This document shows positions 1-64,000 of a stretch of 64,000 nt of DNA, piece by piece. The notes under the pieces are model-generated. The model was given only the letters and a program-made list of their open reading frames with translations. It was not told the origin of the DNA and made no database searches. The DNA is from Streptomyces sp. NBC_00775 (GTDB lineage Bacteria > Actinomycetota > Actinomycetes > Streptomycetales > Streptomycetaceae): positions 4,588,001 through 4,652,000 of the forward strand of contig NZ_CP108938.1 of assembly GCF_036347135.1 (NCBI RefSeq), read 5' to 3'. The position numbers were made by a program, and so were the translations under genes. Numbering within the stretch: position 1 is the stretch's first letter; every line of letters begins with the position of its first letter.

Positions 1-82
1 CCGCACGACTCCATACGCTCAGCGACGTTCAACTCACCTTCCGTAAAAGTCCGTTGACTTCGCGGTCCGATCATCCGTCGTC

Positions 83-111
83 CGTAACCCAAGTGCCGCG
101 ACGCTCGTTGT
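83..111 (+). promoter_or_regulatory. Candidate sigma-BldN promoter of rsbN
   Basis: CGTAAC at 83-88 and CGTTGT at 106-111 are separated by 17 bases. From memory, this resembles the bipartite sequence recognised by the developmental sigma factor BldN (CGTAAC, about 16 bases, CGTTGA), and rsbN of S. coelicolor has its own BldN-dependent promoter. It lies about 130 bases upstream of the rsbN start. The assignment is by motif only. Confidence 0.5.
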
Positions 112-241
112 GCGGGATACAGGCTCCCTGTGGTCACGCCCTGGCCATCGCCGATCACTCGATCGTGTGGATCTGGTCAGGGCGTGCAACCCTCAGGACC
201 CCCTGGGGAGTCGACCGTCATGACGAGAGGAGGTGCCGCCA

Positions 242-1462
242 GTGATCGCGAACGTATCGGCACACCGGCGGGCGAACGCCTTCGCCCTGGCCCTGGAGGA
301 GCAATCCGACCAGGGCACGGCGGCCGAGCAGCCCGATGGATCGGCACCGTCCCAGGCTGCGTCGGAACAGACCGGGCAGGGCCTGCTATTGGCCCTCGCC
401 ACCGGTCTCGGCGAGCTGCCCAAACCGGAGCTGGACCCCGAGGTCAAGATCGTGCAGCGAGCCCAGCTCGTCGCCGCGATGGAGGCCATGCTGCTGGAAG
501 GCACCGCCGCCGGAGGCGAGGGTCCGGACCGTTCGGTGCCGGAGCAACGGTCCCATCGGGCCAAGGGCGCGCACCGGGCGAGCGGGCTGGGGAAACTGCG
601 ACCACGGTCCCGGCTGTCGAAGGGCCTCGCCGCAGGCGGGCTCACCGTCGGCGTGGCCGCGGGAGCCTTCGGCGGCGTGGCCGCCGCCAGCTCCGACGCC
701 CTGCCCGGTGACTCGCTCTACGGGCTCAAGCGAGGCATGGAGGACATCAAGCTGGGCCTGGCCCACGGCGACAGCGACAGGGGTGAGGTCTATCTCGACC
801 AGGCGTCCACACGGCTGAGCGAAGCACGCCGGCTGATGGAGCGCGGCCGTTCGGGCCACCTCGACCACGAGTCGGTGGGCGAGATCCGCCGCGCCCTGTC
901 GGGCATGCAGCACGACGCCTCGGAAGGCCACCGCCTACTGCACGAGGCGTATGAGCGGGACGGCTCGCTGGGCCCCATCCAGGCCCTGTCCGCCTTCTCC
1001 CAGTCGCACCGCGAGGCCTGGGGCGTGCTGCGCGACCGGCTGCCGGTGCAGCTCGGCGACGTCAGTGACCAGGTCTCGTCCGTCTTCGACGCCATAGACG
1101 AAGAGGTCGGCCCGCTGCAGTCGCTGCTCCCGCAGCCACCCTCCCAGCAGGGCACCGGCCGACACCGGGGCGCCAGCGCGGAGTCCACCGGCTCGTCCGG
1201 CACGGACAGTCCGGTACCGAGCGCCACCAACGGCTCCGCCAACGGAAGCCACAGCAGCAGCAACCCCAAGCCCTCCAGCTCGGGCAGCAGCAGCGACGGC
1301 CTGCTCGGCGGCAACACGGGCGGTCTCCTCGACCCGCCCAAGGACAGTGCCAGCACATCCCCGTCCAGCAGCAGCGCGACCAGCGAACCGGACGTCACGC
1401 TGCCGCCCCTCCTGCCCGGCCTGCTGCCCGGCCTGGGCATCAACAGCGAGGACACCAAGTAG
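242..1462 (+). CDS. rsbN: RsbN-like anti-sigma factor, DUF5667 membrane protein
   Basis: Likely membrane anti-sigma factor that holds the developmental sigma factor BldN inactive. The protein is about 406 residues. A cytoplasmic N-terminus (about 1-125, starting MIANVSAHRRANAFALALEE) precedes one hydrophobic segment near 127-150, then a helical extracellular DUF5667 region (LPGDSLYGLKRGMEDIKLGL) and a low-complexity Ser/Pro tail ending in PPLLPGLLPGLGI. GTG at 242 is preferred over GTG at 233 because GAGGAGG lies 8 bases before it. A BldN-type promoter lies upstream, and bldN itself should be just outside the window. The name rests on this context and the family, not on an alignment. Confidence 0.72.
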   Translation: MIANVSAHRRANAFALALEEQSDQGTAAEQPDGSAPSQAASEQTGQGLLLALATGLGELPKPELDPEVKIVQRAQLVAAMEAMLLEGTAAGGEGPDRSVPEQRSHRAKGAHRASGLGKLRPRSRLSKGLAAGGLTVGVAAGAFGGVAAASSDALPGDSLYGLKRGMEDIKLGLAHGDSDRGEVYLDQASTRLSEARRLMERGRSGHLDHESVGEIRRALSGMQHDASEGHRLLHEAYERDGSLGPIQALSAFSQSHREAWGVLRDRLPVQLGDVSDQVSSVFDAIDEEVGPLQSLLPQPPSQQGTGRHRGASAESTGSSGTDSPVPSATNGSANGSHSSSNPKPSSSGSSSDGLLGGNTGGLLDPPKDSASTSPSSSSATSEPDVTLPPLLPGLLPGLGINSEDTK

Positions 1463-1500
1463 AGGACAGCGAGTAGAGGACAGCGAGTAAGAGACCCGCA

Positions 1501-1548
1501 TACGCGTCTGGGGGCGCCCTTCTCAGGAAGGGCGCCCCCAGACGCGTA
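1501..1548. terminator. Perfect 22-bp hairpin between convergent genes
   Basis: Arms 1501-1522 and 1527-1548 are perfect inverted repeats of 22 bp around a TCAG loop. It lies between the ends of rsbN and the acyltransferase gene, so it can act as a bidirectional terminator. There is no T run, as is usual in Streptomyces. Confidence 0.85.
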
Positions 1549-1608
1549 CCGGCATAGGACTCATACAGGCTGCCCAAGACTCATACAGGCTGCCGGAGCA
1601 AGCGACCT

Positions 1609-2658
1609 CTAGAAGAACACCGACCTGCGCTGCACCAGCAGCTTGTACAGCGTGTGCTGGATCTGCTCTCTGACCTGGTCCGTCAGGTTGAACATCAGCA
1701 TCGGGTCCTCGGCGGCCTCCGGCGGATAGCCGTCCGTACGGATCGGCTCGCCGAACTGGATCGTCCACTTGGTGGGAAGGGGGATCGCGCCCAGCGGGCC
1801 CAGCCACGGGAAGGTCGGCGTGATCGGGAAGTACGGGAAGCCCAGCAGCCGCGCGAAGGTCTTCGCGTTGCCGATCATCGGATAGATCTCCTCCGCGCCG
1901 ACGATCGAGCACGGGATGATCGGGGTCCCCTGGCGCAGGGCCGTGGAGACGAAACCGCCGCGGCCGAAGCGCTGGAGCTTGTAGCGCTCGCTGAACGGCT
2001 TGCCGATGCCCTTGAAGCCCTCCGGCATCACGCCGACCAGTTCGCCCCGCTCCAGGAGCCGTTCGGCGTCCTCTGCGCAGGCGAGGGTGTGACCGGCCTT
2101 GCGGGCCAGCTCGTTGACGACCGGCAGCATGAAGACCAGGTCGGCCGCGAGGAGGCGCAGATGGCGGTTCGCGGGGTGGTTGTCGTGCACGGCGACCTGC
2201 ATCATCAGGCCGTCCAGCGGGAGGGTGCCCGAGTGGTTGGCGACGATCAGGGCGCCGCCCTCCGACGGGATGTTCTCGATGCCCTTCACCTCGACCCGGA
2301 AGTACTTCTCGTACAGCGGGCGGATCAGGGACATCAGGACCTGGTCGGTGAGCTCGGCGTCGTACCCGAAGTCGTCGATCTCGTAGTCGCCCGTGAGCCG
2401 GCGGCGCAGGAAGGCCAGGCCACCGGCGATACGCCGTTCCAGGCCGCTGCCCTCCTGCGGCTGCCGGGGCAGCTGTTCCTCACGCGTCACAGGAACATCA
2501 TCCTGCGCCGGGAGCCGCCCGGGCAGGGGCTGTACCTCACGTACCACCACGGGCTCGCCCTTGCGCCGGCTCCCCGCGCTCCGGCGCCGCGGCGGCCGTT
2601 GTACGGCGCTTCCGCGGGACCGGTCGTCGTCGAACGGAATGACCTTGGCATCCGCCAT
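1609..2658 (-). CDS. Lysophospholipid acyltransferase-like protein
   Basis: A 349-residue protein of the glycerolipid acyltransferase superfamily, which transfers acyl groups to lysophospholipid or related acceptors. The core has the acyltransferase signature ANHSGTLPLDG with the conserved His and Asp, followed by VGVMPEGFKGIG and GTPIIPCSIVGAEE blocks. The spacing of His to Asp resembles the MGAT-like branch more than classical PlsC (HX4D). The first 100 residues are basic and low in complexity. ATG at 2658 is preceded by GAGGAG 10 bases upstream. It follows the epimerase gene by 14 bases, so the two are probably one operon. The substrate is not known. Confidence 0.78.
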   Translation of the reverse strand: MADAKVIPFDDDRSRGSAVQRPPRRRSAGSRRKGEPVVVREVQPLPGRLPAQDDVPVTREEQLPRQPQEGSGLERRIAGGLAFLRRRLTGDYEIDDFGYDAELTDQVLMSLIRPLYEKYFRVEVKGIENIPSEGGALIVANHSGTLPLDGLMMQVAVHDNHPANRHLRLLAADLVFMLPVVNELARKAGHTLACAEDAERLLERGELVGVMPEGFKGIGKPFSERYKLQRFGRGGFVSTALRQGTPIIPCSIVGAEEIYPMIGNAKTFARLLGFPYFPITPTFPWLGPLGAIPLPTKWTIQFGEPIRTDGYPPEAAEDPMLMFNLTDQVREQIQHTLYKLLVQRRSVFF

Positions 2659-2672
2659 CGTTGATGCGCTCC

Positions 2673-3734
2673 TCAGTTGGCGCTCTGCGTCGGGGGGTGG
2701 CCGCCGCCCAGCAGGGGCAGCGCGGCGATCCGGTCGACGGCCCCCGCAAGGGCCTCGGGGGGCAGGAGTCCGGGGCCCCGGCTTCGGGCGAAGTCCGCGA
2801 AGGTCTCCGCCGTCGTGTACTTGGGCTTGTATCCCAGCGTTTCGCGCATCTGGTTCGTCGATACGACCCTGCCGTGCGTGAGCAGCCGCAGTTGCTCCGG
2901 CGAGAAGTCCGTGACGCCCAGCGTACGCACCGCCGTGCCCGCCCAGGTGAGCGCGGGCAGCAGCAGCGGCACGGTGGGGCGGCCGAGGCGCCGCGCGCAC
3001 TGGGAGAGCAGCAGGACGCCGTCTCCGGCGATGTTGAACGTGCCGCTGTTGAGCGTCCCGCGCTCCGGGTCGTGCGAGGCGAGCCGCAGCACCTCGATGA
3101 CGTCGTCCTCGTGCGCGAACTGCAGCCGCGGGTCGTAGCCGAACACGGTGGGCAGCACGGGCAGCGAGAAGTACGAGGCGAGCGGCGAGTCCGCGCTCGG
3201 GCCGAGGATGTTCGCGAACCGCAGCACACACACGGCGACATCGGGCCGCCGGCGCGCGAACCCTCGTACGTACCCCTCGACCTCGACCGTGTCCTTCGCG
3301 AAGCCGCCGCTGGGCAGCGACTTGGGCGGGGTGGTCTCGGTGAAGACGGCGGGGTCACGGGGCGCGGACCCATAGACGTTCGTACTGGACTTCACGACGA
3401 GCCGCTTGACGGTCGGGGACTTCTGGCAGGCACCCAGGAGCTGCATGGTGCCGATGACGTTGGTCTCCTTGACCATGGTCCGGCTGCCGGAGCCCAGGGC
3501 GGTGCCCGTCACGTCCATGTGCACGACCGTGTCGACGGAGTGCTCGGCGAGCACCCGCGCGATGGTGGGCTGCCGGATGTCGGCCTGCACGAAGTCGGCG
3601 CCGCCCAGATGGTGCTCGGGCGGGACCGCGTCCACGGCGATCACCCGGTCCACTTGCGGGTCACGCTGGATCCGTCGTACGAACCGGCCCCCCAGCTGTC
3701 GGGCCACTCCGGTCACGAGCACGACCTTCCCCAA
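2673..3734 (-). CDS. NAD-dependent epimerase/dehydratase (extended SDR)
   Basis: A 353-residue extended short-chain dehydrogenase. The N-terminal Rossmann motif is GKVVLVTGVARQLGG, followed by the acidic strand end (VIAVDAV) and a VVHMDVTGT segment. The central SSTNVYG supplies part of the usual active site, but the Tyr of a classical YXXXK is not obvious. The start is taken as TTG at 3734, which has GGAAGGAAGG 8 bases upstream and puts the Rossmann motif at residue 2. A longer reading from 3848 would add an unlike basic tail. It is the first gene of a pair with the acyltransferase, hinting at a joint envelope-lipid role. Confidence 0.75.
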   Translation of the reverse strand: MGKVVLVTGVARQLGGRFVRRIQRDPQVDRVIAVDAVPPEHHLGGADFVQADIRQPTIARVLAEHSVDTVVHMDVTGTALGSGSRTMVKETNVIGTMQLLGACQKSPTVKRLVVKSSTNVYGSAPRDPAVFTETTPPKSLPSGGFAKDTVEVEGYVRGFARRRPDVAVCVLRFANILGPSADSPLASYFSLPVLPTVFGYDPRLQFAHEDDVIEVLRLASHDPERGTLNSGTFNIAGDGVLLLSQCARRLGRPTVPLLLPALTWAGTAVRTLGVTDFSPEQLRLLTHGRVVSTNQMRETLGYKPKYTTAETFADFARSRGPGLLPPEALAGAVDRIAALPLLGGGHPPTQSAN

Positions 3735-3932
3735 GATCAGCGCCTTCCTTCCAGAAATGGACGTAGCTCTGCTCGTACCCTGCCGCGTTCCCCGTGTGCC
3801 GCCCAACTTAGCGGGTTGATGTTGCGCTGTGATGACCGCCCGATGCACGAAGTGACGACAGCCACAGACGTACGATCAGACCAAGCCATTCGGCCTACAG
3901 GCGTACGCACACCTTTGTGTGGCCGGATATGA

Positions 3933-3966
3933 CTGTGGCCCCCCACCAGCCGGTGGGGGGCCACAG
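3933..3966 (-). terminator. 15-bp GC-rich hairpin downstream of the bS22-like gene
   Basis: Arms 3933-3947 and 3952-3966 are perfectly complementary around an AGCC loop, 21 bases past the stop codon of the small ribosomal protein gene. Confidence 0.8.
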
Positions 3967-3987
3967 TACGCGCAGTTGCGGCGCCGC

Positions 3988-4086
3988 TTACTTCTTGTTG
4001 CGACGCTGAACGCGAGTGCGCTTGAGCAGCTTGCGGTGCTTCTTCTTCGCCATCCGCTTGCGCCGCTTCTTGATAACAGAGCCCAC
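3988..4086 (-). CDS. Small ribosomal subunit protein bS22-like (AURKAIP1/COX24 domain)
   Basis: A 32-residue, extremely basic peptide ([20 protein letters not shown], then [11 protein letters not shown]). Starting from GTG at 4086, it matches from memory the actinobacterial AURKAIP1/COX24-domain protein, known in mycobacterial ribosomes as bS22 of the small subunit. It has its own strong terminator downstream. The HTH gene lies 152 bases upstream on the same strand. It is easily missed because it is so short. Confidence comes from the near-full-length match to the family pattern. Confidence 0.85.
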
Positions 4087-4238
4087 GACTACCCTCGCTC
4101 ACTTCTCTTTACTCGGTGCTGGGCTGCATGGGCCCACACGACCTATGAGGGGCCAGCCTACCCGTCCGAGCGCCGAGGTCGTAATCGAGGGTCAATCGAG
4201 GAGTACCGGGAGATCTTGGACGGTCTCCCGAAACGCCG

Positions 4239-4451
4239 TCAGGCTGTCTCCACCCCCACATAGCTCTCGCGGAGGTACTCGTGAACCGCTTGCTCCGGCA
4301 CCCGGAAGGACCTCCCCACCCGGATCGCCGGCAGATGACCGCTGTGCACCAAGCGGTACACGGTCATCTTCGACACTCGCATCACCGAGGCGACTTCCGC
4401 CACGGTAAGGAACTGAACCTCGTTCAGAGGCCTCTCGCCAGCTGCAGCCAT
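4239..4451 (-). CDS. Excisionase/MerR-type helix-turn-helix DNA-binding protein
   Basis: A 70-residue protein made almost entirely of one winged-helix domain of the excisionase/BldC type. Residues from FLTVAEVASVMRVSKMTVYR form the HTH, and IRVGRSFRVPEQAVHEYL forms the wing and last helix. ATG at 4451 gives the compact family length. An upstream extension to 4532 would be unlike the family and has no better ribosome site. It is a small transcription factor rather than a phage excisionase, because no integrase is nearby. Confidence 0.8.
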   Translation of the reverse strand: MAAAGERPLNEVQFLTVAEVASVMRVSKMTVYRLVHSGHLPAIRVGRSFRVPEQAVHEYLRESYVGVETA

Positions 4452-4580
4452 GACACACCTGAACCTTCCGCACTCGACGGCCACCGGCTTCCCCTTCCGG
4501 TGACTCTTCGTCGTTGCGTGCTCACTCCCCAATGTAGGGGCGGGTGATGCGAGTGGGGAAGAGGGGATGGCATCGGCCGC

Positions 4581-5396
4581 CTACTGTGACAGACACGCTC
4601 GATTGAGTACATAGCGAGTAAGCGGTCGGTAGTAATCAGACCGCACAGCGTCATCAAGCGGAACGACGACGGACACCCGCCCCTCTGCCTCTCCGACGAA
4701 GAGCGCAGGATCGTCCGTATCGGCCAGCCCCATCGCCTCAAACCCCAGCTGACCTGCTCCGCAGACCCATCCGTGGTCTCCGATGACCAGCTCCGGGAGC
4801 GGCCCGCCGGACTCCGCGGCGGCGGCCAGAGCGGTCCGAACCGGGAGGGGTGAGTGGGTGTGCGCGCCGGTCGCACTACCGGTGGGCTGCACGCCGGGTT
4901 CGCGCACCAGCGCGACACCTTGTACGTAGTCAAGGTTGTACGTGCGTAGACCGAACCGGGTCGTTATGTCGACACAGCTACCCCTCGCGGGGGTGAGGAC
5001 GGTACACCCCGCCGCCGACAGGGCGTCCGCGAGGGCGGCGTAGAAACCGATCAGTCGGTGTGGGTGGCCGGTGCCGAGGAGCACAGAGTCACGGTTGCGG
5101 GCCGCCGCTCCGATCCGTTCCGCGAAGGCGTCGAGAGCCGCCAGGGTCCGCTCAGGGTCGATCACATCATGCCCACTCGTGTGCATCGGATCGGCCGAAA
5201 CGCCGCACTTGTCGGCCATCAACTCGATCAAGTCCCGCTGCTGCCAGGTCCATTCGGGATCGAGCCCGAGCAGCACACGTGGATCGCGGGCAGCGAACAG
5301 CCGATAACTGCGCAGACTCTCCTCGCGCGAGGTGGCCACGGGCCCGGCCAACCGGGCGGCCAACAGGTGTGCACGCAATGCTCCGGTGCTCAACAC
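4581..5396 (-). CDS. Conserved actinobacterial phosphatase-like protein
   Basis: A 271-residue soluble protein. Homologues in Streptomyces are, from memory, annotated simply as phosphatase. Recognisable blocks are LLGTGHPHRLIGFYAALADA, a nucleotide- or phosphate-loop-like stretch, and ELVIGDHGWVCGAGQLGFEA near the C-terminus, with conserved Asp/His residues that could bind metal. There are no membrane segments or signal peptide. The GTG start at 5396 has no clear ribosome site and lies directly beside a palindrome (5397-5411). The enzymatic activity is unproven. Confidence 0.6.
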   Translation of the reverse strand: MLSTGALRAHLLAARLAGPVATSREESLRSYRLFAARDPRVLLGLDPEWTWQQRDLIELMADKCGVSADPMHTSGHDVIDPERTLAALDAFAERIGAAARNRDSVLLGTGHPHRLIGFYAALADALSAAGCTVLTPARGSCVDITTRFGLRTYNLDYVQGVALVREPGVQPTGSATGAHTHSPLPVRTALAAAAESGGPLPELVIGDHGWVCGAGQLGFEAMGLADTDDPALFVGEAEGRVSVVVPLDDAVRSDYYRPLTRYVLNRACLSQ

Positions 5397-5503
5397 GTCA
5401 GCGATGCTGACGCATTTGCCGGGTGTTCACCCTGAAAATCCCGAAAAGGCCGCACAGTTGGCGTAGTGGGTGCGGGTGGGTGTGCTGTGCGGCGTTGGGG
5501 GTC

Positions 5504-5616
5504 GGGGCCGTGCCGGTACGTCCAGCCCGTCGCCGGTGGGCATTACTGCTTGCTGCCACAGCATGAACTTGCCCATAACCCCGTATGCGACGGGCTGGAC
5601 GTACCGACACGGCCCC
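5504..5616 (-). repeat. Long inverted repeat with 30-bp arms, possible structured RNA
   Basis: Arms 5504-5533 and 5587-5616 are inverted repeats matching at 29 of 30 positions, with a 53-base loop that can itself pair (GGGCA and TGCCC). The single difference gives a G-U pair in minus-strand RNA but a C-A mismatch in plus-strand RNA, which favours a minus-strand transcript, co-directional with the flanking genes. No protein is apparent. It could be a small RNA, a processing or attenuation structure, or a relic of a mobile element. Confidence 0.6.
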
Positions 5617-5700
5617 TTCGGCGCGTCGCCGACTGCGGGTGCGTCGTTGTACCTGGTCGGGGTGGGCGGTGCCGTGCGTCGAACGGTTCCGGGGGGTGTT

Positions 5701-5846
5701 TTTAGGGGCGCGGGGAACTGCGCGGCCAGCCCCCACCGGCCTGCACGCATCGGTCAGGGGCGCGGGGAACGGCGCAATCCTTAGGGGGGTCTGGGGGCGC
5801 AGCCCCCAGGAACGGGATGGGACGGGTAGGGGCGGCGGGGGCGAAA
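5701..5846. repeat. Composite intergenic repeat, copy 1
   Basis: Contains two versions of the GGGGCGCGGGGAACTGCGC core, then a GTCTGGGGGCGCAGCCCCCA hairpin module and the GGGACGGGTAGGGGCGGCGG module. The same modules recur near 22.4, 29.6, 37.5, 43.3 and 57.2 kb. It lies directly downstream of acuC. The rest of the 5397-5851 gap holds only the 5504-5616 inverted repeat. Confidence 0.8.
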
Positions 5847-5851
5847 ACCCC

Positions 5852-7024
5852 CTACGCCAACAGCCCCCGTAGTGGAAACACGGCCCGCCGCGTAGCCAAC
5901 ACCGCCTGGTCGAGCCGGTCCGCGGGGTCGTACCCGGACTCCCACCCCTTCCAGGACACAGGCCACCGCCCATCAGTCATCCGCACCGGCGCCAACTGCC
6001 GCGTACGAGCAAACACATCCTGCCGCCACCCGTCAGGAATCACCGTCTCGGGCTCAATGGGCCGCCCCGCCGCAATGGCCACGAGATGCGTCCACGACCG
6101 CGGCACGACGTCCACCACCGCGTACCCACCCCCACCCAGCGCGACCCACCGCCCGTCGGCGTACTCGTGCGCCAGGTCGTGACAAGCGACCTGCACAGCC
6201 CGCTGCGCGTCGAGCGACACGGCGAGATGCGCCAGCGGATCCTCGAAGTGGGTGTCGGCCCCGTGCTGGGTGACCAGCACCTGCGGCCGGAAGTCGGCGA
6301 TGAGCTCGGGCACCACGGAGTGGAAGGCCCGCAGCCACCCCGCGTCCCCCGTCCCCGCCGGCAGGGCGACATTGACGGCGGAGCCCTCGGCCGAGTCGGC
6401 GCCCGTCTCCTCCGGCCATCCCGTCTGCGGGAACAGCGTCCGCGGATGCTCGTGCAGCGAGATCGTCAGGACCCGCGGATCCTCCCAGAACGCCGCCTGG
6501 ACCCCGTCTCCGTGGTGGACGTCCACATCCACATACGCGACCCGCTCGGCCCCCAGCTCCAGCAGCCGCGCAATCGCCAGCGAGGCATCGTTGTAGATGC
6601 AGAACCCGGAGGCCCCGCCCGGCATCGCGTGGTGCAGCCCGCCCGCGAAGTTCACGGCGTGCAGCGCGTCCCCGTGCCACACCGCCTCGGCGGCGCCGAC
6701 CGACTGCCCGGCGATCATCGCGGACACCTCGTGCATCCCGGCGAAGGCGGGATCGTCCATGGTCCCGAGCCCGTACGAGGTGTCGGCAGCTTCAGGATCC
6801 ACGGAGGCGGCCTTGACCGCCTCGACATAGTCCTCACGGTGCACCAGCCGAAGCGTCGACTCCCCGGCGGGCTTCGCCGAGACCACGTCGACCTCACGGT
6901 CGAGCCCGAAGGCGTCGACGAGCTTCTTCGTCAACGCCAGCCGGACCGGATCCATCGGGTGATCCGGACCGAAGTCATAGCCCGTTACTGCCTCGTCCCA
7001 CATCAGCTGTGCGCGGCCGCTCAT
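5852..7024 (-). CDS. acuC: Acetoin utilisation protein AcuC (class I histone deacetylase family)
   Basis: A 390-residue zinc-dependent deacetylase of the arginase/HDAC fold. In other bacteria AcuC removes acetyl groups from lysines of enzymes such as acetyl-CoA synthetase. Visible signatures are GGLHHAMPGGASGFCIYNDA (active-site HH pair), VAYVDVDVHHGDGVQ (metal-binding Asp/His), SLHEHPRTLFPQTG and ALGGGGYAV. The start is ATG at 7024. It overlaps the 3' end of the upstream transporter gene by 50 bases, so the two are probably cotranscribed and translationally linked. Confidence 0.9.
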   Translation of the reverse strand: MSGRAQLMWDEAVTGYDFGPDHPMDPVRLALTKKLVDAFGLDREVDVVSAKPAGESTLRLVHREDYVEAVKAASVDPEAADTSYGLGTMDDPAFAGMHEVSAMIAGQSVGAAEAVWHGDALHAVNFAGGLHHAMPGGASGFCIYNDASLAIARLLELGAERVAYVDVDVHHGDGVQAAFWEDPRVLTISLHEHPRTLFPQTGWPEETGADSAEGSAVNVALPAGTGDAGWLRAFHSVVPELIADFRPQVLVTQHGADTHFEDPLAHLAVSLDAQRAVQVACHDLAHEYADGRWVALGGGGYAVVDVVPRSWTHLVAIAAGRPIEPETVIPDGWRQDVFARTRQLAPVRMTDGRWPVSWKGWESGYDPADRLDQAVLATRRAVFPLRGLLA

Positions 7025-8186
7025 GCACGTCACCGTATCGGTCCGGTTCAGCAGCGAACGACCGGGCATACCCCAAGGTCACCAGGACCAGAACCATCGG
7101 TACGAGCATGGCGCCGCGGTAGCTCCAGGCATCCCCCAGCGCCCCCACCAGCGGCGAACCGATCAAGAACCCGACGTAGTTGAAGATATTCAGCCGCGCG
7201 ATCGCCGTGTCGGACGAACCCGGGAACAGCCGCCCCGCCGCCGCGAAGGTCTGCGGCACGATCACACACAGCCCGAGGCCCAGCAGCGTGAACCCGAGCA
7301 TCCCCACCCACGCCCCGGGCGCCACCGCCACCACCGCGAACCCGAGCGCCGCGACGACCGCCCCCAGCCGTACGACGGCCACCGCCCCGAACCGCCGCAC
7401 CCCGAAGTCTCCGGCAGCCCGCCCCACCAGGGTCATCACCATGTAGACGTTGTACGGAACGGTCGCCAGCTGCTCCGAACTGCCCAGCACGTCCTGCAGA
7501 TACTTCGCGCTCCAGTTGGAGACGGTCGAGTCCCCGATGTACGCGAACGTCATCACCAGACAGAGCGGCAGCAGCAGCTTGAAGACGAGAGGCCCGGCCT
7601 CGGCCGCATCGCGCTGTTCGTCGGGGGTGCCCCCGTCGACGTACCACCGACTCCCGACGAACGCCGCCGGCAACAGCACCAGCACGACGGGCAGGTATGA
7701 CGTGAACAGCGCGAGGTGCCAGTGCGCGCCCGCCCACGCGAGGGAGGCGCCCACGATCCCGCCGAGGCTGTACGCCGCGTGGAAGCCGAGCATGATGCTG
7801 CGCCCGTACGTCCGTTGCAGGCTCACCCCGAGCATGTTCATCGAGGCGTCGAGCGCGCCGACCGCGAGCCCGAAGACGCCGAGGGCGACCGCCAGTTCGA
7901 CCAGCTGGTCCCCCGCCCCGACCCCGAGCAGCGCCAGCAGCACGACGGGCTGGGACCAGCGCAGCAGCACGCTGGGCCGTATTCGCTTGACCAGGTGCTC
8001 GGTCGTCACGCTCCCGACCCCGGCGAGGATCGGCACGGCGGCCAGGAACGCCGGCAGCAGCGCGTCGGAGACCCCGTACCGGTCCTGGATGGCCGGAATG
8101 CGCGTCACGAGCAGCGCGAAGGTGGCGCCCTGAGCAAAGAAGCTGAACGCCAAAGAGGCCCTACCGCGCCGCAGCACATCTGTCAT
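6975..8186 (-). CDS. Major facilitator superfamily transporter
   Basis: A 403-residue membrane protein with about 12 hydrophobic segments, beginning LAFSFFAQGATFALLVTRIP. A charged loop (VTTEHLVKRIRPSVLLRW) follows the second to third helix, as in MFS transporters. The second half contains GRAAGDFGVRRFG, the duplicated loop motif. ATG at 8186 leaves only a short N-terminus before helix 1. It overlaps acuC downstream by 50 bases. The substrate cannot be read from the sequence. The fold resembles sugar- or drug-transport branches. Confidence 0.8.
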   Translation of the reverse strand: MTDVLRRGRASLAFSFFAQGATFALLVTRIPAIQDRYGVSDALLPAFLAAVPILAGVGSVTTEHLVKRIRPSVLLRWSQPVVLLALLGVGAGDQLVELAVALGVFGLAVGALDASMNMLGVSLQRTYGRSIMLGFHAAYSLGGIVGASLAWAGAHWHLALFTSYLPVVLVLLPAAFVGSRWYVDGGTPDEQRDAAEAGPLVFKLLLPLCLVMTFAYIGDSTVSNWSAKYLQDVLGSSEQLATVPYNVYMVMTLVGRAAGDFGVRRFGAVAVVRLGAVVAALGFAVVAVAPGAWVGMLGFTLLGLGLCVIVPQTFAAAGRLFPGSSDTAIARLNIFNYVGFLIGSPLVGALGDAWSYRGAMLVPMVLVLVTLGYARSFAAEPDRYGDVHERPRTADVGRGSNGL

Positions 8187-8368
8187 GGCGGCGAGCGTAG
8201 GGCCCCGGCTTACCCGTGGGTAGATCAAGCCGAAGATGAATTTCTCTCAGCTCTGCGGTTGATCGGTGTGGCTGGACTGCGGATTGGCCGCGGATTGGCC
8301 GCGGAGGGACTGCCGTTGCACTGCGGCGGCACTGCGGAGGGGCGGTGGCCGGCTCAGTGGCTGGACTC

Positions 8369-9142
8369 TTACCGGGCCTGCTCGACGGCCTGCTCGGTGA
8401 GTTCGGCCTCCAGCAGCTTCTCCATCGGGACGACGGCCAGCCGGCCGCTGACCAGCATGGCCAGCACGATCGAAGCGACCATGACGACCGTGCCGAGCCA
8501 GACCATGGTGTCGATCGGCAGCGTGTACGCGCCCACGACGCGCAGGACGCACTCGCCGAGCAGCGCCACACCCCAGACGAGGGAGAAGGTCCGCTCGGCC
8601 TTCCGGAACCGCGGGGAGGCGGCGATCAGCCGGTCCCACGCGGCACTCTTGGCAGCGTCACCCTTGATGAGGAACGGCTTCATACCCGCCGTCATCATCG
8701 GCCGCCCGAGCCGGACCGACACCAGGATGCCGATGCCGATCGCGCTGCTGACGCCGCTGTCCTTGGCCAGCATCAGCCGCGGGTCACCGGCGACGAGGCT
8801 GAGGGCCAGCCCGACGATGTTGACGAAGAGGATGAGCCCGGCCAGCCCGTTGGCCTTGCGCTCCTTCACCACGCTCCATACGGTCCGCACGGCCGGCACC
8901 ACGCTGCTCCAGCCGAGCGCCGCCATGGTGCTCATGCCGAACCCGCTCTTCAGGAGGTAGTACGACCCGACGGGCACCGCCACGTCGAGGATCAGCGGCA
9001 GGAAGCTGGGCCGGGCGGCGACGTCCGCGGCGCTCACGGCTGCGGTCGCCTCGACCGTGGCCGCCCCGCCGCTGATCGCTTCGGTGCTGATCGCTTCGGT
9101 GCTGATCGCTTCGGTGCTGGTCTCGATGGCCGTGATGCTCAT
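8369..9142 (-). CDS. VC0807-family integral membrane protein
   Basis: A 257-residue protein with about five hydrophobic segments. Conserved blocks are LPLILDVAVPVGSYYLLKSG, GWSSVVPAVRTVWSVVKERK and GIGILVSVRLGRPMMTAGMK, which match from memory the VC0807 family of unknown function. ATG at 9142 has GGAGGGA 6 bases upstream. The N-terminus contains three perfect 15-bp tandem repeats (9071-9115) encoding repeated AISTE units, an unstable low-complexity tract outside the membrane core. The gap of about 180 bases between this gene and the transporter start shows no further feature. Confidence 0.72.
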   Translation of the reverse strand: MSITAIETSTEAISTEAISTEAISGGAATVEATAAVSAADVAARPSFLPLILDVAVPVGSYYLLKSGFGMSTMAALGWSSVVPAVRTVWSVVKERKANGLAGLILFVNIVGLALSLVAGDPRLMLAKDSGVSSAIGIGILVSVRLGRPMMTAGMKPFLIKGDAAKSAAWDRLIAASPRFRKAERTFSLVWGVALLGECVLRVVGAYTLPIDTMVWLGTVVMVASIVLAMLVSGRLAVVPMEKLLEAELTEQAVEQAR

Positions 9143-9276
9143 GATCGGGTCCCTCCGTCGTCGCCGTGTACGTCCCGTTTCGATGTACTCAGCTTCGCGG
9201 TCGGACCCCACCCGCCAACAGAAACGATCGTCCGGAGCTCGGCATGACAAATGTCAGTGCCGGGCCATGGGCGCCG

Positions 9277-9921
9277 TCATACGAGCAGGTCAGCCAACTC
9301 CCCCATGTCGGAGAAGAGTTGAGTGGCGCCGGCGAGCTTGGCGGCGGGCGTCATGGCCGTGAACCCGTAGACGTCCATCCCGGCGGAGTTCGCCGCCTGA
9401 ACCCCCAGCGGACTGTCCTCCACGACGACACACTTCTCCGGCGGTACGCCCATCCGCTCGGCCGCGTGCAGAAACAGATCCGGCGCCGGCTTGCCCCGCC
9501 CCACATCCTGCGAACTGAACACGCGCCCCTCGTCGAACCACCGGTCGAGCCCGGTCTTCCGATGCCCCACCCGGATCCGCTCATGACTCCCGGAGGAGGC
9601 CACGCAGTACGGGACCCCGTCCGCGGCCAGCTTCTCAAGGATCTGCACGGCATCGGGAACGGGCTCCAACTCCCGCTCGAAGGCGGCGAAGACCCGCCCA
9701 TGGAACGTGTCGTCGAAGTCGTCCGGCAGCCGCCTGCCGCTGCGCTCCTGGACGAGTTCGTGGATACGGTGCATGGCGGACCCCATGTAGTCCCTGATGG
9801 ACTCCTCGTACGAAGTCGGGTGCCCGAGTTCGGTCAGATAGGCAGCCAGGATGGTGTTGGAGATCGGCTCGCTGTCCACGAGGACACCGTCATTGTCGAA
9901 GATCACCAGGTCGTATCGCAT
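9277..9921 (-). CDS. HAD-superfamily phosphatase (subfamily IA, beta-PGM/phosphatase type)
   Basis: A 214-residue haloacid-dehalogenase-fold hydrolase, probably acting on a small phosphorylated metabolite. Motif I is IFDNDGVLVDSE (nucleophile Asp), the cap domain follows, motif II is CVASSGSHERI, motif III includes GRGKPAPDLFL and motif IV is CVVVEDSPLGVQAA. All catalytic residues are present. The second residue of motif I is Asn instead of the common Phe. It is monocistronic, next to the 3' end of the rRNA operon. Confidence 0.85.
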   Translation of the reverse strand: MRYDLVIFDNDGVLVDSEPISNTILAAYLTELGHPTSYEESIRDYMGSAMHRIHELVQERSGRRLPDDFDDTFHGRVFAAFERELEPVPDAVQILEKLAADGVPYCVASSGSHERIRVGHRKTGLDRWFDEGRVFSSQDVGRGKPAPDLFLHAAERMGVPPEKCVVVEDSPLGVQAANSAGMDVYGFTAMTPAAKLAGATQLFSDMGELADLLV

Positions 9922-9957
9922 GCTGCAACTTTAAAACGGAGTGACCCTAAACGCAGA

Positions 9958-9991
9958 AAACCCCCGTACCGTTTTCCCGGTACGGGGGTTT
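9958..9991 (-). terminator. rRNA operon terminator
   Basis: Arms 9958-9971 and 9978-9991 form a perfect 14-bp stem with a 6-base loop, just past the 5S rRNA 3' end. On the minus strand the stem is followed by TTTTCTGCG, fitting an intrinsic terminator. Confidence 0.9.
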
Positions 9992-10002
9992 CTCTACAAT
10001 TA

Positions 10003-10121
10003 GTTCGGCGGCGTCCTACTCTCCCACAGGGTCCCCCCTGCAGTACCATCGGCGCTGTGAGGCTTAGCTTCCGGGTTCGGAATGTAACCGGGCGTTTCCC
10101 TCACGCTATGACCACCGAAAC
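10003..10121 (-). rRNA. rrf: 5S ribosomal RNA
   Basis: On the minus strand the sequence begins GTTTCGGTGGTCATAGCG and carries the conserved CCGAACCCGGAAGCTAAGCC segment, ending GACGCCGCCGAAC. Both ends pair as in 5S rRNA. The length is about 119 bases. It is the last gene of the rRNA operon. Confidence 0.95.
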
Positions 10122-10185
10122 ACTATGAAACTGTCAACCGGAGCCGTGGCATAGCTACGACGGTTGTTCGTGGTTTCAGAACCAA

Positions 10186-10202
10186 CACAGTGGACGCGAG
10201 CA
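10186..10202 (-). other. 3' half of the pre-23S processing stem
   Basis: This 17-base segment is the exact inverted complement of 13333-13349, on the other side of the 23S gene. Together they form the long helix normally cut by RNase III to release pre-23S rRNA. Confidence 0.75.
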
Positions 10203-10207
10203 ACTGA

Positions 10208-15167
<4,960 letters not shown>

Positions 15168-15640
15168 TGTTTACCCGTAATCGGGTGGACACCACGAGAG
15201 CGGAACCAAGGGGAGGAATAATCCCCTCGGTTCACAGCGTCCTCGCTGTGCGCCTACCAGGCAGTGCCCGGCAGGACTTTTTCAAAGGAACCTCGTCCCA
15301 GCCGATCGGCCGGAGACGGGGTATCAACATATCTGGCGTTGATTTTTGGCACGCTGTTGAGTTCTCAAGGAACGGACGCTTCCTTTGTACTCACCCTCTC
15401 GGGCTTTCCTCCGGGCGCTTCCCTTCGATCTTGCTTTGTTTTTGTTTCGTTCTTGCGTTTCCGACTCTATCAGATCGTTTCCGGTCCGATTTTCCTCGGT
15501 GCTTTCCAGGTTTCCGCTTTCGCGTTTCCCTTTCCGGCGGTTCCGACTCTATCAGATCCTTTCGGGCCTGATTCCCAGTCAGCGGGGCTTGTCTTCGCGG
15601 CTGTTGGGCCGTTCCGACGAGTGAGACTTTAGCGGATTCC
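15168..15640 (-). promoter_or_regulatory. rRNA operon promoter and leader region
   Basis: Minus-strand leader of the rRNA operon. An 18-base direct repeat occurs at 15459-15476 and 15541-15558, reading GATCTGATAGAGTCGGAA on the minus strand. Each copy has a TAGAGT that could be a -10 hexamer, suggesting tandem promoters or processing signals. Nearer the gene, the palindrome TTGAGAACTCAA (about 15358-15369) and a hairpin at 15207-15235 are typical of leader antitermination and processing structures. The individual transcription starts cannot be fixed. 15641-15876 holds no gene that I can support. Confidence 0.6.
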
Positions 15641-15876
15641 TGGCTCCCGAGCTAATCGGGGTGGCGCCCTTTCGAACGCGGATTCCTCATTCCGCAAACA
15701 CGCATGAAAACGATCCGACGACGGGTCGCCGTTCGTTGAGTGCTTGTTGCGGAGTGGCTGTCCGGGGACCGACCGGGGTCGGCGCTCACGTCGGACAACT
15801 CGGAGAACACTACGTACGGGGTAGGGGCGTGTCAACTCCGCTCCAGGGTGCCCCCTGGAGGCGTACTCTCGGAGCC

Positions 15877-15918
15877 ATGACTACGCATACGTGCACCCAG
15901 CAGTGGTGGGCCGCCTGA
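15877..15918 (+). CDS. Tryptophan leader peptide of trpS
   Basis: A 13-residue peptide, MTTHTCTQQWWAA, with two adjacent TGG (Trp) codons at 15904-15909 and a stop at 15916-15918. It directly precedes a set of mutually exclusive hairpins and the trpS gene, so it is a regulatory leader whose translation senses charged tRNA-Trp. The ribosome site is modest (GGAG close to the ATG). The position of the Trp codons just before the first pairing segment is the classical design. Confidence 0.85.
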   Translation: MTTHTCTQQWWAA

Positions 15919-15972
15919 CGGCGGCCGTACTCACGTATGTACTCAACGGCCGCCGCCTCGGCGGCCGTTTTT
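15908..15972 (+). promoter_or_regulatory. Ribosome-mediated transcription attenuator of trpS
   Basis: Four pairing segments are visible: 1 (GGCCGCC, overlapping the last leader codons), 2 (CGGCGGCCGT, 15919-15928), 3 (AACGGCCGCCG, 15945-15955) and 4 (CGGCGGCCGTT, 15959-15969). Segment 3:4 followed by TTTTT (15968-15972) is an intrinsic terminator. Segment 2:3 is the antiterminator and 1:2 the anti-antiterminator. Stalling at the tandem Trp codons should free segment 2 to pair with 3 and allow trpS transcription. From memory, the inducible trpRS1 of S. coelicolor is controlled this way. Confidence 0.88.
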
Positions 15973-16032
15973 GTGTCTCCCTCCTGGAGGACCGGCCGGC
16001 GGGCGCGGCGGCCTCGACCAGGAGGTGGAGAG

Positions 16033-17037
16033 ATGACGCGGATCTTCAGTGGGGTCAAGCCGACCGGGCATCTGACGCTGGGGAACTACTTGGGGGCCGT
16101 ACGGCGGTGGGCCGTGGTCGATCAGCACCGGGCCGACGCCCTGTTCTGCGTCGTGGACCTGCACGCGCTGACCGTGGACCACGATCCGGGGCGGGTGCGC
16201 AGGCTCAGTAGGCAGGCGGCGACGCTGTTGCTGGCGTCCGGGCTCGATCCTGAGCTGTGCACCGTGTTCGTACAGAGTCATGTGGACGAGCACGCGCGGC
16301 TGTCGTATCTGCTGGAGTGCGTCGCGACCGACGGGGAGATGCGGCGGATGATCCAGTACAAGGAGAAGGCCGCGCGCGAGCGGGAGCGGGGCGGGAGTGT
16401 TCGGCTGTCGCTGCTGACGTATCCCGTACTGATGGCGGCGGACATCCTGGCGTACGGGACCGATGAGGTGCCGGTGGGTGATGACCAGACGCAGCATGTC
16501 GAGCTGACCCGGGATCTGGCGGTGCGGTTCAACCAGCGGTACGGGCACACGTTCGTGGTGCCGCGGGCCGTCCGTCCGGAGGTTGGGGCGCGGGTCATGA
16601 ATCTTCAGGAGCCGACGTCGAAGATGGGGAAGAGCGATGACGTCGGGCCGGGGGTCGTGTATCTGCTCGACGAGCCGGATGCCGTGCGGAAGAAGATCAT
16701 GCGGGCCGTGACGGACAGCGGTAGCGGGCAGGACGTCGTGTACGACCGGGAGGCGCGGCCCGGGGTCTCCAATCTGCTGGAGATTCTCGCGGCGTGTGAG
16801 GGTGGGAACCCCGAAGCCTTGAGCGGTGTATATGAGTCGTACGGCGCTTTGAAGAAGGACACCGCCGAGGCCGTGGTCGAGCTCCTCAGGCCCGTACAGG
16901 AAAGGCACAAGCAGTTGTGCGCGGATCCTGTGTATGTGGAGGGGGTGCTGCGAGACGGTGCGGAGAAGGCCAGAGGGATGGCCAGGCCGAGGGTGGACGC
17001 GGCGTATCGGGCGATCGGGTTGCTGGCGGCGGGCTGA
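16033..17037 (+). CDS. trpS: Tryptophanyl-tRNA synthetase (attenuated, TrpRS1-like)
   Basis: A 334-residue class I aminoacyl-tRNA synthetase that charges tRNA-Trp. The HIGH-type motif is TGHLTLGN near residue 11, and the KMSKS-type motif is SKMGKS near residue 195. ADILAYGTDEVPVGDDQTQH is the tryptophan/ATP pocket region typical of TrpRS. ATG at 16033 has GGAGGTGGAG directly upstream. The leader peptide and attenuator upstream, and synteny, suggest it is the inducible second TrpRS (in S. coelicolor linked to indolmycin resistance) rather than the housekeeping copy. Resistance itself cannot be read from the sequence. Confidence 0.93.
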   Translation: MTRIFSGVKPTGHLTLGNYLGAVRRWAVVDQHRADALFCVVDLHALTVDHDPGRVRRLSRQAATLLLASGLDPELCTVFVQSHVDEHARLSYLLECVATDGEMRRMIQYKEKAARERERGGSVRLSLLTYPVLMAADILAYGTDEVPVGDDQTQHVELTRDLAVRFNQRYGHTFVVPRAVRPEVGARVMNLQEPTSKMGKSDDVGPGVVYLLDEPDAVRKKIMRAVTDSGSGQDVVYDREARPGVSNLLEILAACEGGNPEALSGVYESYGALKKDTAEAVVELLRPVQERHKQLCADPVYVEGVLRDGAEKARGMARPRVDAAYRAIGLLAAG

Positions 17038-17075
17038 AGTAGCAGTGAGCTGAGGGAACAGTGGGCTGAAGGACG

Positions 17076-17103
17076 GTGGGGCCGGGGGCGGGCCCGGTCC
17101 CAC
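17076..17103. terminator. Bidirectional terminator between trpS and proC
   Basis: GTGGGGCCGGG (17076-17086) pairs with CCCGGTCCCAC (17093-17103), an 11-bp stem with one G-U type mismatch, between convergent genes. Confidence 0.65.
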
Positions 17104-17141
17104 GTCGTTCAGTTCCAGCTGTTGGCTCAGGCCGGCGTTTG

Positions 17142-17951
17142 CTAGCTGTTACCGGAGGCGAGTTCGCGGCTGCGGTCGCGGGCTGCCTCCAGCGCGGCAA
17201 TGAGCGCTGCGCGGACGCCGTGGTTCTCGAGTTCGCGGATCGCGTTGATCGTGGTGCCCGCGGGGGACGTGACGTTCTCGCGGAGCTTCACGGGGTGCTC
17301 CCCGCTGTCGCGGAGCATCACGGCGGCGCCGATCGCGGACTGGACGATCAGGTCGTGGGCCTTGTCGCGGGGCAGGCCGAGCAGGATGCCCGCGTCCGTC
17401 ATGGCCTCGACCAGATAGAAGAAGTACGCCGGTCCCGAGCCGGAGAGGGCTGTGCAGGCGTCCTGCTGGGACTCGGGGACGCGGAGCGTCTTGCCGACGG
17501 CGCCGAAGATCTCCTCGGCGTGCGCGAGGTGCGCTTCGGTGGCGTGGCTGCCGGCGGAGATGACGGACATGGCCTCGTCGACAAGGGCGGGCGTGTTCGT
17601 CATGACACGGACGACCGGGGTGCCTGTGGCCAGGCGCTCCTCGAAGAAGGAGGTGGGGATGCCTGCCGCGCCGCTGATGACCAGGCGGTCGGCGGGGATA
17701 TGCGGGGCGAGTTCGTCGAGGAGGGTGCCCATGTCCTGCGGCTTGACCGTGAGGATCAGGGTGTCGGCGCTCTTGGCTGCCTCCGGGTTGGTGACCGCGG
17801 TGACTCCGTAGCGTTCCTGGAGTTCCTTGGCTCGCTCCGGGCGGCGGGCGGTGACCAGGAGGTCGGTGGGGGCCCAGCCGGCTCGGATCATTCCGCTGAG
17901 CAGGGCTTCGCCGATCTTGCCGGTGCCGAGGACTGCGACTTTCTGGGTCAT
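17142..17951 (-). CDS. proC: Pyrroline-5-carboxylate reductase
   Basis: A 269-residue enzyme that catalyses the last step of proline synthesis, NAD(P)H-dependent reduction of pyrroline-5-carboxylate. The N-terminal Rossmann motif is VAVLGTGKIGEALLSG. The C-terminal dimerisation/active-site signature is present (ALSGSGPAYFFYLVEAM and TSPAGTTINAIRELE), and the length is that of the family. ATG at 17951 is preceded by GGAGGG. It is monocistronic and convergent with trpS. Confidence 0.95.
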   Translation of the reverse strand: MTQKVAVLGTGKIGEALLSGMIRAGWAPTDLLVTARRPERAKELQERYGVTAVTNPEAAKSADTLILTVKPQDMGTLLDELAPHIPADRLVISGAAGIPTSFFEERLATGTPVVRVMTNTPALVDEAMSVISAGSHATEAHLAHAEEIFGAVGKTLRVPESQQDACTALSGSGPAYFFYLVEAMTDAGILLGLPRDKAHDLIVQSAIGAAVMLRDSGEHPVKLRENVTSPAGTTINAIRELENHGVRAALIAALEAARDRSRELASGNS

Positions 17952-18162
17952 GGTGCGGGTGCCCTCCGGGGGTGCGTCGTCCTGGGGTCATCCTCGCACT
18001 CGGGGTGCGGGCTGGGTTGGGTTGTCCGTTGGGCGGACGCCGGTTGCTTGGTTGCCCGGCGCTGGTGCTGGGCGCGGGGGCTGCGCAACCCGGCGCTGAC
18101 GGGCGACGACCGGCTGGTGCCCCGCCCCGGCGGCACGACCGCCGACTACAGCTACGGCGGTC

Positions 18163-18999
18163 CTATGCCGTCCGCCTCCGCAGCGTTGCCGCGCCCAAGG
18201 TCAGAACCAGCAGGGCGCAGCCCGCCACGATCAGGGCGTCGCGGATGAAGGTGGCGGTCATGTCGGTGTGTTTGAGGACTTCGTTCATGCCGTCGACGGC
18301 GTAGGACATGGGGAGGACGTCGGAGATGGCTTCGAGGACGGGGTGCATGTTGGAGCGGGGGGTGAACAGGCCGCAGAGGAGGAGTTGGGGGAAGATCACG
18401 GCCGGCATGAACTGGACGGCCTGGAATTCCGAGGAGGCGAAGGCCGAGACGAAGAGGCCGAGGGCTGTGCCGAGCAGGGCGTCGAGGAGGGCGACCAGCA
18501 GGAGCAGCCAGGGGGAGCCGGTGACGTCCAGGCCCAGGAACCAGACGGCCAGACCCGTGGCCAGGACCGACTGGACGATGGCCAGGGCGCCGAAGGCCAG
18601 GGCGTAGCCGGCGATCAGGTCGCCCTTGCCGAGGGGCATGGCGAGCAGGCGTTCGAGGGTGCCGGAGGTGCGCTCGCGGAGGGTGGCGATCGAGGTCACC
18701 AGGAACATCGTGATGAGCGGGAAGATCCCGAGGAGGGAGGCGCCGATGGAGTCGAAGGTGCGCGGGCTGCCGTCGAAGACATAGCGGAGCAGGAACAGCA
18801 TCACGCACGGGATCAGGATCATCAGCGCGATCGTGCGCGGGTCGTGGCGGAGCTGGCGCAGTACTCGGGTCGCGGTGGCGGTGGTGCGGGAGAGGTTGAG
18901 CGCGCTGGGGCGTGCTGTCGCGCCGGTGCTGGGGCCCGCGCCCGTACCCGTACCCGTACCCGTACCCGTGCCGGGGCTCGTGGCCGAGGTGGTGGTCAT
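18163..18999 (-). CDS. ABC-2 type exporter permease
   Basis: A 278-residue membrane protein of the ABC-2 family with about six helices. Diagnostic segments are TIALMILIPCVMLFLLRYVF, SIATLRERTSGTLERLLAMP (the ABC-2 coupling region) and FPQLLLCGLFTPRSNMHPVL. The N-terminus carries a Gly-Thr repeat encoded by five 6-bp units (18943-18972). It overlaps the ATPase gene by ATGA (18996-18999), so the two subunits are translationally coupled. It probably exports a drug or lipid. The substrate is unknown. Confidence 0.88.
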   Translation of the reverse strand: MTTTSATSPGTGTGTGTGTGAGPSTGATARPSALNLSRTTATATRVLRQLRHDPRTIALMILIPCVMLFLLRYVFDGSPRTFDSIGASLLGIFPLITMFLVTSIATLRERTSGTLERLLAMPLGKGDLIAGYALAFGALAIVQSVLATGLAVWFLGLDVTGSPWLLLLVALLDALLGTALGLFVSAFASSEFQAVQFMPAVIFPQLLLCGLFTPRSNMHPVLEAISDVLPMSYAVDGMNEVLKHTDMTATFIRDALIVAGCALLVLTLGAATLRRRTA

Positions 19000-19865
19000 C
19001 GGTGGGTCTCCTTGCGCGGGACGCCGGACGGGGAGGCGGTGTCGGTCGTGTCGCTCGCCGCGGACTGGTTGCCCGCAGCGATCGCCTCGTCGACCAGGCG
19101 GAGGAAGGCGGCTTCGACGGTGTCGGAGTCGGTGCGTTCACGCAGGGCGTCGGGGGTGTCGTCGGCGAGGATCTGGCCCTCGCGCATCAGGAGGAGGCGG
19201 TGGCAGCGCTCGGCCTCGTCCATGACGTGGGAGGAGATCAGGAGAGTCGCTTTCCGTTCGGCGGCGATGGTGTGGAAGAGGTTCCACAGGTCGCGGCGCA
19301 GGACGGGGTCGAGGCCGACGGTGGGTTCGTCGAGGACCAGGAGTTCCGGGGTGCCCAGCAGGGCGACCGCGAGGGAGACGCGGCTGCGCTGGCCGCCGGA
19401 GAGGTTGCCGGCGAGGGAGTCGGCGTGGGAGGTGAGGTCGACGTCGGTGATGGCCTGGGTGACGCCCGCATGGCGGCGTTCGGCGGCGGCGCGGCCTGGG
19501 TCGAGGATCGCGGCGAAGTAGTCGAGGTTCTGGCGGACGGTCAGGTCGTCGTAGACGGAGGGGGCTTGGGTGACGTAACCGATGCGGGAGCGGAGTGCGG
19601 GGTCGCCGGCGGGGCGGCCGAGGACTTCTAGGGTGCCGGTGACTTTCGCCTGGGTGCCGACCATCGAGCGCATCAGGGTCGATTTGCCGCAGCCGGAGGG
19701 GCCGAGCAGGCCGGTGATCTGGCCGCGCGGTACGGCGAAGTCGAGTCCGCGCAGGACGGTGCGGGTGCCGCGTACGACGGTGAGGTTTTCGGCGCGGACG
19801 GCGGGTGGGGTGGTGGAGTCGGGTGGCCCTGCGGGGTCGGGTGGGCGCGACTCAATAATCATCAT
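18996..19865 (-). CDS. ABC exporter ATP-binding subunit
   Basis: A 289-residue ATPase. Walker A is GLLGPSGCGKST, the Q-loop lies in YVTQAPSV, the signature is LSGGQRSRVSLA, Walker B is ELLVLDEPTVGLD and the switch His is in ISSHVMDEAE. ATG at 19865 (the first of two adjacent ATGs) has GGAGG 12 bases upstream. A longer reading from 20039 adds an arginine-rich segment with no ribosome site and is rejected. With the downstream permease it forms a two-gene exporter operon, divergent from the SulP gene. Confidence 0.9.
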   Translation of the reverse strand: MMIIESRPPDPAGPPDSTTPPAVRAENLTVVRGTRTVLRGLDFAVPRGQITGLLGPSGCGKSTLMRSMVGTQAKVTGTLEVLGRPAGDPALRSRIGYVTQAPSVYDDLTVRQNLDYFAAILDPGRAAAERRHAGVTQAITDVDLTSHADSLAGNLSGGQRSRVSLAVALLGTPELLVLDEPTVGLDPVLRRDLWNLFHTIAAERKATLLISSHVMDEAERCHRLLLMREGQILADDTPDALRERTDSDTVEAAFLRLVDEAIAAGNQSAASDTTDTASPSGVPRKETHR

Positions 19866-20171
19866 GTGATGAATATTCCTCCTGTGGTGCGTGCCGGTCA
19901 AGCCCGGAGCGTCCGGCGGCGCAGGCGCGCGTCGGCGTGATCGGAAGGGGGCGCTCCGGCGCACGGCGGGGTGGTGCGCTTCCGCGTTCACGGGGCGGTT
20001 ACGCGGAAGGGGTGCGCGATCAACTCCCTTACCTGACAATGGATTTCAGTGCGCGGTCATATGCCGAGGTGCCGGGGTGCCATCGATCCGTGCCGCGCCG
20101 TACGTCCGCCGCGCCCTCCCCCGGCGCGGCGCCCACGCATCTCCCGCTTCTCTACCGGAGGTGCAGTTGTC
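19866..20171. promoter_or_regulatory. Divergent promoter region, ABC exporter and SulP gene
   Basis: A 306-base gap between divergent genes. The part next to the ATPase gene is AT-richer, with GAATATTC and a CATCA/TGATG inverted repeat (about 19863-19877), a possible operator. The rest is GC-rich, with no repeat or gene that I can support. Confidence 0.4.
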
Positions 20172-21593
20172 ATGCGCAAAGCCGATCTCTTCGCGTCTCT
20201 CGTGGTGTTTCTCGTGGCGCTGCCCCTGTGCGTGGGGGTCGCCATAGCCTCCGGTGTGCCGGCCGAGCTGGGGCTGGTGACCGGGATCGTCGGCGGTCTG
20301 GTGGCCGGAGTGATGCCCGGCAGCAGCCTGCAGGTCAGTGGGCCCGCGGCCGGGCTCACCGTGCTCGTGTACGAGGCGGTGCAGTCGTACGGCGTCCAGG
20401 CGCTGGGTGTGCTGGTGCTCGGGGCCGGGCTGGTGCAGTTCGGGCTCGGGGTGCTGCGCCTCGGGCGCTGGTTCCGGGCCGTGTCCGTGGCCGTGGTGCA
20501 GGGGATGCTCGCCGGGATCGGGCTCGTGCTGATCGCGGGCCAGGTGTACGCGATGGGTGATGCCTCCGCGCCCGCGAGCGGGCTCGGGAAGATCGCGGGG
20601 CTGGTCGCGCTGGCCGGTGACGCGGATCCGGTGGCGTTGGCGATCGGCGGCGCCACCGTCGTCGTACTGCTGCTGTGGCCGCGGTGGCGGCGGGGGGCGC
20701 GGGTGGTTCCCGCGCCGCTGCTGGCGGTGGCGCTCGCGTCGGCCGTGACCGGGGGGTTCGACCTGTCCGTGCGGCGGGTCGAGGTGCGTGGGCTGCTGGA
20801 TGCCGTACGGCCGCCGGGCCTCGCGGATGTGGGGCGGCTTACGGAAGTGGGCGTGATCGGGACGGTGCTGGCGTTCGCGCTGATCGCTTCGGCCGAGTCC
20901 TTGTTCAGCGCGGCGGCGGTGGACCGGCTGCATCGGGGGCCGCGGACCGACTACGACCGGGAGCTCATCGCGCAGGGCGCGGGGAACGCCGTGTGCGGGG
21001 TGCTCGGGGCGCTGCCTATGACCGCGGTGATCGTACGGAGTGCGGCGAATGTGCAGGCCGGGGCTCGGACGAAGGTGTCACGGGTGCTGCACGGGGTGTG
21101 GTTGCTGCTCTTCACTGCTGTGGTGCCCGGGGTGCTCGGGGTGATTCCGGTGGCGGCGCTGGCGGGGCTGCTCGTGCACGCGGGCTGCAAGCTCGTGCCC
21201 GTACGGGAGGTGGGGGTGTTGTGGCGCGGGCATCGCGGGGAGGTGGTGGTGCTGAGCGTGACCGCGGTGGCGATCGTCGTCGGGAATCTGTTCGAGGGCG
21301 TGCTGGTCGGGCTCGCGCTCGCCGTGGCCAAGACCGCGTGGGACATCAGTCATGTGCATGTAGAGACCGAGGACCGGGGGGCCTCGGGGATGGTCGTACG
21401 GGTCGTCGGCAACGCCACGTTCCTCCGGCTGCCCAAGCTGCTGGACGCGTTGGAGGCGTTGCCGCACGACCGGGACGTACGGCTGGAGTTGGGCGGGTTG
21501 CGGCATGTCGACCACGCGTGCGCGGCGGCCCTGGAGGGGTGGGCCGCCGGGCGGGATCACGAACGGGTCGCCACCAGCAGGTCCACGACGTAG
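20172..21593 (+). CDS. SulP-family inorganic anion transporter
   Basis: A 473-residue membrane protein of the SulP family (sulfate, bicarbonate or related anions). It begins with the family's PLCVGVAIASGVPAELGLVT segment, followed by SLQVSGPAAGLTVLVYEAVQ. IASAESLFSAAAVDRL and ELIAQGAGNAVCGVLGALPM match the conserved mid-protein blocks. The C-terminal STAS-like domain (from about residue 400) is short, ending soon after LGGLRHVDHACAAALEGW, with no carbonic anhydrase fusion. ATG at 20172 has GGAGGTG 7-9 bases upstream. The last 37 bases overlap the convergent methyltransferase gene. Confidence 0.88.
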   Translation: MRKADLFASLVVFLVALPLCVGVAIASGVPAELGLVTGIVGGLVAGVMPGSSLQVSGPAAGLTVLVYEAVQSYGVQALGVLVLGAGLVQFGLGVLRLGRWFRAVSVAVVQGMLAGIGLVLIAGQVYAMGDASAPASGLGKIAGLVALAGDADPVALAIGGATVVVLLLWPRWRRGARVVPAPLLAVALASAVTGGFDLSVRRVEVRGLLDAVRPPGLADVGRLTEVGVIGTVLAFALIASAESLFSAAAVDRLHRGPRTDYDRELIAQGAGNAVCGVLGALPMTAVIVRSAANVQAGARTKVSRVLHGVWLLLFTAVVPGVLGVIPVAALAGLLVHAGCKLVPVREVGVLWRGHRGEVVVLSVTAVAIVVGNLFEGVLVGLALAVAKTAWDISHVHVETEDRGASGMVVRVVGNATFLRLPKLLDALEALPHDRDVRLELGGLRHVDHACAAALEGWAAGRDHERVATSRSTT

Positions 21594-22360
21594 GTCTCCT
21601 CCACGATTCCGTCCGGGAAGGTCGGCAGGAGATGGCGTCGCTCCTCGGCGAGGAACGCGGCGGTGCGTTCCTCGCCGAGGACCAGGAACGCCGAGTGGCT
21701 GCCGATGTTGGCGAGGTGCGTGTCGAGGGGAACGCGGCGGCTCCAGCGGACCTGGCGGCGGGCGAAGGTGAGCCGGCCGCTCGGGTCGGCGAGGGCGGTG
21801 GCGGCTCTTGCGCCGCTGCCGCTCTTTTCGACCACCAGGTCGATGCCGAGGTAGCGCTCGGCGCGGGTGGCTGCCGCCGCGATCCACGGGACGTCCAGGG
21901 CGTCGGTGTTCCACCAGAGGGCCAGGGCGCCGCCTGGGCGCAGGACGCGGAGGGCCTCCGGGACGGAGCGGGTCGGGTCGGTCCAGTGCCAGGACTGGGC
22001 GTAGGTGAGGAAGTCGGCGGAGGCGGTGGCCAGGGGGAGGGCGTTGCCGTTGCCTCGGACGATCGGGATGTGGGGGTGGGTGCGGCGGAATTCGGCGGTC
22101 ATGCCGGCGCCGGGTTCCACGGCGAGCACGTGGGCGCCCCGCTGGTGGAGGAGGGTGGTTGCTATGCCGGTGCCGGCGCCGATGTCCATGACTCGTGAGC
22201 CGGTGAGCGGGCGCTCGGCGAGGGCTTCTATGGCTTCGAAGAGGGTGGGTGGGTAGGAGGGGCGGTTGGCGGCGTATTGGGCTGCCGCCGTGTTGAAGGA
22301 GTGGGCTCGGGTGGGGTGGGAGGGCGGGGTGGGTGGGGTTGGTGGGGTGGGAGGGGTCAT
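21557..22360 (-). CDS. Class I SAM-dependent methyltransferase
   Basis: A 267-residue methyltransferase of the UbiE/SAM type 11 class. Motif I is VMDIGAGTGIATTLL, the acidic loop is VLAVEPGAGM, and the post-I segment is GNGNALPLATASADFLTYAQ, followed by LRVLRPGGALALWW. The N-terminus is a short Pro/Thr repeat (TPPTPPTPP). ATG at 22360 is the first plausible start. Longer frames upstream run through the composite repeat. Its 3' end overlaps the SulP gene on the other strand by 37 bases. The substrate is unknown. Confidence 0.85.
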   Translation of the reverse strand: MTPPTPPTPPTPPSHPTRAHSFNTAAAQYAANRPSYPPTLFEAIEALAERPLTGSRVMDIGAGTGIATTLLHQRGAHVLAVEPGAGMTAEFRRTHPHIPIVRGNGNALPLATASADFLTYAQSWHWTDPTRSVPEALRVLRPGGALALWWNTDALDVPWIAAAATRAERYLGIDLVVEKSGSGARAATALADPSGRLTFARRQVRWSRRVPLDTHLANIGSHSAFLVLGEERTAAFLAEERRHLLPTFPDGIVEETYVVDLLVATRS

Positions 22361-22403
22361 GGGTTCATGGTGGCGGGTGGGGGGAGTTGGGGTGAGGGGT
22401 TTT

Positions 22404-22640
22404 TCGCCCCCGCCGCCCCTACCCGTCCCATCCCGTACCTGGGGGCTGCGCCCCCAGACCCCCCTCAAGATTGCGCCGTTCCCCGCGCCCCTGAAGAGAG
22501 TCGTCTGCGGGACGGTGGGGGCTGGTCGCGCAGTTCCCCGCGCCCCTAACGGCTCGGGGCTGCGCCCCGTCGCCCCCGGCCCGCCCCCGGTTCTTTTAGG
22601 GGCGCGGGGAACTGCGCGGCCAGCCCCCACCGGCCCGCAC
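22404..22640. repeat. Composite intergenic repeat, copy 2 (longest)
   Basis: Starts with the CGCCCCCGCCGCCCCTACCC module (22404 on) and the CTGGGGGCTGCGCCCCCAG hairpin module. It then has three versions of the GCGCAGTTCCCCGCGCCCCT core, in opposing orientations, so that parts can fold back on each other. It fills the gap between the methyltransferase start and the end of the next minus-strand gene. Confidence 0.8.
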
Positions 22641-22663
22641 CCGAACAAACAACGCCCGCCTGC

Positions 22664-23161
22664 TCAGCGATGGTTGCGCTTTCGGGATGGGTTGCCGGTG
22701 CGGCGGGTGGTGCGGCGGGTGTACTGGTCGCGGGCCGTTTCGTACTCCTCGCGGTGGAGGCTTTCGCCGGGGGCCTCGGTGAGGGAGCGGAAGGCGTAGG
22801 CGAGGAGGGAGCCGATGAAGCCGATGGCCAGGAGGCCGCGGAGGGAGGCCTGGCGGTCGGGGTCGGGGCGCTTGGTGAACGCGTCCCAGGTGTGGCGGAA
22901 CGCGAGGGCGCTGCACACCGCGAACATCACCACGACCATGAGGGTCACGGGTGTTCCCACGTCCGCGATGGCCAGGCCCTGGTAGGCGAACCGGAGGACG
23001 AAGCAGGCGGCCACCGCGGCGGCGAGGGAGCCTGCGGCCACGCCGATCCGGCGGCCGGTGTAGCCGCCGTCGTGGTCGACCCACGTCGTGCCGAAGAAGC
23101 GCAGGGGTTCGGGCTGGGGCCCCGCGGGGGTGCCGGTTCCGGTGTTGGTCTCGTCGCTCAC
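22664..23161 (-). CDS. Small integral membrane protein of unknown function
   Basis: A 165-residue protein with three hydrophobic segments (SLAAAVAACFVLRFAYQGLA, VTLMVVVMFAVCSALAF and GLLAIGFIGSLLAYAF). The N-terminus is hydrophilic, with a Gly-Thr repeat, and the tail is strongly basic (TTRRTGNPSRKRNHR). The start is GTG at 23161, inside a TCACGTGA palindrome. No good ribosome site is visible. No family was recognised. The codon use is typical of the genome, so it is very likely a real gene. Confidence 0.7.
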   Translation of the reverse strand: MSDETNTGTGTPAGPQPEPLRFFGTTWVDHDGGYTGRRIGVAAGSLAAAVAACFVLRFAYQGLAIADVGTPVTLMVVVMFAVCSALAFRHTWDAFTKRPDPDRQASLRGLLAIGFIGSLLAYAFRSLTEAPGESLHREEYETARDQYTRRTTRRTGNPSRKRNHR

Positions 23162-23174
23162 GTGACGATTATTG

Positions 23175-23243
23175 CTAGATGGGCACCCGGGAACCCGCCG
23201 GCAGGGTGCGGACGATGGTGAAGTGCGTGCCCGGGCCGCGCTG
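23175..23243 (-). pseudogene. Decayed partial copy of the adjacent SH3-domain gene
   Basis: Read on the minus strand, this fragment encodes GPGTHFTIVRTLPAGSRVPI followed by a TAG stop. The intact neighbour has GPGTHYPVVRTLPAGSSIPI at the equivalent place. The upstream half of the domain has no match, and no start codon is present. It looks like a truncated tandem duplication. The rest of the gap to 23311 shows no gene. Confidence 0.7.
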
Positions 23244-23311
23244 CGGTGAACCCTCCGACCAGCATGCCCCGTCTGCCCGACAGGAACTTCACCATCGTTC
23301 CCCCGCTGTCG

Positions 23312-23632
23312 TCAGGAGCAGCGCACCGCGACGTAGCCGTCGGTGCCCGTCTTCACGTACGCGTCCGAGACGAACTGCGCGTTGGCGATGTTGTCCCAGA
23401 TCTTCGACGTTCCGTACGGACCGGTGACCGACTCTCCCGGGCACTGGCAGCGGATCGGGATGCTTGAGCCCGCCGGCAGGGTGCGGACGACGGGGTAGTG
23501 CGTGCCCGGGCCGCTGCGGACGTTGACGTTGTAGCCGGGTGCGAGCGGGTACGTGAGCGTCGCTGCCGCGCTCAGCGGCTCCGCTTCCGCCGTCTCCCCC
23601 GCGCCCGTGATCTCTATGTCTTCCGTGGCCAT
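23312..23632 (-). CDS. Bacterial SH3-domain protein
   Basis: A 106-residue protein. Residues from about 30 on form a bacterial SH3 (SH3b) domain: YNVNVRSGPGTHYPVVRTLP, then a Cys-containing loop (IRCQCPGES), IWDNIANAQFVSDAYV and a final VAVRCS. Such domains bind peptidoglycan or peptides. No convincing signal peptide is visible from ATG at 23632, which has GGGGGAGG 6 bases upstream. A start further upstream would add a segment without a leader-peptide character. Three Cys residues could form a disulfide if it is exported. Confidence 0.72.
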   Translation of the reverse strand: MATEDIEITGAGETAEAEPLSAAATLTYPLAPGYNVNVRSGPGTHYPVVRTLPAGSSIPIRCQCPGESVTGPYGTSKIWDNIANAQFVSDAYVKTGTDGYVAVRCS

Positions 23633-23766
23633 TCCGGCCTCCCCCGTTGATTGGTTCACGCCAAATTCATGCTGTGCGCCGAGGCTAGCAAGCCGACAAG
23701 GATTCGCACGAAGCATCGACTAGGCTCTGCGCGTCGCGCATGCGGACGGACACACGGGGGTGAGTG

Positions 23767-25926
23767 ATGCCGCCACAGCGCAGTACGGGTACGGATCCGG
23801 AAGCGGAACATCCGCGCTATGCCGGGCAGTACCTGCTGGAGGCGGAACTCGGCTCCGGTGGCATGGGAATCGTGCATCTGGCGCGGTCCGCCTCCGGGTT
23901 GCGGCTCGCCGTCAAAGTCGTACACGCCGAGTTTGCCCAAGACCCCGAGTTCCGGGGGCGGTTCAAGCAGGAGGTCGCGGCCGCCCGGCGGGTGAGCGGT
24001 GCCTTCACCGCGCCCGTCGTGGACGCCGACCCCGAGGCCGATCACCCGTGGATGGCAACCCTGTTCATCCCCGGGCCGACCCTCGCCGAGCATGTGAAGC
24101 GGAATGGGGCGCTGCCCCCGGCCCGGCTGCGTCATCTCATGGCCGGTCTCGCCGAGGCCTTGCGTGACATTCATCGGGCGGGCGTTGTCCACCGCGACCT
24201 CAAACCCAGCAACGTACTCCTGGCCGATGACGGACCGAAGGTCATCGACTTCGGTATCTCGCGGCCTTCTGACAGTGAATTGCGTACGGAGACGGGGAAG
24301 TTGATCGGCACTCCGCCGTTCATGGCCCCTGAACAATTCCGCAGGCCACGGCAGGTCGGGCCGGCCGCCGACATCTTCGCGCTGGGCTCGGTGATCGTTC
24401 ACGCGGCCACCGGGAGTGGGCCCTTCGACTCCGACAGCCCGTATCTCGTGGCGTATCAAGTCGTCCATGACGAGCCGGACTTGACAGGCGTACCGGACGA
24501 TCTGCTCGACCTTGTCGCCCGCTGTCTCGCCAAGGAACCCGAGGACCGGCCCACACCGGACGACCTGATGACCGCGCTGCGGTCGGTTTCGGCCTCGTAC
24601 GACACTCAGGCGTTCATTCCCGAACAGCGCACCGGGAATGAACGGGAGTCGGCGCCGTCCGTGAAGGGACGTTCTCCGGAGCAGCCGAAAGGCGAGCGCC
24701 CGGAGCGGACCGACGACCGTACCCACTCGGCCGCCGTGAAGAGGTCCCGGCCGCGCCGGCGGCTTCCCGCTGCCATCGCCACGGCTGTGCTCACCGTCGG
24801 CGTCGGTGCCTTCGCCTTCCTCAGCTGGTCGGACACCCCGACCCCGGAGCGACGCGCCGAACCGACGTCGAAGAGCATTTTCGAGCCGTGGGACGTCGAG
24901 CTGAGCGCGCACGGCGTCAAGGCCGCCGGTCAGCCGCAATGCACGTACACGCCCCACAAGCTGTACTGCATCCGGGCCGGCGTGCTGGCCGCCTCGGTCG
25001 ATCCGGCGGACGGCAAGGTGCTGTGGTCACGGGGCGACCCGGGGTGGCGGAGCGACGACGTCACGAGCGCGCCGGTCTTGTCCGGTGGGCTCCTGCACGT
25101 CCTCAGCCGGGGTGGACATCGGCTGACGGCGCTCGATCCCGCCACGGGAGCAACCCGGTGGAGCCGCGACGTCACGCGCTACGACGGCGGCATCGCCCAC
25201 GTCGGCGGCGTCGTTCTGCTCACCGGCCGCGACTCCAAGGTCACCGCGCTCGACGCGGCGACCGGGAAGCAGATGTGGCAACACCCCATCCCTGGGCAGT
25301 CGTTGCCGAGGTTCTCCTCGTACGGGGACGGAGTCGCGTACGCCGTGACGCTGGCCGGAGGGCAGACCCGAGTGGCCGCGGTCGATCCGGAGACCGGCGC
25401 CATGAGCTGGCAGCGGCGTATGGACAACTCGCTGAACCTCGTGGGCGCCCATGACGGCGTGCTCTGGTTCACCTCGACGAACACCGCCCAGTACACGGAA
25501 GCGATCGTGCGATACGACGTCGCCGACCGCACCGTCAGGCGTGTCGAGCTGCGCTTCCCGCTGTCCGGGGCGCAGGCCGTCGTCCAGGGGGACACGGTCT
25601 ATCTGCTGGCCGACGGCGGTTCCCTGGTGGCCATGAACACCAAGACGTCGGCCCAGGTATGGCGGGTGGAGACGTCCATCAGCTGGGCTTCGGCCCCCAC
25701 CGTGGCCGGAGACCGTCTCTACCTCACCGCCGCGGACGGCCGCCTCCTCGCTGTCGACACCGCCCACGGCACCCTGCTCGGGCAGACGAAGGCGCGCCTG
25801 GGTGACAAGCGGGGTTCACTCGTCAACGTGCTCCCGGCCCCCCTCGCCGCCGGCAACAAGGTCTACTCCACCGCCCCCGACGGCTCCCTCTTCGCGGTCG
25901 ACGCGCGCGATCCCTCGGCCTGGTGA
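23767..25926 (+). CDS. Ser/Thr protein kinase with extracellular PQQ-like beta-propeller
   Basis: A 719-residue membrane receptor kinase. The N-terminal Hanks-type kinase domain (about 18-275) has the glycine loop LGSGGMGIVHLA, the ATP-binding Lys in LAVKVVH, the catalytic loop VHRDLKPSN, DFGIS and APEQF. All catalytic residues are intact. A disordered linker leads to one membrane helix (AAIATAVLTVGVGAFAFLSW, about 338-357). The outer part (about 400-719) repeats A-LDPATGATRWSRD-type blades of a PQQ-like propeller, a sensor instead of PASTA repeats. ATG at 23767 has GGGGG 6 bases upstream. GTG at 23764 is possible. Confidence 0.9.
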   Translation: MPPQRSTGTDPEAEHPRYAGQYLLEAELGSGGMGIVHLARSASGLRLAVKVVHAEFAQDPEFRGRFKQEVAAARRVSGAFTAPVVDADPEADHPWMATLFIPGPTLAEHVKRNGALPPARLRHLMAGLAEALRDIHRAGVVHRDLKPSNVLLADDGPKVIDFGISRPSDSELRTETGKLIGTPPFMAPEQFRRPRQVGPAADIFALGSVIVHAATGSGPFDSDSPYLVAYQVVHDEPDLTGVPDDLLDLVARCLAKEPEDRPTPDDLMTALRSVSASYDTQAFIPEQRTGNERESAPSVKGRSPEQPKGERPERTDDRTHSAAVKRSRPRRRLPAAIATAVLTVGVGAFAFLSWSDTPTPERRAEPTSKSIFEPWDVELSAHGVKAAGQPQCTYTPHKLYCIRAGVLAASVDPADGKVLWSRGDPGWRSDDVTSAPVLSGGLLHVLSRGGHRLTALDPATGATRWSRDVTRYDGGIAHVGGVVLLTGRDSKVTALDAATGKQMWQHPIPGQSLPRFSSYGDGVAYAVTLAGGQTRVAAVDPETGAMSWQRRMDNSLNLVGAHDGVLWFTSTNTAQYTEAIVRYDVADRTVRRVELRFPLSGAQAVVQGDTVYLLADGGSLVAMNTKTSAQVWRVETSISWASAPTVAGDRLYLTAADGRLLAVDTAHGTLLGQTKARLGDKRGSLVNVLPAPLAAGNKVYSTAPDGSLFAVDARDPSAW

Positions 25927-25956
25927 CCGCGGTCCCCCGGCCTGGTGACACGGAAG

Positions 25957-25982
25957 GGGGCCGCCCCCGAAGGAGCGGCCCC
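25957..25982. terminator. Hairpin between kinase gene and ilvD
   Basis: GGGGCCGC (25957-25964) pairs with GCGGCCCC (25975-25982), a perfect 8-bp stem, between convergent genes. Confidence 0.55.
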
Positions 25983-26029
25983 ACAGACCAAGCGTCAGCC
26001 CGGCTGAGAAGTCCCGGCCGGGAAACGTG

Positions 26030-27883
26030 TCAGCCCAGCTTCGAGACGTCCCGCACCGCGCCCTTGTCCGCGCTCGTCGCCATCGCGGCGTAGGCGCGGA
26101 GGGCGGCCGAGACCTTGCGGTCGCGGTTCGCCGGGGCGTAGACGCCGCCCAGGGCGGCGCGGCGCGTGTCCAGCTCCTCGTCCGACACGAGCAGTTCGAT
26201 CGTACGGTTCGGGATGTCGATGCGGATGCGGTCGCCGTCCTGGACCAGGGCGATCGTGCCGCCGGAGGCGGCCTCCGGGGAGGCGTGGCCGATGGACAGG
26301 CCGGACGTGCCGCCGGAGAAGCGGCCGTCGGTGATCAGGGCGCAGGTCTTGCCGAGGCCGCGGCCCTTGAGGAACGAGGTCGGGTAGAGCATCTCCTGCA
26401 TACCCGGGCCGCCCTTGGGGCCCTCGTAGCGGATGACCACGACGTCGCCGTGCGTGATCTCCTTCTTGAGGATCTTGTCGACGGCCTCGTCCTGCGACTC
26501 GCAGACGACCGCCGGGCCCTCGAAGGTCCAGATCGACTCGTCGACGCCCGCCGTCTTCACGACGCAGCCGTCGACCGCCAGGTTGCCCTTGAGGACCGCC
26601 AGGCCGCCGTCCTTGGAGTACGCGTGCTCGGCGGAGCGGATGCAGCCGCCCTCGGCGTCCTCGTCCAGGGCCTCCCAGCGCTCGGACTGGGAGAAGGCCT
26701 CGGAGGAGCGGACGCAGCCGGGGGCCGCGTGCCACAGCTCGATCGCCTCGGGGGACGGGGAGCCGGCGCGCACGTCCCACGTCTTCATCCAGTCCGAGAG
26801 GGACGGGCTGTGGACCGAGTGGACGTCCTCGTTCAGCAGGCCGGCGCGGTGCAGCTCGCCCAGCAGGGCCGGGATGCCGCCCGCGCGGTGCACGTCCTCC
26901 ATGTAGTACGTACGGTCCTTCGCCACGTTCGGAGCGACCTTGGCGAGGCACGGCACCCGGCGCGAGACCTCGTTGATCTCGTCCAGACCGAAGGGGACGC
27001 CCGCCTCCTGGGCGGCCGCCAGCAGGTGCAGGATCGTGTTGGTGGAGCCGCCCATGGCGATGTCGAGGGCCATGGCGTTCTCGAACGCGGCGTGCGTGGC
27101 GATGTTGCGGGGCAGCACCGACTCGTCGTCACCGTCGTAGTAGCGCTTGGTGATCTCGACGACCGTGCGGGCCGCGTCCTCGTACAGGCCCTTGCGGGCG
27201 GTGTGCGTGGCGAGCACCGAGCCGTTGCCGGGGAGGGACAGGCCGATGGCCTCCGTCAGGCAGTTCATCGAGTTGGCGGTGAACATGCCGGAGCAGGAGC
27301 CACAGGTCGGACAGGCGTTCTCCTCGATACGGAGGATGTCCTCGTCCGAGATGTTGTCGTTCACGGCGTCGGAGATCGCGTCGACCAGGTCGAGCGTACG
27401 GACCGTGCCGTCGACCAGGGTGGCGCGGCCGGACTCCATGGGGCCGCCGGAGACGAAGACCGTCGGGATGTTCAGGCGCAGGGCCGCCATCAGCATGCCG
27501 GGCGTGATCTTGTCGCAGTTCGAGATGCAGATCAGGGCGTCGGCGCAGTGGGCCTCGACCATGTACTCGACGGAGTCCGCGATCAGGTCGCGGGACGGGA
27601 GGGAGTACAGCATGCCGCCGTGGCCCATCGCGATGCCGTCGTCGACCGCGATCGTGTTGAACTCGCGCGCGATGCCTCCGGCGGCGGTGATGGCCTCGCT
27701 GACGATGCGGCCGACCGGCTGGAGGTGGGTGTGGCCCGGCACGAACTCCGTGAAGGAGTTGGCGACCGCGATGATCGGCTTCCGTCCGATGTCCGCACCC
27801 GGTACACCGGAGGCACGCATAAGGGCGCGTGCGCCCGCCATGTTGCGTCCGTGGGTGACTGTGCGGGACCTCAGCTCGGGCAT
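26030..27883 (-). CDS. ilvD: Dihydroxy-acid dehydratase
   Basis: A 617-residue iron-sulfur enzyme of isoleucine, valine and pantothenate synthesis. It converts 2,3-dihydroxy-3-methylbutanoate to 2-oxoisovalerate. The family signatures are visible: [20 protein letters not shown], the cluster segment [20 protein letters not shown] and [20 protein letters not shown] near the C-terminus. ATG at 27883 has AAGGAG 10 bases upstream. The length is full. It supplies the precursor used downstream by the pantothenate genes elsewhere in this window. A 15-bp palindrome lies 62 bases upstream of the start. Confidence 0.97.
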
Positions 27884-27944
27884 CGTCGCTCGCTCCTTCG
27901 GAGATGTGTGACTGCTGTCGAGCGTACGCCGGTGCGCCACGATA

Positions 27945-27959
27945 CGGACAGGGTGTCCG
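27945..27959. promoter_or_regulatory. Perfect palindrome upstream of ilvD
   Basis: CGGACA, three bases, TGTCCG. It lies between the end of the TetR gene and the ilvD start, a plausible repressor site in the ilvD promoter. No consensus was recognised. Confidence 0.35.
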
Positions 27960-28030
27960 AAATGCGGGATGCCTGTCTCGGCTTTCGGCTGCGGGTCGTA
28001 CGCGGCCGGGCTCGTCCTCGTCCCGGTTCA

Positions 28031-28079
28031 GGGGCCGTCAGGTGGCCCTGCACTAGGGGGCCGTCAGATGGCCCTGAAC
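28031..28079 (-). repeat. Tandem duplication at the 3' end of the TetR gene
   Basis: Units 28031-28053 and 28057-28079 match at 21 of 23 positions with a 26-base period. The upstream unit encodes the last residues QGHLTAP before the TAG at 28053-28055. The second lies after the stop and still reads as a remnant of the same peptide. Confidence 0.65.
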
Positions 28080-28670
28080 TACCGGTGCCACCCTTGCCAC
28101 GATCTGTTCCGGGTCCGCCGACGCCAGGGGCTCGACCTTGATCACGTATCGCAGCATCGCGATCCCTACGAGCTGCGCCGCCGCCAGCTCGGCGCGCAGT
28201 TCCGCGTCGGGGGCGTCCAGCTGCCCGGCGATGCGGCGCAGCAGCTGGGTGGCGACCAGGCGGCGGAAGACGGCGGCCGCGGTCTCGTTGTTCACGGCGG
28301 AGCGGAGGATCGCGAGCAGCGGTGTGCGGGTCGCCGGGTTCTCCCAGATGCCGAGGATGAAGCGGGTCAGGCGCTCACCCACGGTGTCGAGCGGGCCGTC
28401 CTCGACCGTGTCCGAGGCGCCGAGGGCGGGCGCGAAGGCGACCTCGATGGCCGCCTCGAAGACCTGTTCCTTCGTGCCGAAATAGTGGTGCACGAGCGCG
28501 GAGTCCACCCCGGCCGCCTTGGCGATGCCGCGGACCGACGTCTTCTCGTAGCCCCGCTCGGAGAACTCCTCGCGGGCCGCCTCCAGGATGCGGTCGCGGG
28601 TGGCGGGGGCCGCCTCCGTCTGCGTACGAGTGGGGCGTCCCCGGCCGCGACGGGGGGCGGCGTCCGTCAC
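28053..28670 (-). CDS. TetR-family transcriptional regulator
   Basis: A 205-residue one-component repressor. The DNA-binding domain is residues about 22-68 ([20 protein letters not shown], then [20 protein letters not shown]). The C-terminal ligand domain is a typical helical TetR_C. The start is GTG at 28670, sharing GTGA with the stop of the isomerase gene, so translation is coupled. AAGGTG lies about 9 bases upstream. The ligand and targets are unknown. The operon partner suggests control of a sugar or inositol-like pathway. Confidence 0.9.
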
Positions 28671-29491
28671 CGGCGGGGCACCTTCACCGCGGAGGCGAGG
28701 TGGAGCCGAGTGAAGGCCAGGGCCTCCGCCAGGTCCGCCTCGCGTTCGATGCTGGACATCGCGCGACGGGTGTTGACCTCGATGACGACATGGCCGTCGA
28801 ATCCGGAGAGCGCGAGCCGTTCGAGCAGCTCGGCGCAGGGCTGGGTGCCGCGGCCCGGGACGAGGTGCTCGTCCTTGTTGGAGCCGTTGCCGTCGGCGAG
28901 GTGGACGTGCCCGAGGCGGTCGGCCATGCGGTCGATCATCTGCAGGGCGTCGGTACGGGCGGTCGCCGTGTGGCTGAGGTCGATCGTGAAGTGACGGTAA
29001 TCGTCCTTCGTCACGTCCCATTCGGGGGCGTACGCCAGCATCTCGCGGTCGCGGTAACGCCAGGGGTACATGTTCTCGACGGCGAACCGTACGTCCGTCT
29101 CGTTCGCCATCCGCCAGATCCCGCTGACGAAGTCACGTGCGTACTGGCGCTGCCAGCGGAACGGGGGGTGTACGACGACGGTGCTCGCGCCGAGCTTCTC
29201 GGCCGCCGCCTGGGCGCGCTGGAGCTTGATCCACGGGTCGGTGGACCACACCCGCTGGGTGATCAGCAGGCAGGGGGCGTGCACGGCGAGGATCGGGATC
29301 TGGTGGTAGTCGCTGAGGCGGCGGAGGGCTTCGATGTCCTGGCTGACCGGGTCGGTCCAGACCATGACCTCCACGCCGTCATAGCCGAGGCGTGCGGCGA
29401 TCTCGAAGGCCGTCGCCGTCGACTCCGGATACACGGACGCCGTGGACAGCGCGACCTTCGCATCCGGGATGCGTACGACTGGTTCTGCCAC
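28667..29491 (-). CDS. TIM-barrel sugar phosphate isomerase/epimerase family protein
   Basis: A 274-residue xylose-isomerase-like TIM barrel. Metal-site segments are visible: [62 protein letters not shown] and [10 protein letters not shown], with the Glu/Asp/His ligands of the family. The GTG start at 29491 gives a short N-terminus. No strong ribosome site is present. The stop overlaps the TetR start. The substrate cannot be read from the sequence. Confidence 0.85.
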
Positions 29492-29632
29492 GAGGGACAG
29501 CGTACGGGGTGCCTCCGGCGGTTCGGCGGGGGTGGTTCGCTTCGGCCGGGGGTTCTTGTGGCTGCCGGCCGGGGTGGGGGTTGGCCTGCGGCCGGGCGCC
29601 TTTTCGCCGTTGCAGGGGGCTGTCGTGGGCGG

Positions 29633-29850
29633 GTGCGGGTTGTGTGTGGCTGGGCGCGCAGTTCCCCGCGCCCCTGGGGTGGGGGCTCGCCGTGGGCCCG
29701 TGCGGGTTGTGTGTGGCTGGGCGCGCAGTTCCCCGCGCCCCTTTCGGGGCGCGCGTCTCATGCTCGTGCTGGTTGTCGGTTGTGGCTGGGCGCGCCCGCG
29801 CGGCGGAGCCGCACAGTGTCACAGCCCCGCGCCCCCTTCGGGGCGCGGGG
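29633..29850. repeat. Composite intergenic repeat, copy 3, with exact 43-bp direct repeat
   Basis: Segments 29633-29675 and 29700-29742 are identical over 43 bp and include the GCGCAGTTCCCCGCGCCCCT core of the family. At 29825-29850 an 11-bp perfect GC stem with a CTTC loop forms a strong hairpin just downstream of the Ppx/GppA gene and probably terminates it. The rest of the 29492-29883 gap is GC-rich without a gene. Confidence 0.75.
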
Positions 29851-29883
29851 ATCATGCTCGTGGAGCCGTCTGCTTCTACGTGT

Positions 29884-30816
29884 CTACTCCGAAGCCATGT
29901 GGTCGAGGCGGCGGAGGATGACGCCCTCGCGTAGGGCCCAGGGGCAGATCTCCAGGGTTTCCACGCCGAAGAGGTCCATGGCGCCCTCGGCCACCAGGGC
30001 GCCGGCGAGGAGTTGGCCGGAGCGGCCGGGGGAAACGCCGGGGAGTTCGGCGCGTTCGTCGGCGGTCATGGAGGCGAGGCGGGGGACCCAGTCCTCGAGG
30101 GTGCGGCGCTTGAGTTCGCGCTGGACGTAGAGGCCCTCGGTGGAGCGGGCGGCGCCGGCCAGGCGGGCGAGCTGCTTGAAGGTCTTGGAGGTGGCGACCA
30201 CGTGGTCGGGGGCGCCGAAGCGGCTGAACTCGCCGACCGTACGGGCGATCTGGGCCCGCACATGGCGGCGCAGCGCCTTCACCTCGGCGGGGTCGGCCGG
30301 GTCGGTGGGCAGCCAGCCCGCGGTCAGCCGGCCGGCGCCGAGCGGCAGCGACACGGCCGCGTCCGGTTCCTCGTCGATGCCGTACGCGATCTCCAGGGAG
30401 CCGCCGCCGATGTCGAGGACGAGCAGCTTGCCCGCCGACCAGCCGAACCAGCGGCGGGCGGCCAGGAAGGTCAGCCGGGCCTCTTCCGCCCCGGTCAGGA
30501 CCTGGAGCTCGACGCCCGTCTCGGCCTGCACCCGGGCCAGCACATCGTCGGCGTTGCTGGCCTCGCGTACGGCGGAGGTCGCGAACGGCAGCATGGCCTC
30601 GACGCCCTTGTCCTCGGCCGCCTCGAGCGCGTCCTGGACCGTCTCGATCAGTTTTTCGACGCCTTCGGGGCCGATCGCCCCGCTCTCGTCGAGCAGTTGG
30701 GCAAGCCGCAATTCGGCCTTGTGCGAATGCGCGGGCAGCGGGCGTGCGCCGGGGTGGGCGTCCACCACCAGCAGATGCACCGTGTTCGAACCCACGTCGA
30801 GGACACCGAGTCTCAT
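29884..30816 (-). CDS. Ppx/GppA family exopolyphosphatase
   Basis: A 310-residue member of the actin-like ATPase superfamily. It hydrolyses inorganic polyphosphate or the pppGpp 5' phosphate. The phosphate 1 loop is [16 protein letters not shown] and the phosphate 2 loop is [31 protein letters not shown] and [13 protein letters not shown] are also conserved. The length fits the short actinobacterial Ppx1/2-like type. The start is ATG at 30816 with no strong ribosome site. It is divergent from the Cys-rich protein gene at 30888. Confidence 0.88.
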
Positions 30817-30887
30817 GTACGGAACGCTACTGCGCCTACAGCCGTCGACCGTCGCCGGAGCGGGCAGAAGCGACTTACCCTGGACGG

Positions 30888-31748
30888 GTGCCAAAGACGA
30901 AAAAGGCGAAGCCCGACAAATCCCCCAAGGGTTCGTCGAAGAGTTCTTCGCAGGCGAAGGCGTCCCCGTCCAAGAAGTCCACGAAGAAGGCCGCTGTGTC
31001 CGACGAGAAGGGCCTCGACTTCGCTCGCGCATGGGTGGAGTTTCCGGATCCCACCGACGACGAGCAGGTCTTCCGGTGCGATCTGACATGGCTGACCTCT
31101 CGCTGGAACTGCATCTTCGGAAGCGGCTGCCAGGGCATCCAGGCGGGCCGCGCCGACGACGGCTGCTGCACGCTGGGCGCCCACTTCTCCGACGAGGACG
31201 ACGAGAAGCGGGTGGCCGAGCATGTGGCGAGGCTCACGCCGGACGTCTGGCAGCACCATGACGTGGGCGTGGCCACCGGCTGGGTCTCGGAGGACGAGGA
31301 CGGCGACCGGCAGACCCGGCCGTATCAGGGGTCCTGCATCTTCCAGAACCGGCCCGGGTTCGCCGGCGGCGCGGGCTGCTCGCTGCACATCCTGGCGATC
31401 AAGGAGGGCCGCGAGCCGCTGGAGACCAAGCCGGACGTCTGCTGGCAGCTGCCCGTGCGCCGGACGTACGAGTGGATCGACCGGCCCGACGACACCCGGG
31501 TGCTCCAGGTCTCCATCGGTGAGTACGACCGCCGCGGCTGGGGTCCGGGCGGCCATGACCTGCACTGGTGGTGCACCTCGGCGACCTCGGCGCACGGCGC
31601 GGGCGACCCGGTGTACGTCTCCTACCGCCCGGAGCTGATCGAGCTGATGGGCAAGGAGGGGTACGGCCGCCTGGTCGAGCTCTGCGAGGCACGGCTGGCC
31701 TCGCAGCTGCCGCTGCTGGCACCGCATCCGGCCGACCCGGTGGGCTGA
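30888..31748 (+). CDS. Conserved Cys-rich protein, possible metal-binding (DUF3109/YkgJ-like pattern)
   Basis: A 286-residue protein. A Lys/Ser-rich tail (about 1-40) precedes a globular domain with clustered cysteines: [20 protein letters not shown] and [17 protein letters not shown], later [21 protein letters not shown] and WWCTSA. The CxxxC/CC-GAHF-DED arrangement resembles proteins thought to bind iron or zinc clusters (YkgJ/DUF3109), but I could not confirm the family. The start is GTG at 30888. The lysine-rich tail could bind nucleic acid. Confidence 0.65.
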
Positions 31749-31760
31749 GTCCTGGCCGGC

Positions 31761-31782
31761 CTGGTGGGCTGAGGCCCACCAG
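31761..31782. terminator. Perfect 9-bp hairpin between convergent genes
   Basis: CTGGTGGGC and GCCCACCAG flank a TGAG loop, between the Cys-rich gene and the sigma-like gene on the opposite strand. Confidence 0.7.
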
Positions 31783-31811
31783 CCACACCAGCCACACTGG
31801 TCCCACCAGGC

Positions 31812-33587
31812 TTACGAGGACGGGCTCGGGTCGCCGCTGTCGCCGGGCGGTGGCGTCGAGCCCCCCGGGTCGGAGGGGGCCGAGTCCGTGGGGGTCGGCT
31901 GGGGGTCGGACGGCGTCGGATCGCTGGGCGTCGGGGTCGGCGTCGGGTCGCTCGGTGTGGGGTCGGGGTCGGAGGGGGTCGGGTCGCCGGGCGTCGGGCC
32001 GGGGCCCGGGCCGCCGGGATCGGGGTCGGACGGGCCCGCGTTCCCGTATCCGTCGATCGTGACCACGGCGCCCGCCGGTGCGATCGACACCCGCGCGCTC
32101 CAGGGGCCCACCGGCTCGCGAAGATGATCGACGTACACCTTGATCGTCAACGATTCGCCCGGTGCGAGGGTTCCCGACGGCTGGCTCAGGTAGAGCCAGG
32201 ACACCCCGGTGTGCGCGGACCAGTGCACCGGTGCACTCCCGGACGCGGTCAGCGTGACGAGGGTCGTGTCACCGCTGCTGCCGGCCGCCACGGAAAGGTG
32301 TCCGGCGTTCTGGCCCGGGGTGCTTCCCGGGGTGCTGACGACTTCCACGGAGACGTCGGGCGAACGGCTGCCCTTGGTGAAGCGGGCGTCGGGTTTGGTG
32401 CTGGCGTTGCCCGCGTTCTCGTAGCCGCCCGTCTCTTCACCATTGATGCCGTCGGGGCCGTGCGCCTCGCTCGCGGTGACGGAGCGGCCGTCGGCGCCCT
32501 CGCCCGTGAGGGGCGCGCCGCGGTAGGCCGCCCAGAGGGCGAGGACGGGCGCGGCCACCACCGTGGCGACGACTGTGGTCGTGACGGCACGCGCGCGTAG
32601 ACGGTCCCTTCGCGCGGCGTGATCCTTGGGGTCCATCGGGAAACCGCGCCGGTCGAAGCGCGGAGCGCTGCCCCGCGCGCGGGGGGCGTGCGCCATCGCG
32701 ACGTGCAGGGCGGCGCGCGGTGCCTCCAGGACCGGGAGCGCGGCGGGCGTGACGCTGGTGCCGGGCCAGGCGCCGGGGACCGCGCGCTCGGCGGTGCGGC
32801 GGCAGCGCGGGCAGTCGTCGACGTGCCGGACGAGTTCGCGGCGCAGGGTGGCGCTCAGGACGAGCTGGTGGTCGCCGGTGAGGCGGGCGACGCTCGGGCA
32901 GGTGCCGGTCTCCACCACGGCGAGGGCCGCGCGGGTGCGCTCGACCTCGCAGGCGGCGCAGGCGAGCAGCTCACGCGCCTTGACGAGGTCCAGGCCGAGG
33001 ACGGCGGCGACCTCGTGGGCGGCGAGCTGGTGGCGCACGGCGAGTTCGAGCGCCTCACGCTGCTCGGGGGTGGTGCCGGCGGCCTCCGGCCAGGCCAGCA
33101 GGGCGAGTTCGCGCTGGCGCTGCGCCTGGGCCTCTTCGGACACGGGGGCGCTCAGCGCCTCGGCCGCGCGCCGGTCGGCGGCGCCCTTGGCACGCCGGCC
33201 TGCGGTGTCCTTGTGGGGCGCGCGGCGCCCGGAGGCGTGCGCCGCCTGGCGCCTGCGCCGGGCCTCGGTCAGTTTGCGCAGACAGGACCAGCGTGCGAGC
33301 GCGTACAGCCAGGCCCTGCGGTCGTCCGCGGACTCCGGGCCGCGCGGGCTCCGGCGCTCGGCCAGTGCGAGGACGTCCCCGAGGGCGGCGGTGGCCGCGT
33401 CGTGGTCGCACAGCACGGACAGGCAGTAGGTGAACAGGCCGTCCAGATAGGGCTCGTAGCGCGCGGGAGGGCGCTGAGCCATGGTGCGGGTGCTCGCGCC
33501 ACGGGGCGTGCTCACCCGCTTGCGCGCGTCTCCGTGCGCCCGGTGTGCGCCGGTGGTGTGCGTGGAGGTCTCCGGACTGCTGCTCAT
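31812..33587 (-). CDS. Membrane-tethered sigma-70-like protein with zinc-finger, one TM and BACON domain
   Basis: A 591-residue multi-domain protein. Residues 44-112 resemble sigma region 2 (YEPYLDGLFTYCLSVL, then WLYALARWSCLRKLTEARRR). About 160-222 resemble region 4 (EQREALELAVRHQLAAHEVA). 255-262 give an anti-sigma-type zinc motif (HVDDCPRC). About 334-354 is one membrane helix. About 405-500 is a BACON/Ig-like extracellular domain (HWSAHTGVSWLYLSQPSGTL). The end is a Pro/Asp/Ser-Thr repeat tail. It therefore combines sigma-like, anti-sigma-like and envelope-sensing modules in one chain. The start (ATG 33587) has no clear ribosome site. A shorter start at 33482 is possible. The -10 binding helix is not strongly conserved, so it may not act as a sigma factor. 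Confidence 0.75.
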   Translation of the reverse strand: MSSSPETSTHTTGAHRAHGDARKRVSTPRGASTRTMAQRPPARYEPYLDGLFTYCLSVLCDHDAATAALGDVLALAERRSPRGPESADDRRAWLYALARWSCLRKLTEARRRRQAAHASGRRAPHKDTAGRRAKGAADRRAAEALSAPVSEEAQAQRQRELALLAWPEAAGTTPEQREALELAVRHQLAAHEVAAVLGLDLVKARELLACAACEVERTRAALAVVETGTCPSVARLTGDHQLVLSATLRRELVRHVDDCPRCRRTAERAVPGAWPGTSVTPAALPVLEAPRAALHVAMAHAPRARGSAPRFDRRGFPMDPKDHAARRDRLRARAVTTTVVATVVAAPVLALWAAYRGAPLTGEGADGRSVTASEAHGPDGINGEETGGYENAGNASTKPDARFTKGSRSPDVSVEVVSTPGSTPGQNAGHLSVAAGSSGDTTLVTLTASGSAPVHWSAHTGVSWLYLSQPSGTLAPGESLTIKVYVDHLREPVGPWSARVSIAPAGAVVTIDGYGNAGPSDPDPGGPGPGPTPGDPTPSDPDPTPSDPTPTPTPSDPTPSDPQPTPTDSAPSDPGGSTPPPGDSGDPSPSS

Positions 33588-33786
33588 CACCCGTGCGACC
33601 GTAGGCGCCCGGAGGTGGCCCCTTCTTCCCCCTTGAGCACATTTAATCCGTACGGGTGAAACGATCCCTCAAAAGGGGACACGAACCTCCGATTCCATGG
33701 CCTGGGCCTTCACGGGCGGCGATGGCAGGCCATGGCATATGACATGCGGGGCCGGACTGTCAGTGGGCTCGGCTACGGTTCCGTGC

Positions 33787-35196
33787 ATGGCTGCCCGTAC
33801 GAAAACCGCGAAGGACCGGCCGTCCTACCGCTGCACCGAGTGCGGCTGGCAGACGGCCAAGTGGCTCGGCCGCTGCCCCGAGTGCCAGGCGTGGGGGACG
33901 GTCGAGGAGTACGGCGCGCCCGCGGTACGGACGACGACTCCGGGCCGCGTCACCACCTCCGCGGTGCCCATCGGACAGGTCGACGGCAGGCAGGCCACCG
34001 CCCGCTCCACCGGCGTGCCCGAGCTGGACCGCGTCCTCGGCGGCGGTCTCGTGCCCGGTGCGGTCGTCCTGGTCGCGGGCGAGCCGGGGGTCGGCAAGTC
34101 CACGCTCCTGCTCGACGTGGCGGCCAAGTCGGCGAGCGACGAGCACCGCACGCTGTATGTGACGGGTGAGGAGTCGGCGAGCCAGGTGCGCCTTCGCGCC
34201 GACCGCATCAAGGCGATCGACGACCACCTCTACCTGGCCGCCGAAACCGACCTGGCCGCCGTCCTCGGCCACTTGGACGCGGTGAAGCCGTCCCTGCTCA
34301 TCCTGGACTCCGTGCAGACGGTCGCCTCCCCGGAGATCGACGGAGCGCCCGGCGGCATGGCCCAGGTGCGGGAGGTCGCCGGAGCGCTCATCCGCGCCTC
34401 CAAGGACCGCGGCATGTCCACCCTCCTCGTGGGCCACGTCACCAAGGACGGCGCGATCGCGGGCCCCCGCCTGCTCGAACATCTCGTGGACGTCGTCCTG
34501 AGCTTCGAGGGCGACCGGCACGCGCGCCTCAGGCTGGTCCGAGGGGTCAAGAACCGTTACGGGACCACGGACGAGGTCGGCTGCTTCGAGCTGCACGACG
34601 AGGGCATCACGGGCCTCGCCGACCCGAGCGGCCTGTTCCTGACCCGCCGCGCCGAACCGGTCCCGGGCACTTGCCTGACCGTCACCCTGGAGGGCCGCCG
34701 CCCCCTGGTCGCCGAGGTCCAGGCACTCACGGTCGACTCGCAGATCCCCTCCCCCCGTCGTACGACGTCCGGTCTGGAGACCTCCCGCGTCTCGATGATG
34801 CTGGCCGTTCTGGAGCAGCGCGGCCGGATCACCGCCCTCGGGAAGCGGGACATCTACTCGGCGACGGTCGGCGGCGTGAAGCTCTCCGAGCCCGCCGCGG
34901 ACCTCGCGATCGCGCTCGCCCTCGCCTCCGCGGCGAGCGACACCCCACTCCCCAAAAACCTCGTGGCGATCGGCGAAGTGGGGCTCGCGGGCGAGGTCAG
35001 ACGGGTCACGGGAGTCCAGCGCCGGCTCGCCGAAGCCCACCGCCTGGGCTTCACGCACGCCCTCGTACCGACCGACCCGGGCAAGATCCCTCCCGGTATG
35101 AAGGTCCTGGAAGTCGCCGACATGGGCGACGCCCTGCGAGTCCTCCCGCGCTCCCGTCGTCGAGAGGCCCCACGGGAGGAGGAAGAGCGCCGGTAG
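33787..35196 (+). CDS. radA: DNA repair protein RadA
   Basis: A 469-residue RecA-like helicase that drives branch migration in recombination repair. The N-terminal zinc finger is [18 protein letters not shown]. The RecA-type ATPase has Walker [10 protein letters not shown], Walker [10 protein letters not shown] and the RadA signature KNRYG. The C-terminal Lon-protease-like domain ([20 protein letters not shown] and [12 protein letters not shown]) is complete. ATG at 33787 is 6 residues before the conserved RPSY region. It lies 68 bases upstream of disA, the usual pairing, and the two probably form an operon. Confidence 0.97.
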
Positions 35197-35264
35197 ACTT
35201 TGCCCTGGTCTCGCCCGTCCGTACGAACAGAGGGCGACCGGAAACCTGCGACCGGAGGAGTGCA

Positions 35265-36389
35265 GTGGCAGCCAACGACCGGGCAGCAGCTCCCGGAAAA
35301 TCCGGTGGGAGCTCCGGTGCCGATGGCCTGATGCGCGCCTCACTGAGCGCCGTGGCACCAGGCACAGCCCTGCGCGACGGGCTCGAGCGTATTCTCCGCG
35401 GCAACACCGGCGGACTCATCGTGCTCGGCTGGGACAAGACCGTCGAGTCGATGTGCACCGGCGGTTTCGTGCTGGACGTCGAGTTCACCGCGACCCGCCT
35501 GCGCGAGCTGTGCAAGCTCGACGGCGGCATCGTCATCGACAAGGACATCACCAAGATCCTGCGCGCGGGCGTGCAGCTGGTGCCCGACCCCACGATCCCC
35601 ACCGAGGAGACCGGCACCCGGCACCGCACCGCGGACCGGGTGAGCAAGCAGGTCAGCTTCCCGGTCGTCTCGGTCTCCCAGTCGATGCGCCTGATCGCCC
35701 TGTACGTCGACGGTCAGCGCCGCGTCCTGGAGGACTCGGCGGCGATCCTCTCCCGCGCCAACCAGGCCCTCGCGACCCTGGAGCGCTACAAACTCCGCCT
35801 CGACGAGGTCGCGGGAACGTTGTCAGCGCTGGAGATCGAGGACCTCGTCACCGTCCGCGACGTCTCGGCTGTCGCCCAGCGCCTGGAGATGGTGCGGCGC
35901 ATCGCCACCGAGATCGCCGAGTACGTAGTCGAACTGGGCACCGACGGGCGTCTTCTCGCCCTCCAGCTGGACGAGTTGATCGCCGGCGTCGAGCCCGAGC
36001 GCGAACTCGTCGTACGGGACTACGTGCCCGAGCCGACCGCCAAGCGCTCCCGCACGGTCGACGAGGCCCTCTCCGAGCTGGACGCGCTCAGCCACGCGGA
36101 GCTCCTCGAACTCTCCACCGTGGCACGGGCGCTGGGCTACACCGGCTCCCCCGAGGCGCTGGACTCCGCCGTCTCCCCGCGCGGCTTCCGCCTCCTCGCC
36201 AAGGTGCCGCGCCTGCCCGGCGCGATCATCGACCGCCTTGTGGAGCACTTCGGCGGACTGCAGAAGCTGCTCGCCGCCAGCGTGGACGACCTGCAGGCGG
36301 TCGACGGGGTGGGCGAGGCGCGGGCGCGCAGTGTCCGCGAGGGGCTGTCGCGGCTGGCGGAGTCGTCGATTCTGGAGCGGTACGTCTAG
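35265..36389 (+). CDS. disA: Diadenylate cyclase / DNA integrity scanning protein DisA
   Basis: A 374-residue enzyme that makes cyclic di-AMP from ATP and responds to DNA structure. The DAC domain has the substrate motifs [12 protein letters not shown] (usual DGA, here DGG) and GTRHRTADR (RHR). The middle is helical (about 150-300). The C-terminal helix-hairpin-helix pair ([20 protein letters not shown]) binds branched DNA. GTG at 35265 has GGAGG 6 bases upstream. It follows radA, whose product is known to act with DisA. Confidence 0.95.
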
Positions 36390-36475
36390 CGCCTACGGCT
36401 GGGCGAGTAAACGGACGGCTGGGCGAGCAGAGGGGCGGCCGGGCGAAGAGCAGCGGGGCGGGGAACGGGGGACCC

Positions 36476-36496
36476 AGGGCGCGAGTCCCGCGCCCT
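36476..36496. terminator. Short GC hairpin downstream of disA
   Basis: AGGGCGCG (36476-36483) pairs with CGCGCCCT (36489-36496). It is followed by a short direct repeat of CTCGCCCTCGCCCCGA type (36497-36541), between convergent genes. Confidence 0.5.
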
Positions 36497-36575
36497 CGCC
36501 TTGACTCTCGCCCTCGCCCCGAAACTCTCGCCCTCGCCCCGACCAGTGCTTCAGCCCTGGTCCTGTTCCAGTGCT

Positions 36576-37385
36576 TCAGTCCTTGGAGAGCACGAACGAC
36601 GTCTGGGCCTTCGCCAGCCCCGGTGCGGTCGCCTCCACCAAGTACGTGCCCGCGGACGCCGAACCCGCCGGAGGCGTGGCGCACTCGGGGGCGCTGCCCT
36701 TGCGGTCCCACTCCACCGTGTGGGTCACCTGCCCGCCGGCCGGCACCCGGAAGAGGAGGCCGGCGGCGCTCTTCGGGCAGTCGTCCGACGCCCAGATTCC
36801 GGTGTCGCTCGTTGCCTGAGTGATCGTCAGTACCGCGCTCTTCGGGCCGAGATCGACCTTGCAGTCGCCGGCGGAGGAGTTCTTGGCGACGAGCTCGAAC
36901 GTGGGTGTCTCGCCGGGGGCGTACGTGTTGTGCGCGCTGCGCAGGGTCAACTTCACGCCACCGGCGGTGCAGTTGGGGAGACCGGACCCGGCGGGAAGCT
37001 GCTCGCCCGAGCCGCCGCCGCCCTTGGATCCGTCGTCGGACCCACCGGTGGAGGAGCTGCCGCTGCCGCTGGAGTCCCCGGAACCGGACCCGGATCCGTC
37101 GCCGGTCCCGCTTCCTCCGCTGCCGGCGCTGCCGCTCGACTCGTCGCGGCCGCCCGGGTGTTGGCTGATCGCGGGACCGGAGCCGGAGGGACCGGGCGTG
37201 ATGGTCGAGGGCGCGGGATTCTTGCCGTTGGACTCACCGGCGTTGTTCCTGTCGCCTCCGCCGCCGGAGCCGACCACCCACACGATGAGCAGCGCCAACA
37301 GAGCGACCATGGACAGCAGAACGGCCCTCCGACGCCAGTAGATGGTGGAGGGAAGCGGCCCGACCGGATTGCGCAGAGATCCCAC
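36576..37385 (-). CDS. Hypothetical membrane-anchored protein with Gly/Ser-rich linker
   Basis: About 269 residues. A short basic start leads to one membrane helix (RRRAVLLSMVALLALLIVWV), then a 90-residue Gly/Ser/Pro linker. A C-terminal beta-rich domain (from TAGGVKLTLRSAHNTYAPGE to YLVEATAPGLAKAQTSFVLS) resembles Ig-like or intracellular-proteinase-inhibitor folds. Four Cys in the outer domain could form two disulfides. GTG at 37385 is taken because it gives MGSLRNPVGPLPSTIYWRRR. A longer reading to 37442 is possible. The function is unknown, probably cell-surface. Confidence 0.65.
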   Translation of the reverse strand: MGSLRNPVGPLPSTIYWRRRAVLLSMVALLALLIVWVVGSGGGGDRNNAGESNGKNPAPSTITPGPSGSGPAISQHPGGRDESSGSAGSGGSGTGDGSGSGSGDSSGSGSSSTGGSDDGSKGGGGSGEQLPAGSGLPNCTAGGVKLTLRSAHNTYAPGETPTFELVAKNSSAGDCKVDLGPKSAVLTITQATSDTGIWASDDCPKSAAGLLFRVPAGGQVTHTVEWDRKGSAPECATPPAGSASAGTYLVEATAPGLAKAQTSFVLSKD

Positions 37386-37499
37386 GGCGCAAACTGTACG
37401 AGAGATCCGCCCCGGCGCTCGCCCCACCCGCCGCCCCGACATCAACTTTTCCGGATCATCATCCCGGCCACAGCCCGTTGTTCACCGCCGGGACTTGTG

Positions 37500-37664
37500 T
37501 GTCGGCTGCGGGCCGGGGGCGATGGGGCGCAGCCCCGAGCCTTCAGGGGCGCGGGGAACTGCGCGAGCAACCCCCACCCACTCGCAGTCAAAGAACCGGC
37601 CCCTGGGGTCTGGGGCGGAGCCCCAGGAACGGGATGGGACGGGCCGGGGCGGCGGGGGCGAAAG
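37500..37664. repeat. Composite intergenic repeat, copy 4
   Basis: Holds a GGGGCGCAGCCCC hairpin module, the core AGGGGCGCGGGGAACTGCGC (from 37545), the CTGGGGCGGAGCCCCAG module and the GGGACGGGCCGGGGCGGCGG module. It lies between a divergent pair, ending 35 bases before the mutY start, so this copy sits in the mutY 5' region. Confidence 0.75.
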
Positions 37665-37698
37665 AAAAACCCACCCCCACGTGGCAGGATCGACCCTG

Positions 37699-38607
37699 AT
37701 GACTGCACCCACCGAGTCCACCCAAACCACCCCCGGCGAGACCCTGCACACCCCCGTCATCGCCTGGTTCGACGCACACGCCCGCGACCTCCCCTGGCGC
37801 CACGAGGAGGCCGGCCCCTGGGGAGTGATGGTCAGCGAGTTCATGCTCCAGCAGACCCCGGTGAACCGCGTACTGCCCGTGTACGAGCAGTGGCTGACCC
37901 GCTGGCCCCGCCCCGCCGACCTGGCGAAGGAGGCCCCGGGCGAAGCCGTCCGCGCCTGGGGAAGGCTCGGCTACCCGCGGCGCGCCCTGCGCCTGCACGG
38001 CGCCGCGGTGGCCATAACGGAACGGCACGGCGGCGACGTACCGTCGGAGCACGCGCAGCTGCTCGCGCTGCCCGGCATCGGGGAGTACACGGCGGCCGCG
38101 GTCGCGTCGTTCGCGTACGGGCAGCGGCACGCGGTGCTCGACACGAATGTCCGGCGCGTCTTCGCCCGGGCCGTCACCGGGGTGCGGTACCCGCCGAACG
38201 CCACCACCGCCGCCGAGCGCAAACTCGCCCGCGCCCTGCTCCCCGAGAGCGAGCGCACGGCCTCCCGCTGGGCCGCCGCCTCGATGGAGCTCGGCGCGCT
38301 CGTCTGCACGGCGAAGAACGAGACCTGCCACAGCTGCCCGATCGCCGGGCAGTGTGCGTGGCGGCTGGCGGGCAAGCCGGAGCACGAGGGCCCGCCCCGG
38401 CGCGGACAGACGTACGCGGGTACGGACCGCCAGGTCCGCGGCAAGCTCCTCGCCGTACTCAGGGAAGCGGTCACCGCGGTCCCGCAGGCGGCGCTGGACC
38501 GTGTATGGGACGAACCGGTACAGCGTGCCCGCGCGCTCGACGGTCTCGTCGCCGACGGACTCGTCGAACCGCTCCCGGGTGGCCTGTATCGCCTGCCGCT
38601 GACATAA
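37699..38607 (+). CDS. mutY: A/G-specific adenine glycosylase MutY
   Basis: A 302-residue DNA glycosylase that removes adenine mispaired with 8-oxoguanine. Conserved parts are FMLQQTPVNRV, the helix-hairpin-helix LPGIGEYTAAAV, the catalytic Asp segment AVLDTNVRRV and the 4Fe-4S ligands CTAKNETCHSCPIAGQC (C-X6-C-X2-C-X5-C). The C-terminal part is short and lacks an evident full MutT-like recognition domain, as in other actinomycete versions. ATG at 37699 has AGGAT 9 bases upstream. Confidence 0.93.
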   Translation: MTAPTESTQTTPGETLHTPVIAWFDAHARDLPWRHEEAGPWGVMVSEFMLQQTPVNRVLPVYEQWLTRWPRPADLAKEAPGEAVRAWGRLGYPRRALRLHGAAVAITERHGGDVPSEHAQLLALPGIGEYTAAAVASFAYGQRHAVLDTNVRRVFARAVTGVRYPPNATTAAERKLARALLPESERTASRWAAASMELGALVCTAKNETCHSCPIAGQCAWRLAGKPEHEGPPRRGQTYAGTDRQVRGKLLAVLREAVTAVPQAALDRVWDEPVQRARALDGLVADGLVEPLPGGLYRLPLT

Positions 38608-38905
38608 CCCCCGGTATCGCCCCTGACATCGCCGCCAACACAGCCGTCACACAGCAGTTGGTGCGGCAGGTGACACAACTGGCCCGGCAAAACAGGGTTT
38701 AACGGGACGCACCATCCCCTCGCCTTACCCCGAACGCACATCCGTTACACAACCGACGGACAGCCGAGTGCTCGTCGCAGGCTGTCTCGGACAACCCCGT
38801 GACAACGCCTCCGTAGCTTCATTTGCGTACCGCAGACAACGCGGCGCAGAGGTAACGGACAACCGGCAGCAGGCAGGTCGGAAACGGGGATGGAGGCGGT
38901 TGATC

Positions 38906-39457
38906 ATGGCGCACGGCGAGGTGCTCGAATTCGAGGAGTACGTCCGCACCCGGCAGGACGCGCTGCTGCGCAGTGCCCGCCGCCTGGTCCCCGACCCGGT
39001 CGATGCCCAGGACCTGCTGCAGACCGCGCTCGTACGGACGTACGGCCGCTGGGACGGCATCGCGGACAAGCGGCTGGCCGACGCCTACCTGCGCCGCGTG
39101 ATGATCAATACGCGTACCGAGTGGTGGCGGGCCCGGAAGCTGGAGGAGGTTCCGACCGAGCAGCTGCCGGACGCGTCCGTCGACGACTCCACCGAGCAGC
39201 ACGCGGACCGGGCGCTCCTTATGGACATCATGAAGGTTCTCGCTCCCAAGCAGCGCAGCGTCGTGGTGCTGCGACACTGGGAGCAGATGTCCACCGAGGA
39301 GACGGCCGCCGCGCTTGGCATGTCGGCCGGAACGGTCAAGAGCACGCTGCACCGGGCGCTGGCCCGGCTCCGCGAGGAGCTGGAGAGCCGGGACTACGAC
39401 GAGCGCGGCGCCCGCGCGCTCGAACCGGGTGAGGAGCGGGAGCGTTGCGCGGCCTAG
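38906..39457 (+). CDS. sigE: ECF sigma factor SigE
   Basis: A 183-residue ECF (SigE-group) sigma factor controlling the cell-envelope stress response in Streptomyces. Region 2 spans EYVRTRQDALLRSARRLVPD to RRVMINTRTEWWR. Region 4 spans LAPKQRSVVVLRHWEQMSTE to GTVKSTLHRALARL. ATG at 38906 has GGAGG 9 bases upstream. It is the first gene of the sigE-cseA-cseB-cseC operon, whose complete order here makes the assignment firm. The 298 bases upstream contain repeated GGACAACC and GACAAC elements and no gene. CseB should bind in this region. Confidence 0.95.
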   Translation: MAHGEVLEFEEYVRTRQDALLRSARRLVPDPVDAQDLLQTALVRTYGRWDGIADKRLADAYLRRVMINTRTEWWRARKLEEVPTEQLPDASVDDSTEQHADRALLMDIMKVLAPKQRSVVVLRHWEQMSTEETAAALGMSAGTVKSTLHRALARLREELESRDYDERGARALEPGEERERCAA

Positions 39458-40092
39458 GAATTCGGGCCAGAGGGGTCCTGAAGGCGGGGAGTACGGCAGC
39501 GGCCGTGCTCGCCGCCCTCGGCCTTTTCCTGACCGCCTGCGCCACGGGCGGTACGGGTGCCCGCGACGAGGGTCCGGCGGGCAGTGACGCGGTGGCCAAG
39601 GGCGCCGCCACGCCCACCGCCTCCGCCTCGCCCAGCAGGACACCCCAGCGGGTGGACGCGGTCCAGCTCGTCAAGGACGACCCGGAGGTCAGCGCGTCGG
39701 TCAAGCGCGATCTGAAGCCGTGTGTCGCCGACGAGTACCCGGTCGACGTGTCGTACGGGGATCTGACCGGGGGGTCGGCGGACGACATCGTGGTCAACGT
39801 GATGACCTGCGGCGATGCCGTGGGCGTCGGTTCGTACGTGTACCGCGAGCAGGACGGCAGGTACCAGAACGTCTTCAAGGCCGAGGAGCCTCCGGTCTAC
39901 GCCGAGATCGACCGGGGCGACCTGGTGGTCACCCAGCAGCTGTACAAGAAGGGCGACCCTGTGTCGTATCCCTCCAGCGAAGAAGTGATCACCTACGGCT
40001 GGTCCGCGACCCGATTCACCGAGGACTCGCGGATCCACAACGAGTACAGCAACGCGGTGGGCGGCGCCGACACGCCCGCCCCCTCGAACTGA
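39445..40092 (+). CDS. cseA: CseA lipoprotein, negative modulator of the SigE system
   Basis: A 215-residue secreted lipoprotein. A basic start and hydrophobic stretch (AAAVLAALGLFLTACATG) end in the lipobox LTAC, with the lipidated Cys near residue 32. The rest is hydrophilic and extracytoplasmic. In S. coelicolor CseA dampens sigE expression, probably at the membrane with CseC. Translation starts at TTG 39445, overlapping the last 13 bases of sigE. GAGGAGCGGGAG upstream acts as the ribosome site inside sigE. Confidence 0.9.
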   Translation: MRGLGIRARGVLKAGSTAAAVLAALGLFLTACATGGTGARDEGPAGSDAVAKGAATPTASASPSRTPQRVDAVQLVKDDPEVSASVKRDLKPCVADEYPVDVSYGDLTGGSADDIVVNVMTCGDAVGVGSYVYREQDGRYQNVFKAEEPPVYAEIDRGDLVVTQQLYKKGDPVSYPSSEEVITYGWSATRFTEDSRIHNEYSNAVGGADTPAPSN

Positions 40093-40111
40093 GAGCAGAC
40101 GGAGCAGCCGC

Positions 40112-40819
40112 ATGGCAGAGCAGACCCACGTCCTGTTCGTCGAGGACGACGACGTCATCCGCGAGGCCACGCAACTCGCCCTGGAGCGCGACGGCTTCGC
40201 GGTCACCGCCATGCCCGACGGACTGTCCGGCCTGGAGGCGTTCCGCGCGGACCGCCCCGACATCGCCCTGCTGGATGTCATGGTGCCCGGCCTCGACGGT
40301 GTCTCCCTGTGCCGCCGCATCCGTGACGAGTCGACCGTCCCCGTGATCATGCTGTCGGCCCGCGCCGACTCGATCGACGTCGTGCTGGGCCTGGAGGCGG
40401 GCGCCGACGACTATGTGACCAAGCCCTTCGACGGTGCCGTCCTGGTCGCCCGCATCCGTGCGGTGCTGCGCCGCTTCGGGCACGCGAACGGCGGCCAGGG
40501 CGCGGCGGGCGACGGCCCCGCCTCGATGGACGGCGGCGTGCTCGCCTTCGGCGACCTGGAGATCGACACCGAGGGCATGGAGGTCCTCAAGGGCGGTACG
40601 CCGGTGGCGCTGACGCCCACCGAGATGCGGCTGCTCCTGGAGTTCTCCTCCGCGCCGGGTACGGTGCTGAGCCGCGACAAGCTGCTCGAACGTGTGTGGG
40701 ACTACGGCTGGGGCGGGGACACCCGCGTCGTCGACGTGCATGTGCAGCGGCTGCGTACGAAGATCGGCCAGGACCGGATCGAGACGGTCCGCGGCTTCGG
40801 CTACAAGTTGAAGGCCTGA
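40112..40819 (+). CDS. cseB: CseB response regulator (OmpR/PhoB family)
   Basis: A 235-residue response regulator. The receiver domain has the acidic pair VEDDDVI, the phospho-acceptor Asp in IALLDVMVPGLDG and the Lys in YVTKPF. The C-terminal winged helix is intact (TPTEMRLLLEFSSAPGTVLS, then VVDVHVQRLRTKIG). Phosphorylated CseB activates the sigE promoter. ATG at 40112 has GGAG 8 bases upstream, 19 bases after cseA. Confidence 0.95.
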   Translation: MAEQTHVLFVEDDDVIREATQLALERDGFAVTAMPDGLSGLEAFRADRPDIALLDVMVPGLDGVSLCRRIRDESTVPVIMLSARADSIDVVLGLEAGADDYVTKPFDGAVLVARIRAVLRRFGHANGGQGAAGDGPASMDGGVLAFGDLEIDTEGMEVLKGGTPVALTPTEMRLLLEFSSAPGTVLSRDKLLERVWDYGWGGDTRVVDVHVQRLRTKIGQDRIETVRGFGYKLKA

Positions 40820-40827
40820 GCAGGGGT

Positions 40828-42261
40828 ATGCGGGGGATTTTTCAGCGTCGGGGTTCGATGAGTCCGGGCGGCGGCGGGAGACGGGGCCGAGGTGCGGGAC
40901 CGGGCGGCGGTACGGGACCGGGCCTGGGCGGCGGCAGCGGCGCGGCCGGTGGCCCGTTCGGAGCCGGGGGCATCCGTACGGGCATCAGGTGGAAGCTCAG
41001 CGCCGCGATCGCGCTGGTCGGCGCGCTCGTGGCGGTCGCGCTGAGCCTGGTCGTGCACAACGCGGCCCGCGTCTCGATGCTCGACAACTCACGCGATCTG
41101 GCGGACGAGCGCATCCAGCTCGCGGAGCGCATGTACGGGCCCGGCCGGCCGCCCCCCTTCGGAGCCAAGATCGACGACCCGGCCATCCCGGCCGACCTGT
41201 TGGCGAAGGTCTCGGAGGGACGGCGGGCCACCTATGTGTCCGACGGCCCGAACGGGGTGCCCGACATCTGGGCCGCCGTGCCGCTCAGGGACGGCCGGGT
41301 GCTGTCCTGGCACGAGCGGTTCACGGACCGCAACGCCGACGTCATGAAGGACCTCGACCAGGCCCTCGTCATCGGCTCCATCGCGGTCGTCTTCGGCGGC
41401 AGCGCGCTCGGCGTGCTCATCGGCGGCCAGCTGTCGCGCCGGCTGCGCAAGGCCGCCGCCGCCGCGAACCAGGTCGCCAAGGGCGAGACCGACGTACGGG
41501 TACGGGACGCGATCGGCGGTGTCGTCCGCGACGAGACCGACGACCTCGCGCGTGCCGTGGACGCCATGGCGGACGCGCTCCAGCAGCGCATCGAGGCCGA
41601 GCGCCGGGTGACGGCGGACATCGCGCACGAGCTGCGTACGCCGGTGACCGGGTTGCTGACGGCGGCGGAACTGCTGCCGCCCGGCCGCCCCACCGAACTC
41701 GTCCGGGACCGGGCGCAGGCCATGCGCACCCTCGTCGAGGACGTCCTGGAGGTCGCCCGGCTCGACGGCGCGTCCGAACGGGCCGAGCTGCAGGACATCC
41801 TGCTCGGCGAGTTCGTGTCGCGGCGGGTGGCAGCCAAGGACCCGGACGTCGAGGTGCGGGTGGTGCACGAGTCGGAGGTCACGACGGACCCGCGCCGTCT
41901 GGAGCGCGTCCTGTTCAACCTCCTCGCGAACGCCTCCCGGCACGGCAAACCGCCCATCGAGGTCACCGTCGAGGGCCGGGTCATCCGCGTCCGCGACCAC
42001 GGTCCCGGCTTCCCGGAGGCGCTGCTCGCCGAGGGCCCGAGCCGCTTCCGCACCGGCAGCACCGACCGCGCGGGCCACGGCCACGGCCTGGGCCTCACCA
42101 TCGCCGCGGGCCAGGCCCGGGTGCTGGGCGCCCGGCTGACCTTCCGCAACGTACGGCCCGCGGGCGCACCGGACGGCGTACCCGCCGAGGGCGCGGTGGC
42201 GGTGCTGTGGCTGCCGGAGCACGCGCCGACGGACACGGGAAGCTATCCGATGCTGCCCTAG
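40828..42261 (+). CDS. cseC: CseC sensor histidine kinase
   Basis: A 477-residue membrane sensor kinase. A Gly-rich basic N-terminus (about 1-50) precedes the first helix (IALVGALVAVALSLVVH). An extracytoplasmic sensor loop follows, then the second helix (ALVIGSIAVVFGGSALGVLI) and HAMP. The His box is DIAHELRTPVTGL. The N box (LLANASRHGKPP), DHGPGF and GHGLGLTIA are present. The start is ATG at 40828, 8 bases after cseB. It senses envelope damage and phosphorylates CseB. The 3' end shows no clear hairpin. Confidence 0.95.
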   Translation: MRGIFQRRGSMSPGGGGRRGRGAGPGGGTGPGLGGGSGAAGGPFGAGGIRTGIRWKLSAAIALVGALVAVALSLVVHNAARVSMLDNSRDLADERIQLAERMYGPGRPPPFGAKIDDPAIPADLLAKVSEGRRATYVSDGPNGVPDIWAAVPLRDGRVLSWHERFTDRNADVMKDLDQALVIGSIAVVFGGSALGVLIGGQLSRRLRKAAAAANQVAKGETDVRVRDAIGGVVRDETDDLARAVDAMADALQQRIEAERRVTADIAHELRTPVTGLLTAAELLPPGRPTELVRDRAQAMRTLVEDVLEVARLDGASERAELQDILLGEFVSRRVAAKDPDVEVRVVHESEVTTDPRRLERVLFNLLANASRHGKPPIEVTVEGRVIRVRDHGPGFPEALLAEGPSRFRTGSTDRAGHGHGLGLTIAAGQARVLGARLTFRNVRPAGAPDGVPAEGAVAVLWLPEHAPTDTGSYPMLP

Positions 42262-42288
42262 TCCCCTTCGGGTCCCAGCTGTCGGGTG

Positions 42289-42726
42289 CTAGCCGTCGAA
42301 GTCCTTCGAGAAGTCGAGTTCGTCGCTGCGCTCGGTGAGTGAGTACCAGTTGCCGTTGTCGTCGCGGAAGATCGCCTCGACGCCGTACGGCCGCTCCTTG
42401 GGTTCCTGGAGGAACTCCACGCCGCGCGCCTTGAACGTCTCGTAGTCCCCGCGGCAGTTGTCCGTACGGAACGCGCCGGCGCCCAGCGCGCCCTTGCCGA
42501 CCAGCTTCTTGAGCGCCTCCGCGGACTCGGGGTCGAGCCCCGGCCCGTCCAGGCTCATCAGGGCCAGCTCCACATCCGGCTGGTCCTTGGCGCCCACAGT
42601 GATCCACCGCATGTCGCCCATGGCCAGGTCGTCGTGCACCTCGAAGTCGAGCTTCTCGGTGAAGAAGGCTTTGGTGCGCTCCTGGTCGAACGTCCAGACG
42701 GTGGTGATGCCCAGGCCCTTGATCAT
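42289..42726 (-). CDS. VOC-family (glyoxalase/bleomycin-resistance fold) protein
   Basis: A 145-residue protein with two beta-alpha-beta-beta-beta modules of the vicinal oxygen chelate fold. It begins GITTVWTFDQERTKAFFTEK and ends AIFRDDNGNWYSLTER, with the metal-type Glu/His positions partly kept. ATG at 42726 has AGGAGA 9 bases upstream. It is 74 bases downstream of an AraC-type gene on the same strand and probably cotranscribed. The substrate is unknown. Confidence 0.85.
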   Translation of the reverse strand: MIKGLGITTVWTFDQERTKAFFTEKLDFEVHDDLAMGDMRWITVGAKDQPDVELALMSLDGPGLDPESAEALKKLVGKGALGAGAFRTDNCRGDYETFKARGVEFLQEPKERPYGVEAIFRDDNGNWYSLTERSDELDFSKDFDG

Positions 42727-42800
42727 CGCTCTGCTCTCCTGTGCGGGGTGGGATTCGCTGTGGTTTCGCTTCCTGTTCGTCACGGTAGGCGCGGGGCTGC

Positions 42801-43235
42801 TCAGCGTGCTTCTCCAGAGTTGCGGTCCTCGGCGGCTGTGGACCTGTGCCTGAATCCCCCGGCCCACAACATCGCGTAACACCCCGGTATGAGCGCGGCC
42901 CCCTGCCCCACATGCTTGGCCCGGTACGCGCTCGGTGTCAGCCCTGTCCACGTCTTGAAGCTCGCCGAGAACGTGCCGAGGCTGCTGAACCCGACCAGGT
43001 TGCAGATCTCCGTCACCGACAGATTCGCGCTGCGCAGCATCTCCTCCGCCCGCTCGATACGACGGTGCGTCAGATACTGTCCGGGCGTCTCGCCGTACGC
43101 CGCCTTGAAAGCCCGTATGAAGTGATACCGCGAGTACCCGGCATGCGCCGCCACCACATCAAGATCGAGCCCGGGCTCGGCCCAGTCCCGATCCATCGCA
43201 TCCTTGGCAAGCCGCAACTGCCGCATCTTGTCCAC
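42801..43235 (-). CDS. AraC-family transcriptional regulator
   Basis: A 144-residue regulator made mainly of the double helix-turn-helix AraC domain. The first HTH is LDLDVVAAHAGYSRYHFIRA, the second is SVTEICNLVGFSSLGTFSAS, and FKTWTGLTPSAYR closes the domain. There is no long ligand-binding domain. GTG at 43235 is taken. ATG at 43226 is nearly equal. Longer frames enter the composite repeat. It probably controls the neighbouring VOC gene. Confidence 0.85.
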   Translation of the reverse strand: MDKMRQLRLAKDAMDRDWAEPGLDLDVVAAHAGYSRYHFIRAFKAAYGETPGQYLTHRRIERAEEMLRSANLSVTEICNLVGFSSLGTFSASFKTWTGLTPSAYRAKHVGQGAALIPGCYAMLWAGGFRHRSTAAEDRNSGEAR

Positions 43236-43262
43236 GATTCGATGCTGCCACGGGGGGGGTCC

Positions 43263-43477
43263 TTCGCCCCCGCCGCCCCTACCCGTCCCATCCCCAGGGG
43301 CTCCGCCCCTTCGACCCCGTTCGGTTGTGTGTCGGGTGCGGGTGGGTGGGGGCTGGCCCAAAAGATCGCGCAGTTCCCCGCGCCCCTTTTAGGGGCGCGG
43401 GGAACTGCGCAATCTTTTAGCGGGGGTCTGGGGGCGCAGCCCCCAGGGATGGGACGGGTAGGGGCGGCGGGGGCGAA
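43263..43477. repeat. Composite intergenic repeat, copy 5, with nested inverted repeats
   Basis: Outer arms 43263-43294 and 43446-43477 are perfect 32-bp inverted repeats. Inside, 43360-43387 and 43391-43418 form a 28-bp stem with a 3-base TTT loop and one difference, which is a G-U pair in minus-strand RNA. It lies between the end of the efflux gene and the AraC start, both minus strand. Confidence 0.85.
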
Positions 43478-43486
43478 AACCCAGGA

Positions 43487-43521
43487 GAAGGCCCCCGGGG
43501 CGGACAACGCCGGGGGCCTTC
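43487..43521 (-). terminator. 12-bp hairpin terminator of the efflux gene
   Basis: GAAGGCCCCCGG (43487-43498) pairs with CCGGGGGCCTTC (43510-43521), 34 bases past the stop codon. Confidence 0.8.
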
Positions 43522-43554
43522 AGACCAGGAGGATCAGAGGTCAGAGGTAAGAGG

Positions 43555-45180
43555 TCAGACCGCCTCGGCCACGGTCGCCGTGGCCGCAGAGTCCCGCACC
43601 GCACCCTCGTCGGCCTCAGCCGCAGGCGCCCCCGCTCCCTTCAGCGGAACCTCCTTCACGAACACCGCGGCGACCAGCGCGACCACAGCCACGACAGACC
43701 CCAGCAGGAACGCGGAGTGCGTACCGGAGGACACCGCGAACTGGTAGGCCTCCCGCGCCGGAGCCGGCAGCTTCGCCAGACTCGCCGCGTCGAGCTGCGC
43801 GGACTGCTCGGTGATCTTGGACCCGAGTGCCCCGGCCCGCTCGGTCATGACGTCCTGCACCCGGTGGTTGAACAGCGCACCCATGATGGCGACACCGAAG
43901 GAGGAGCCCAGGGTCCGGAAGAGCGTGGTCGACGAGGACGCGACGCCCATGTCCTTCATCTCGACGCTGTTCTGCGCGACCAGCATGGTGATCTGCATCA
44001 GGCAGCCCATGCCGGCGCCGAGTACCGCCATGTACAGCCCGGACGTGAGACGGGTGGTCCCGGTGTCCATCTGCGCGAGCAGGAAGAGTCCCACGATCAT
44101 CAGCACACTGCCGACGAGCGGAAAGACCTTGTAGCGACCGCTGTTGGTGGTGACCCGGCCCGCGACCATCGAGACGGCGAGCATCGCGCCGAGCATCGGC
44201 AGGAGCAGCAGCCCGGAGTTGGTGGCGGACGCGCCCTGCACGGACTGCTGGTAGAGCGGCAGGAAGAGCACGGCGCCGAACATCACGAAACCGGTGATGA
44301 AGCCGATGACCGACATCAGCGTGAAGTTGCGGCTGCGGAAGATGTGCAGCGGCATGATCGGCGCGGCGGCCTTGGTCTGCCAGAAGACGAAGCCCACGAG
44401 CGAGGCGACGCCGATCCCGATCAGCTCCATGATCCGGGCGGAGCCCCAGGCGTACTCGGTGCCGCCCCAGGTGGTGACCAGCACGATCGAGGAGATGCCG
44501 AGGGTCAGCAGACCGGCACCCAGGTAGTCGATGGTGCCCTGCTTCCGCTTCTTCGGCAGGTGCAGTACGGCACTGACGGCGAGCAGCGCGACGACGCCGA
44601 GCGGCAGGTTGATGTAGAAGGACCAGCGCCAGCCCCAGTGGTCGGTGATGGTGCCGCCGACCAGCGGTCCAAGGATCATGGCGAACGCCATCACGCCGGC
44701 CATCATGCCCTGGTACTTGCCGCGCTCGCGGGGCGGAATGAGGTCACCGATGATCGCCATGACACCGACCATCAGACCACCGGCGCCGAGGCCCTGGATG
44801 GCGCGGAAGCCGATGAGCTGGCCCATGTCCTGGGCCATGCCGCTGAGCGCGGAGCCGATCAGGAAGAGCACGATCGAGGTCATGAAGGCGCCCTTGCGCC
44901 CGTACATGTCGCCGAGCTTGCCCCAGATGGGGGTGGAGGCGGCGGTGGCGAGCGTGTACCCGGTGACGACCCACGACAGGTGTTCGAGGCCGCCCAGTTC
45001 GCCGACGATCGTCGGCATCGCCGTGCCCACGATCATGTTGTCGAGCATCGCCAGCAGCATCGCGATCATGAGCGCGAGCAGCACGACCCGTACGCTGCGC
45101 GGCTGCTCCCCGCCTGGTTGCCCGCCCTGGTCTCCGGCCTGTTTTCCGGCCTGTATGGCCGCTTCGGTGCTGTCCGCCAT
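43555..45180 (-). CDS. DHA2-family multidrug efflux transporter (EmrB/QacA, 14 TM)
   Basis: A 541-residue MFS drug:proton antiporter with about 14 hydrophobic segments. Family motifs are LDNMIVGTAMPTI (motif D1 region), GKLGDMYGRKG (motif A) and FRAIQGLGAGGL (motif B), then GPLVGGTITDHWGWRWSFYI (motif C region). ATG at 45180 has GGGGAG 8 bases upstream. It is divergent from a TetR gene, with three similar operator-like sites in the shared promoter region, so it is almost certainly repressed by that regulator. Confidence 0.93.
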   Translation of the reverse strand: MADSTEAAIQAGKQAGDQGGQPGGEQPRSVRVVLLALMIAMLLAMLDNMIVGTAMPTIVGELGGLEHLSWVVTGYTLATAASTPIWGKLGDMYGRKGAFMTSIVLFLIGSALSGMAQDMGQLIGFRAIQGLGAGGLMVGVMAIIGDLIPPRERGKYQGMMAGVMAFAMILGPLVGGTITDHWGWRWSFYINLPLGVVALLAVSAVLHLPKKRKQGTIDYLGAGLLTLGISSIVLVTTWGGTEYAWGSARIMELIGIGVASLVGFVFWQTKAAAPIMPLHIFRSRNFTLMSVIGFITGFVMFGAVLFLPLYQQSVQGASATNSGLLLLPMLGAMLAVSMVAGRVTTNSGRYKVFPLVGSVLMIVGLFLLAQMDTGTTRLTSGLYMAVLGAGMGCLMQITMLVAQNSVEMKDMGVASSSTTLFRTLGSSFGVAIMGALFNHRVQDVMTERAGALGSKITEQSAQLDAASLAKLPAPAREAYQFAVSSGTHSAFLLGSVVAVVALVAAVFVKEVPLKGAGAPAAEADEGAVRDSAATATVAEAV

Positions 45181-45228
45181 CGTTCCCACTCCCCTAGGTA
45201 CCGCTCAGGTACAGCTGTCGCCGCCGGC

Positions 45229-45251
45229 TACTTACTTGCCGCCCGGCAAGT
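45229..45251 (-). promoter_or_regulatory. Operator-like site 1 (efflux side)
   Basis: Contains the inverted repeat ACTTGCC, four bases, GGCAAGT. Read on the minus strand, it is the most symmetrical of three related 23-base sites, 49 bases upstream of the efflux gene start. Confidence 0.65.
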
Positions 45252-45280
45252 TGACTACACTCAGGGAAACTAGACCCGCA

Positions 45281-45303
45281 ACTAGCCGGGCGTCAAGTAA
45301 GTT
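45281..45303 (+). promoter_or_regulatory. Operator-like site 2
   Basis: ACTAGCCGGGCG, then TCAAGTAAGTT, matching site 1 (opposite strand) at 20 of 23 positions and site 3 at 21 of 23. It lies midway between the divergent starts. Confidence 0.65.
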
Positions 45304-45314
45304 TAAGTGGTTTC

Positions 45315-45337
45315 ACTAGCCGGGCGACAGGTAAGTT
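45315..45337 (+). promoter_or_regulatory. Operator-like site 3 (TetR side)
   Basis: ACTAGCCGGGCG, then ACAGGTAAGTT, in the same orientation as site 2 with a 34-base period, ending 25 bases before the TetR start. Confidence 0.65.
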
Positions 45338-45362
45338 TTCAGGGAGCGCAAGGAGTACGAGG

Positions 45363-45959
45363 ATGGGCGGCACCATGGACGGCACCAAGCGACAGCGCCG
45401 CGGGGACACCCGCCAGCGCATCCAGGACGTGGCCCTCGAACTCTTCTCCGAGCAGGGCTACGAGAAGACCTCGCTGCGCGAGATCGCCGAGCACCTCGAC
45501 GTCACGAAGGCGGCGCTCTACTACCACTTCAAGACCAAGGAAGACATCCTGATCAGCCTCTTCCAGGACCTGTCCAGGCCCATGGACGAGCTGATCGAGT
45601 GGGGCAGGCAGCAGCCGCGCACGCTGGCGACGAAGCAGGAGATCCTGCACCGTTACAGCGAGGCCCTCGCCGACGCGGCCCCGCTCTTCCGCTTCATGCA
45701 GGAGAACCAGGCGACCGTACGCGAGCTGCGCACGGGCGAGGACTTCAAGGACCGCATGATCCGGATGATCGACCTGCTCAAGGAGCCGGACGCCGATCTG
45801 AAGGACCAGGTCCGCTGCATCAGCGCGCTCTTCTCGATGCACGCCGGGATGTTCGTCCTCAAGGACGTCGAAGGCGACCCCGAGGACAAGCGCAAGGCGG
45901 TCCTGGAGGTCGCGATCGACTTGGTGACACAGGCGCACGGCGGCGCCACCGCGCCCTGA
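45363..45959 (+). CDS. TetR-family repressor of the divergent efflux gene
   Basis: A 198-residue TetR regulator. The HTH domain spans RQRIQDVALELFSEQGYEKT to IAEHLDVTKAALYYHFKTKE, typical of TetR helix 2-3, followed by a helical ligand domain. ATG at 45363 has AAGGAG 8 bases upstream. ATG at 45375 is possible. Divergent arrangement with an MFS drug pump and repeated sites between them indicate autoregulation and pump repression, relieved by a drug-like ligand. Confidence 0.9.
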   Translation: MGGTMDGTKRQRRGDTRQRIQDVALELFSEQGYEKTSLREIAEHLDVTKAALYYHFKTKEDILISLFQDLSRPMDELIEWGRQQPRTLATKQEILHRYSEALADAAPLFRFMQENQATVRELRTGEDFKDRMIRMIDLLKEPDADLKDQVRCISALFSMHAGMFVLKDVEGDPEDKRKAVLEVAIDLVTQAHGGATAP

Positions 45960-45988
45960 GCGGGGCGGGACGGAGCGGAGCGGAACGG

Positions 45989-46696
45989 TTAGACCGTCAC
46001 GCCCTTGGTGCGCAGGAAGGCGACCGGGTCGATGGCGGACCCGTAGTTCGCGGTCGTACGGATCTCGAAGTGCAGGTGCGGCCCGCTGGAGTTGCCGGTG
46101 TTGCCGGAGAGCGCGATGTGCTGGCCGGTGGCGACGATCTGGCCGACCTTCACGTCGATGCGCGACAGGTGGGCGTACTGCGAGTAGGTCCCGTTGCCGT
46201 GCTTGATGACGATGGCGTTGCCGTACGCGGGACCGTCACCGGCGCCGTTGCCGCCGGTCTTGACGACGGTGCCGCCGTGCGCGGCGACGACCTCGGTGCC
46301 GCTGGGCACGGCGAAGTCCTGCCCGGAGTGGGTGGACTGCCACATGCTGCCGGCCTGGTTGAAGCTGGCGGACAGGGTGTACTTCTTCACCGGGTCGACC
46401 CAGGAGGCGGCCTTCGCGGCGGCGGCCTTCGCGGCGGTCGCGGCGGCGGCCTTAGCGGCGGCGGCCTTGGCGGCGGCCGCGGTCTTCGCCGTGGCGGCGG
46501 CCTTGGCCTGGGCGGCGGCCTGCGTCTGCACGGCGTTCGCCGCCGTGACGGTTCCGGTGCTGACGAGGCTGGTCTCGGCGGCGCCCGCGACCCCGGCGCC
46601 CAGCACGACCGAGGCACCCAGCCCGACGGCCAGGACGGCCGCCCCTGTGCGGATACGGGACATGCGGGAGTGACGGGACGTGACGCGCTTCGACAT
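45989..46696 (-). CDS. Secreted M23-family peptidoglycan peptidase
   Basis: A 235-residue LytM-type endopeptidase. The signal peptide (TGAAVLAVGLGASVVLGAGV, cut after AGAA) is followed by an Ala/Lys-rich helical region (about 75-115). The M23 domain has the zinc-site motif THSGQDFAVPSGTEV and the catalytic HLHFE motif (GPHLHFEI). The zinc ligands are present, so it is likely active. ATG at 46696 is the start, with GAGG 8 bases upstream. A long untranslated region upstream may regulate it. Confidence 0.9.
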   Translation of the reverse strand: MSKRVTSRHSRMSRIRTGAAVLAVGLGASVVLGAGVAGAAETSLVSTGTVTAANAVQTQAAAQAKAAATAKTAAAAKAAAAKAAAATAAKAAAAKAASWVDPVKKYTLSASFNQAGSMWQSTHSGQDFAVPSGTEVVAAHGGTVVKTGGNGAGDGPAYGNAIVIKHGNGTYSQYAHLSRIDVKVGQIVATGQHIALSGNTGNSSGPHLHFEIRTTANYGSAIDPVAFLRTKGVTV

Positions 46697-47248
46697 GGGG
46701 ACCTCGCGGAGACGGGGACAAGGACACAAACACCACCCGGCGCACAACCGGCCACCGGATGGGGTCCCTCTTGGTAACCCGCGACCCCACAGACCCCCAA
46801 ACCGCCCATCTACGACCTTTAGTAGTACTTAACCCCCACAACTTGGCGATCCTTGACAGCGCGGACATCCCGTACGGGGGCCTTCCGGATTTCTCCTGTC
46901 AAATGACGTTTAGCCCCACTTAGAGGCGTCGCGCCCCACCGAAAAACTCCGTGTCCCCCAGGGCACACCCTGATGCGCAACCCGCCCTCCGGGTTCCAGG
47001 CCAAAGGTCCTTTTTGCCCGTTCTTGTCTTTCCACTATTCGCCCTAGTAACGGACAAATCGCCTGTGCGTCATGTCACCGGGCGGCAAGATCCAGGATCC
47101 CTGGAATGTGACGGCGGCTACACCACACCGCCCAGCCCCGGCCCCGTGAACCGCACCCCGGCCGACTGTCTCAACATCGTTCGCGGGTGCCTCAACACCC
47201 CGTAAAATCCAGCTACTTGCACGGGATTTTGAGGGATACCGGGGGATC
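46697..47248. promoter_or_regulatory. Divergent intergenic region, M23 peptidase and trypco2 gene
   Basis: A 552-base gap. On the M23 side a 7-bp stem (TGGGGTC at 46760-46766 pairing with GACCCCA at 46783-46789) lies in the likely leader, and TTGACA on the minus strand (about 46896-46901) could be a -35 element. On the trypco2 side there is an AAAATCC/GGATTTT inverted repeat (47204-47230), a CTCAACA direct repeat (about 47170 and 47191) and a TCCAGGATCCCTGGA palindrome (47091-47105). No coding region or known riboswitch core was recognised. Confidence 0.45.
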
Positions 47249-47620
47249 ATGACCGCCACTTCGCCGCGCGCAACCGACCTGGACGGCATCGAACTCTCCG
47301 ACGCCATCGCCTCGGTCCGCGACCAACTCATCGAGGCCGCGACACGGGCATCGGGTCAGCCCGTGTCGTTCGAAGTCGGTGCCATCGAGATGGAATTCAC
47401 GCTTGAGCTGCGCAAGGAGGTGAAGGGAAGCGGCAAGGTCAAGGCCTGGGTCGTCGAGGCGGGAGCCGACACCTCGCGCGAGACGGGCCGGACACACCGC
47501 GTCGCCTTCACCCTCACCCCGCGGGACGCGCGGACCAACGCCCCGTGGCAGGTCGGCAACGAGCGGCAGGGCAGCACCTCGGCCTTCGGCCAGGTACCCA
47601 ACCCGCCCACGGCGCGATGA
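47249..47620 (+). CDS. Trypco2-family protein (trypsin-co-occurring domain 2)
   Basis: A 123-residue small protein. It begins with a helix (LDGIELSDAIASVRDQLIEA) and continues with a beta-hairpin segment (PVSFEVGAIEMEFTLELRKE, KGSGKVKAWVVEAGAD, RVAFTLTPRDA). This is the pattern of the trypco2 domain, found beside trypsin-like proteases in predicted conflict systems (family name from memory). The stop TGA overlaps the ATG of the protease-NACHT gene (ATGA, 47617-47620), so the two proteins are translationally coupled and probably interact. ATG at 47249 has GGGGGA close upstream. Confidence 0.8.
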   Translation: MTATSPRATDLDGIELSDAIASVRDQLIEAATRASGQPVSFEVGAIEMEFTLELRKEVKGSGKVKAWVVEAGADTSRETGRTHRVAFTLTPRDARTNAPWQVGNERQGSTSAFGQVPNPPTAR

Positions 47621-50600
47621 CCCCGGCCGCCGGTCCGGCCGACCGGGCGGTGGTCGTACTGGGTCAGGCACAGGGCAGCGGAGTCGCCCTCAACAGCCGC
47701 CTCGTCCTCACCTGCGCCCACGTCATCGGCGCCGGCCCGGCACCGGAGATCGCCCATCCCGGCAGCGCGGAGCCGATCACCGCCCAGGTCATATGGCAGG
47801 ACGCCGGACTGGACGCGGCCCTGCTGCTCACGAACGCCGACCTCCCCTGCTCCTCCCACGTCCGCATCGGCCACCTGGACACCACCCAGCCGCTCCGGCA
47901 CTGCGAGACCATCGGCTACCCGGACGTCCAGCGCCGGGGCCCGGAAGGTCACCTCGCCTCCGACCAGTACGCGGGCACGGTCCTGCCGGCCGCGGCCCGC
48001 CCCCACTCCGTCCTCACGTTCGCCTTCGACCAGCCGCCCGCCGTCGAACTCCCCGACGGCCCCTCCCCCTTGGCGGGCCTGTCCGGCGCCCCGGTCTTCG
48101 CGGGCGACGTCCTGCTCGGCATCGTCGGCGCCATCCCCCGCGGGCGCGGCCACCTCCGCGCCGAGGGCACCTTGATCAGCGACCTGAAGGACATGCCGTA
48201 CGACCTGCCGCTCAGCGAACCGATCAGCCACCACCACCCGCTGGACCGCATCTACGAGGCGGAGTACGCGCAGGCCGTCGGCGCCACCTATCACAAGACC
48301 AAGATCTTCGGCCTGGACGATCTCAGCCGCCGCGAAGCCGAATGGGACCTGGACACCGCGTATCTGAGCCTGGAGGCGGCGACCCGCATCTCGGAGGCCG
48401 ACGCGCGCAACCTGGACACCACGACGACGCGGCAGAGGTCGTCCCGGACGGACCGCACCCCCCAGCGCGTCGAAACGCTCCTGTCCACCCGCCCCCGCGT
48501 CCTGCTGCGCGGTGACGCGGGCGCCGGCAAGACGACGCTGACATGGTGGCTGGCAGCCCACTCCGCCTCGGGCACCCACGGCCCCAGCCTGGCCGGGCTC
48601 AACGGCCTCGTCCCCTTCGTCGTCCCGCTACGGACCCTGCGCGCCCAGCGGGTGGACTTCCCGTCCCCGTCCCAGCTCCCGCACGCGGCGAAACTGGGGA
48701 TGGACGAGCCGCCCGAAGGCTGGGTGGGCCGGGTCCTGCGTGCGGGACGCGCCCTCCTGCTCGTCGACGGCCTGGACGAGGTCCCGCAGACCGACCGCGA
48801 GGAAGCGCACCACTGGCTGTCCGCCCTGCTGCGGCGTTTCCCGGGCACGCGCTGCGTCGCCACCGTACGTCCCCTCGCCGTCGAGCCCGACTGGCTCGAG
48901 TCGGAGCAGTTCGAGGAGTTACGGCTCCTGCCGATGCGCGACGACGACATCCAGACGTTCATCAAGGCCTGGCATCGCGCCGCCCGCCTGGACGACGACG
49001 ACCACGATCTGCTGCGCGAACTGGAAAGGGACCTGTCCCAGCAGTTCCGCCACAATCCCGCTCTCAGCGACCTGGCCCGCACTCCGCTCCTGTGCGCGGT
49101 GATCTGCGCACTCCACCGCCGCCTCCAGGGATTTCTTCCGGAGACCCGCTTCAAGCTGTACCAGTCGGCCCTGGAGATGCTTCTCGGCAACCGCGACAAG
49201 CGCCGTGGAGTGGACGCGCCCGACGGCATCACCATGTCCGTCGAGGAACACCACCAGATCCTCCAGCGCATCGCGGTCTGGCTGGTCCGCTGCGGCCAGT
49301 CCGAATTCACCCGCGCCCAGGCCCGTCCCCAACTCGAAGCCGCCCTGGCGGGCATGGAACGCGTACGGAGCCAGGGCACGACCGAGGAGGTCCTCACACA
49401 CCTCCTCAACCGCTCGGGCCTGCTCCAGGAACGCGCCGAGGATTCCTACCAGTTCATCCACCGCACGTTCCAGGATTTCCTCGCCGCGAAGGAACTCGTC
49501 GAAAGCGGCTCCCTGAAGGAACTCGTACGCAATGCCGACGACGAACTGTGGCACGACGTCATCCTGCTGGCGTCGGGCCATTGCCGCCGAGAAATCAGGG
49601 AGTTGCTGACCGGACTCCTCGCCAAGGCGGAGGCCCGGGACACTCCGGAGCCCCTGCGCACCCAGCTCCTCGTCCTGTCCGCCCTCTGCTCCGAGCACGC
49701 GGCATGGCTGGAGAAGGATCTACGCGACCGTATCCGTGACCACATCAGCGGCCTCGTCTCCTCCGCCTCCGTGACACAGACCGCCCAACTGGCCCGGCTG
49801 GGGCCCTACGTCCTGCCGTTCCTGCCGGACCCCGGCGGCTTGTCGAGCGTGCAGCAGTCCCGGATCGCACTCCTCGTCTCCAGAATCGGAGGCGCCGAGA
49901 CCATTCCCTACGCGGGTCGCCTCGTTTCCCTCCCGGACGCGTGGCGCCCAGCCGTCTCTCGGCTCGTCACTGCGTGGGACAACTTTCCCGCCGAGGAGTA
50001 CGCCCTCGAAGTCCTCGGACACGTGGCCAACCTGGCCGACCATCGCCTGCTGGTGACCACCAAGGAGCAACTGTCGCTGCTGCGGCTGCTGCCCGGCGCC
50101 AACGACCTCACGCTCACCGGGCCCTTCTCGTCGAAGGAGCTCCAGGAAGCTCCACTCCCGAAAGTCACCACACTGACTCTGCGCAGAATGCTGGTCCTGG
50201 AGGACCTGGCCTTTCTGCGCACTCAGGAAGAGTGCCTGAACCGGCTGAGCCTGTCGTCCTGCCCATCACTCACGGACGTCTCACCCCTGGCGACGATGTC
50301 TTCTCTGAGCTCCATCAGCCTCCAGCTCCAGCCCCTGCCCGCTGACGCGCTGGAGTACGTACGAGCCATTCCCCGGCTCCGCTCGCTGACGCTCAACGCT
50401 CCCCATCTCACCGCGGTGGCATCCCTCCCCGCCCACCCGACCGTCACTCGTCTCGATCTCCCCGTGCCACGGATGCTGGATACCACAGGCCTTGAAGCAT
50501 GGGAGTCGCTGACCGACCTCACCCTGCCGTGCCCGCTGTCCCCCACCAGGTTCTGGGACTGCGTCCGTGCGACGGACCGGATCAACCGCGTCGAGACCAT

Positions 50601-50892
50601 GGTCCGTTCCCTCTCCGAACTGAGCGGCATGCGCCCACTGCCTCGCGTCACGGTTCTGCGGCTGTCAGGGGTCGTCGACTGGAGTGATGTGGCCGTCCTG
50701 CCCTCGGCCTTCCCCGCGCTCTCCCGCCTTTCGCTCAGTCTTCAGCCGGGCGCCCGCGCCGAGGCCCCTCTGGATCTACGCCCACTGCGCGCACTGCCAG
50801 ATCTCCAATTGACCGTGACAAGTGACGGCCGTTTTGTTCGGGTCATCGGAGGCAAACGCTTCGGCATCCCGGACGGCCGCGCGGTTCGCTGA
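47617..50892 (+). CDS. Trypsin-like protease / NACHT NTPase / leucine-rich-repeat protein (NLR-like)
   Basis: A 1091-residue three-part protein. The N-terminal chymotrypsin-fold protease (about 8-195) has an intact-looking triad: His35 (VLTCAHV), Asp66 (DAGLDAALL) and Ser156 (GLSGAP). The NACHT/STAND NTPase follows, with Walker A GDAGAGKTT (Lys305) and Walker B ALLLVDGLDEVP (Asp384), RFPGTRCVATVRP as sensor 1 region and FIHRTFQDFLAAKELV as the NACHT winged-helix marker (about residue 614-629). The C-terminus (about 820-1075) has about eight leucine-rich repeats (for example LNRLSLSSCPSLTDVSPLA). This is the architecture of nucleotide-binding LRR immune receptors. It is coupled to trypco2. The LRR part seems less GC-biased than neighbouring core genes. 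Confidence 0.9.
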   Translation: MTPAAGPADRAVVVLGQAQGSGVALNSRLVLTCAHVIGAGPAPEIAHPGSAEPITAQVIWQDAGLDAALLLTNADLPCSSHVRIGHLDTTQPLRHCETIGYPDVQRRGPEGHLASDQYAGTVLPAAARPHSVLTFAFDQPPAVELPDGPSPLAGLSGAPVFAGDVLLGIVGAIPRGRGHLRAEGTLISDLKDMPYDLPLSEPISHHHPLDRIYEAEYAQAVGATYHKTKIFGLDDLSRREAEWDLDTAYLSLEAATRISEADARNLDTTTTRQRSSRTDRTPQRVETLLSTRPRVLLRGDAGAGKTTLTWWLAAHSASGTHGPSLAGLNGLVPFVVPLRTLRAQRVDFPSPSQLPHAAKLGMDEPPEGWVGRVLRAGRALLLVDGLDEVPQTDREEAHHWLSALLRRFPGTRCVATVRPLAVEPDWLESEQFEELRLLPMRDDDIQTFIKAWHRAARLDDDDHDLLRELERDLSQQFRHNPALSDLARTPLLCAVICALHRRLQGFLPETRFKLYQSALEMLLGNRDKRRGVDAPDGITMSVEEHHQILQRIAVWLVRCGQSEFTRAQARPQLEAALAGMERVRSQGTTEEVLTHLLNRSGLLQERAEDSYQFIHRTFQDFLAAKELVESGSLKELVRNADDELWHDVILLASGHCRREIRELLTGLLAKAEARDTPEPLRTQLLVLSALCSEHAAWLEKDLRDRIRDHISGLVSSASVTQTAQLARLGPYVLPFLPDPGGLSSVQQSRIALLVSRIGGAETIPYAGRLVSLPDAWRPAVSRLVTAWDNFPAEEYALEVLGHVANLADHRLLVTTKEQLSLLRLLPGANDLTLTGPFSSKELQEAPLPKVTTLTLRRMLVLEDLAFLRTQEECLNRLSLSSCPSLTDVSPLATMSSLSSISLQLQPLPADALEYVRAIPRLRSLTLNAPHLTAVASLPAHPTVTRLDLPVPRMLDTTGLEAWESLTDLTLPCPLSPTRFWDCVRATDRINRVETMVRSLSELSGMRPLPRVTVLRLSGVVDWSDVAVLPSAFPALSRLSLSLQPGARAEAPLDLRPLRALPDLQLTVTSDGRFVRVIGGKRFGIPDGRAVR

Positions 50893-50901
50893 CACACAAA
50901 A

Positions 50902-50939
50902 AGGGGCTGCCCCAGGACCGAAGTCCCAGGGCAGCCCCT
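50902..50939. terminator. Bidirectional terminator between NACHT gene and clpC
   Basis: AGGGGCTGCCC and GGGCAGCCCCT form an 11-bp stem, extended by GGAC/GTCC around a CGAA loop after a 2-base internal mismatch. It lies between convergent genes. Confidence 0.85.
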
Positions 50940-50959
50940 CTGTTCAGCGAACCCGGAGG

Positions 50960-53485
<2,526 letters not shown>

Positions 53486-53686
53486 CGTTAATCGCTCCTC
53501 AGAGCGGTCAGGCAGTAAGGGGACGCTCCCCTCCCTGTCCTTCCGCAGCTTAGTCCCGCAAGCGGGGACCGCTCATTCCAACTGCCGACACCGTCCTTGG
53601 CCTCCTGACCCCGAACGCCGACATATGCTCCAACCTGATGGTGCGAGACGATGTTCCCGCAGGCCAGGCAGATACCCTCACCATCT

Positions 53687-53703
53687 GTACGCCGATGGCG
53701 AAC
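53687..53703 (-). promoter_or_regulatory. Candidate ClgR operator of clpC
   Basis: The minus strand reads GTTCGC, five bases, GCGTAC, matching exactly the GTTCGC-N5-GCG sequence described (from memory) for the Streptomyces Clp regulator ClgR, and nearly palindromic. It is correctly oriented, about 200 bases upstream of clpC. The remaining 53486-53915 gap shows no gene that I can support. Confidence 0.6.
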
Positions 53704-53915
53704 GTGAGATGCCCGATCCACGCGTGTCGCCCCTCCCACTAGGGATGTCTTACCCGTACGCACTGACACTCCATGCGGCGCGCACCGGTTCCCTCCGCTA
53801 TGGGCGAACATCCTTGCGCCGCCGAACGCTCCCGAGCGCCCCCCTTTCCGGCACTCTGCGCAATCGCCGGAACACCCAGCGTAACTCCGGGGCCCTTCCA
53901 GCGGTTGCTCCTGGC

Positions 53916-54599
53916 ATGGTTCCCACGGTTCCTCTCCCGCGTCGGCCGCTCGGCCCGGCCGATCCGGTGCAGCGGTGGTACGAGAACGAACTGGGCTGGG
54001 CGACAGTGCCCGGGTCGCCGGTACGGCTGGTCACGGGCCTGCGCTTCGACGTCCTGGAGGTGCCGGCGGAGGCGGGATTCGCGGCGCTGCGGCATCTGGG
54101 GCCCGCCTCTCCCGTGGCGCTGCACGGAGAACGGATGCGGCTTCTCGTGGCCGCGGGCAGCGCGGACGAGCTGCCGGGGCTGCTCGACTGGCTGGAGTGG
54201 GGCGCACTCTCGCTGGACCTCACGGCGATCGGCGCGGGCGGGAGCATCGAGGCTCCGCTGCCACCCGGAATCAGGGCTCCGCTGTCACCCGGAATCGAGG
54301 CTCCACTGCCCCCGGGAATCGAGGCTTCGCTGCCACCTGGAAGGGAACTTCCACCGGGAAGGCGAGCGCCGGTGGAAACACAGACGGGCTCGCGAGGGGC
54401 CGCCGTCTGGCTGCGGCCCCCGGAGCCTGGCTGCGAGGTCGAGCCGACACTGCCGACGCTGTCGGCGCTGGGCGGCGGAGCGGTCGGAGGGGGCGGTGGG
54501 GGCGCCCCCGATCTCGTACGACTCGTCGAAACGATGGCGACGCAGTGCCATCGGGTAAGGCTGCGGCGCGCGTGCGCTCAGCCGTTGGCCTTCTCGTAG
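53916..54599 (+). CDS. SCO3374-family protein of unknown function
   Basis: About 227 residues. A conserved N-terminal part (VQRWYENELGWATVPGSPVR, then LVTGLRFDVLEVPAEAGFAA and ALHGERMRLLVAAGSADELP) resembles the head of bifunctional primase/polymerase-like proteins, seen as the SCO3374 family next to lsr2. The middle contains four tandem 24-bp repeats (about 54250-54345) encoding APLPPGIE units. ATG at 53916 is the best start found. Longer starts up to 53709 are possible. The 3' end overlaps lsr2 on the opposite strand by 22 bases. The function is unknown. Confidence 0.65.
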   Translation: MVPTVPLPRRPLGPADPVQRWYENELGWATVPGSPVRLVTGLRFDVLEVPAEAGFAALRHLGPASPVALHGERMRLLVAAGSADELPGLLDWLEWGALSLDLTAIGAGGSIEAPLPPGIRAPLSPGIEAPLPPGIEASLPPGRELPPGRRAPVETQTGSRGAAVWLRPPEPGCEVEPTLPTLSALGGGAVGGGGGGAPDLVRLVETMATQCHRVRLRRACAQPLAFS

Positions 54600-54913
54600 G
54601 CCTCACGAATGGTCGCGGGAACTCGGCCACGGTCATTGACCTCGAAGCCGTTCTCCTTCGCCCAAGCGCGGATCTGCGCGGTGTCCTGGCTGCCACCGGA
54701 AGCGACGCGCGCCTTTCCGCGTCCGCCCGAAGCACGGCCTCCGGTACGACGACCACCCTTCACGTAGGGCTCGAGAAGGCCACGGAGCTTGTCCGCATTG
54801 GCGGTCGTGAGATCGATTTCGTACGTCTTGCCGTCCAGCGCGAACGTCACGGTCTCGTCCGCCTCGCCACCGTCGAGGTCGTCGACAAGAAGGACCTGAA
54901 CCTTCTGTGCCAC
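54578..54913 (-). CDS. lsr2: Lsr2 nucleoid-associated silencing protein
   Basis: A 111-residue H-NS-like xenogeneic silencer. The N-terminal dimerisation domain (AQKVQVLLVDDLDGGEADET) and ALDGKTYEIDLTTANADKLR are followed by a basic linker rich in Gly/Arg. The C-terminal DNA-binding domain has the AT-hook-like core NDRGRVPATI with preceding IRAWAKENGFEV. GTG at 54913 has AAAGGAAA 6 bases upstream and matches the usual family start. It overlaps the SCO3374-type gene at the 3' end. Confidence 0.95.
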   Translation of the reverse strand: MAQKVQVLLVDDLDGGEADETVTFALDGKTYEIDLTTANADKLRGLLEPYVKGGRRTGGRASGGRGKARVASGGSQDTAQIRAWAKENGFEVNDRGRVPATIREAYEKANG

Positions 54914-54977
54914 CGGATTTCCTTTCATCGATAACTTCAGGGCCGGGGGTCTGCGGCGTCCGCCGTTTCGCCGTCCC

Positions 54978-54999
54978 CTGTTATATGCAGTACTGCAGT
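54978..54999 (-). promoter_or_regulatory. lsr2 promoter -10 element with a 12-bp palindrome
   Basis: TATAAC (minus strand, 54978-54983) is a strong -10 hexamer. Directly upstream, 54988-54999 is the perfect palindrome GTACTGCAGTAC, lying in the spacer towards the -35 region, where a regulator could block or distort the promoter. The other 54914-55138 sequence holds no gene. Confidence 0.5.
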
Positions 55000-55138
55000 A
55001 CGTCGGAAAGCAAACCGCTTTTGCTGGAAAAACACAAACCCCTGGGGGAGACTCACAGGGCACTGGCAGACCGGAAACATGCGCGTTTCGGACATAGAGA
55101 CCCTGGGCAAGGCAGTCCGCCGGAATAGTTGTCGGCGA

Positions 55139-55708
55139 TCACAGATGCAGAAGCATCCGACTGTTGCCCAAGGTGTTCGGTTTCACTCGTTCGAGACCGA
55201 GGAACTCCGCCACGCCCTCGTCATAGGAACGCAGGAGCTCCGCGTAGACATCGGTGTCGACGGGTGTCTCGCCGATCTCCACGAAGCCGTGCTTCGCGAA
55301 GAAGTCCACTTCGAAGGTCAGACAGAAAACTCGTCGAACGCCGAGCCAGCGGGCGGTCTGCAGCAACTTCTCCAGCAACTGATGACCGACACCGAGGCCC
55401 TTGACCGCGGGGTTCACCGCGAGAGTGCGGACTTCCGCCAGGTCTTCCCACATCACATGCAGGGCACCGCAGCCCACCACCTCGGCGTTGTCGTCCCGTT
55501 CGGCCACCCAGAACTCCTGGATGTCCTCGTAAAGCGTCACCGTCGCTTTGTCGAGCAGGATGCGGCGGCGCACGTTCGCGTCAAGGAGGCGGCGTACGGC
55601 CGCGACATCGCTGGTCCTGGCCCGCCGGACGGTGATGGCTTTTGCGGTGGCTTCGGGATGCTGTGCCGGAAGCTCTGCTGGAAGCTCCGCGGGATGCTCT
55701 GCTGGCAT
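55139..55708 (-). CDS. Amino-acid N-acetyltransferase (short GNAT NAGS)
   Basis: A 189-residue GNAT protein, like the short actinobacterial N-acetylglutamate synthases that start arginine synthesis. The acetyl-CoA loop is VRTLAVNPAVKGLGVGHQLL. RVFCLTFEVDFFAKHGFVEI is the family's second signature. A Glu/Pro/Ala-rich tail (AEHPAELPAELPAQHPE) precedes the domain. ATG at 55708 lies 10 bases downstream of the BlaI gene stop, so the two form an operon. No strong ribosome site is present. Confidence 0.85.
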   Translation of the reverse strand: MPAEHPAELPAELPAQHPEATAKAITVRRARTSDVAAVRRLLDANVRRRILLDKATVTLYEDIQEFWVAERDDNAEVVGCGALHVMWEDLAEVRTLAVNPAVKGLGVGHQLLEKLLQTARWLGVRRVFCLTFEVDFFAKHGFVEIGETPVDTDVYAELLRSYDEGVAEFLGLERVKPNTLGNSRMLLHL

Positions 55709-55717
55709 GAGCGGACG

Positions 55718-56170
55718 CTATCGCCCGCCGTCGCCCTCAGTGGCGGCGGGGTTCTCGTCCGCCGGGTTCCGGGCCGGGTTCTGCGCCGGGTTCTCGGGCG
55801 CGGGGGTTTCCGGTCCCGCGACCATACGCACGGCATCGCGCAGGGCTTCGCGCTGTTCCGGGGACATCATGCCGAAGAAGGCGACGAGAGCGGCGGCGGG
55901 GTTGTCACTCTGCGACCAGGCATCGTTCATCAGTGCGGCTGCGTAGGCGGCACGTGTGGAGACCGCCTCATATCGATAGGCCCGGCCTTCCGCTTCACGG
56001 CGCACCCAGCCCTTCTGATGGAGATTGTCCAAAACGGTCATCACCGTGGTGTAGGCGATGGACCGTTCCTGCTGAAGATCTTCCAGGACTTCTCGAACGG
56101 TCACCGGGCGGTTCCACTTCCACACCCGCGTCATGACCGCGTCTTCGAGTTCTCCCAATGGGCGAGGCAC
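55718..56170 (-). CDS. BlaI/MecI/CopY-family transcriptional regulator
   Basis: A 150-residue winged-helix repressor. The domain runs from LGELEDAVMTRVWKWNRPVT through SIAYTTVMTVLDNLHQKGWV to YRYEAVSTRAAYAA, as in BlaI. A low-complexity tail (ENPAQNPARNPADENPA) follows. GTG at 56170 has no ribosome site. A TATTGT sequence just upstream could make the transcript leaderless. No BlaR-type sensor or beta-lactamase gene is nearby, so its signal is unknown. Confidence 0.88.
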   Translation of the reverse strand: MPRPLGELEDAVMTRVWKWNRPVTVREVLEDLQQERSIAYTTVMTVLDNLHQKGWVRREAEGRAYRYEAVSTRAAYAAALMNDAWSQSDNPAAALVAFFGMMSPEQREALRDAVRMVAGPETPAPENPAQNPARNPADENPAATEGDGGR

Positions 56171-56207
56171 AGTTCAGAACAATAGTGGGAGATCGGCAAC
56201 AAAAAGG

Positions 56208-56240
56208 GCGTACGACTCGAAAAACGTATGAGTCGTACGC
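56208..56240 (-). terminator. Intrinsic terminator of the small membrane protein gene
   Basis: GCGTACGACTC (56208-56218) pairs with GAGTCGTACGC (56230-56240). On the minus strand the stem is followed by CCTTTTTG, a classical T-run terminator, rare in this genome. Confidence 0.85.
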
Positions 56241-56266
56241 CGGTGAGCTTCCGTGCGGTGCGGGAA

Positions 56267-56452
56267 TCAGCCCTTGGCGTGCTGGTCCCGGGGGGCCTGG
56301 CGAGCGCTCTCCGCGCGCGCGAGGGCCGCGTCGACGAACGCGTCCTCCTTGGCCTTGTTGGCCCCACCCTGGGTCTTCACGATCGTCACGATCAGCCCGA
56401 TGAAGAACACGGCCATCACTACGGGGGGCACGAGCGCGGAGACATAGTCCAT
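56267..56452 (-). CDS. Small single-pass membrane protein
   Basis: 61 residues: MDYVSALVPPVVMAVFFIGL continues into a hydrophobic helix (to about 25), then a basic, Ala-rich cytoplasmic tail (KTQGGANKAKEDAFVDAALA) with a helical pattern. The ATG at 56452 has GGAGG directly upstream, but with only one base between, so the start may be less efficient than it looks. It has its own intrinsic terminator. The family is widespread in actinomycetes without a function that I can name. Confidence 0.75.
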   Translation of the reverse strand: MDYVSALVPPVVMAVFFIGLIVTIVKTQGGANKAKEDAFVDAALARAESARQAPRDQHAKG

Positions 56453-56465
56453 GCCTCCAGGGTAA

Positions 56466-57110
56466 CTACCCCGCCGCGAGCTGTTGAGGGGGGTTCGCCG
56501 GTGGCGGTGCGGGCTTGCGCTTCGGCGGGAAGACCTCGCCCGGCGTGGGGATGGGCCGGTCCGGGCGCGGGGTCTTCACCGGGGGCTGGGACTGCGGCTT
56601 CGGTCCCGTCGCGGGCCTGTCCGCGGGCTTCTTGACGGGTTCCTCGGAGGCCCGGCCTCCAGGGATGGCCAGCAGGCGCGTGCGGGACTGCGGGACTGCG
56701 GGAGTCGCACGGCCCGCCAGGCGGCTGCGTACGTCCTGCTCGGCGAGGTCCTGGCAGCGGTCCAGGAGGGCTGCCGCGACGGGATTGCCGCGCAGGGCGC
56801 GGAGTGCGGCGAGGTCGTCGGGGTCCGGCCGGTAGCCGGCGCACAGCGCCTCCTCCAGGAGGACGAGGTAGCCGCCGGCGGTGCCCGGCAGCGCGGCTCG
56901 GTAGCGGGCGAGGTCGGCCAGCAGGAAGGCCCGGAGCCTGGCTCCCTCGCGGGTCGCCTCATCGACGGACTCGGCGAGACGGAGGCAGTCCTGGACGTCC
57001 TCTGCGGAGGCGGGGCGGGGGTGCAGGGCGAGGGCGAGAGCGCGGCGGAGCACACGCAGCTCCTCCGCACCGAACGCCATGCCGCCGCGGGATCCGTATG
57101 GCGTGGGCAT
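56466..57110 (-). CDS. Conserved hypothetical protein, Pro/Lys-rich C-terminus
   Basis: 214 residues. An alpha-helical N-terminal domain (about 1-125: AFGAEELRVLRRALALALHP, then LRLAESVDEATREGARLRAF and LLEEALCAGYRPDPDDLAAL) is followed by a Pro/Lys-rich disordered tail. No catalytic motif is visible. ATG at 57110 (MPTPYGSRGG) is chosen. ATG at 57080 would also serve. It is likely a cytoplasmic scaffold or regulator. The function is unknown. Confidence 0.65.
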   Translation of the reverse strand: MPTPYGSRGGMAFGAEELRVLRRALALALHPRPASAEDVQDCLRLAESVDEATREGARLRAFLLADLARYRAALPGTAGGYLVLLEEALCAGYRPDPDDLAALRALRGNPVAAALLDRCQDLAEQDVRSRLAGRATPAVPQSRTRLLAIPGGRASEEPVKKPADRPATGPKPQSQPPVKTPRPDRPIPTPGEVFPPKRKPAPPPANPPQQLAAG

Positions 57111-57174
57111 GCGCCGACGATACGCGCTAATCAGACAAAATCCGTCATACCGGCGGCGCGCGCCGTGCGTTTCT

Positions 57175-57346
57175 TCGCCCCCGCCGCCCCTACCCGTCCC
57201 ATCCCTGGGGGCTGCGCCCCCAGCCCCCCCTAAAAGATTGCGCAGTTCCCCGCGCCCCTGAATAGGGGCGCGGGGAACTGCGCAATCTTTTGGACCAGGC
57301 CCCACCCACCCGCACCCGATGGGACGGGTAGGGGCGGCGGGGGCGA
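57175..57346. repeat. Composite intergenic repeat, copy 6, with two perfect nested inverted repeats
   Basis: Outer arms 57175-57203 and 57318-57346 are perfect 29-bp inverted repeats (CGCCCCCGCCGCCCCTACCC type). The inner stem 57232-57259 / 57264-57291 is perfect over 28 bp with a GAAT loop and contains GCGCAGTTCCCCGCGCCCCT. A CTGGGGGCTGCGCCCCCAG hairpin module lies between. It ends 6 bases before the coaX stop codon. Confidence 0.88.
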
Positions 57347-57352
57347 GCACCC

Positions 57353-58150
57353 TTACGTACGGGACACGTTGCGCTCGTACACCAGGCGGAGGCCGATCAG
57401 GGTGAGCCATGGCTCGTGTTCGTCGATTTCGGACGCCTCGCCGAGAACCATGGGAGCCAAGCCCCCCGTGGCGATGACGGTGACGTCGTCGGGGTCGTCG
57501 GCGAGTTCGCGCGCCATCCGGCTGACGACTCCGTCGACCTGCCCGGCGAAGCCGTACACGATGCCGGCCTGCATGGCCTCGACGGTGTTCTTGCCGATCA
57601 CCGCCCGCGGCCGCGCCAACTCGATCTTGCGCAGCTGGGCACCCCGCACACCGAGCGCCTCCACGGAGATCTCGATACCCGGAGCGATGACACCACCCGT
57701 GTACTCGCCCCGCGCCGACACCGCGTCGAACGTCGTCGCCGTACCGAAGTCGACGACGATGGCCGGCCCCCCGTAGAGCTCGACGGCGGCCACCGCGTTG
57801 ATGATCCGGTCGGCGCCGACCTCCTTGGGGTTGTCCATCAGGATCGGTACGCCGGTCTTGATACCGGGTTCGACCAGTACGGCGGGGACATCGCCGTAGT
57901 ACCGCCGAGTGACCTCGCGCAGCTCGTGCAGCACGGACGGAACCGTCGAGCAGATGGCGATGCCGTCGATGCCGTCGCCGAGTTCCTCGCCGAGCAGCGG
58001 GTGCATGCCCATGAGGCCCTGGAGGAGCACGGCGAGCTCGTCGGCGGTGCGACGGGCGTCCGTGGAGATGCGCCAGTGCTCGACGATCTCCTCCCCGTCG
58101 AAGAGGCCGAGGACGGTGTGCGTGTTGCCGACGTCGATCGTGAGGAGCAT
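57353..58150 (-). CDS. coaX: Type III pantothenate kinase
   Basis: A 265-residue type III pantothenate kinase that phosphorylates pantothenate in the first step of CoA synthesis. Signatures are LLTIDVGNTHTVLGLFDG (phosphate loop), WRISTDARRTADE, NPKEVGADRIINAVAA, VVDFGTATTFDAVS and GVIAPGIEISVEAL. ATG at 58150 has GGAGTAGGA upstream. It is the last gene of the coaX-nadC-nadB-panC-DUF2520 cluster, 5 bases after nadC. Confidence 0.95.
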   Translation of the reverse strand: MLLTIDVGNTHTVLGLFDGEEIVEHWRISTDARRTADELAVLLQGLMGMHPLLGEELGDGIDGIAICSTVPSVLHELREVTRRYYGDVPAVLVEPGIKTGVPILMDNPKEVGADRIINAVAAVELYGGPAIVVDFGTATTFDAVSARGEYTGGVIAPGIEISVEALGVRGAQLRKIELARPRAVIGKNTVEAMQAGIVYGFAGQVDGVVSRMARELADDPDDVTVIATGGLAPMVLGEASEIDEHEPWLTLIGLRLVYERNVSRT

Positions 58151-58155
58151 CTGTC

Positions 58156-59148
58156 CTACTCCGCCTCGTCCGTCGACGCCTCGCGCAGGTCGAGGCCGAT
58201 GTCCAGGATCGGCGAGGAGTGCGTGAGGGCGCCCACCGCCAGGTAGTCGACGCCCGTCTTGGCGTACGCCTCGGCGTTGGCGAGGGTGAGGCGGCCCGAG
58301 GCCTCCAGGAGGGCGCGGCCGGCGACGAGGGCGACGGCCTCCTCGCACTCGACGGGCGTGAAGTTGTCCAGAAGGATCAGGTCGGCGCCCGCGTCCACGA
58401 CCTCGCGCAGCTGGTGCAGGGTGTCGACCTCGACCTCGATCGGGACCTCCGGGAAGGCCTCCCGTACGGCCTTGAAGGCCTGCGCCACGCCGCCCGCGGC
58501 GACCACGTGGTTGTCCTTCACCAGGGCCGCGTCCGAGAGCGACATGCGGTGGTTGACGCCGCCGCCGCAGCGCACCGCGAACTTCTCCAGGGCGCGCAGG
58601 CCCGGCGTCGTCTTGCGGGTGTCGCGTACGCGGGCCTCGGTGCCCTCCAGGGCGTCCGCCCACGCGCGCGTGGCCGTCGCGATGCCGGAGAGGCGGCACA
58701 GGAGGTTCAGCGCGCTGCGCTCGGCCGTCAGCAGGTCGCGGGTGCGGGTCGTGACGCTGAGGAGCTTCTGGCCCGCCTCGACGCGGTCGCCGTCTTCGAC
58801 ATGCCGCTCCACGGCGAACTCGTCGGTGCAGACCACGGAGACGACCGCCTCGGCCACCCGCAGACCCGCGACGACGCCCGCGTCCCGGGCGGTGAAGTCG
58901 GCGGTGGAGACGGCGTCCTCGGGGATGGTCGCGACGGTCGTCACGTCCACGCCGTGGTCGAGGTCCTCCTGGATGGCCACGTTCGCGATGTCCTCGACCT
59001 CAAGGGGGTCGAGACCGGCGTCGGCAAGGAGCTGGGCGAGCGCGGGGTCGAGGCCGCACTCCAGGTACGCCTCGTCCATGTCGGCGCCGCAGCCGCAGCC
59101 ATCGCCGCAGCCGCCGCTCTGGGCGAGGGGAAGGTCGGGGGTGCTCAC
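58156..59148 (-). CDS. nadC: Nicotinate-nucleotide pyrophosphorylase (carboxylating)
   Basis: A 330-residue quinolinate phosphoribosyltransferase, the last step of de novo nicotinate mononucleotide synthesis. The family blocks are present: IQEDLDHGVDVTTVATIPED, AERSALNLLCRLSGIATATR, RDTRKTTPGLRALEKFAVRC, GGGVNHRMSLSDAALVKDNH and ILLDNFTP. An N-terminal Cys/Gly cluster (GGCGDGCGCG) precedes the catalytic domain and could bind metal. GTG at 59148 is chosen, with GGAG 11 bases upstream. GTG at 59157 overlaps the nadB stop and is also possible. Confidence 0.95.
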   Translation of the reverse strand: MSTPDLPLAQSGGCGDGCGCGADMDEAYLECGLDPALAQLLADAGLDPLEVEDIANVAIQEDLDHGVDVTTVATIPEDAVSTADFTARDAGVVAGLRVAEAVVSVVCTDEFAVERHVEDGDRVEAGQKLLSVTTRTRDLLTAERSALNLLCRLSGIATATRAWADALEGTEARVRDTRKTTPGLRALEKFAVRCGGGVNHRMSLSDAALVKDNHVVAAGGVAQAFKAVREAFPEVPIEVEVDTLHQLREVVDAGADLILLDNFTPVECEEAVALVAGRALLEASGRLTLANAEAYAKTGVDYLAVGALTHSSPILDIGLDLREASTDEAE

Positions 59149-59153
59149 TGCTG

Positions 59154-60953
59154 TCACTGCTCCTGAGAACGGGGCGCCGGCTGGGGCATGGGGGTCCCCC
59201 CTGCTCGAACGGAGTCGAGCGCTTGGGGGAGGGTCGGGGGGAAGTCTGCGGTGTCCGTGGTGTGTACGGCCAGCGTCCGGTCGGGATTCAGCCGTACGAC
59301 GATATGGCGGCGCCAGTCCGTGTCGTCCCGGTCGGCGTGGTCCTCGCGCCAGTGGCAGCCGCGGGTCTCCTCGCGCAGACGGGCGGCGGCGACCAGGACG
59401 CGGGCCACGCACAGGAGGTTGGTGGCCTCCCAGGTGTCGACTCCGGGCTCGGAGGTCTTGCCGTTCTCGTCGAGGGCGTCGCGCGCGTCCGCGTGGAGCT
59501 GCTGGAGGCGGTCGGCGGCCTGGGTGAGGGACTCGGCCGAGCGCAGGACACCCGCGCCGTCCGTCATGATCCGCTGGATCGCGAACCGGGCTTCCGGGGC
59601 GAGCAGCGGGTGCGCGGGCTTCTCGGGGTGCGGGACCGGCTCCGGCACGCGCGCGTGGAGGCCGTTTTCCGAGCGGCTGTCCGCGATGTCGGCCGCGATG
59701 CGCTCGGCGTAGACCAGGCCCTCAAGGAGGGAGTTCGAGGCGAGCCGGTTGGCGCCGTGGACGCCGGTGCAGGCGACCTCGCCGCACGCGTACAGGCCCG
59801 GCACCGTGGTGCGGCCCCGTGCGTCCGTGCGGACGCCTCCGGAGGCGTAGTGGGCGGCCGGGGCGACCGGGACGGGCTCGGTGACCGGGTCGATGCCGTG
59901 GGTGCGGCAGGCGGCCAGGATCGTCGGGAAGCGGTGCTCCCACATGTCGGCGCCGAAGTGCCGGGCGTCGAGGAACATGTGCTCCGCGTCCTGCTCCAGC
60001 ATGCGGCGCATGATGCCCTTGGCGACGATGTCCCGGGGCGCCAGCTCGGCCAGCTCGTGCTGCCCGGCCATGAAGCGCACGCCGTCCGCGTCGACCAGGT
60101 GGGCGCCCTCGCCGCGTACCGCCTCGGAGACCAGGGGCTGCTGGCCCTCCGCGTCCGGGCCGAGGAACAGCACGGTCGGGTGGAACTGCACGAATTCGAG
60201 GTCGCTGATCTCGGCCCCGGCGCGCAGGGCGAGCGCCACTCCGTCGCCGGTGGAGACGGAGGGGTTGGTGGTGGCGGAGAAGACCTGGCCCATGCCGCCG
60301 GTCGCGAGGACCACGGCGGGGGCGTGCACGGCTCCCACGCCGTCGTGCTGGCCCTCTCCCATGACGTGCAGGGTCACACCCGCGGTGCGGCCGTCGGCGT
60401 CCGTGAGGAGGTCCAGGACGAGCGCGTTCTCAACCGTACGCAGTCCACGCGCGCGTACCGCCTCGACAAGCGCCCGGGAGATCTCCGCGCCGGTCGCGTC
60501 GCCGCCCGCGTGCGCGATGCGGCGGCGGTGGTGGCCGCCCTCGCGGGTCAGTTCCAGGTCGCCCTCGGCCGACTCGTCGAAGTGCGCGCCGGTCGCGATG
60601 AGACGGCGTACGGCGTCGGGTCCCTCGGTGACCAGGATGCGTACGGCGTCCTCGTCGCACAGGCCCGCGCCCGCCACGAGGGTGTCGTCGAGGTGCTGTT
60701 CGGGGGTGTCGCCCTCGCCGAGGGCCGCGGCGATGCCGCCCTGCGCCCAGCGCGTGGAGCCGTCGTCGAGGCGGGCCTTGGTGACCACGACGGTCCGCAG
60801 GCCGGCGGCCTCGCAGCGCAGGGCCGCGGTGAGTCCGGCGACTCCGGAGCCGACGACCACGACGTCCGCGGTGAGGGCCCAGCCGGGGGCGGGCGCGTGC
60901 AGTCGTATGCCAGTACCTGTACCAGTACCTGGATCTGTGCCTTTGCCGGTCAC
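59154..60953 (-). CDS. nadB: L-aspartate oxidase
   Basis: A 599-residue flavoprotein that oxidises aspartate to iminoaspartate for NAD synthesis. The FAD site is [35 protein letters not shown] and [20 protein letters not shown] contain the fumarate reductase-type active site, and [20 protein letters not shown] is the C-terminal FAD signature. The N-terminus has a Gly-Thr repeat ([10 protein letters not shown]). The GTG start shares GTGA with the panC stop (60950-60953). nadA is not in the window. Confidence 0.95.
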
Positions 60954-61942
60954 GAGGCGGCTCCGAAGGTGAGGGGGATGTTGTCGATCAGCCGGGTCGT
61001 CCCGACCCGGGCGGCGACGGCGAGGACCGCCTCGCCGGTGAAGTCGTCCTCGATCTCGGTGAAGTCGGAGGGATCGACCAGCGCCAGGTAGTCCAGGACC
61101 AGCGGCGGCCTGAGGCGGGCGGCCTCGTCCAGGACGAGGCGGGCGGCGGCGCGGACGCCGGAGTGTTCGGCGGGGACTGCCTTGGCGACGGCGTGCGCGT
61201 CGGCCGCCGCGCGGGACTCGCCGATCGCGCTGAGCGCCTCGGCACGCGCACGCGTGGCGGGCACTTCGCGGGCACGCGCGCGCAGGGCCTCCTGGGCGGC
61301 GTGCCGGTCGCGGCCCGCGAACAGGGCCTGGGAGAGGGCGAGCGCGGTGCGCCGCTCCTCGGGCGAGAGGTAGCGGTTGCGGCTGGAGAGGGCGAGCCCG
61401 TCCTCCTCGCGCACGGTGGGCACCCCGACGATCTCCACGCCGAAGTTCAGGTCGCGCACCATACGGCGGATCAGGGCGAGCTGCTGGGCGTCCTTCTGCC
61501 CGTACAGCGCCACGTCGGGCCGGGTGAGGTGCAGCAGCTTGGCGACGACGGTGAGCATGCCGTCGAAGTGGCCGGGGCGCACGGCACCCTCCAGGCGCTC
61601 GCCCATGGGGCCCGCGCTGACGCGGACCTGGGGCTCACCGCCGGGGTAGACCTCGTCCGCGGCAGGGGCGAACACGACGTCCGCGCCCGCCTGTTCGGCG
61701 ATCTTGAGGTCGGCGTCGAGGGTGCGCGGGTAGCGATCGAGGTCCTCGCCCTTGCCGAACTGGAGCGGGTTCACGAAGACGGTGACGACCACTTCGCCCT
61801 GGTCTCCGGCGATCTCGCGGGCGGCGCGGATCAGCGTGGCATGGCCCTCGTGGAGGGCGCCCATGGTCATCACGACGGCTCGGCGGCCCGCGCGTGCGCG
61901 TGCGTGCAGCTCGTCGGCGGTGCGCAGCAGGGCGGTGGTCAT
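60950..61942 (-). CDS. panC: Pantothenate synthetase
   Basis: A 330-residue ligase that joins pantoate and beta-alanine. Conserved are [20 protein letters not shown] (ATP HxGH-type site), [55 protein letters not shown] and [13 protein letters not shown]. The length is slightly above the family average because of an Ala/Arg-rich insertion near residues 210-250. The ATG at 61942 overlaps the DUF2520 gene stop by ATGA, and its own stop overlaps nadB, so the cluster is translationally coupled. Confidence 0.96.
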
Positions 61943-62871
61943 CGGTCGCTCCCGTCGTCCGGCAGGGTCGCGCCGTCGGCGAGTACCCCCAGAAGGTCCT
62001 CGGCCAGTTCCGGCTTGAGCAGTCCATGGGCGAGCGCGCGGTCGGCGGTGGCGCGGGCCATCGCGAGATAGCCCGCGACGGTCTGCGGGGCGTGCTTGCG
62101 CAGCTCGGCGACGTGCGCGGCGACCGTGCCCGCGTCCCCGCGCGCGACGGGCCCGGTGAGGGCCGCGTCGCCCGACCTGAGGGCGTTGTCCAGGGCGGCG
62201 CCGAGCAGCGGGCCCAGCATCCGGTCGGGGGCCTCCACGCCCGCGGCGCGCAGCAGCTCCATGGACTCGGCCACCAGGGTCACCAGGTGGTTGGCGCCGA
62301 GCGCGAGGGCCGCGTGGTAGAGCGGCCGGCTCTCCTCGGCGATCCACTCGGGCTCGCCGCCCATCTCGATCACCAGGGCCTCGGCGGCCAGCCGCAGCTC
62401 CTCGGGCGCGGTGACCCCGAAGGAGCATCCGGCCAGCCGCTGGACGTCCACAGGGGTGCCGGTGAATGTCATCGCGGGGTGCAGCGCGAGGGGCAGTGCG
62501 CCCGCCCGGAGCGCCCGGTCGAGCACCCGCGCGCCGTACCGCCCGGAGGTGTGCACGAGCAGCTGTCCCGGCCGTACGGCGCCCGTCTCGGCCAGTCCCT
62601 CGACGAGCCCGGGCAGGGCATCGTCCGGGACGGTCAGCAGCACCAGCTCCGCGCGCTCCAGGACCTGCGCCGGGGACATCAGCGGCACGTCGGGCAGCAG
62701 CTCGGCGGCCCGCCGCTTGGACGCGTCGGAGACCCCGGAGACGGCCACCGGGCGGTGCCCGGCGAGCTGGAGGGCCGCCGCGAGCGCGGGGCCGACACGG
62801 CCGGCGCCGACAACGCCGACAGTGAGCCGCGCGGGGCGGTCCTTGGGGTCTGGCTGTGGGAATGTACTCAC
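61939..62871 (-). CDS. Rossmann-like and DUF2520 domain protein (candidate ketopantoate reductase)
   Basis: A 310-residue NAD(P)-dependent dehydrogenase-like protein. The Rossmann motif is [17 protein letters not shown], followed by [17 protein letters not shown]. The C-terminal DUF2520 domain is helical, with a conserved [13 protein letters not shown]. Its gene is coupled by ATGA to panC, suggesting a pantothenate role. Reduction of ketopantoate (missing panE activity) is a possible function, inferred from context only. GTG at 62871 has GGAAGG about 10 bases upstream. It is divergent from the threonine aldolase-like gene across 172 bases. Confidence 0.8.
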
Positions 62872-63043
62872 TCGACGGCGGCCTTCCGTTCCAGTCCGCT
62901 CGGGGTACCGGACGATTTCTCGTCATGTTAACGCGATCGGTTCGAGGGCCGTTTCGTTGTCCACAGGCTGTGGGTTTCCGCGGGGGCGCGAGGGCACGGA
63001 AATGCGGGTGCCCGAGCAGCCCGTCTCAAGGGATGATCCGGGG

Positions 63044-64000
63044 ATGAGCGATACGGCGGAGCAGCACGAAGAGCGGACCGGGGCACCCTCCGCGGAGCAG
63101 GGCGAAGAGCTGGGCGAAGGGCTGGGCGAGGCGCCCTCGGCCGAGCAGCGGCGGGAGCGGCGGACGGCCGCCTACCGGGGCGCTCAGCGCATCCTGTCGC
63201 GCCCCGGGTACAGGGCCACGATCCGGGAGCGGCTGGCGGACCTGGACGAGGCGGCGAGCCTGTACGACCTGGACGAACCCGTGGACGTGTACGGGAACCG
63301 GATAGTGGGGGCCCTGGAGGAGCGGGTCGCCGGGCTGCTGGGCATGGAGGCCGCCGCCTTCTTCCCCACCGGCACGATGGCCCAGCAGGTGGCACTGCGC
63401 TGCTGGGCGGGCCGCACCGGCAACACGACCGTCGCCCTGCACGGTCTGAGCCACCCCGAGGTGCACGAACGCAACGCACTCAGCACGGTCAGCGGGCTGC
63501 GCCCGGTCCGTGTGACGAATGAGCCCCGGCTGCCGACCGCCGACGAGGTCCGGGACTTCGAGGAGCCCTTCGGGGCGCTGATGCTCGAACTGCCCTTGAG
63601 GGACGCCGGTTTCGTCCTGCCCTCCTGGGAGGAGCTTTCCGAGGTCGTGGCAGCCGCCCGGGAACGCGACGCGGTGGTCCACTTCGACGGGGCACGCCTG
63701 TGGGACTGCACCCCGCACTTCGGCCGTCCCCTGGACGAGATCGCCGGCCTCGCGGACAGCGTCTACGTGTCGTTCTACAAGTCGCTGGACGGATACAGCG
63801 GCGCCGCACTCGCCGGCCCCAAGACGCTCGTCGACGAGGCGAAGACCTGGCGCCATCGGTACGGGGGCATGGTCGCCACCCAGTTCCCGACGGTGCTGTC
63901 GGCGCTGGCCGGACTGGAGCGTGAGCTGCCCCGGCTGCCTGCGTACGCGGCCCACGCGCGCGTGGTCGCCGCGGCGCTGCGCGAAGGGTTCGCGGCGGCC
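63044..64000 (+). CDS. Threonine aldolase / beta-eliminating lyase family protein (partial)
   Basis: A PLP-dependent enzyme that runs off the window, so only the first 319 residues are present. A charged, disordered tail (about 1-45) precedes the fold-type I domain. FFPTGTMAQQVALRCWAGRT forms the cofactor phosphate cup, AVVHFDGARLWD holds the Asp that contacts the pyridine nitrogen, and SFYKSLDGYSGAALAG includes the Schiff-base Lys. This is the pattern of low-specificity threonine aldolases and aromatic amino acid lyases. ATG at 63044 has AAGGGAT 10 bases upstream. No stop codon is reached. Confidence 0.82.
   Translation, partial: MSDTAEQHEERTGAPSAEQGEELGEGLGEAPSAEQRRERRTAAYRGAQRILSRPGYRATIRERLADLDEAASLYDLDEPVDVYGNRIVGALEERVAGLLGMEAAAFFPTGTMAQQVALRCWAGRTGNTTVALHGLSHPEVHERNALSTVSGLRPVRVTNEPRLPTADEVRDFEEPFGALMLELPLRDAGFVLPSWEELSEVVAAARERDAVVHFDGARLWDCTPHFGRPLDEIAGLADSVYVSFYKSLDGYSGAALAGPKTLVDEAKTWRHRYGGMVATQFPTVLSALAGLERELPRLPAYAAHARVVAAALREGFAAA

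Follow-up and report, generated by a model that had tools for sequence, protein, structure and literature searches.

The window, a stretch of 64,000 nucleotides from Streptomyces sp. NBC_00775, contains two overlapping genes on the forward strand, a small trypco2 gene and a long receptor gene, placed between genes for an M23 peptidase and the housekeeping ATPase ClpC. The features of this locus are as follows.

45989..46747, minus strand: M23 peptidase gene, 5'-side neighbour, start codon uncertain (Pfam PF01551)
47249..47620, plus strand: trypco2 gene, 123 aa, Trypsin-co-occurring domain 2 (Pfam PF19631, E 1.5e-27, residues 14-91)
47617..47620, plus strand: ATGA overlap in the sequence, receptor start over trypco2 stop
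47617..50892, plus strand: trypsin-NACHT-LRR receptor gene, 1091 aa
47629..48204, plus strand: HtrA-like serine protease domain, residues 5-196
47719-47721, 47812-47814 and 48082-48084, plus strand: triad codons H35, D66 and S156
48499..48981, plus strand: NACHT domain, residues 295-455 (Pfam PF05729; key residues invariant)
48529-48531 and 48766-48768, plus strand: Walker A K305 and Walker B D384
49543..50010, plus strand: helical stretch from NACHT to LRR, residues 643-798 (predicted structure)
50047..50823, plus strand: leucine-rich repeats (LRR), 11-12 strands, residues 811-1069, exposed strand residues hypervariable
50902..50939, no strand assigned: inverted repeat in the gap where the receptor gene and clpC converge; arms of 17 nt, 88% complementary
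50960..53485, minus strand: clpC, 3'-side neighbour (Pfam Clp_N, AAA_2, ClpB_D2-small)

The small protein belongs to the Trypco2 family with 96.1 bits against a curated Pfam cut-off of 24.2, and it adjoins a trypsin-like peptidase, the neighbourhood expected of this family. The ATGA overlap probably couples translation of the two genes, and the first methionine of the receptor is kept in at least 90% of 121 aligned sequences. The inverted repeat is likely a terminator common to the receptor gene and clpC; no Rfam family was found at 45900-54000.

The receptor has the three parts of NLR (NACHT-LRR) proteins: an N-terminal effector or signalling domain, here trypsin/HtrA-like, a STAND ATPase of the NACHT class whose Walker A and B motifs are intact, and C-terminal leucine-rich repeats. 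The protease triad and Walker residues are invariant across the 121 sequences, and every one of the 107 aligned NACHT rows, among which the query appears twice, keeps K305, D384, R418 and H615. The protease part matches DegQ/DegS in structure, with the His-Asp-Ser triad in a chymotrypsin fold, and is predicted to be active. The trypsin domain alone found nothing among PDB sequences up to E 1, and the placement of the triad rests accordingly on its invariance and on the fold match. The top whole-chain structural matches are the animal proteins NLRP3, NLRC4 and NOD2 (Foldseek E 7e-19 to 1e-15, top 20), obtained with a model of pTM 0.55 in which part of the NACHT module is poor, with pLDDT down to 43. 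The original prediction of an ATGA-linked gene pair with intact catalytic and switch residues, arranged in the order effector, switch, sensor, thus holds, except that the leucine-rich repeats, put at about eight, number 11-12; Pfam LRR models do not match the receptor itself.

The suggestion that the pair sits in a defence island is not borne out in the window. Ten nearby genes scanned by Pfam belong to ordinary families, with one lacking a match, and PADLOC recognized no defence gene among them, matching just ClpC (PDC-M37B, best 2e-40) and a RadA-like ATPase (8.5e-6); we take both as generic AAA matches. The AAA_5 match of clpC, a direct neighbour together with the M23 gene, is likewise a match to its own Clp ATPase, and none of the ten genes matched a VMAP, vWA or MoxR component of ternary systems. 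For the receptor itself, PADLOC gave weak matches that cover the protease part only (RT-Protease_XI, 4.9e-6; LmuA, 1.7e-5).

The LRR is the fastest-evolving part of the receptor. Pairwise identity, computed on every third aligned sequence, is 0.35 in the LRR versus 0.78 in NACHT, and mean entropy within the LRR reaches 3.13 bits at exposed strand positions, whereas scaffold positions average 1.00 and the remaining positions 2.28. Median dN/dS is 0.65 for the LRR and 0.23 for NACHT, with the LRR higher in 19 of 19 pairs, which are not independent. The domain averages stay below 1 and dS is elevated in the LRR as well, so recombination or alignment error may add to its divergence. Hypervariable residues on the exposed strands are the pattern of a recognition surface, as would be expected of a sensor. 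An ordinary accessory gene that persists by chance at a permissive site and is devoid of an immune role would fit the lack of a known phenotype and the 118 of 392 genomes with no match at 1e-30; we judge this highly improbable, since the low NACHT dN/dS and the invariant catalytic residues in divergent homologues point to purifying selection.

NLR-built genes stand beside clpC in roughly half of the Streptomyces genomes analysed. NACHT receptor genes occupy 58 of 114 clpC-M23 intervals, another 4 contain relics and the remaining 52 are empty, and a tree of the flanking genes from 78 genomes implies at least 19 changes between presence and absence. Across the 135 stretches surveyed, all 78 near-full receptors point the same way; a trypsin domain is present in 20 of them, and NNH1 in all of the other 58. 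For 8 of the 78, no profile match reaches far into the LRR. The clpC side is a fixed locus at which receptors come and go with either effector, trypsin plus Trypco2 or NNH1. A single-sequence scan of named genomes returned one locus. A related trypco2/receptor pair is carried on a Streptomyces plasmid; phage records gave no match, and a scan of viral contigs with six peptide patterns only found none.

All 78 near-full receptors face clpC in convergent orientation, the nearest one at a median distance of ~100 bp (67 genomes), and this constancy raises the question of whether the neighbourhood itself is functional. In such a case, the receptor would guard or report on a part of host proteostasis such as ClpC or a chaperone, and host DnaJ is required by bNACHT25 (PMC12169576). 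We consider this improbable, because nearly half of the intervals (52 of 114) lack a receptor, trypsin receptors also occur elsewhere in genomes and on the plasmid, and convergent genes have no common promoter. We tentatively propose a comparison with plant R-gene loci, as a little short of an even call: allelic NLRs would be gained, lost and exchanged between trypsin plus Trypco2 and NNH1, stacked in tandem, and driven by phages to diversify on the exposed LRR face, and the protease allele would have Trypco2 as its dedicated regulator.

At the clpC locus, the Trypco2 gene is tied to the trypsin domain. It adjoins 19 of the 20 trypsin receptors, and only 3 of the 58 NNH1 receptors score near a Trypco2, 2 of them through the copy of a tandem neighbour. 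Of 25 additional trypsin-NACHT proteins, a chosen set, 9 lack an adjacent Trypco2: at clpC, these are the broken G300 and a second copy in G187, and away from clpC they are 7 of 21, six from one subclade, with Trypco2 present in the other 14. The coupled partner proposed originally is thus widespread without being universal. Trypco2 genes also lie beside trypsin on other switches, such as nSTAND_NTPase5 in L034 and, by eye, a GGVGKTT switch in L002. An antitoxin-like arrangement with Trypco2 always first was rejected: the gene is downstream of the receptor in G348, G144, G234 and G044, which argues against a simple inhibitor-first order.

What could such a partner do? One possibility, which we regard as somewhat unlikely, is that Trypco2 is a substrate cleaved by the activated protease into an active or toxic form, much as the HamM proenzyme nuclease is switched on by the trypsin-like protease fused to its system. 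In Hachiman, AVAST, Lamassu and DRT systems, a predicted nuclease gene lies just upstream of a fused trypsin-like protease, and this nuclease was shown to be the proenzyme substrate in Hachiman and AVAST (PMC12799240); Trypco2 occupies the equivalent upstream position here and tracks the protease domain. However, no enzyme family match was found for its 123 residues, its low-confidence model (pLDDT 59) consists of helices and two strands, and its presence beside trypsin on other switches would demand one small toxin needed by all those systems. For the receptor at clpC, a role of Trypco2 as inhibitor or adaptor seems more likely than one as substrate.

We infer that the two-gene unit may serve as an intracellular alarm that arrests or kills the cell when the LRR binds a foreign or danger ligand, a reading about which our judgement is evenly balanced. 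The LRR, through its hypervariable exposed strand residues, would bind the ligand; binding would free the nucleotide-held NACHT module to form a ring, as in animal NLRs; clustering would then switch on the N-terminal protease, by analogy with HtrA and HamA-fused proteases; Trypco2 would serve the protease domain as its own regulatory subunit; and cleavage of at least one cell protein would lead to growth stop or death, limiting the spread of phage. The architecture, the intact catalytic and switch residues, the tie of Trypco2 to trypsin and the fixed clpC locus with its two alternative effectors are observed; ligand sensing, proteolysis and anti-phage action are proposed. For the NLR-like immune reading as a whole, the order of domains and the sensor-like LRR speak in favor, and the incomplete coupling to Trypco2 and the ordinary neighbourhood speak against.

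Streptomyces are multicellular and grow as hyphae, and the receptor might instead act in self/non-self recognition or developmental cell death, like the NLR incompatibility genes of fungi, rather than against phages. Allorecognition genes also show presence/absence change at a fixed locus together with a hypervariable LRR. We hold this to be unlikely, since the related pair is carried on a plasmid and antiphage activity has been shown for NACHT proteins of other bacteria (PMC12169576), although neither point is decisive. If the alarm reading is right, the receptor, its protease and the partner would probably let the cell sense an invader and then shut itself down; the hypervariable LRR face would point to the place of ligand binding, and the function of Trypco2 would become a two-gene question. 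The interval would also offer a defined, countable locus for bacterial NLR evolution: one site shared by many genomes, empty or reduced to a relic in some and occupied in others, at times in tandem, by receptors with either of two effectors.

The component parts and bacterial NACHT-LRR proteins are already known, and no description of the trypco2/receptor pair at clpC was recognized in the literature searched, mostly outside subscription papers. Animal NLRP3, NLRC4 and NOD2 share the order of NACHT, helices and LRR, at a sequence identity of 14-16% in the top structural rows; their N terminus is a PYD or CARD adaptor, whereas here it is a fused protease. The NNH1-NACHT proteins at clpC have the same site and orientation, and their NACHT and C-terminal parts match profiles of the receptor family, but NNH1 replaces trypsin and, as a rule, they have no Trypco2 of their own. 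The "bona fide bacterial NLRs" (bNACHT) have the same central NACHT and leucine-rich repeats, and the effectors named for bNACHT25/32 are PD-(D/E)XK nucleases (PMC12169576), in contrast to the protease and partner gene described here. In the VMAP/vWA-MoxR ternary conflict systems, a Trypco gene likewise neighbours a trypsin-like peptidase (Kaur 2020, PMC7159879), whereas the unit described here has two genes and its protease is part of the NACHT-LRR chain. The partner in the Hachiman/AVAST nuclease-protease pairs is an MBL-type nuclease proenzyme (Tuck 2025, PMC12799240), a match that Trypco2 lacks. CARD-NLR/LypABC systems also combine trypsin-like peptidases with an NLR-like STAND ATPase; in PMC13236601, however, the peptidases LypA and LypC are not fused to the active ATPase, LypB, but are proteins of their own; the repeats resemble TPRs; and LypA, unlike our receptor, carries a CARD-like domain and a degenerate ATPase.

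An overlapping gene pair, as the original prediction described, was found between an M23 peptidase gene and clpC, with the stop codon of trypco2 overlapping the receptor start at ATGA (47617-47620), and the two genes are probably translated in coupling in the window:

45989..46747, minus strand, M23 peptidase gene (start codon uncertain)
47249..47620, plus strand, trypco2
47617..50892, plus strand, trypsin-NACHT-LRR receptor (1091 aa)
50960..53485, minus strand, clpC

Pfam profiles matched Trypco2 (E = 1.5e-27), Trypsin_2 (2.1e-6) and NACHT (1.4e-22). The residues earlier proposed as protease triad (H35, D66 and S156), Walker A (K305) and Walker B (D384) were each located where predicted, and none of the five varies when the query is aligned with the best 120 of 749 homologues over threshold (7994 candidates scored). 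Across a broader collection of 50 trypsin segments, the query among them, 48 retain H35 and D66 (gaps in two) and 47 retain S156 (a gap in two, a different letter in one). The five deviating rows comprise two pieces each of the frame-broken domains of genomes G094 and G082, plus G374, whose deviation is likely a misalignment, since its frame contains TAAHV and GMSGS motifs. K305, D384, R418 (presumably the sensor) and H615 (which we take to be the winged-helix histidine) are kept in all 107 NACHT rows selected by near-full profile match, the query being counted twice. Sequence and fold support an NLR with a protease as its effector.

Relatives at an E value of 1e-30 or better occur in 274 of 392 Streptomyces genomes, and a family-level draw gave relatives at 1e-80 in 46 of 101 genomes and 9 of 17 genera. 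Among the 30 best loci, one of which is the query's, the 1.5-kb flank of the receptor contains the clpC 3' end in 29 and an adjoining Trypco2 frame in 28. The two loci lacking Trypco2 (L021 and L027) both have a receptor with an in-frame stop; a third receptor with such a stop (L017) yet retains its Trypco2. The query's own genome encodes two more NACHT paralogues (G000:C1:207769-210372 and 3151338-3153476), in which the match starts at about residue 210 and the trypsin part is missing. A related trypco2 and NACHT pair with a one-base overlap is carried on a 68-kb Streptomyces jietaisiensis plasmid (L225, NZ_CP108340.1), its receptor having 45% identity across 88% of the query; this plasmid-borne pair shows one route of transfer.

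ClpC is present in 139 of 140 genomes searched. We surveyed up to 11 kb past the clpC 3' end in 134 other genomes and the query's own, skipping four clpC copies at contig ends; the M23 gene was reached in 114 of the 135 stretches, and the other 21 were excluded from interval counts. Of these complete intervals, 52 have no NACHT gene, 4 hold fragments only (G005, G016, G133 and G139), 47 have one gene and 11 were scored with two or three; these 11 include G057, a single broken gene, and G094, whose count includes a broken copy. Counting near-full NACHT modules only, 48 intervals have a single module, 8 have two and 1 has three. Across all 135 stretches there are 78 such modules, every one convergent to clpC; the C-terminal profile of the query's receptor family matches all 78 and extends well into the LRR in 70, and 53 of the 114 intervals hold a module from these 70. 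The N terminus is trypsin in 20 modules and Pfam NNH1 in all 58 others. The direct flanks are ordinary genes. Tandem arrays of two or three NACHT genes at this locus (L144 in G136, L142 in G118 and L069 in G123) resemble small receptor clusters.

Occupancy was mapped onto a quickly built tree of three flanking proteins (M23, TetR and MFS) from the 78 of 135 genomes having all of them. This tree, about one-third of whose inner branches are weak, requires at least 25 changes of occupancy state and at least 19 of presence/absence, with relics treated as absent. The label "empty" changes 22 times, 15 of them forced by well-supported branches alone, and such branches force 6 changes of the label "trypsin." The five states are jointly clustered relative to shuffled labels (0 of 200 shuffles as low), and NNH1 taken alone is clustered too (0 of 500); "empty" is only slightly clustered (43 of 500), and "trypsin" shows no clustering on this tree (500 of 500).

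Adjacency of the pair, raised as a check in the original prediction, is the rule at the clpC locus and is not universal. A Trypco2 frame lies within 700 bp of 19 of 20 trypsin receptors there, query included, the sole exception being the second tandem copy in G094. It was scored near only 3 of 58 NNH1 receptors: in G007 and G098 it is the copy of a tandem trypsin receptor, and in G011 it is an orphan. Fisher's test of Trypco2 against trypsin gave 4e-14, a descriptive value because the genomes are related. The G011 domain (L158) lies within a 294-aa frame between clpC and an NNH1 receptor without trypsin, and is perhaps what is left after a trypsin receptor was lost. Among another 25 trypsin-NACHT proteins, a selected set, Trypco2 adjoins 16 and is absent at 9. 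Four of these proteins belong to clpC loci (one each in G304 and G300, two in G187), where it is missing for G300, which is broken, and the second G187 copy. Away from clpC it adjoins 14 of 21, missing for G011b and the six members of one subclade. Since these six, in other genomes (L213-L218), have no adjoining Trypco2 by profile, it is not indispensable everywhere.

A FastTree phylogeny of 106 NACHT modules, to be read with caution as long branches meet, needs four changes between trypsin and other N termini, of which supported branches force two or more, so trypsin and the NACHT switch were probably fused more than once. Both main trypsin groups have members with an adjoining Trypco2. We also inspected 31 Trypco2 neighbors, those of the 30 best Trypco2 loci plus that of the own genome's second Trypco2, chosen by a crude rule and frequently cut at the locus edge. 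Trypsin_2 is matched by 20 of the 31, and switch matches among the 31 are to nSTAND_NTPase5 (11), NACHT (8) and NB-ARC (1); joint matches are given for L034 only, where Trypsin_2 and nSTAND_NTPase5 lie in one protein. Because Trypsin_2 recurs while the switches vary, Trypco2 most likely serves the protease regardless of the fused switch. The second Trypco2 gene of the own genome (L002, G000:C1:5030782-5031012, minus strand) neighbors, by eye, a protein with a trypsin-like N terminus and a GGVGKTT (NB-ARC-like) switch, with a recR-like gene adjacent. Also by eye (L034-L063 and window 47522-47617), Trypco2 proteins next to NACHT receptors have in common a C-terminal tail resembling VGND..GST..FG, and those next to other switches end differently.

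The LRR evolves faster than the rest of the receptor, a pattern that fits a sensor. Mean pairwise identity, over every third aligned sequence, is 0.78 in NACHT versus 0.35 in the LRR. In ten registered repeats, mean entropy is 3.13 bits at strand-exposed positions (n = 40), assigned by repeat pattern rather than coordinates, versus 1.00 at scaffold positions (n = 30), with 2.28 in the remaining LRR (n = 151) and 1.70 in the helical stretch (n = 155). Median dN/dS for 19 pairs from 22 genes with NACHT identity above 84% rises from 0.23 in NACHT through 0.39 in the protease and 0.46 in residues 641-800 to 0.65 in the LRR; with averages below 1, positive selection is not demonstrated. Against orthologues, dS is about 1.5 to 4 times greater in the LRR (residues 801-1080) than in NACHT. 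There are hints that LRR segments were swapped between alleles, and because dS is also elevated there, such exchange or alignment error may contribute to the dN/dS figures.

In animal NLRs, ligand binding is followed by NACHT opening, ring formation and effector activation. For the Hachiman fused protease, oligomerization comes before partner cleavage (PMC12799240). On these two models, a ligand would open the NACHT module, a ring would form and the protease would then be switched on. As Trypco2 is small, accompanies the protease whatever the switch, and in the window is probably translationally coupled, it could be a regulator or adaptor of the protease, for which we see about an even chance; that it is instead the protease substrate seems rather unlikely, and a scaffold is a further alternative. 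By analogy with related NACHT proteins (PMC12169576), we infer that the system may act against phages. In the literature searched, mostly without subscription papers, we found no description of Trypco2 with a trypsin-NACHT-LRR protein at clpC, nor any account that treats the interval between clpC and M23 as a site for receptors; bacterial NLRs of the NACHT-LRR type, Trypco2, NNH1 and trypsin effectors are already known.
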